Origin: Sulfurimonas sp.
Lineage (GTDB): Bacteria > Campylobacterota > Campylobacteria > Campylobacterales > Sulfurimonadaceae
DNA length: 32,048 nucleotides
Reading direction: 5' to 3'
Assembly (NCBI GenBank): GCA_021648405.1
Contig: JAKISX010000013.1
Coordinates: 1-32,048, forward strand
Both the position numbers and the translations under genes were made by a program. Positions 1-32,048 of the stretch are shown one piece after another (positions within the stretch are counted from its first letter, which is position 1; every line of letters starts with the position of its first letter). The notes beneath the pieces were generated by a model. It was not told the DNA's origin. It made no database searches and was given only the letters and a program-made list of their open reading frames with translations.

Positions 1-348
1 TTAGAATTTATCTCAGGACTTTCTGTATTAGAACTTTCTGAATTAGTAAAAGAGTTTGAAGAAAAATTTGGTGTATCTGCACAACCTGTTGCTGTAGCTG
101 GTGGAGCTGCTGCTGGTGGTGAAGCTGGTGCTGAGCAAACTGAATTTGATGTAGTATTAACTAATGTTGGTGCTAAGAAAATCGCTGTAATTAAAGCTGT
201 TCGTGCTTTAACTGGATTAGGACTTAAAGAAGCAAAAGAAGCTTGTGAAGGTTTACCATCTACAATCAAAGCGGGCGTAGATAAAGATGCTGCTGAGGAA
301 GCAAAAACTGCTTTAGAAGAAGCTGGTGCAGAAGTAGAAGTAAAATAA
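1..348 (+). CDS. rplL: 50S ribosomal protein L7/L12, 5' end outside window
   Basis: Reading frame 1 is open from the first base to TAA at 346-348 and encodes about 115 residues. It starts inside the N-terminal dimerisation helix ([17 protein letters not shown]), continues through the flexible Ala/Gly hinge ([15 protein letters not shown]) and ends with the complete C-terminal factor-binding domain ([36 protein letters not shown]). About eight residues are missing compared with usual L7/L12 proteins. The protein forms the stalk of the 50S subunit that recruits translation GTPases. It is followed by a structured leader and rpoB, the normal rplJL-rpoBC order. Identification is very secure; only the start lies outside the window. 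Confidence 0.97.
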
Positions 349-350
349 TT

Positions 351-373
351 AAACCCACGCTTAGGCGTGGTTT
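351..373 (+). terminator. Short hairpin just after rplL (attenuator candidate)
   Basis: Three bases after the rplL stop, CCACGC (355-360 with flanking AAAC) pairs with GCGTGG (365-370) around a short loop. Flanking AAA/TTT extends the stem with one bulged C. A T-run (GTTTTTT) follows some 8 bases later rather than directly. The position fits the partial attenuator that lowers rpoBC transcription relative to the ribosomal protein genes in other bacteria. Termination itself is inferred. Confidence 0.5.
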
Positions 374-388
374 AATCAATGTTTTTTC

Positions 389-432
389 GGGCGCTTTAGC
401 CAAGGGATTCTTGTCTCTTGGCTAAAGTGCCC
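389..432 (+). promoter_or_regulatory. 16-bp RNA stem-loop in rplL-rpoB spacer, RNase III-like site
   Basis: Bases 389-404 are the reverse complement of 417-432 over 16 positions, with one G-U wobble and a 12-nt loop at 405-416. A long, almost perfect duplex between rplL and rpoB is the shape of an RNase III processing site. E. coli has such a site in the same intercistronic region. No T-tract follows the stem, so it is unlikely to be a simple terminator. The structure is directly visible; the processing role is an inference by analogy. Confidence 0.6.
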
Positions 433-462
433 TTATGTCGTTTATAAGCACTATAAAATTTG

Positions 463-507
463 TCTAAGGACGCTTAGATAGAAATTGCTTAATACTAAGT
501 ATTAAGC
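463..507 (+). promoter_or_regulatory. Two further hairpins in the rpoB leader
   Basis: TCTAAG (463-468) pairs with CTTAGA (473-478) around GACG. GCTTAATAC (487-495) pairs with GTATTAAGC (499-507) around TAA, a perfect 9-bp stem. The second stem ends 15 bases before the rpoB Shine-Dalgarno (AGAGG, 523-527). These could set translation initiation or mRNA stability of rpoB, or simply be processed leader. No function is shown by sequence alone. Confidence 0.4.
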
Positions 508-531
508 TCCACAATTTATAACTAGAGGTAG

Positions 532-9193
<8,662 letters not shown>

Positions 9194-9217
9194 ATCTTAT
9201 TTTTTTAAATTGTTATT

Positions 9218-9384
9218 AGATTCTGGGTCAAGCCCAGAATGACGAGCAATTTGTCTTTTGAATCAAGCCCAGAATGACGAGCAATTTGTCTTTTGAATCA
9301 AGTCCAGAATGACGAGCAGTTTGTCTTTTGAATCAAGCCCAGAATGACGAGCAGTTTGTCATCCTGAACTTGATTCAGGATCTA
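9218..9384 (+). repeat. 35-bp tandem repeat bounded by inverted palindromic elements
   Basis: A 35-bp unit starting TCAAGCCCAGAATGACGAGC recurs at 9228, 9263, 9298 and 9333 (three full copies and one partial) with one or two base differences. The left edge is a palindrome, TTCTGGG-TCAAG-CCCAGAA (9221-9239). The right edge is ATCCTGAA-CTTGA-TTCAGGAT (9361-9381). Read on the opposite strand, the right edge matches the left (TAGATyCTGrrTCAAGyyCAG), so the array lies between inverted copies of one short element. It sits between the convergent ends of rpoC and the exonuclease gene and may act as a two-way transcription end. No protein-coding signal is seen. Confidence 0.85.
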
Positions 9385-9397
9385 GTTTTTAAGAGAT

Positions 9398-9569
9398 ACA
9401 TTCCCTTAACTCAAAGCATTGGTACCCTAAGCTCTGTTTTTGAGTTACGGTGAACATATTTCTACGAAATACATTCCCTTCACTCAAAGCATTGGTACCC
9501 TAAGCTCTGTTTTTGAGTTACGGTGAACATATTTCTACGAAATACATTCCCTTCACTCAAAGCTTAGGG
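9398..9569 (-). repeat. 73-bp tandem repeat reaching into the exonuclease gene end
   Basis: ACATTCCCTT recurs at 9398, 9471 and 9544, giving two complete 73-bp copies (nearly identical, with base changes near their starts) and a partial third. The partial copy contains the last codons and stop of the exonuclease gene, so the array looks like repeated duplication of that gene's 3' end and downstream region. Each unit can fold: CCCTAAGC (9498-9505) pairs with GCTTAGGG (9562-9569), with an inner TTTGAGT/ACTCAAA stem. Together with the 35-bp array it fills the 359-bp gene-free stretch after rpoC. Confidence 0.85.
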
Positions 9570-10299
9570 CAGTATTTATTGAGTAGCGCATGTCGTCGTC
9601 TAAATTTTCCATAGAACTTAACATCCATCTTAAATAACCAGCATCCTCTGAAGCTACTTCACGAAGTGTTTTACCTTTATGTTTACCAAATCTAAATTTT
9701 TCTATTAATATTGGGGTGTTTGTTAAATCAACCATCTTATCCACTGGATTTTCATCTGGAAAAATCTTAGTTATGCTTTGTTTTAATTTTGAAAGAAACA
9801 GTTTTAAAACAAGTACATCGCCAATTGCATCATGAGCTTTTACGACAATTCCAAGAGCATCAGCTTCTTTTTTTTCATCTTTATAGAGTCCTAATTTATA
9901 TCTAAAGTATTGAAGACGATGAGCCTCTTCATCTTTATAGATATGTTTTGCAACCCTAAGGGTATCTATCACCTTCATATTAGTGTTAAATCCCTCTTTT
10001 TCAAGCATACCTAAATCAAATGGTGCGTTATGGATTATCATATAATTTTCATTAGTATTTAGCTCTTGTAATCTATTGTATGAAGTACTTTCCTGACAAA
10101 TAGGCTTTGATTCAATCATCTCTTGAGTAATTCCATGAACCTCCATAGCAGCAAACTTAATTTGTATATCGCTTGAAAAAAATTCATTTTGAACTTCTAT
10201 CTTTTTTGCTCCAAGAACGATATATCCTAGTTGAATTACCCTGTCCTCATCAGCTACCCCTGTTGTTTCTGTATCTAAGATTATATATTTTGGTGTCAA
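9553..10299 (-). CDS. DnaQ-like 3'-5' exonuclease with ExoX-type C-terminus
   Basis: A DEDDh exonuclease that removes nucleotides from 3' ends. With the start chosen here (248 aa), the Exo I motif is ILDTETTG (D9, E11), Exo II is HNAPFDLGML (D95) and Exo III is HDAIGDVLVL (H156, D161). A C-terminal segment (FRFGKHKGKTLREVASEDAGY, residues 202-222) matches the small domain (DUF3820-like) found behind exodeoxyribonuclease X type enzymes. The chosen TTG at 10299 has AAAGGA about 6 bases upstream and follows the neighbour's stop by 10 bases. An in-frame ATG at 10350 would add 17 residues and overlap that neighbour by 41 bp. It is probably co-transcribed with the gene at 10310-10690. Exact substrate, and whether it works in repair or proofreading, cannot be told. 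Confidence 0.85.
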   Translation of the reverse strand: MTPKYIILDTETTGVADEDRVIQLGYIVLGAKKIEVQNEFFSSDIQIKFAAMEVHGITQEMIESKPICQESTSYNRLQELNTNENYMIIHNAPFDLGMLEKEGFNTNMKVIDTLRVAKHIYKDEEAHRLQYFRYKLGLYKDEKKEADALGIVVKAHDAIGDVLVLKLFLSKLKQSITKIFPDENPVDKMVDLTNTPILIEKFRFGKHKGKTLREVASEDAGYLRWMLSSMENLDDDMRYSINTALSFE

Positions 10300-10309
10300 T
10301 ATTTTTCCT

Positions 10310-10690
10310 TTAGTTTGATAAAAAAGCATCAAGCATATAGTTTGCTTCAACTTCTAAATATTCTTCATTTAACAATAATTCAACTGAAGTATCTGAAAAA
10401 GAATAAGTACAAAATATAAAAAAACGAGAGGAATAAGTTTTATGCTTATATGTAAAATTTTTGACAAAAATAGGTTCATTTAGTTCCATAAACAGAGTTT
10501 TAATATAGTTAAGTGAATCAATTGACTCTTCTATATTTAAAAGTGCATAGATTTTTATTAATTTTATTGACATATTTAAATAGTATCGATTTTCTATATG
10601 TGTATTATAGATAGCACGAGCTAATTTAAGTGTATCTTCACTCAATTCTTCATGGAATAAATTGGTTTTTATAATTTCTGTATTAATCAT
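10310..10690 (-). CDS. Hypothetical protein, 126 aa
   Basis: An intact 126-residue frame from ATG at 10690, with no clear Shine-Dalgarno. The product is soluble-looking, without signal peptide or membrane segment. The first part is helical (SEDTLKLARAIYNTHIENRYYLNMSIKLIKIYALL) and the second part alternates like a beta sheet (EPIFVKNFTYKHKTYSSRFFIFCTYSF). I do not recognise the family. Its stop lies within the Shine-Dalgarno of the downstream exonuclease gene, so the two are likely translated from one mRNA. Codon use resembles its neighbours. It could be an exonuclease partner, but nothing in the sequence shows that. Confidence 0.7.
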   Translation of the reverse strand: MINTEIIKTNLFHEELSEDTLKLARAIYNTHIENRYYLNMSIKLIKIYALLNIEESIDSLNYIKTLFMELNEPIFVKNFTYKHKTYSSRFFIFCTYSFSDTSVELLLNEEYLEVEANYMLDAFLSN

Positions 10691-10772
10691 AAAGATACTA
10701 TATCTTTTTTGGTATTAAAGTTGAATAAATGTAAAATAGATACAATACATAATGTTAAAAATATTATAAATA

Positions 10773-12212
10773 TTATTTATTAACCTCTTTATTATCTTCT
10801 TCAAGAAGCATACTATCTAAGAGTTCAAAAAGTTCACTTGAAGCTTTTTGCATATTTATAAAATTTGTTAGTATCTCATCTTTATGCTCAAGCGCACTTG
10901 AATCTTTTATTAGATTAAAAGTATTTATTACATTTTGATGAAGCTCTTTATGTGGAGTTGGAATTTGTTTAAAACTTGGAGAATTAGAAAATGTAGATTT
11001 ACCTTCATCTTCATACCATTTACCAAATCTACATTGATGATGATTATCAAACTCTTTATATTTTTCACTTAAGACATGCGTTAATGCATCTGCTTTAAAT
11101 AGGATATGATCAATTTTACAAAGCATTACAAAGTTTTTACTTTTCATAAGTTTTGAAGAGGATAAAACAGACTCACTTGTTTTATTAAACTGTTTTAGAG
11201 AGTCATATAATGTTGCAACTCTTGAAGTTGATTGTTTAGCAATAGAATTGAGTTCTTTAGAGTTATCTAGCATTCCATTTGCTTCTTGTTGTAGAGTTGA
11301 GATAGAGATAGTTATCTCATTTGTTGCTTTTTGAGTTCGCTCTGCTAATTTTCTAACTTCATCTGCAACAACAGCAAAACCGCGACCATGTTCACCAGCT
11401 CTTGCCGCTTCAATAGCTGCATTTAGAGCAAGTAAATTAGTTTGATCAGCAATATCTTTAATTAGATCTATTATTGAGGTTATTTCAGATGTTTTAGATG
11501 TTACCCCATCAATAGATTCGTCATTTTGAACAATAATTTGTGATAGTTGCTCAAAATTTTTATTCATATCTTCAACCACTAGAGTATTTGAACAAGATAA
11601 AGAAGCAGATTCTTGAGATTCTACAGCAAGTTGTGTAAGTGTATTATTTGTATCAGATATCTGAGATTGGATACCCTCAAAACTTTTAATTAATCCCTCT
11701 CCAGTTTTTGAGAGTTTCACTGAAAATCTTTCTTTTTCTTGAGCTAGATATTCAGCTTCCATTGCATCTATACTTTTATTTATATGAATTGCAGTATTTA
11801 CAAAAGTTTCATTTAATCCTATATGACATACTTTTCTGAAATATTTATTTTGAGATGCATACTCAATAGATGTGTTTATTTCACGAGTAAAACTCTCTAT
11901 TTGATCAAATAAATCATTTATTCCATAGCTTAACTCTGCTAGTTCTCCCCCAGTATCTACATAGAGTTCACGAGATTCAAAATTTCCAACTTTTGCATCT
12001 AAGAGAATAGTATAAGATTGTTTAATAGAAGATTGAGTTATACGAATTTGTTTGTAGGCATAGATAGCTATGGCAATATTTAATAGATAAAAAATAAAAA
12101 AACTTAGGTTAAATTCAAAAAAACTAATAGATACTAATAATCCTAAAGTTACCACAATTATATGAGCATAGTTGGCATAGTGCATCTTAGATAGAGAGGA
12201 TAAATTTTTCAT
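10773..12212 (-). CDS. Methyl-accepting chemotaxis protein, CetA-like, with CZB domain
   Basis: Codes for 479 residues from ATG at 12212, which has AAAGGAG six bases upstream. A TTG two codons earlier is less well placed. Two membrane segments near residues 16-54 form a hairpin with almost no periplasmic loop, so there is no external ligand domain. A HAMP-like part follows (about 69-112), then the conserved signalling tip [20 protein letters not shown]. The C-terminal domain is a chemoreceptor zinc-binding (CZB) domain with H369, C394 ([12 protein letters not shown]), H421 and H425 as likely zinc ligands. It overlaps the PAS gene by 26 bp. The pair resembles E. coli Aer split in two, or Campylobacter CetA/CetB energy taxis. 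The CZB tail may sense zinc or oxidants; that is inference. Confidence 0.88.
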
Positions 12213-12684
12213 ATTCAACTCCTTTATCTTTTAGTAAATTACTAAGCATCTCTTCACTATCTTTCATGCTACCTTTTTTTTCAATCTCTAATAGTTGTTT
12301 ATATAATGGGATGATTATTTTTAAAGATTCAGCATTTGGTTTTCTTCTTGCTGAGTGATAACCAGTTATTTTTCCATCTACATAAGATGGAGTTACATTT
12401 GCAAATACCCAGTAATAAGAACCATCACTACATAAGTTTTTTACATAAGCGTTTATCTCTTTATTTGATTTTAGATATTGCCATAAAAATTTAAAAATAA
12501 CACGAGGCATATCGGGATGGCGAATAAGGTTGTGTGCTTTACCAATAAGCTCTCTTTCATTCATCTTTACAGTTTTCATAAAAGCACGATTAGCATAGGT
12601 AATAACTCCCTTTGTATCTGTTTTGGTAACAAGCAGTGTTTTTTCATCAAATGTTATTTCATTGTTTTTTGGTATTATTGGCAT
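12187..12684 (-). CDS. PAS-domain energy sensor, Aer/CetB-like
   Basis: Codes for 165 residues; ATG at 12684 preceded by AAAGGG. It is a single PAS domain of the Aer type: [16 protein letters not shown], then the hallmark [11 protein letters not shown], then [12 protein letters not shown] and [13 protein letters not shown], with a helical tail [15 protein letters not shown]. These motifs match the FAD-binding PAS domain of E. coli Aer closely. There is no membrane segment, so it must signal through a partner, and the overlapping downstream MCP is the obvious one. It probably reports redox state or electron-transport flux to the chemotaxis pathway. FAD binding is inferred from the family. Confidence 0.87.
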
Positions 12685-12715
12685 ATAAAACCCTTTATTA
12701 TTATTATTACATTTT

Positions 12716-12721
12716 AGTATA
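12716..12721 (-). promoter_or_regulatory. Candidate -10 box for the PAS-MCP pair
   Basis: On the minus strand TATACT ends at 12716, predicting a start of transcription near 12709 and a leader of about 25 nt that includes AAAGGG before the ATG at 12684. No convincing -35 at proper spacing is seen, which is usual for this phylum. Confidence 0.4.
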
Positions 12722-12799
12722 AACTGTCCAAAATTAAAAGAAAATATAATTAATATTGGTAATTTTAAATTTATACTACATTTAAGTTACACCAGTATT

Positions 12800-14044
12800 T
12801 TATTTGATGATTATTTGGTTTTTACCATTTTGTTTTGCTTTGTGAAGTAGCATATCAGCTTGATTTATACTTTCTTCTAAAGTATCATCTTTATGAATTA
12901 CAACACCGATTGAAGCAGTGAATTTTATACTTTCACCTTTATCTGAAAATATTACGCTATTTTCAATCTCCTCTCTAATGCGCTCAAATATATCATGGGC
13001 ACTAGTTCGATTTATATTTTTTAAAACTACACAAAATTCTTCGTTATTAAAACGAGAAACAAAATCTTTATAGTTTGTAGTAGAGAGTAAAATTTCAGAT
13101 AAAGTTATTATAGATCTATCTACAGCTTCATCTCCATATGTGTCATTTATGTTTTTAATATTATCAATATCTATCATGGCAACTGCAAACTGTTCGGTAG
13201 TTTGATTAATTTGTTCAAAGTAATTATTCATCTCTTTAAAAAAGTATTGTCGATTGTAAAGTCCAGTTAACAAATCACGCTTAGCATGATTTGTTATAGC
13301 ATCTATATTCTCTTTTGCTTCAAGAGCATTATTGACACGACAAGAAAATTCTTCTTTAGAGAAAGGTTTTTTAATATAATCATTTGCCCCATTTTTTAAA
13401 AACATAGCGTTTATTTCATCATCGTTATTTGAAGAGACAACAAGCACGCTTAAATCATTTTTAGGATGATTTTTGCGTATCTCAATGGTAAGTTCCATCC
13501 CATCCATTACAGGCATATTATAATCTGTAAGAACCAAAGATATATCTGGATGAGTTTGTAACATATTTAAAGCTTCTTCTCCATGAGCTACAGCAAAAAC
13601 TTTAATAAAAAGATTTTTAAGCATATCTGTCATTTGTTTACGAAAAATCATAGAATCATCAACTACTAATACTTTATGATTCTGATTTTTTTGGAGTCTT
13701 TTGATGGTATTTATAATATAGCTAATGTCATTAGCCCCACCTTTGTTTACATAATCTATAATGTTTTTTTTCATCATTTGTTTACGAAAATCTTTATTAG
13801 CACTTGATGTCAATACTATAGTATGGGCATTTTTTTTCATAAGATAATCTACAACTTCGCCATTTGGTGCATCTGGTAAGTTTAAATCAGTTAAAACTAT
13901 GAAGTAGTTAAACATTTTTAAAAATAGTTTAGCCTCGCTTAGTTTATATGCTATATCAACTTCAAAATCTAAACCTGATGAAATTTTTTTTGAGATTAAT
14001 TTTGCTAAGGTTTTGTTGTCTTCAATTATTAATATTTTTTTCAT
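12800..14044 (-). CDS. Response regulator REC-REC-GGDEF with degenerate GGDEF site
   Basis: Codes for 414 residues. Receiver 1 (about 1-118) has D53 in VLTDLNLPD and K101. Receiver 2 (about 124-240) has D174 in VLTDYNMPVMDG and K226 in YIKKPF. A GGDEF-fold domain follows (about 255-414, DLLTGLYNRQYF, IDIDNIKNINDTYGD, IKFTASIGV). The signature, normally RYGGDEF or RYGGEEF, reads RFNNEEF (331-337): both glycines that hold GTP are replaced by Asn. No RxxD inhibitory site is present. Diguanylate cyclase activity is therefore doubtful, and it may be a phospho-relay output or nucleotide sensor. Domain order is like Campylobacter CbrR. It shares a 25-bp divergent spacer with the helicase gene. Confidence 0.88.
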   Translation of the reverse strand: MKKILIIEDNKTLAKLISKKISSGLDFEVDIAYKLSEAKLFLKMFNYFIVLTDLNLPDAPNGEVVDYLMKKNAHTIVLTSSANKDFRKQMMKKNIIDYVNKGGANDISYIINTIKRLQKNQNHKVLVVDDSMIFRKQMTDMLKNLFIKVFAVAHGEEALNMLQTHPDISLVLTDYNMPVMDGMELTIEIRKNHPKNDLSVLVVSSNNDDEINAMFLKNGANDYIKKPFSKEEFSCRVNNALEAKENIDAITNHAKRDLLTGLYNRQYFFKEMNNYFEQINQTTEQFAVAMIDIDNIKNINDTYGDEAVDRSIITLSEILLSTTNYKDFVSRFNNEEFCVVLKNINRTSAHDIFERIREEIENSVIFSDKGESIKFTASIGVVIHKDDTLEESINQADMLLHKAKQNGKNQIIIK

Positions 14045-14055
14045 ATGTGTATTTT

Positions 14056-14063
14056 AGTATAAT
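14056..14063. promoter_or_regulatory. Overlapping divergent -10 boxes, bidirectional promoter
   Basis: The only spacer between two divergent genes is 14045-14069. It contains TATAAT on the plus strand (14058-14063), exactly 6 bases before the helicase ATG, and TATACT on the minus strand (14061-14056), 11 bases before the regulator ATG. The two boxes share four base pairs. The predicted plus transcript starts at the A of the ATG (leaderless) and the minus transcript has a leader of about 5 nt. Neither gene has a Shine-Dalgarno. Confidence 0.6.
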
Positions 14064-14069
14064 CTTTCC

Positions 14070-15332
14070 ATGGAAATATTAAAAGAGATTACAAAAGATT
14101 TAAACAATAATACAAATATTTTTTTAACTGGTGGAGCTGGGGTTGGAAAAACAACTATAACACGTCAAGTGATTCAGAATTTTATTGATGATGCAAAAAA
14201 AGTTGCAAAACTTGCTTCAACTGGTATGGCTGCTACTTTAATAGATGGGCAAACTCTTCATAGTTTTTTGGATTTGGGCATAGCTAACAATATTGAAGAT
14301 TTAGAAAAAAACTCTAAATTTAATATTAAAAAAAAGATTAAAAAACTTGTTTCACAAATGGATTTGATAGTTATAGATGAAATTTCTATGGTTAGTGATA
14401 GTCTATTTGAGATGATAGAACTTCGTCTAAGTCAAGCAGAGTTTAAGGGGACACTTTTAGTTGTAGGGGATTTTTTACAGCTACCTCCTGTTGTTCGTGG
14501 TAGTGCTGAAGTTAAATTTGCTTTTGAATCTATATCTTGGGATAATTTTACCTTTAAAAAAGTTGAACTTACACATATATATAGAACAGATGATGTGAAG
14601 TTTATAAAACTTTTAGGTGAAATTCGTAGAGGTTTTGTAGATGAATGTGTACATAATCATCTAAATGAATTTATAAAACCACTGCCAGAGGATTTAAATG
14701 AAGCTACATTTCTTTTTGGAAAAAATATCTCTGCGCAAAAACATAATAAATCTCAACTAGACTTTGTAGATGGTGAGCTTTTTACAAAAGATGCTCAGGT
14801 TATCAAACATGTTAAATCAACAAAAGATAGTGAGATTGATAGGTTTATTAATGATGCAAGGATAGAAAAAGAGCTAGAATTAAAAATAGGAGTACCTGTT
14901 TTATTTACAAGAAATTCTTGGAATTATTTTAATGGAGAGAGAGGTAAAGTTATAAATATTGATAGTAATTTTATATATGTACAAAAGGATGATGGTATTG
15001 TTATAAAATTAGAAACAACACCTCAAAGTAAAAATATTTGGAGGGAAAAAACAATCAACGGAAAAAAAGAGATGGTTGAAGAGGATCTGTTTACTATTCA
15101 CCAATTTCCTATAAAATTAGCATATGCAATAACTATACATAAGTCACAAGGGATGTCGATACAAGACTTAATAATTCAAACAAATGAAATTTTTGCGCCC
15201 TCACAGTTTTATGTAGCACTCTCAAGAAGTTCAAATCCATCAAGTCTAAATCTAATTGCCCCACATTCTCAATGGCATAGTATAGTTTATGTTGATAAAA
15301 AGGCGCTAAAATTTGTAAAGGGAACAATATGA
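14070..15332 (+). CDS. Pif1/RecD-like superfamily 1B helicase
   Basis: Codes for 420 residues with the complete SF1B motif set: Walker A GGAGVGKTT (21-29), DEISM with D103/E104, motif III GDFLQLPPV (133-141), YRTDD (171-175), a motif V region AITIHKSQGMS near 353-363, and motif VI YVALSRS near 386-392. This is the compact Pif1-like type, a 5'-3' DNA helicase; extra nuclease or zinc domains are not seen. The ATG at 14070 lacks a Shine-Dalgarno and sits 6 bases after a TATAAT, so the mRNA may be leaderless. Its stop overlaps the next gene (ATGA, 15329-15332), so the Crp/Fnr regulator is probably made from the same transcript. Whether it serves replication, recombination or stress repair is open. 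Confidence 0.88.
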   Translation: MEILKEITKDLNNNTNIFLTGGAGVGKTTITRQVIQNFIDDAKKVAKLASTGMAATLIDGQTLHSFLDLGIANNIEDLEKNSKFNIKKKIKKLVSQMDLIVIDEISMVSDSLFEMIELRLSQAEFKGTLLVVGDFLQLPPVVRGSAEVKFAFESISWDNFTFKKVELTHIYRTDDVKFIKLLGEIRRGFVDECVHNHLNEFIKPLPEDLNEATFLFGKNISAQKHNKSQLDFVDGELFTKDAQVIKHVKSTKDSEIDRFINDARIEKELELKIGVPVLFTRNSWNYFNGERGKVINIDSNFIYVQKDDGIVIKLETTPQSKNIWREKTINGKKEMVEEDLFTIHQFPIKLAYAITIHKSQGMSIQDLIIQTNEIFAPSQFYVALSRSSNPSSLNLIAPHSQWHSIVYVDKKALKFVKGTI

Positions 15333-15961
15333 TTGAAATATTAAAAAAGATGTTTTTATTTGAAAATTTATCAGATGATATTTTAAAAATAATACAAAAA
15401 GATTGTGAAATAATATCTTTAAAAAAAGACAATATTGTTTTTTATGAAGGTGATGAGCCAAAATATCTATATTTTTTAATTGAAGGAAATATAAAACTAT
15501 ATAAGATGTTAGCAAACAACAATGAGTTGATTTTAAAATATTTTAAACATAATGAGAGTATAGCCGAAGTGGCTGTTTTTGATGGATTTAATTATCCAGC
15601 TACAGCAGAAACTATCACCGATACAAAACTACTAAAAATAGATTTTCAAAATCTCAAAGAACTTTTTTTAAAAAATCCGTACATTTTATTGAATCTAAAT
15701 TCATCTTTGATAAAAAAGGTAAAAAATTTAGAAACTTTACTTTTGAGATATTTGGTATTAGACGCAAAAGGGAGAGTTGTTGATTTTATTTTGCAAAATA
15801 CACAACAATTCTTTTTATTAAAACAACATGAGGTAGCTACCATTTTAAACATAAGCCCTGAAACTTTATCTCGCATATTAAAACCATTCAAAGCTGATGG
15901 TATAATTGATATGAAAAATAAAAATGTAAATAAACAAAGACTTGAACTATATAAGAATTGA
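15329..15961 (+). CDS. Crp/Fnr-family transcriptional regulator, FNR/DNR-type DNA recognition
   Basis: Codes for 210 residues. An N-terminal cyclic-nucleotide-binding-type beta barrel spans about 8-115 (EGDEPKYLYFLIEGNIKLYK). A long dimer helix follows, then a winged helix (LLKQHEVATILNISPETLSR, 163-182). The recognition helix has E178, S181 and R182, the ExxSR set with which FNR and DNR read TTGAT half-sites. There is one cysteine (C26) and no N-terminal Cys cluster, so it is not an Fe-S oxygen sensor of the FNR type. A DNR/NssR-like nitric oxide regulator is possible. A matching operator covers its own stop codon and precedes the next operon. The signal is inferred from the family only. Confidence 0.85.
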   Translation: MIEILKKMFLFENLSDDILKIIQKDCEIISLKKDNIVFYEGDEPKYLYFLIEGNIKLYKMLANNNELILKYFKHNESIAEVAVFDGFNYPATAETITDTKLLKIDFQNLKELFLKNPYILLNLNSSLIKKVKNLETLLLRYLVLDAKGRVVDFILQNTQQFFLLKQHEVATILNISPETLSRILKPFKADGIIDMKNKNVNKQRLELYKN

Positions 15962-15971
15962 TGTATGTCAA
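15958..15971. promoter_or_regulatory. FNR/DNR-type operator TTGAT-N4-GTCAA
   Basis: TTGATGTATGTCAA differs from the consensus TTGAT-N4-ATCAA by one base. It overlaps the stop codon of the Crp/Fnr gene and lies upstream of the DUF2249 gene at 16055. A TAAAAT at 15994-15999 would place transcription start near 16006, putting the operator centre at about -41.5, the class II activation position of FNR-family proteins. Another candidate -10, TATAAT at 15984-15989, would put it near -31.5. The adjacent regulator has the matching ExxSR helix. Binding is inferred. Confidence 0.6.
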
Positions 15972-16054
15972 TGAAATAAAAATTATAATTAAATAAAATA
16001 CATACAATCTAGCTCTTAATCAGAGAACTAAATCATAATAACTGAAGGAAAATA

Positions 16055-16399
16055 ATGAGTTCAATACCACAAGACGCACAACAGATAGAGGCGATGGGAT
16101 CATCAGTTGATTTTTTTAAAACCGTACAAGACGGAGTAAGTACATACTATTTTGACACAAGTAAATGTGGACCACCAGCGCCAATGGTAAATGCAATGGC
16201 AGGGCTCCAACTTTTAGAAGAAAATTCTAAATTAGTAATGATAAATCATAAATCACCAGGTGGACTTTTTCCAAAAATTCAAGACGATTATAACTATGAA
16301 GTAGAGGATTTAGCAGATGGTAATGTAAAAGTTGTTTTTACTAAAAAATCTAATGGAGCTGGAACTACAAACTACAACGATAATAAGTGTAGCGGATAA
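16055..16399 (+). CDS. DUF2249/TusA-like small protein
   Basis: Codes for 114 residues; ATG preceded by AAGGA with good spacing. The core YYFDTSKCGPPAPMVNAMAG, then KLVMINHKSPGGLFPKI and VKVVFTKK, follows the DUF2249 pattern (D-x-R-x-x-PPxPx, a G-x-x-L strand, a DxxPxxL helix, a final basic strand). The fold is related to TusA/SirA, and here a cysteine precedes the PP pair as in the TusA CPxP motif, which could make it a sulfur or metal handler. A second cysteine is at the C-terminus (NKCSG). There is no signal peptide. DUF2249 genes are often found near denitrification and NO-response genes in other bacteria. It is first in a three-gene run behind the FNR-type box. Function is not established. 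Confidence 0.7.
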   Translation: MSSIPQDAQQIEAMGSSVDFFKTVQDGVSTYYFDTSKCGPPAPMVNAMAGLQLLEENSKLVMINHKSPGGLFPKIQDDYNYEVEDLADGNVKVVFTKKSNGAGTTNYNDNKCSG

Positions 16400-16405
16400 T
16401 ATATA

Positions 16406-17638
16406 GTGGCAATATCTCAGGAGTTCGCACCTCCATTTAAGCTTATAGCACCGTATTTTATAATTGGTGTTATAGTTTATGTTTTTAGTGTGTTTTTTCT
16501 TTTCTTTTTTGATATAACAATCATTTCGCACCTAGACAGTTCAGTACTTTCATGGATACATTTTCTTTTACTTGGATTTGTAATGATGATAATTTTTGGA
16601 GCGATGGCACAGTTGGTACCAGTTGTTCTTGAAGTTGGACATTTTGCTGTTGAATTGTATTATATAATCTATCCATTACTCTTTATTGGAACAATTATGA
16701 TGGTGGCAGGATTTGGCTTTTTACCACAACTTTTACCATATGGTGGTGTTGTTGTGCTTATCTCTCTCATGATTTTTATATTTGAGACTTTTATGACTAT
16801 CAAAAGGGTAAAAAAATTCAACCTTGTTATGACTAGTGTAGCTTTAGCAAATGGTTTTTTATTTTTTGGTTTAATTTTTGGTTTAATTATGGCATTAGGT
16901 TATGCAGGTATTGTTAGTGTAGATATATCAGCATTACTAAAAGCGCACATATATCTTGTTTTCATAGGTTATGTTGGCATAACAATTATGGGTATGAGTA
17001 TGGTCCTTATCCCTATGTTTTGGTTATCACACAGTTTCTCTTGGAAAAGTGTAACTTATGCTCTTTGGTTAGTTAGTTTTGGTGTTGTAAGTGTTTCATT
17101 ATCTAGTATATTTGATAGTATTTATTTAGAATATATTGGATATTTTTTGACTTTAATTGCTCTATTTTTATATTTTTATCAAGTATTTATTATCTATAAA
17201 TCAAGAGTTAGAGTTGAACGCGATATTTATCTTAGAAGTATGGTATTTTCATATATAGGCATGTTGATATCTTTATGTTTAGGGGTTTTATATATTTTTG
17301 TCCCATCACAGACTTTACTTTTAGCAATTGGCTGGATATTAATTTTTGGACATATTACTTTTATAATAAACGGTCATCTGTATAAAATTGTCCCATTTTT
17401 GGTTTGGTTTGAAAGATTTTCCCCATTAGTAGGTAAACAAGAAGTTCCAATGCTTAACGATATGCTCCCAGTAAGAAGCTCTAATTTGCAATTTATATTT
17501 TCCACATGTGGTGTTATTATTGGATTTATAAGTATTTTGATACAAAATAATGAACTATTTCATGCAGGTGTTAGTTTTTTATTTATGGGAAGTGTTTTTA
17601 TTTTAAAAGATTTAATTTATATGATAAGGTTTAAATAA
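16406..17638 (+). CDS. 12-TM membrane protein, NnrS/heme-copper-oxidase-like
   Basis: Codes for 410 residues from GTG at 16406, seven bases after the previous stop; no better start is seen. Twelve membrane segments can be drawn (about 13-35, 46-70, 82-105, 108-128, 138-170, 176-205, 216-236, 242-265, 277-300, 305-335, 361-380, 386-408), as in NnrS and heme-copper oxidase subunit I. Three helices end in a G-x6-P motif: G65-P72, G196-P203 and G323-P330. Each is preceded by a histidine in or near the same helix (H52, H181, H316), and H324 is an extra candidate. These could be heme or metal ligands. It sits between DUF2249 and DUF59 genes behind an FNR-type operator, so NO or copper/heme metabolism is plausible. 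The family assignment rests on topology and motif shape only. Confidence 0.6.
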   Translation: MAISQEFAPPFKLIAPYFIIGVIVYVFSVFFLFFFDITIISHLDSSVLSWIHFLLLGFVMMIIFGAMAQLVPVVLEVGHFAVELYYIIYPLLFIGTIMMVAGFGFLPQLLPYGGVVVLISLMIFIFETFMTIKRVKKFNLVMTSVALANGFLFFGLIFGLIMALGYAGIVSVDISALLKAHIYLVFIGYVGITIMGMSMVLIPMFWLSHSFSWKSVTYALWLVSFGVVSVSLSSIFDSIYLEYIGYFLTLIALFLYFYQVFIIYKSRVRVERDIYLRSMVFSYIGMLISLCLGVLYIFVPSQTLLLAIGWILIFGHITFIINGHLYKIVPFLVWFERFSPLVGKQEVPMLNDMLPVRSSNLQFIFSTCGVIIGFISILIQNNELFHAGVSFLFMGSVFILKDLIYMIRFK

Positions 17639-17976
17639 TGTACTCAAAAGAAGAAATTTTTAAAGCAATCTCAACAGTAAAAGATCCAGAAGTTGGATTC
17701 AATTTAGTAGAGATGGGACTCATTTATGATGGAGTTTGTGATGAAAATAATGTAGTTAAGGTTACTATGACTTTAAGTACAAAAGCATGCCCACTTCATC
17801 AAATGATTGTTCAGTGGGTTAAAGAAGCAGTAATTCGTGAGTTAGAAGATGTGCAAGAGGCGGAAGTTGAAGTTGTATGGGAGCCAGAGTGGAATATCAC
17901 AATGGCTGATGATAGTGTAAAAGAAAAACTTGGTGGAAAAATGGGTAAAGAAGAAAAAACTGATATATGGTTTTAG
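17638..17976 (+). CDS. DUF59/MIP18-family Fe-S cluster assembly factor (SufT/PaaD-like)
   Basis: Codes for 112 residues; the ATG overlaps the stop of the membrane protein by one base (TAATG), so translation is coupled. The family signature is clear: ISTVKDPEVGFNLVEMGLIY at the N-terminus and MTLSTKACPLHQMI in the middle with the conserved Cys, then VEVVWEPEWN. Such proteins help mature Fe-S or other metal-containing proteins in the cytoplasm. The C-terminal tail (DDSVKEKLGGKMGKEEKTD) is charged and probably flexible. Its place in this operon suggests it services a metal centre made or damaged in the same pathway. Confidence 0.85.
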   Translation: MYSKEEIFKAISTVKDPEVGFNLVEMGLIYDGVCDENNVVKVTMTLSTKACPLHQMIVQWVKEAVIRELEDVQEAEVEVVWEPEWNITMADDSVKEKLGGKMGKEEKTDIWF

Positions 17977-18010
17977 TGCAGAGTAACAAGAGTTCTCTTA
18001 CAAATCAAGT

Positions 18011-18811
18011 TTACAATGAGGAAGTATCGTTACCTATTTCATTTAAAAATGTTTCCATATCATATTTAACTCGATATTGCGGAGTCATAATGTGAATCAA
18101 TATATCACCTAAGTCTATTACAACCCAGTCACCACTCTCATCAACATTGTTAAATGCTTCAGCAGGCTTAATCCCTTTTTTTAAGTGCTCAAGTAATGCT
18201 AAAGTATGGCGTGGACCAAGTGACGATGCTATGATTGCATAATCTACAATATAATCTTTGTTTTTTAAATCAAAAACTTCTATCGATTCAGCTTTATTTT
18301 TATCTAATACATCTATAATATTTTTTATTCTTGTTTGCAATTTATTCCTTCTAATTTGTGTAGATGATATTTTTTTATCTACATTAAGAGTTAAGTAACT
18401 CTTCGGTATTGGTATATTATCTCTTGAAGCAACTACAAAAGTAACACACTCTTTTAATTCTTTATATCTATGCCACTCTTTTAGAGTAGATAAGTTATCA
18501 GCACCTATAATAAGATAAATTTTTTTATATCTTTTTAAAAGATGTTTAACAGTAATGATTGAGGGGACTTTCTTTTTTTTATTTATCTCAAATCTTGACA
18601 CCTCAATATTTTTGTTATCTTTAAAAATATCATTAAGCCATTGAAATCTTTTCTCATAAGAGTTATGAGAAACTGATTTAAATGGGTTAAGATAAGTTGG
18701 CATAACTATCACTTTTTCAACATCTTTGAAATTTAGTGCAGCTTTTGCAATGCTCTCATGTCCGATATGGGGAGGGTCAAAACTACCTCCAAAAAGTGCA
18801 ATCGTTTTCAT
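18011..18811 (-). CDS. nadD: NadD joined in frame to ribosomal silencing factor RsfS
   Basis: One uninterrupted 266-codon frame. Residues 1-157 are nicotinate-nucleotide adenylyltransferase, the NAD synthesis step from NaMN and ATP: GGSFDPPHIGHES, the YLIIGADNLSTLKEWH region, and the ISSTQIRR motif. Residues about 158-266 are a full-length RsfS, the L14-binding factor that silences ribosomes (VLDKNKAESIEVFDLKN, SGDWVVIDLGDILIHIM). The usual last helix of NadD after SSTxIR is missing. A TTG at codon 158 has a perfect AGAAGG six bases upstream, so RsfS may also be made alone (109 aa). It could therefore be a fusion protein, or two products from one frame. nadD and rsfS are common neighbours elsewhere. 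Confidence 0.85.
   Translation of the reverse strand: MKTIALFGGSFDPPHIGHESIAKAALNFKDVEKVIVMPTYLNPFKSVSHNSYEKRFQWLNDIFKDNKNIEVSRFEINKKKKVPSIITVKHLLKRYKKIYLIIGADNLSTLKEWHRYKELKECVTFVVASRDNIPIPKSYLTLNVDKKISSTQIRRNKLQTRIKNIIDVLDKNKAESIEVFDLKNKDYIVDYAIIASSLGPRHTLALLEHLKKGIKPAEAFNNVDESGDWVVIDLGDILIHIMTPQYRVKYDMETFLNEIGNDTSSL
18338..18352 (-). promoter_or_regulatory. rsfS: Internal ribosome binding site and TTG start for RsfS
   Basis: On the minus strand AGAAGG (18352-18347), six spacer bases, then TTG (18340-18338), in frame with nadD at codon 158. Translation from here gives MQTRIKNIIDVLDKNKAES, the normal RsfS N-terminus at the normal RsfS length (109 aa). A separate RsfS product is therefore plausible. 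Confidence 0.55.
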
Positions 18812-18822
18812 ATTTAATGCGA

Positions 18823-18828
18823 ATTATA
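18823..18828 (-). promoter_or_regulatory. -10 box for nadD-rsfS
   Basis: TATAAT on the minus strand ends 11 bases before the ATG at 18811, predicting a leader of only about 5 nt and no room for a Shine-Dalgarno. Confidence 0.5.
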
Positions 18829-18875
18829 GCTTAAAGTTGATAAAATTACTCAATTATTTTATACAGGATATTTAT

Positions 18876-19877
18876 ATGGCACTAAAAATAGCAATTAATG
18901 GATTTGGAAGAATAGGGCGTTGTGTAGCTCGTATAGCTACAACAAGAAATGATGTGGAAATAGTAGCAATTAATGATATGGCTAGTATACAAATGATGCT
19001 ATATCTTCTAAAATATGATTCTGTTCATGGCACATTTAATGTAGATGTTGAACAAATTGATGATAAAAATATCTCAATAGATGGTAATAAAATTAGAGTT
19101 TTTTCTGACCGTGATCCAAAAAATCTAAAATTTGCTGATTGTGGTGCTGATATAGTACTAGAGTGTACTGGTGTATTTTTAACTCAAGAGAGTGCTCAAG
19201 TTCATATTGATAAGGGCATAGAAAAAGTTTTATTTTCAGCTCCATCAAAAGATAGCATTACGGATACCTTTGTTATGGGTGTAAATGAAAATTTATATGT
19301 TGGACAAAAGATAGTTTCAAACGCTTCATGTACTACAAACTGCCTTGGTCCTGTTGCTAAGGTTTTAGATGATGCATTTGGAATTGAAAAAGGTTTAATG
19401 ACAACTATTCATTCATACACAAATGATCAAAATATTTTAGATGTTAAACACTCAAAAGATAAACGCCGCGCTCGTGCTGGGGCTATAAATATGATACCGA
19501 CAACAACTGGTGCGGCTAAAGCTATTAGTTTAGTTATGCCTCAACTAAAAGGCAAGCTTCACGGTCAATCTGTTCGTGTACCTACTCCTGATGTCTCTAT
19601 GGTTGATTTGAATGTAGTTGTATCAAAGCAAACTACAAAAGAGGAAGTTACTGCGGTATTTAATAAAGCAGCTCAAACTAACTTAAAAGGTCTTCTTTTG
19701 ATAGATAAAGATATGAGAGTATCTCAAGATTTTGTTGGGTGTGAATATAGTTCAATTGTTGCAGAGGATTTAACGCAAGTTATTGGTGGGGATATGATTA
19801 AAATTATGGCTTGGTATGACAATGAGTGGGGTTATTCAATGCGTTTAATTGATATGGCTTTACATATATCTAAATAG
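18876..19877 (+). CDS. gapA: Glyceraldehyde-3-phosphate dehydrogenase, type I
   Basis: Codes for 333 residues from the ATG at 18876, which has AGGAT upstream. The frame is open from 18726, but that extension crosses the divergent nadD gene and lacks family similarity. The N-terminal Rossmann motif is INGFGRIGR. D34 after the second strand is the position that favours NAD over NADP. The catalytic centre is SNASCTTNC with C152, and the C-terminal WYDNEWGYS is intact. It interconverts glyceraldehyde 3-phosphate and 1,3-bisphosphoglycerate in the cytoplasm. It is first in a gapA-pgk-tpiA series. In a chemolithoautotroph it would mostly run in the gluconeogenic direction, which is inference. Confidence 0.97.
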   Translation: MALKIAINGFGRIGRCVARIATTRNDVEIVAINDMASIQMMLYLLKYDSVHGTFNVDVEQIDDKNISIDGNKIRVFSDRDPKNLKFADCGADIVLECTGVFLTQESAQVHIDKGIEKVLFSAPSKDSITDTFVMGVNENLYVGQKIVSNASCTTNCLGPVAKVLDDAFGIEKGLMTTIHSYTNDQNILDVKHSKDKRRARAGAINMIPTTTGAAKAISLVMPQLKGKLHGQSVRVPTPDVSMVDLNVVVSKQTTKEEVTAVFNKAAQTNLKGLLLIDKDMRVSQDFVGCEYSSIVAEDLTQVIGGDMIKIMAWYDNEWGYSMRLIDMALHISK

Positions 19878-19905
19878 TCCCATAATGGACCGTTGAGGTC
19901 AAGCT

Positions 19906-19954
19906 TGCCTCATTCGAGGCAGAAAATTTAAGAAAGGAAAGCAGAGTAAATTTT
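19906..19954 (+). promoter_or_regulatory. Structured spacer between gapA and pgk
   Basis: Within the 101-bp spacer, TGCCTC (19906-19911) pairs with GAGGCA (19916-19921) around ATTC. AAAATTTA (19923-19930) pairs with TAAATTTT (19947-19954), exposing AGAAAGGAAAGC in a 16-nt loop. That loop looks like a strong Shine-Dalgarno but no start codon follows at usable distance. pgk begins at TTG 19979 without its own Shine-Dalgarno. Possibly an mRNA processing or translational control element. Confidence 0.4.
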
Positions 19955-19978
19955 ATCTTTTACGCTGTACAAATAAAT

Positions 19979-21178
19979 TTGGAATTATTACCCTTAAAAT
20001 CTTTAAATTTAAAAGATAAAAAAGTTTTTATTAGATGTGACTTTAATGTACCTATGGATGAGTTTGGAAATATATCTGATGACAGAAGAATTCGTTCAGC
20101 TGTAGCAACTATTAACTATTGTCTTGATCAAGACTGTGCTGTTATTTTAGCATCACATTTAGGTCGCCCAAAAGGTCAAGCGATAGAAAGATATTCTTTA
20201 GCACCAATTGCTCGTAGACTTCAACAAGTTCTCAAGCGTCATGTTGAATTAACAACTGATGTAGTAGGTGTTGATGCTATGAAAAAAGCGAAAGAATTAC
20301 CTAGGCATGAAGTGCTTTTAATAGAAAATCTTCGTTACGAAGTTGGTGAAACTAATAACGATGAAGAGTTATCAAAAAAATTAGCATCAATGGCAGAATT
20401 TTATATAAATGATGCTTTTGGAGTTTCTCATCGAGCTCACTCATCTGTAGATGGAATCACAAAGTTTTTTGATGATTCTCATAAAGCTGCAGGTTTTTTA
20501 CTCCAAAGAGAGATTAATTTTTTTACTAAACTTATAAATCAACCAGTTCGACCTTTTGCTGCTATAGTTGGTGGAAGTAAAGTTTCAGGAAAGTTAGAAG
20601 CGCTTGTAAATCTATTGCCAAAAGTTGATAAAATTTTTATTGGTGGTGGTATGGCATTTACATTTTTAAAGCAGATGGGTTATAATATTGGTGCATCTTT
20701 AGTTGAAGATGATTTACTTGAAGAAGCTCAAAAAATTATGGATGAAGCTAAGAAACTAGGCGTAAAGTTTTATCTGCCTGTTGATGTAATTGTAGCTGAA
20801 AAATTTGCATCAGATGCAGTTAGCAAAATAGTTACAGCTCAAGAGATTCCTGATAATTGGATGGGGCTTGATATTGGTCCAGCTACTGTTATACTTTACC
20901 GTGAAGGTCTTAGTGATGTTCAAACAATTCTTTGGAATGGTCCAATGGGTGTTTATGAGATGGATAAGTTTGCACGAGGATCGAGTAAAATAGCTCATGC
21001 AGTAGCAGATAGTTATGCTACTACAGTTATTGGTGGTGGTGACACTGCTGATCTTGTTCAAAGAATAGGCTTAGATGAAGAGATAAGTTTTATCTCTACA
21101 GGCGGTGGAGCTTCACTTGAACTTCTTGAGGGAAAATTGCTTCCAGGTGTAGCACCTTTATTGATAAAAAAGGGATAA
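19979..21178 (+). CDS. pgk: Phosphoglycerate kinase
   Basis: Codes for 399 residues, the usual length. Substrate-site motifs are [13 protein letters not shown] near the N-terminus and [11 protein letters not shown], with the nucleotide-site elements [25 protein letters not shown] and [13 protein letters not shown]. It transfers phosphate between 1,3-bisphosphoglycerate and ADP. The only suitable start is TTG at 19979 ([15 protein letters not shown]), matching the family N-terminus. The frame upstream is open to 19886 but contains no ATG, GTG or further TTG. There is no Shine-Dalgarno next to the TTG. The end is 2 bases before tpiA, so pgk and tpiA are surely co-transcribed. Confidence 0.95.
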
Positions 21179-21180
21179 CA

Positions 21181-21894
21181 ATGATTATTGCATCAAACTT
21201 AAAAACAAATCTAACAAGGGAAAAAACTATATCCTATATAAAAGATGTAGAAAATTTTATACAAAAAATTAGTTCAAACCAAGAGGTATTTGTGTTTCCA
21301 GCGATGAGTAGTTTAAACTCACAAGCTAGTAGAATTATTCAAGGTGCTCAAAACGCTTACGCTACAAACAATGGCGCTTTTACTGGTGAAATTGGTGTTG
21401 AGCAACTTGAAGAATTTGGGATTAAAACTATCCTTTTAGGTCACAGTGAACGCCGTCATATCCTTGGCGAAACTCAAACAGAGATAGTTAAAAAATTTAA
21501 TTTTTATAAAAACTTAGGTTTTAAAATTATTTACTGTGTTGGAGAACCTCTTGAAGTTAGAGAACAAGGTACTAATATGATGATGAAATACCTTGAGCTT
21601 CAATATGAAGGGGTAGATACCAAATACAAAAATTTAATCATTGCATATGAACCAGTTTGGGCAATTGGAACTGGACTTACTCCTACTCTTGAAGATATTA
21701 GCAATATACATCTAAAACTAAAAGAAAAATCAAATGCAGCACTTTTATATGGAGGCAGTGTTAAAGCTAATACTGCTAAAGATATATTAGCATGTAATGG
21801 TGTTGATGGAGTCCTTGTTGGTAGTGGGGCATTAGATGTTAAAAACTTTTGTAATATGATACAAACAGCACAAAATATAGATACTAATAATTAA
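21181..21894 (+). CDS. tpiA: Triosephosphate isomerase
   Basis: Codes for 237 residues, somewhat shorter than the usual 250, as is common in Campylobacterota. Catalytic residues are visible: K8 in ASNLKTN, H88 in LLGHSERR and E157 in AYEPVWAIGTG. The phosphate-binding LLYGGSVKA and the C-terminal GVLVGSGAL are also present. The first motif reads NLKTN rather than the common NWKMN. It interconverts dihydroxyacetone phosphate and glyceraldehyde 3-phosphate. The gene starts 2 bases after pgk. Confidence 0.95.
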   Translation: MIIASNLKTNLTREKTISYIKDVENFIQKISSNQEVFVFPAMSSLNSQASRIIQGAQNAYATNNGAFTGEIGVEQLEEFGIKTILLGHSERRHILGETQTEIVKKFNFYKNLGFKIIYCVGEPLEVREQGTNMMMKYLELQYEGVDTKYKNLIIAYEPVWAIGTGLTPTLEDISNIHLKLKEKSNAALLYGGSVKANTAKDILACNGVDGVLVGSGALDVKNFCNMIQTAQNIDTNN

Positions 21895-21910
21895 AATAAA
21901 GGATTTCAAC

Positions 21911-22567
21911 ATGAAATTAATTAAATTAAGTTTAGTAGCTGCTTTAGCTACAACAGTATCCTTTGCCACAGATTTTAAAAATGATGTAGTTGTTAGTGCT
22001 AATGTGGCAATGACAAGTAACTATGTATGGCGCGGTATGACTCAAACTAATGATAATATGGCAACTCAAGGTGGATTTGATTTAGACTACAAAGGTGCAT
22101 ATTTTGGAGCATGGGGTTCAAATATCTCTCATGCTGAAGGTGTAGAGTTAGATTTATATGCTGGTTATATGGGTAAAATATTAAATTTTTCTTACGATGC
22201 AGGTTTTATTCTATACGCTTACCCTAATGCTGTTGATGCAAATAACTTTGGTGAAGTATATATGGGTGCTGGTTATGATTTTAAAGTGGTATCAGTGATT
22301 GCAATGTATTCGTTAGGTATAAAAACTAATGATATTTCAGTAGAGGATTATGTTGAAATAAATTTATATGCCCCTCTCGCTAAAGGTTTTTCTCTAGCTA
22401 CACACTATGGTATTTACACAAATATTGGTTCAGATTACTCAGTTGGAATTAGTACATCTTTAGATAAAATTGATTTTAATCTTAGTTATGTTGGTTTTAT
22501 AACAGATAGTGATACTAACGCTGATGATCAAGATAATGCTATATTAACAGTAAGTACAAGCTTTTAG
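21911..22567 (+). CDS. TorF-family putative porin (Gcw_chp)
   Basis: Codes for 218 residues; ATG with AAAGGA eight bases upstream. A signal peptide is evident (MKLIKLSLVAALATTVSFA, cleavage likely after SFA). The mature part begins with the family hallmark VVVSANVAMTSNYVWRGMTQ and alternates like an outer-membrane beta barrel (GAYFGAWGSNISHAEGVELD), ending with an aromatic residue in SFSLAT-like strands and the terminal VSTSF. The C-terminal Phe fits outer-membrane targeting. It probably forms a small channel; what passes is unknown. It follows tpiA by 16 bases and may be read from the same transcript. Confidence 0.85.
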   Translation: MKLIKLSLVAALATTVSFATDFKNDVVVSANVAMTSNYVWRGMTQTNDNMATQGGFDLDYKGAYFGAWGSNISHAEGVELDLYAGYMGKILNFSYDAGFILYAYPNAVDANNFGEVYMGAGYDFKVVSVIAMYSLGIKTNDISVEDYVEINLYAPLAKGFSLATHYGIYTNIGSDYSVGISTSLDKIDFNLSYVGFITDSDTNADDQDNAILTVSTSF

Positions 22568-22577
22568 TAATGTAAAT

Positions 22578-22602
22578 AGATATTTAAGTTATATCTTTTT
22601 TT
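22578..22602 (+). terminator. Weak AT-rich hairpin with T-run after the porin gene
   Basis: AGATAT (22578-22583) pairs with ATATCT (22591-22596) around a 7-nt loop and is followed directly by six more T. The stem is short and AU-rich, so termination would be partial at best. Confidence 0.4.
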
Positions 22603-22604
22603 GA

Positions 22605-22610
22605 TATAAT
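22605..22610 (+). promoter_or_regulatory. -10 box for a leaderless permease mRNA
   Basis: TATAAT lies after a T-rich stretch (ATCTTTTTTTGA) and exactly 6 bases before the ATG at 22617, so the predicted transcript begins at the start codon. No Shine-Dalgarno is present. The arrangement is the same as at the helicase gene (14058). Confidence 0.55.
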
Positions 22611-22616
22611 TTCCAT

Positions 22617-23573
22617 ATGCTAAATATCTTCAAAAAACTTTTTTACATAGCATTTATGTTATTTATAATTTCCATAATATCTTTTTTAGCAATCCATGCT
22701 GCACCAAATAGTTTTTTAAGTGCAGGAGAGCTGAATCCAAATATGACAGATGAGGCAATTGCAGCTCTTAAGGCAGTATATGGTCTTGATAAGCCACTTT
22801 TAGAGCAATATTTTGATTGGGTAAAAAATATTTTTTCATTAAATTTTGGAGTAAGTTTTGTAACTGGTAGCGATGTTGGGATGGAAATTTTAAAAAGATT
22901 ACCAATTACACTTATTATGAATTTAATAGCTCTTGTTGCCGTGTTTATAATATCACTTTATCTTGGAATAAAATCAGCTCTAAATTATGAAAAAAAATCA
23001 GATTACATAATTCGTCAAATCTCTTTAATCTCTTTTTCAATGCCTAGTTTTTATTTAGCACTTTTATTCATAATATTTTTTGCATTAAATTTAGAGATAT
23101 TTCCAATAGCTGGACTTCATTCCATTGAAGAAAAAACAGGTTTTTCTTACTATACAGATATGGCTTGGCACTTGGTTTTACCAATTGGTGTTATGATATT
23201 TGTTGGGCTTGGTAGTATGATAATATATGTTCGCTCACTCACTTTAGAGATATTAAAAAGTGATTATTATTATTTTGCACTTTCTCGTGGTTTAGATAAA
23301 AAAGAGCTTCTTCGTTACTATATAATTCCAAATCTTTTACCTCCAATTGTTACTCTTTTAGGATTATCATTGCCAGGGTTGATAGGTGGCAGTGTAATAC
23401 TTGAGGCTATATTTGCAATAGATGGGATGGGACAACTGTTTTTTATGAGCGCAATGAGTAGGGATTATCCTATTATTATGGGTATTTTGATGGTAACAGC
23501 ATTTTTAACTTTAGTGGGAAATATGTTCGCGGATTTAATTCTTTTAAAATTAAATCCATATATGAAGAGGTAA
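22617..23573 (+). CDS. ABC transporter permease, DppB/OppB family, orphan
   Basis: Codes for 318 residues with six membrane segments. The first (FYIAFMLFIISIISFLAIHA) is followed by the typical long periplasmic loop with LNPNMTDEAIAALKAVYGLD and SLNFGVSF. The cytoplasmic coupling motif is YYFALSRGLDKKELLRYYII, and the end has GGSVILEAIFAIDGMG. This is the DppB/OppB/NikB type that imports peptides, nickel or other small solutes. No binding protein, second permease or ATPase gene is adjacent, so it must work with subunits encoded elsewhere. It has its own predicted leaderless promoter and ends at a repeat-bearing convergent junction with nusA. The substrate cannot be told. Confidence 0.9.
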   Translation: MLNIFKKLFYIAFMLFIISIISFLAIHAAPNSFLSAGELNPNMTDEAIAALKAVYGLDKPLLEQYFDWVKNIFSLNFGVSFVTGSDVGMEILKRLPITLIMNLIALVAVFIISLYLGIKSALNYEKKSDYIIRQISLISFSMPSFYLALLFIIFFALNLEIFPIAGLHSIEEKTGFSYYTDMAWHLVLPIGVMIFVGLGSMIIYVRSLTLEILKSDYYYFALSRGLDKKELLRYYIIPNLLPPIVTLLGLSLPGLIGGSVILEAIFAIDGMGQLFFMSAMSRDYPIIMGILMVTAFLTLVGNMFADLILLKLNPYMKR

Positions 23574-23585
23574 TTAGTTACTTTA

Positions 23586-23655
23586 AGTCATTTTAGGCTC
23601 GAGGCAGTCATTCCAGGCTCGAGTCAGTCATTCCAGGCTCGACCTGGAATCTAGC
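23586..23655 (+). repeat. 20-bp tandem repeat ending in a palindromic element
   Basis: A 20-bp unit, AGTCATTCCAGGCTCGAGTC, is present three times from 23586, 23606 and 23626. The last copy turns into a palindrome, TTCCAGG-CTCGA-CCTGGAA (23631-23649), followed by TCTAG. It matches, on the opposite strand, the element bounding the 35-bp array after rpoC (GTCATTCyrGGCTyGACCyrG). It fills the spacer between the converging permease and nusA genes, so a two-way terminator role is plausible. Confidence 0.8.
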
Positions 23656-23657
23656 TT

Positions 23658-24797
23658 TTAATTAAATAGTGCCTCTAACGCATCAACACCATCTTTTTTC
23701 TCTTGAGCTACCACTTCACCGTTTTCATCTGTAGCAGTACCAGTTTCATTAAGTTCTATATCCATCCCAGTAAGCATAGAGGCAAGACGGATATTTATAC
23801 CACTTTTTCCAATTGCTTTAGATTTTTGATCTAATGGAAGAGAGATGACAGCTTTTAATGCATCTCCCTTTTCATCTTTAATAATCTCTACGCTAGAGAT
23901 AATTGCAGGAGCCATAACACGGCTTATGAAAAGTTCAGGGATACTAGTATATTCAATACAGTCAATATTTTCACCTTGGAGTTCAGCACTAACAGAGTTG
24001 ATTCTTACACCTTTAACGCCAACAGTAGCACCAACAGCATCAACTTGAGGATGAGTAGATATTAGTGCAATTTTTGCACGCTGACCAGGTATGCGAGCTG
24101 ATTTTTCAACAATAACTGTACCATCATTAATCTCAGGTACCTCTAATGATAAAAGCTCTTCTAAAAATTTAGGACTTGTTCGAGAAAGTTCAATGCTAAT
24201 ACCATCAAATTTATCCATATTTACACGACGAACAACAGCTTTCATGTGGTCACCAACATCAAATAATTCACCTTTAATACGGCTTTTCATTGGCAATATT
24301 GCACGAACTTCATCAACCTCTATAAAAGTATTGTTTTGAGCATCTACGCTTGTTACACGACCACTTACAAGTGTGCCTACTTTTGATTTATATTTTGTAT
24401 ATACATCATCTTCAACAGCTCTTTGTATGTGAAACTCTATTTCACGATGAAGCTGAGATGCCCCAGTGCGACCATACTCTTCTAAATCGTGAGGGATTTG
24501 TAGTTGATCATCTAGCTCAACTTGGTCATCATATTCTCTTGCTTCAGTAATAGATATAAGCGAAGGCGCTATCTCTTCATCTTTTAATCTTTCGTCATCA
24601 TCAGCTACAACAGTGATGATTTGAATTAAATCTATAGTTTTAGTTTCTTCATTTACGCTAGCTTCAAAAGCAAAATTTCTGTCTATTACACGCTTTGCTG
24701 TTTGTACAAATGCTGTTTGTAATGATTCTTTAACTTTTTGTGGTGTTAGGCATTTTTCGTGTGCAATAGCATCAACGATATCTAAAATTTTTTCCAT
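23658..24797 (-). CDS. nusA: Transcription termination/antitermination factor NusA
   Basis: Codes for 379 residues from the ATG at 24797, which has AAGGA eight bases upstream. The frame is open for 34 more codons but these lack family similarity. Domain order: N-terminal RNA-polymerase-binding domain (MEKILDIVDAIAHEK), S1 domain (GTLVSGRVTSVDAQNNTFIE), then KH1 and KH2 (PGQRAKIALIS, VGVKGVRINSVSAELQGE, KAIGKSGINIRLASMLTG). There are no C-terminal acidic repeats, so the protein is shorter than the 495-residue E. coli protein, as usual in this phylum. It modulates pausing, termination and antitermination. It is transcribed alone here, without the rimP, infB and rbfA neighbours seen in many bacteria. 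Confidence 0.96.
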   Translation of the reverse strand: MEKILDIVDAIAHEKCLTPQKVKESLQTAFVQTAKRVIDRNFAFEASVNEETKTIDLIQIITVVADDDERLKDEEIAPSLISITEAREYDDQVELDDQLQIPHDLEEYGRTGASQLHREIEFHIQRAVEDDVYTKYKSKVGTLVSGRVTSVDAQNNTFIEVDEVRAILPMKSRIKGELFDVGDHMKAVVRRVNMDKFDGISIELSRTSPKFLEELLSLEVPEINDGTVIVEKSARIPGQRAKIALISTHPQVDAVGATVGVKGVRINSVSAELQGENIDCIEYTSIPELFISRVMAPAIISSVEIIKDEKGDALKAVISLPLDQKSKAIGKSGINIRLASMLTGMDIELNETGTATDENGEVVAQEKKDGVDALEALFN

Positions 24798-24872
24798 TAT
24801 TATATTCCTTAATTGATGATTCCATAAAAAAAACAATGATAAGTATTGGGAAGATTTCTTATGAAGTTTGTA

Positions 24873-24878
24873 ATTGTA
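24873..24878 (-). promoter_or_regulatory. Candidate -10 box for nusA
   Basis: TACAAT on the minus strand after a T-rich stretch and GG. Predicted start near 24866 gives a leader of about 69 nt before the nusA ATG. Confidence 0.3.
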
Positions 24879-24928
24879 CCAAAAAATGATAAAAATCATC
24901 TTTAATCATCTTTTTAGTAGATTTTAAC

Positions 24929-24934
24929 TATAAT
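24929..24934 (+). promoter_or_regulatory. -10 box for the HP0268-like/miaB run
   Basis: TATAAT in TTTTAACTATAATGC, with T-rich sequence upstream as usual for this phylum. Predicted start near 24941 leaves a leader of about 23 nt with AAGGGA before the ATG at 24964. Confidence 0.55.
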
Positions 24935-24963
24935 GCAAATACTAAATAATAAGGGATATGTTA

Positions 24964-25209
24964 ATGGATTTGAAATTTGCTAGAGTAGAACTTGATGTTA
25001 AGCCTAAAAAGGCTGATCTAAATAAAATAGAAGCTAGTATTGAAAAAGAGGGTGGTGTAATTCTTTATTTTGATAGAGAAAACTCCCATAAAGATTTACT
25101 AGAATTACAAGATTATTTTGAAGAAAAAGGTAAAAGTTTTTATATGAGTGAAGTGAAATTTGGTCTTTCAGATAATGAATATATGTACCAAGTTCATATT
25201 ATAAACTAA
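24964..25209 (+). CDS. HP0268-family small protein
   Basis: Codes for 81 residues. The frame also opens two codons earlier at 24958, but the Shine-Dalgarno AAGGGA (24951-24956) is 7 bases from the ATG at 24964 and only 1 base from the other, so 24964 is chosen. The sequence follows Helicobacter HP0268: a helix, then GGVILYFDRENSHKDLLELQ, EEKGKSFYMSEVKFG and a final strand MYQVHIIN. The Helicobacter protein has been reported as a small nuclease with a fold like Smr domains; whether this one is active is unknown. The neighbour miaB, 9 bases on, is also the neighbour in Helicobacter. Confidence 0.8.
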   Translation: MDLKFARVELDVKPKKADLNKIEASIEKEGGVILYFDRENSHKDLLELQDYFEEKGKSFYMSEVKFGLSDNEYMYQVHIIN

Positions 25210-25218
25210 AGAGATATA

Positions 25219-26520
25219 TTGAGTAAGACAGTGTTTATTGAGACTTTGGGCTGCGCTATGAATGAGCGTGATACTGAGCATATGTTAGCTGAATTAAAAG
25301 AAAAAGAAAACTATATAGCTACTAATGATTTTAAATCTGCTGATTTAATTCTCATAAATACATGTTCAGTTAGAGAAAAACCTGTTGCGAAACTGTTTTC
25401 AGAGTTAGGTATTTTTAACAAAAAGAAAAAAGATGGTGCAAAAATCGGCGTTTGTGGTTGCACAGCTTCACACCTTGGGCATGAGATAATTAAACGAGCA
25501 CCATATGTTAGTTTTGTTTTAGGTGCTAGAAATATTAGTAAAATAACAGAAGTTTTACACAAACCAAAAGCTGTTGAGATTGATATAAATTATGATGAAA
25601 GTGAGTTTGCGTTTAAAGATTTTCGTTCATCTAAATATAAAGCGTATATAAATATCTCAATAGGGTGTGATAAAAGTTGCACTTTTTGTATAGTTCCAAA
25701 AACCCGCGGTGATGAGATAAGTATCCCAATGAACCTTATAATAGATGAAGCTACTCGAGCAGTATCTTTAGGGGCAAAAGAGATATTTTTACTTGGTCAA
25801 AATGTAAACAATTATGGTCATCGTTTTTCAGGTAATCATGAAAAAACAAACTTTACAAAACTACTCCAAGAATTAAGCAAAATAGATGACTTAAGACGCA
25901 TCCGTTTTACATCCCCTCACCCTTTTCATATGGATGATGAGTTTATTGAAGAGTTTGCTACTAATCCTAAAATCTGTAAATCTATGCATATGCCATTGCA
26001 AAGTGGAAGCACTAAAGTATTAAAAGATATGAAGCGCGGATATACAAAAGAATGGTTTTTAAATCGTGCAAAAAAACTTCGTGATATGGTACCAGATGTT
26101 AGTATTAGTACTGATATTATTGTAGCATTTGCTGGTGAGAGTGATGAAGATATTAAAGATACTATCGATGTTATGAATCAAGTAAAATTTGAGCAAGTAT
26201 TTTCTTTTAAGTATTCACCACGCCCTCAAACAGAAGCTGAGTTTTTTCCAAATACAATAGATTCAGACACCGCTTCAGCTAGACTTACAAGTATTCAAGA
26301 GCTCCATATTAAACAACTTGATGAAAACAATGCTTCTAAACTTGGAAATACTTATACAGTTTATTTTGAAGAACTTTACAACGATGGTTTTGTAAGTGGT
26401 AGAAGTGATAACAATATAGTTATAAAAGTCAAAGGTTCAGAGGAACTTTTAGGCAAATTTATAGATGTAAAAATTACCTCAATTGGACGGACGGTTTTAA
26501 CCGGTGAAATTATTAACTAA
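25219..26520 (+). CDS. miaB: tRNA-2-methylthio-N6-dimethylallyladenosine synthase
   Basis: Codes for 433 residues from TTG at 25219 ([15 protein letters not shown]). The auxiliary Fe-S cluster ligands are C12, C49 and C81. The radical SAM cluster is C150, C154 and C157 in [20 protein letters not shown]. Later come [34 protein letters not shown] and the RNA-binding TRAM domain at the C-terminus. It adds the methylthio group to i6A37 of tRNAs reading UNN codons. The related RimO enzyme lies at the end of the window; the MiaB motifs MPLQSGS and GESDED separate the two. It overlaps the next gene by 17 bp. Confidence 0.95.
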
Positions 26521-27136
26521 GAAGCAAAAAAGAGCTATTGGATTAGTAATTCTCCCTTTTATTGGCTCGTTAGCTATTAGGTTGTTGTATGCAACAAATA
26601 AAAAAAAATTTCATGCCCCCCAAAGCTTAAGTGATGATAATTTTATTATGGCTTGTTGGCATGGTGAGCTTTTTATGATACCATACGCTTATACACATTA
26701 TAGAAAAAACCCTAAAGTAAAACTTTTGATATCTGAGCATTTTGATGGAGATTTAATAGCTAGAACATTAAAATTTTTTAGTTTTGGAACTATTCGAGGT
26801 TCAAGCACACGAGGAGGAGCTAAGGCTCTGATTCAATCTATAAAAGAGATAAAAAATGGTTTTGATTTAGGTATAACTCCAGATGGACCAAAAGGTCCAC
26901 GCCATGAAATTCATGATGGTATAGTGGTGATGGCACAAAAAGCTAAAGTAAAAATACTCTTAGTAAACATAAAGCCTACTTCATACTGGCAACTTAGTTC
27001 GTGGGATAAATTTATAATACCTAAGCCATTTGGTGAGATAAATTATTTTATATCTGAGCCAATTGATATAAGTGGTATGGGCTTAAATGAAGCAAAAAAT
27101 CTTTTAAAAAAGGAGCTTTTAAAACATGAGTACTAA
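26504..27136 (+). CDS. DUF374 lysophospholipid acyltransferase-like protein
   Basis: Codes for 210 residues from GTG at 26504, 17 bp inside miaB. An N-terminal hydrophobic segment ([20 protein letters not shown]) anchors it in the inner membrane. Family motifs are [18 protein letters not shown] (catalytic His in the H-x4-D/E position), [11 protein letters not shown] and [13 protein letters not shown] followed by [20 protein letters not shown]374 proteins resemble LpxL and PlsC type acyltransferases and are thought to act on lipid A or phospholipid precursors. The substrate is not known. Linked to miaB and the following gene by overlaps. Confidence 0.85.
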
Positions 27137-27581
27137 AATTTTAATACCAGTTTTTGCTATAGTTTTAATAGCTATAATGGGCGTTTATTTTCTTATAAAC
27201 CCATCTTATCAAAAATCAATTAAAGCTAAGTATTATTTTGAAATAGGTGAATATAATGAAGCATATTCACATGCAAAAGAAGCCTTTGGACTTGATCTAT
27301 ATAACAGAATGGCAGCAACTATTATGGCTCAATCGCAAACATCTTTAAAATATGTAAGATATATAGATATGGCTAAAAAATATATGTTAGATATTGATAA
27401 AATAGCTCATTTGGAAAAAATAGAAGATTCAGACAAAGCAAAAATAAGATTAATTTGTGAGATAATGAAAGGTGATTATATCAAATTAGCTCCAAGTGTC
27501 ATAACAGACAAAGATTTAGTGAAAGAAGCTGCTAAGTATCATTCATATTTTGAGATTTTATTTGAAAAAGTTAATAGATAA
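27126..27581 (+). CDS. Single-TM protein with TPR-like helices, unknown function
   Basis: Codes for 151 residues; ATG overlaps the end of the DUF374 gene by 11 bp. One N-terminal membrane segment ([20 protein letters not shown]), then helices with a TPR-like unit, YYFEIGEYNEAYSHAKEAFGLDLYNRMA (residues about 37-64 once split: YYFEIGEYNEAYSHAKEAF then GLDLYNRMA). The rest is helical and charged. It is probably an inner-membrane protein with its helical domain facing the periplasm or cytoplasm; orientation is unclear. I do not recognise a named family. Translation is coupled to both neighbours. Confidence 0.65.
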   Translation: MSTKILIPVFAIVLIAIMGVYFLINPSYQKSIKAKYYFEIGEYNEAYSHAKEAFGLDLYNRMAATIMAQSQTSLKYVRYIDMAKKYMLDIDKIAHLEKIEDSDKAKIRLICEIMKGDYIKLAPSVITDKDLVKEAAKYHSYFEILFEKVNR

Positions 27582-28395
27582 GCAACGCAAAGAATTCTGT
27601 CAATATTTAGAAAATATTCGCGGATATTCAGATTTGAGTATAAAAACTTATGATGAAGTTTTAAAAGAGGCTTTTAACTATATAGAGATTATTCAAAATG
27701 ATAACGAAACTGTTTTTGAGTTAATGCCATATAGACTACATATTCATAAATTAAATCCAAAAACTATTTCTAAAAAATTATCAGCAATTCGTTCATTTAT
27801 AGAATATTTAAATTCAAATGGTTTTAAAGTTAAAATATTATCAGATGATACTGTTAAAGTTGCTAAAACTTTGCCAAAACCTATTGCACATAAGTATATT
27901 AAAGAAGCTTTAACATTAACAAATGAGCTTGAAAGCTTGGTTGTAGTTATGCTTTATACTTTAGGTTTAAGAATCTCAGAGCTACAAAATTTAAAGCTAG
28001 AAGATATTGGTAATGAATGGATTAGAGTATTAGGAAAAGGTTCTAAGCAAAGAGATATTCCACTTTTAACAATTACAAAAGAGATGCTTGATACATATTT
28101 ACAAAATAATCAACCAAAAGTGTTTCTTTTTGAGTTCAATGATGAAGTTTTAAGCCAAAATTCACTAAGATATATCATAACTAAAGTTTTTAAGAGGGTA
28201 CATTTGAGAGTTACACCACATCAGCTTCGCCATTCTTACGCAACAGAGTTATTAAATTCAAATGCACCTATTGCCGATGTTAGTGAGCTTCTTGGTCACT
28301 CTAGCATGGCTACGACGCAGATATATACTAAACTGGGCTCAGCACTAAAAAAACAAAATTATAATAGTGCACACCCCCTTTGTGGAGTTAAGTAG
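27562..28395 (+). CDS. XerC/XerD-type tyrosine recombinase
   Basis: Codes for 277 residues from TTG at 27562, with weak GAGA upstream; a TTG at 27550 is also possible. The N-terminal SAM-like core-binding domain (ENIRGYSDLSIKTYDEVL) is followed by the catalytic domain with R137 (TLGLRISELQ), K162 (GKGSKQRD), H220 and R223 (HQLRHSYATELL), H246 (LLGHSSMATTQIY) and the nucleophile Y255, all intact. Size and motifs are those of housekeeping Xer enzymes rather than phage integrases, so chromosome dimer resolution is the likely job. It overlaps its neighbour upstream by 20 bp and abuts the PilM-like gene (TAGTG). No att site or phage gene is nearby. Confidence 0.85.
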   Translation: MKKLIDKQRKEFCQYLENIRGYSDLSIKTYDEVLKEAFNYIEIIQNDNETVFELMPYRLHIHKLNPKTISKKLSAIRSFIEYLNSNGFKVKILSDDTVKVAKTLPKPIAHKYIKEALTLTNELESLVVVMLYTLGLRISELQNLKLEDIGNEWIRVLGKGSKQRDIPLLTITKEMLDTYLQNNQPKVFLFEFNDEVLSQNSLRYIITKVFKRVHLRVTPHQLRHSYATELLNSNAPIADVSELLGHSSMATTQIYTKLGSALKKQNYNSAHPLCGVK

Positions 28396-29387
28396 TGTTT
28401 AAATTTCTAAAAAAAATTCTTTATACGCAGATATATATTAATATAATTTCAAATGCAAAAGAAACGGTTGTTTATACAGAAGAACTGCATCATAATGGTT
28501 CTAGTGACAATTATGAAGAGGTTTTTAATAGTACAAATAAAGAAGATATATATGAATATATACAATCAATTGCAAAAAAATCACCAGTTCATTATATCTC
28601 TATTTTAGATAACTCACCATCATATGGGGCAATACCAACTTGCTCACAAGAAGATAAAAAATTGCACTATAATGTAAGTGATTTTAATAATATTTGCACA
28701 CCTAATGAATGGTCATATTATACCTCCAAGGCAGATCTCTTAGAGTTACAAGGGCGCTATCACAAAGTTGGTTTAGATTTTGTTTTTTCCCCATTTATAA
28801 TATTGTCAAACTTTTTTAAAGATAAAATTGCAAGTGATATAGCGATGTATATTTTAATTAATGAAGATAATCTTACACTTAGTATTTTTGAAAATAATAA
28901 ATTACTTTTTGCATTAAATTTAGATATGCAAAATCAAGATTTAGATTCAAGCGATGAACTTTTAATGGATATAGATGATGAAGAACTAAATTTAGATGAT
29001 TTAGCAAGCATAGATTTAGAAAATATTGATGTAGATGATGATATAGAATCAATAAATGAGTTTGATGACATAGAAGACTTAGATACATTTGATGAGATGG
29101 AAGAATTTTCACAAGATATGGCAGAAGATGAAAATACTCTTGATGAACAAAGTGACTTTGGTGTTGATTATCATAGATTTTCTTTAATTCAAAGTGCTGT
29201 AAATAATTTTTATCAGGACAAACAACTTGAAAGCAAATTTATAGAAATTGTGTATATTGCGGATAGTGTTGGAGTTAATAGTGAGCTTAAGAAATTTTTA
29301 GAAGAAGAGATGTTTTTAAGTGTATATATACGAAAAATGGATTTAACTCATGAGCTTTGTGAGTTGTCAAAAGCGGAGCCAAAATGA
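28395..29387 (+). CDS. PilM-like protein with long acidic insert, tentative
   Basis: Codes for 330 residues from GTG at 28395, with GGAG eight bases upstream. The first half alternates strands and helices in a way that recalls actin-like PilM/GspL cytoplasmic domains (TEELHHNG, VHYISILDNSPSYGAIPT, KVGLDFVFSPFIILSNFF, IAMYILINEDNLTLSIFENN). Residues about 180-265 are extremely acidic (for example MDIDDEELNLDDLASIDLEN), then a short helical end. No signal peptide. It is followed at once by two genes with the shape of PilN and PilO, which is the main reason for this call. Possible role: inner-membrane platform of a type IV pilus, type II secretion or DNA-uptake machine. Sequence similarity alone would not prove it. 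Confidence 0.5.
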   Translation: MFKFLKKILYTQIYINIISNAKETVVYTEELHHNGSSDNYEEVFNSTNKEDIYEYIQSIAKKSPVHYISILDNSPSYGAIPTCSQEDKKLHYNVSDFNNICTPNEWSYYTSKADLLELQGRYHKVGLDFVFSPFIILSNFFKDKIASDIAMYILINEDNLTLSIFENNKLLFALNLDMQNQDLDSSDELLMDIDDEELNLDDLASIDLENIDVDDDIESINEFDDIEDLDTFDEMEEFSQDMAEDENTLDEQSDFGVDYHRFSLIQSAVNNFYQDKQLESKFIEIVYIADSVGVNSELKKFLEEEMFLSVYIRKMDLTHELCELSKAEPK

Positions 29388-29926
29388 GATATAGCTATAT
29401 AAAACCACATAAAAAAAGTATATTTACATCTGAAATAAAATTAGTTGTTATATTTTTTACTATGACTATATTTATGCTTTTTGCTACATATGCTTTTTTA
29501 TTAATAAAAAATTCACAATTTCAACAAGATAAAATTAACATAGTAAATAAAAAATATAATATTGATAAAAATATAAAAATAATGGAGGTAAAAATTGCCT
29601 ATATTGAAAAGCAAGATGTTTTATCTCAAAAAATATTTACAAAAAATAGCGTTTTAAAAGATAGTATCAAAAATCTTTTTGATTTAGTGCCACAACGAAT
29701 AACACTTTCAAAAGCTAAGCTTTTAGATAATGGCTTAATTTTACATGGAATTACACCAAATAAAGATGTATATAATTTTATGCTCCATGCTCCCCTTCGC
29801 TCCATTTTTCACCGCACATATAGTAGTTTTTATCCAGCAAAAGATGGATGGCTAAACTTTGTATCTACCAACTATATGGATAATGAAATTGAAAAAATAA
29901 TGAGTGAGAGGATAGATGATGAGTAA
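29384..29926 (+). CDS. PilN-like inner-membrane assembly protein
   Basis: Codes for 180 residues; ATG overlaps the previous stop (ATGA). A short basic cytoplasmic tail (YSYIKPHKKSIF) is followed by one membrane segment (LVVIFFTMTIFMLFATYAFL), a helical coil (about 45-80), then a small domain of the PilN/GspL type: IKNLFDLVPQRITLSKAKL, then GLILHGITPNKDVYNFMLH. That is the pattern of PilN, whose periplasmic ferredoxin-like domain pairs with PilO. The end is charged (EIEKIMSERIDDE) and overlaps the next gene. Confidence comes from topology plus gene order. Confidence 0.55.
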   Translation: MRYSYIKPHKKSIFTSEIKLVVIFFTMTIFMLFATYAFLLIKNSQFQQDKINIVNKKYNIDKNIKIMEVKIAYIEKQDVLSQKIFTKNSVLKDSIKNLFDLVPQRITLSKAKLLDNGLILHGITPNKDVYNFMLHAPLRSIFHRTYSSFYPAKDGWLNFVSTNYMDNEIEKIMSERIDDE

Positions 29927-30467
29927 GATTACTAGACAAAGTGTATATATATTAATTATTTCAGTTTTTTTACTTACATTTGTTCTTCTTTTTTCATTTT
30001 TAAGTTTGATTCCAGAGGGGAAAGAATACCGTAAAGGAAAAACACAGCTATTTGCTCAAGAAAAAGATTTAAAAAGATATCAAAATTTTGAATCACAAAC
30101 TTATGATACTTTAAAAAAACTCCAATCTGACAACAGGCATATAATAATTGCTTTTGATAAGGAATTTTCACCGCAAAGATTTATTAAAAAATATAAAAGT
30201 TCATTTAATTCTCTTGAAATATCAAAAATTGAAGCATTAGACCAAGAGGAAGGTTTTAGCGTTTATGATGTAAAAACAAGTTCTCAGATTAGTGCACCTA
30301 GTGTTTTTTATAAATTTTTAGATGAGATAAATAAGAGCGATTGGATAGTTATGGTAAATTTTCCTATTGAATTTAAACGAGATGGAGAGGTTTTAAACTC
30401 ATCATTTAAAATAAAAGTTTACTCTAATGCTAAGGATTTAAACACATCTAAGTTGGTAAAAAAATAA
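29919..30467 (+). CDS. PilO-like inner-membrane assembly protein
   Basis: Codes for 182 residues. Two ATGs are adjacent; the one at 29919 is 6 bases from AGGA and is preferred over 29916. One membrane segment (SVYILIISVFLLTFVLLFSF), then a coiled-coil region (EKDLKRYQNFESQTYDTLKK) and a C-terminal ferredoxin-like unit (PSVFYKFLDEINKSDWIVM, FKIKVYS). This is the PilO/GspM plan. It overlaps the PilN-like gene by 8 bp, and its 3' end overlaps the convergent tilS gene by 49 bp. It likely completes a PilM-N-O platform for a pilus or DNA-uptake system whose other parts are outside the window. Confidence 0.55.
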   Translation: MSKITRQSVYILIISVFLLTFVLLFSFLSLIPEGKEYRKGKTQLFAQEKDLKRYQNFESQTYDTLKKLQSDNRHIIIAFDKEFSPQRFIKKYKSSFNSLEISKIEALDQEEGFSVYDVKTSSQISAPSVFYKFLDEINKSDWIVMVNFPIEFKRDGEVLNSSFKIKVYSNAKDLNTSKLVKK

Positions 30468-31408
30468 GTCCGTAACTTAGGTTCTATTTTTAATTTTCTC
30501 ATCTTTTCTTTAAACTCTTTTGGCATGTTTATATTTTCACTTGTAAATGGTGCTACGAAAATCATTTTATTATGCCAAGTAACTAAAAATTTTCTGCCAA
30601 TAACTACTGTGGTTCTATTTTTTAATAATTCACGCTCATGAGCACTTAGCATATGAGAATTAGATTTTAGATATTTATCTATAGTATAGATATCATTTCT
30701 GATATCATCAGTTGATGAAAAATAGGCAAACTCTTTTATCTTAGTAATTTCTACATCTTTTATCAATATTTTTAAATCTTCATCTATATACTCAAAACTT
30801 TTTTTGATACCTCTTAGGTACTCTTTTAAAAGTGGATTTGTATGATTTTGTCTGAATTTATTTCTAGTATATTTTTCATCTGTATTGCTATCATCTTCAA
30901 AATACTTAATACTGTTTTGTTGAAGATAAATAAGAAGTTCACTTTTGTCAATATGTAGAAGTGGACGAACAAGAGTATAGTTTTGTTTCTCTTGTATCTC
31001 TTTCATTCCTGCAATTTCAGCACATCCAGCACCCTTACAAAACTGCATCAACATCCACTCAAACCTATCTCCCAAATGATGAGCAGTTAGCAAGTTATCA
31101 TAACTATATTTTTGTATCAAATTTTCAAAAAATGTGTATCTTATCTCTCTAGCTTTTGCCTCAAAGTTTTTTTCAATCTTATCTGTTAAATGGGTATAGC
31201 ATATGAGATTATATTTTTTTGCTAACTTTTTAGCATGTAAGGTTTCAGCTTTGCTCTGTTGTCTTAGTCCATAATCTACGATAGCAATATCAAAGTTAAT
31301 GTTAGAGTCATTTAATAGAAAAAATAAAGCAGTAGAATCAATGCCCGCTGAAAATGCTAAAAGATTTTTTTTACCTTTTAGTAAGTTAAGCGAAGAATTT
31401 TTTAGCAT
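30419..31408 (-). CDS. tilS: tRNA(Ile)-lysidine synthase
   Basis: Codes for 329 residues. The N-type ATP pyrophosphatase P-loop is FSAGIDST (S20-S25), a variant of the usual SGGxDS with Ala at the second place. The family motif LLTAHHLGDRFEWMLMQF and the following KGAGCAEIAGM, VRPLLHIDKSELLIYL and DDSNTDEKYTRNKFR are present. It converts cytidine 34 of tRNA-Ile(CAU) to lysidine, needed to read AUA, a common codon in this AT-rich genome. It lacks the full C-terminal domains of E. coli TilS, as in many small versions. It starts 10 bases after rimO, so both are one transcript, and its last 49 bp overlap the PilO-like gene. Confidence 0.93.
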   Translation of the reverse strand: MLKNSSLNLLKGKKNLLAFSAGIDSTALFFLLNDSNINFDIAIVDYGLRQQSKAETLHAKKLAKKYNLICYTHLTDKIEKNFEAKAREIRYTFFENLIQKYSYDNLLTAHHLGDRFEWMLMQFCKGAGCAEIAGMKEIQEKQNYTLVRPLLHIDKSELLIYLQQNSIKYFEDDSNTDEKYTRNKFRQNHTNPLLKEYLRGIKKSFEYIDEDLKILIKDVEITKIKEFAYFSSTDDIRNDIYTIDKYLKSNSHMLSAHERELLKNRTTVVIGRKFLVTWHNKMIFVAPFTSENINMPKEFKEKMRKLKIEPKLRTYFFTNLDVFKSLALE

Positions 31409-31418
31409 AAAACAAACT

Positions 31419-32048
31419 TTAATTTTTATTATCTACAGTAGCAGTCAAAATATTTCCAATAATAGAAGTGATTTTAGCTTTATAAATTTTACCAAATTCT
31501 AACTCTTTTGTATCATCAGTTTTATCATTTACATAAATTTCACCATCAATCTCAGGTGCCCAAGAGATCTCTTTTGCGCTTAGTAAAAACTCATGTTCAT
31601 CACTCTCGCCGTCAATGATTAATTCTATCTCTTTACCTATCATTTTTATAAGTGATTCTTCTAAAACTTTAGCACTAATTTTTCCTAAAATTTCAGCACG
31701 CTTAGCTATTGTCTCTTGTGAAATTTTATCTTTCATATCATAAGCTGGTGTTGTTTCTTCATCAGAGTATTCAAATACATTGATGCGGTCAAATCCGAAG
31801 CTAGATGCGAAGTCACACATCTCTGTAAACATCTCCTTGGTTTCGTTTGGATGTCCAACTATAAAAGAAGTTCGTAAAAAAGAGGAGGGAAGTGATTTCA
31901 TATATTCTAAAAGCTCAATAGTTTTATTTTTACCAAAGCCGCGTTTCATCAAACGAAGCATCTCATTATTAATATGTTGAATTGGAATATCAAAATAGTT
32001 ATGAAAGATTTTAGATTTACCAATATTTTTTATTAAAGAGATGGTTGT
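31419..32048 (-). CDS. rimO: Ribosomal protein uS12 methylthiotransferase, 5' end outside window
   Basis: The frame runs off the window edge at 32048; the C-terminal 209 residues are present. The reading before the first ATG (YFDIPIQHINNEMLRLMKRG) is the RimO version of the MTTase motif, where MiaB has MPLQSG. Then come LRTSFIVGHPNETKEMF and FDRINVFEYSDEETTPAYDM, and a C-terminal TRAM domain (IELIIDGESDEHEFLLSA, WAPEIDGEIYVND). It methylthiolates an aspartate of ribosomal protein S12. The radical SAM cysteines lie in the missing part. tilS follows after 10 bases. Confidence 0.94.
   Translation of the reverse strand, partial: TTISLIKNIGKSKIFHNYFDIPIQHINNEMLRLMKRGFGKNKTIELLEYMKSLPSSFLRTSFIVGHPNETKEMFTEMCDFASSFGFDRINVFEYSDEETTPAYDMKDKISQETIAKRAEILGKISAKVLEESLIKMIGKEIELIIDGESDEHEFLLSAKEISWAPEIDGEIYVNDKTDDTKELEFGKIYKAKITSIIGNILTATVDNKN

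Follow-up and report, generated by a model that had tools for sequence, protein, structure and literature searches.

The region described here occupies positions 14,070 to 17,976 of the window, the 32,048-nucleotide stretch of Sulfurimonas sp. DNA that was analyzed, and all of its features lie on the forward strand. A PIF1-like helicase ORF (14070..15332) provides the upstream context and shares 4 bp with crp, the gene for a 210-aa Crp/Fnr-family regulator (15329..15961); both were assigned by ORF calling and family matches. A motif scan placed an FNR-type palindrome, TTGATGTATGTCAA, at 15958..15971 and it is followed by a -10 hexamer, TAAAAT, at 15994..15999. Three genes come next, referred to below as the triad. 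They encode a DUF2249 protein with a TusA-like fold (16055..16399), a 410-aa 12-TM membrane protein with a heme-copper-oxidase fold and a GTG start (16406..17638), and a DUF59 (SufT/MIP18-type) metal-sulfur cluster assembly factor (17638..17976). The first two are spaced 6 bp apart and the last two overlap by 1 bp, coordinates that bear out the tight operon proposed in the first-pass annotation. One related locus, L074, has the identical helicase-crp-triad order, and its Crp homologue is 64% identical to that of the window.

The palindrome overlaps the crp stop codon and stands before the DUF2249 operon, not before crp. The regulator had been described as having its own FNR-type box; the box is exact, but it belongs to the triad. 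A perfect TTGAY-N4-RTCAA site precedes the DUF2249 gene at 61 of 76 related loci, compared to 0.27 expected, which shows that the box is not random. In 61 loci a TA[CT]AAT -10 hexamer is held at a constant offset of +36, counted from the start of the box. This fixed spacing, together with the count of loci, led us to reject a chance occurrence of the box. The hexamer of the window also begins 36 bases past the box start, which centers the box at about -41.5, and the geometry is that of a predicted class II FNR-type promoter, with the box as the likely activator site of the triad operon. In the window alone, 15 near-matches to the box were counted with one mismatch allowed, no real excess over the 12.9 expected by chance. 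The host genome contains 21 perfect palindromes, most of them intragenic and chance-like. Two complete relatives, each from a different family, have the same promoter before the triad genes and before napA, nosZ and the genes for siroheme decarboxylase (heme d1 pathway), hemerythrin and precorrin-2 dehydrogenase. The triad is, in these relatives, a member of a nitrogen-oxide (denitrification) regulon.

The regulator itself has the recognition helix PETLSR, with E178, S181 and R182 of the ExxSR class just as had been noted at first pass, and its sole cysteine is C26. Because the cysteine cluster for a 4Fe-4S centre is absent, the protein is not FNR proper. No named equivalog came up as a close match in the family search. 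The idea of a dedicated regulator holds in part. A Crp/Fnr gene does adjoin the triad here, but one is near the triad at only about 21 loci, the majority of loci lack an adjoining one, and the same promoter governs the wider denitrification regulon in relatives.

Linkage of the three genes is conserved in related genomes, with the full triad at 66 of 81 loci and the remainder often cut by contig ends. The triad is also strongly linked to nap, nir, nor and nos genes across phyla, in agreement with the earlier suggestion of a tie to denitrification. In rhizobia the cluster order is norD-hemN-DUF2249-12TM-DUF2249-DUF59-nnrS-nirK-Crp/Fnr, in Thermus a 12TM-DUF59 pair occurs with DUF2249 nearby, and in Sulfurovum-type loci the triad is linked to napA and heme-d1 genes. 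Our literature searches returned nothing about the rhizobial 12-TM gene. NirS was present in 77 of 98 triad genomes compared to 21 of 102 others, as raw counts uncorrected for phylogeny. NapA, NirS, NOR and NosZ were not found in the window's genome (82% complete) or in that of its closest relative, G189 (92% complete), though the triad is kept in both. G189 encodes an NrfA-type enzyme. This speaks against the NO-handling role proposed below: with none of the four enzymes found, NO would need an external source or some other chemistry of nitrite.

No Pfam family matched the 12-TM protein of the window at E<=1, no Pfam or NCBIfam model exists for its family, and weak COX1 profile matches were seen in 8 of 59 family members. 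A PDB sequence search found nothing with the single 12-TM sequence and nothing significant with the family profile. The structure model (pLDDT 91.7; 12 predicted helices) matched CcoN (8smr_E; Z 35.9, rmsd 3.0 A, 383 residues aligned) and NorB (4xyd_A; Z 33.8), so a fold match to oxidase subunit I was found. The helices form four-helix units in an internal three-fold repeat; by hhalign, P was 73-88 between units 1 and 2 and 88-92 between units 2 and 3, but only 2 between units 1 and 3. The G-x6-P feature reported at first pass occurs three times, once per unit (G65-P72, G196-P203, G323-P330). H52 and H181 are invariant in 68 sequences across phyla. TM7 has no histidine, and TM10 lacks the HxH, with I308 and W310 at the equivalent positions; a CuB/high-spin heme site of known kind is therefore lacking. 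By its model, the protein is best described as a heme-copper-oxidase homologue that has the three-fold repeat but lacks the CuB histidines. In a circular-permutation test, unit 1 matched unit 3 of the oxidases (P 90), and unit 2 matched the first unit of NnrS (P 70). No such match joined unit 3 to oxidase unit 2, and the permutation is thus only suggestive. In the same test an NnrS alignment, which mixed two clades, did not decide the matter, and nothing significant was matched with one NorB sequence.

Both partner proteins are small. The DUF59 assignment of the first-pass annotation stands (PF01883, E 5.6e-15), and C51 of this protein is invariant (70/70). The DUF2249 match of the window protein is below the Pfam threshold (24.3 bits compared to 29.5) and is backed by 24 of 42 family members. 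The top structural matches of its model are YeeD, SirA-like and TusA proteins (Z 6.5-8.3 over 67-72 residues). Close to its C terminus, C112 is conserved. The protein had been called TusA-like with a CGPPAP motif; the model supports the fold, but the cysteine of the motif, C38, is present in just 43 of 76 DUF2249 proteins, which makes a TusA-type sulfur-carrier role doubtful. DUF2249 genes are induced during haloarchaeal denitrification (PMC11218638).

We suggest that the triad is a regulon operon read by a Crp/Fnr protein, in which a reduced oxidase homologue handles NO and the two helpers mature or repair metal centres; we give this reading a probability of roughly 55%. An ExxSR Crp/Fnr protein, most likely the product of the neighboring gene, would read the triad from the class II promoter, with NO as the probable signal as well as the ligand. 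The 12-TM protein would be a catalytically reduced homologue holding a single b-type heme between H52 of TM2 and H181 of TM6, a proposal drawn from histidine positions only, and with this heme it could bind membrane NO or act as a buffer for it. The DUF59 and TusA-fold DUF2249 proteins would act at its cytoplasmic face, where they may mature the 12-TM protein or repair Fe-S or other metal centres damaged by NO. The likeliest role of the triad would then be in coping with nitric oxide or in the repair of metal centres that NO has damaged.

Another explanation, to which we give about half that weight, is that the triad is a maturation factor, which assembles a cofactor (heme, Cu, Fe-S or sulfur) or inserts it into a denitrification enzyme, for example Nap, Nir, Nor or Nos; the 12-TM protein would then serve as scaffold or transporter in the membrane. 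The membership of DUF59 in an Fe-S assembly family, the TusA-like fold of DUF2249, and the genes linked to the triad (napA and heme-d1 genes at Sulfurovum-type loci, nor and nirK in rhizobia) are all consistent with this. However, the triad is kept in two genomes where none of those enzymes was found, its partner enzyme varies by lineage, and NirS occurs without it in 17 genomes. A sensor role seems improbable. Here the 12-TM protein would detect nitrate, nitrite or NO and signal through DUF2249 to Crp/Fnr, and the Crp/Fnr genes near the triad at about 21 loci could fit. Most loci lack such an adjoining gene, though, DUF59 has no obvious place in the scheme, and Crp/Fnr proteins of the ExxSR class usually sense their signal directly. 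The model for this explanation is DrpA/DrpB of Thermus, DUF2249 proteins required for nitrate-responsive control (PMC6282519), but the DrpB layout of DUF1858 plus two DUF2249 domains was not seen here.

We consider it quite unlikely that the 12-TM protein is a new type of active NO or O2 reductase. Its heme-copper-oxidase fold spans the whole length and three more histidines, H79, H209 and H324, are invariant in the DUF2249-linked subfamily, but most of these are missing from the rhizobial and Thermus relatives, the known CuB/high-spin heme site is missing, and the operon has no electron-donor subunit. Least probable of all is a sulfur-relay or thiosulfate/sulfite membrane system like YeeE-YeeD. 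In its favor, no structure matches the DUF2249 model better than YeeD (Z 8.3), but the would-be active Cys38 is poorly conserved, the 12-TM fold is oxidase-like and not YeeE-like, and the observed linkage is to nitrogen-oxide genes.

Paralogous 12-TM subfamilies adjoin genes for NO/O2-binding proteins, namely truncated globin and hemerythrin. More speculatively, the 12-TM family could be a distinct, widespread NO-binding membrane hemoprotein, matured by DUF2249 and DUF59, that serves NO defence even in non-denitrifiers. Its single heme between TM2 and TM6 might then occupy the low-spin heme site of oxidases, displaced by one repeat unit, or the protein might be a circularly permuted oxidase. 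How an oxidase fold can carry heme in a different repeat is a structural question that this family raises. The locus places an oxidase homologue without a Pfam model within a nitrogen-oxide regulon of Campylobacterota, and similar partner genes place the family in rhizobial nir-nor clusters. It also gives a concrete, testable setting for DUF2249 function and for a DUF59 protein beyond general Fe-S assembly, and the class II promoter model, with its fixed distance from box to -10, could be used for mapping NO-type regulons in Campylobacterota.

NnrS likewise has 12 TM helices and is regarded as a heme-copper-type membrane protein; its gene adjoins nir/nor and is under Crp/Fnr (NnrR, DNR) control (PMC1274295, PMC6710368). 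The window protein has no Pfam match, 131 of 200 relatives carry NnrS (PF05940) as a gene of its own, and it lies beside the triad in some of them; one NnrS was located at G000:C53. The 12-TM protein was rejected as NnrS because no NnrS match was found among 59 relatives and real NnrS is encoded separately. A profile-profile comparison of the two families gave a weak match shifted by one repeat unit. CcoN and NorB (PF00115) share the full-length fold but have the TM7 histidine pair and TM10 HxH that the 12-TM protein lacks. DrpA/DrpB are likewise DUF2249 proteins tied to nitrate respiration, but their bicistronic drp operon has no 12-TM or DUF59 partner and the domain architecture of DrpB is absent here (PMC6282519). 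The window regulator resembles DNR/NnrR-type regulators in its ExxSR helix, its TTGAT-type box and its lack of Fe-S cysteines, and in relatives the promoter is common to nap, nos and heme-d1 genes. Three-unit heme-copper-oxidase homologues (HCOH) were reportedly described by Pei, Li, Kinch and Grishin in 2014 (cited in PMC11218638), and these are said to share with our protein a 12-TM layout of three repeated four-helix units, a pair of conserved histidines and a denitrification link. The known kind of system closest to the triad is that of NnrS-like or oxidase-homologue proteins under DNR/NnrR-type control.

A Crp/Fnr-family regulator gene, crp (15329-15961, +), lies upstream of the DUF2249, 12-TM and DUF59 genes (the triad, 16055-17976, +), and all the parts listed by the first-pass annotation were found where it had placed them. 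In the window, the DUF2249 and 12-TM genes are 6 bp apart and the 12-TM and DUF59 genes overlap by 1 bp. The regulator was correctly described as an ExxSR protein (E178, S181, R182) with no Fe-S cysteines, C26 being its sole cysteine. An FNR-type site, TTGATGTATGTCAA (15958-15971), lies ahead of the operon and shares bases with the crp stop codon, and a -10 hexamer, TAAAAT, is found at 15994-15999. A PIF1-like helicase gene (14070-15332) overlaps crp by 4 bp. Since the helicase-crp-triad order is kept at a related locus, L074, where helicase and crp show 64-68% identity, these two genes may share one transcript. A 266-aa ORF at 18011-18811 joins a NadD-like nucleotidyltransferase domain (PF01467) to RsfS (PF02410), an apparent nadD-rsfS fusion.

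The proposed linkage was borne out by a neighbourhood survey of the 12-TM family. DUF2249 precedes the 12-TM gene in 76/81 loci, DUF59 follows it in 70/81 and both are present in 66/81; several of the remaining loci end at contig edges. Linkage to a Crp/Fnr gene held only in part, about 21 loci having a homologue no more than 3.5 kb away. All of these homologues lack the N-terminal FNR cysteine cluster, and all except that at L139 (PSTLSR) carry an E..SR-type motif. The suggested tie to denitrification and NO genes was seen in other lineages, where the neighbours include napA and its partners, NnrS, an FmdE-like protein, two heme d1 genes (nirJ and a uroporphyrinogen methyltransferase) and a siroheme decarboxylase-like gene. 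Among distant members, rhizobial megaplasmids carry norD, hemN, DUF2249, 12-TM, DUF2249, DUF59, nnrS, nirK and Crp/Fnr in that order, and DUF59 adjoins the 12-TM gene in Thermus. Across 200 family genomes, NirS was present in 77/98 with the triad vs 21/102 others (Fisher p about 5e-17, uncorrected for phylogeny).

Individual loci showed further arrangements. The FmdE-like protein (~198 aa, AGHSCPT motif) is near the triad at L033, L034, L131 and L140, with PF02663 in L034. Directly upstream of DUF2249 at L048 (5839-6282) and L050 (5660-6103) is a 4-TM protein of ~148 aa with only a weak DUF2269 match. A 12-TM subfamily of 35-42% identity (L053-L055, L064-L066) has no DUF2249; beside it is encoded a divergent 147-aa protein, a truncated globin in L055, and the 12-TM genes have thioredoxin-like and thioredoxin reductase-like genes after them. 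The Thermus thermophilus TF28 plasmid (L159, 6506-10304) carries a DUF2249 gene, three hypothetical genes, the 12-TM gene and DUF59, surrounded by transport genes, not nar genes. On an Aliarcobacter butzleri plasmid (L155, NZ_CP104333.1, 30835-44064), the triad has a Tn3 transposase and a recombinase next to it and is thus probably mobile.

Because near-matches to the FNR-type site within the window were at chance level, a comparative test was needed, using the regions upstream of DUF2249 in the window and at 75 related loci, all from named genomes. A perfect TTGAY-N4-RTCAA box was found in 61/76 regions vs 0.27 expected from first-order shuffles, mostly ~70 bases upstream of the start codon. 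In these 61 loci, the first base of a TA[CT]AAT hexamer (98% each for the first T, second A and last T) lies exactly 36 bases downstream of the start of the box, and neighbouring offsets gave no comparable match. Judged from sequence, such spacing corresponds to a class II activator site with its centre at about -41.5. Since the four bases of the spacer differ among loci, what is conserved has the pattern of a binding site.

The combined box and -10 pattern was then searched in 17 genomes, with the reversed pattern as control. Most same-genus relatives had 4-11 sites and two had 0, while the reversed pattern gave almost none. In the complete genome G117, sites lie upstream of nosZ (TIGR04246, 870 bits), napA (NAPA equivalog), a heme d1 pathway siroheme decarboxylase, hemerythrin, the triad and a small globin-like ORF (weak Protoglobin match), with additional sites near nirS and nnrS. 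The sites in G201, a genome from a different family, lie before the triad, genes for hemerythrin and a precorrin-2 dehydrogenase, and napA and nosZ, the last two assigned from sequence resemblance. By this promoter, common to napA, nosZ and heme d1 genes, the triad is a predicted member of a nitrogen-oxide respiration regulon. The window's genome has 21 perfect palindromes, and the two that are intergenic and promoter-placed before a clear gene precede the triad and a hemerythrin gene on contig 64. There (L052, 4313-6126), the same FNR-type box as at the triad lies 75 bp upstream of the hemerythrin gene, and a second 12-TM paralogue (24% identity) follows.

No Pfam or NCBIfam family matched the window's 12-TM protein, and 8/59 relatives gave weak COX1 matches. 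The annotation had proposed comparing a predicted structure with oxidases; the model (pLDDT 91.7, pTM 0.91) matched oxidase subunit I over its full length (CcoN Z 35.9, NorB Z 33.8). The three-fold repeat of the oxidase fold is visible in the sequence, and the repeated G-x6-P noted earlier is its mark. H52 (TM2) and H181 (TM6) are the sole invariant histidines in 68 sequences, rhizobial and Thermus ones among them; for H79, H209 and H324, invariance is confined to the Campylobacterota group linked to DUF2249. The known CuB/high-spin heme site is absent, since TM7 lacks histidine and I308 and W310 occupy the HxH positions of TM10. In alignments, H52 falls on the second histidine of the CcoN TM10 HxH, which is the low-spin heme ligand, and H181 on the histidine in TM2 of NnrS. 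These alignments suggest a single bis-histidine heme between TM2 and TM6, which would be the oxidase low-spin site shifted by one repeat unit.

The DUF2249 model has the expected TusA fold (YeeD Z 8.3, SirA-like 7.5, TusA 6.8), but the cysteine of the CGPPAP motif is kept in only 43/76. Its conserved residues are PxPM, N46, N64, H65 (70/76), K66, K74 and a C-terminal cysteine. The DUF59 protein is a normal member of its family, and its Cys51 is invariant. Published work shows induction of DUF2249 genes during haloarchaeal denitrification (PMC11218638) and a requirement for them in nitrate-responsive regulation in Thermus (PMC6282519).

Given the observed linkage, fold and promoter, the best-supported reading is that the Crp/Fnr protein would activate the operon during nitrogen-oxide exposure, and that the operon would handle NO or NO-damaged metal centres through a putative oxidase-fold hemoprotein in the membrane accompanied by two cytoplasmic metal/sulfur-cluster proteins; the ligand, the heme and a function in repair are inferences. 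The triad could instead serve a denitrification enzyme. The host poses the main puzzle: NapA, NirS, NOR and NosZ were not found in the window's genome (82% complete) or in its nearest relative, G189 (92% complete), which has an NrfA-type enzyme. Retention of the triad in such genomes favours defence against outside NO, although both assemblies are incomplete and the genes could be missing from them.

In 2014, Pei et al. reportedly described homologues of oxidases that have three repeat units and two histidines and are linked to denitrification, so the general kind is already known. That work is cited in PMC11218638 for a link to DUF2249. As far as we checked, the new elements are a DUF2249-12TM-DUF59 unit that is strict across Campylobacterota and has related forms in rhizobia and Thermus, the regulon of this unit and its class II promoter of fixed geometry, the pair of 12-TM paralogues within one genome, and the shifted-heme hypothesis for the 12-TM protein.
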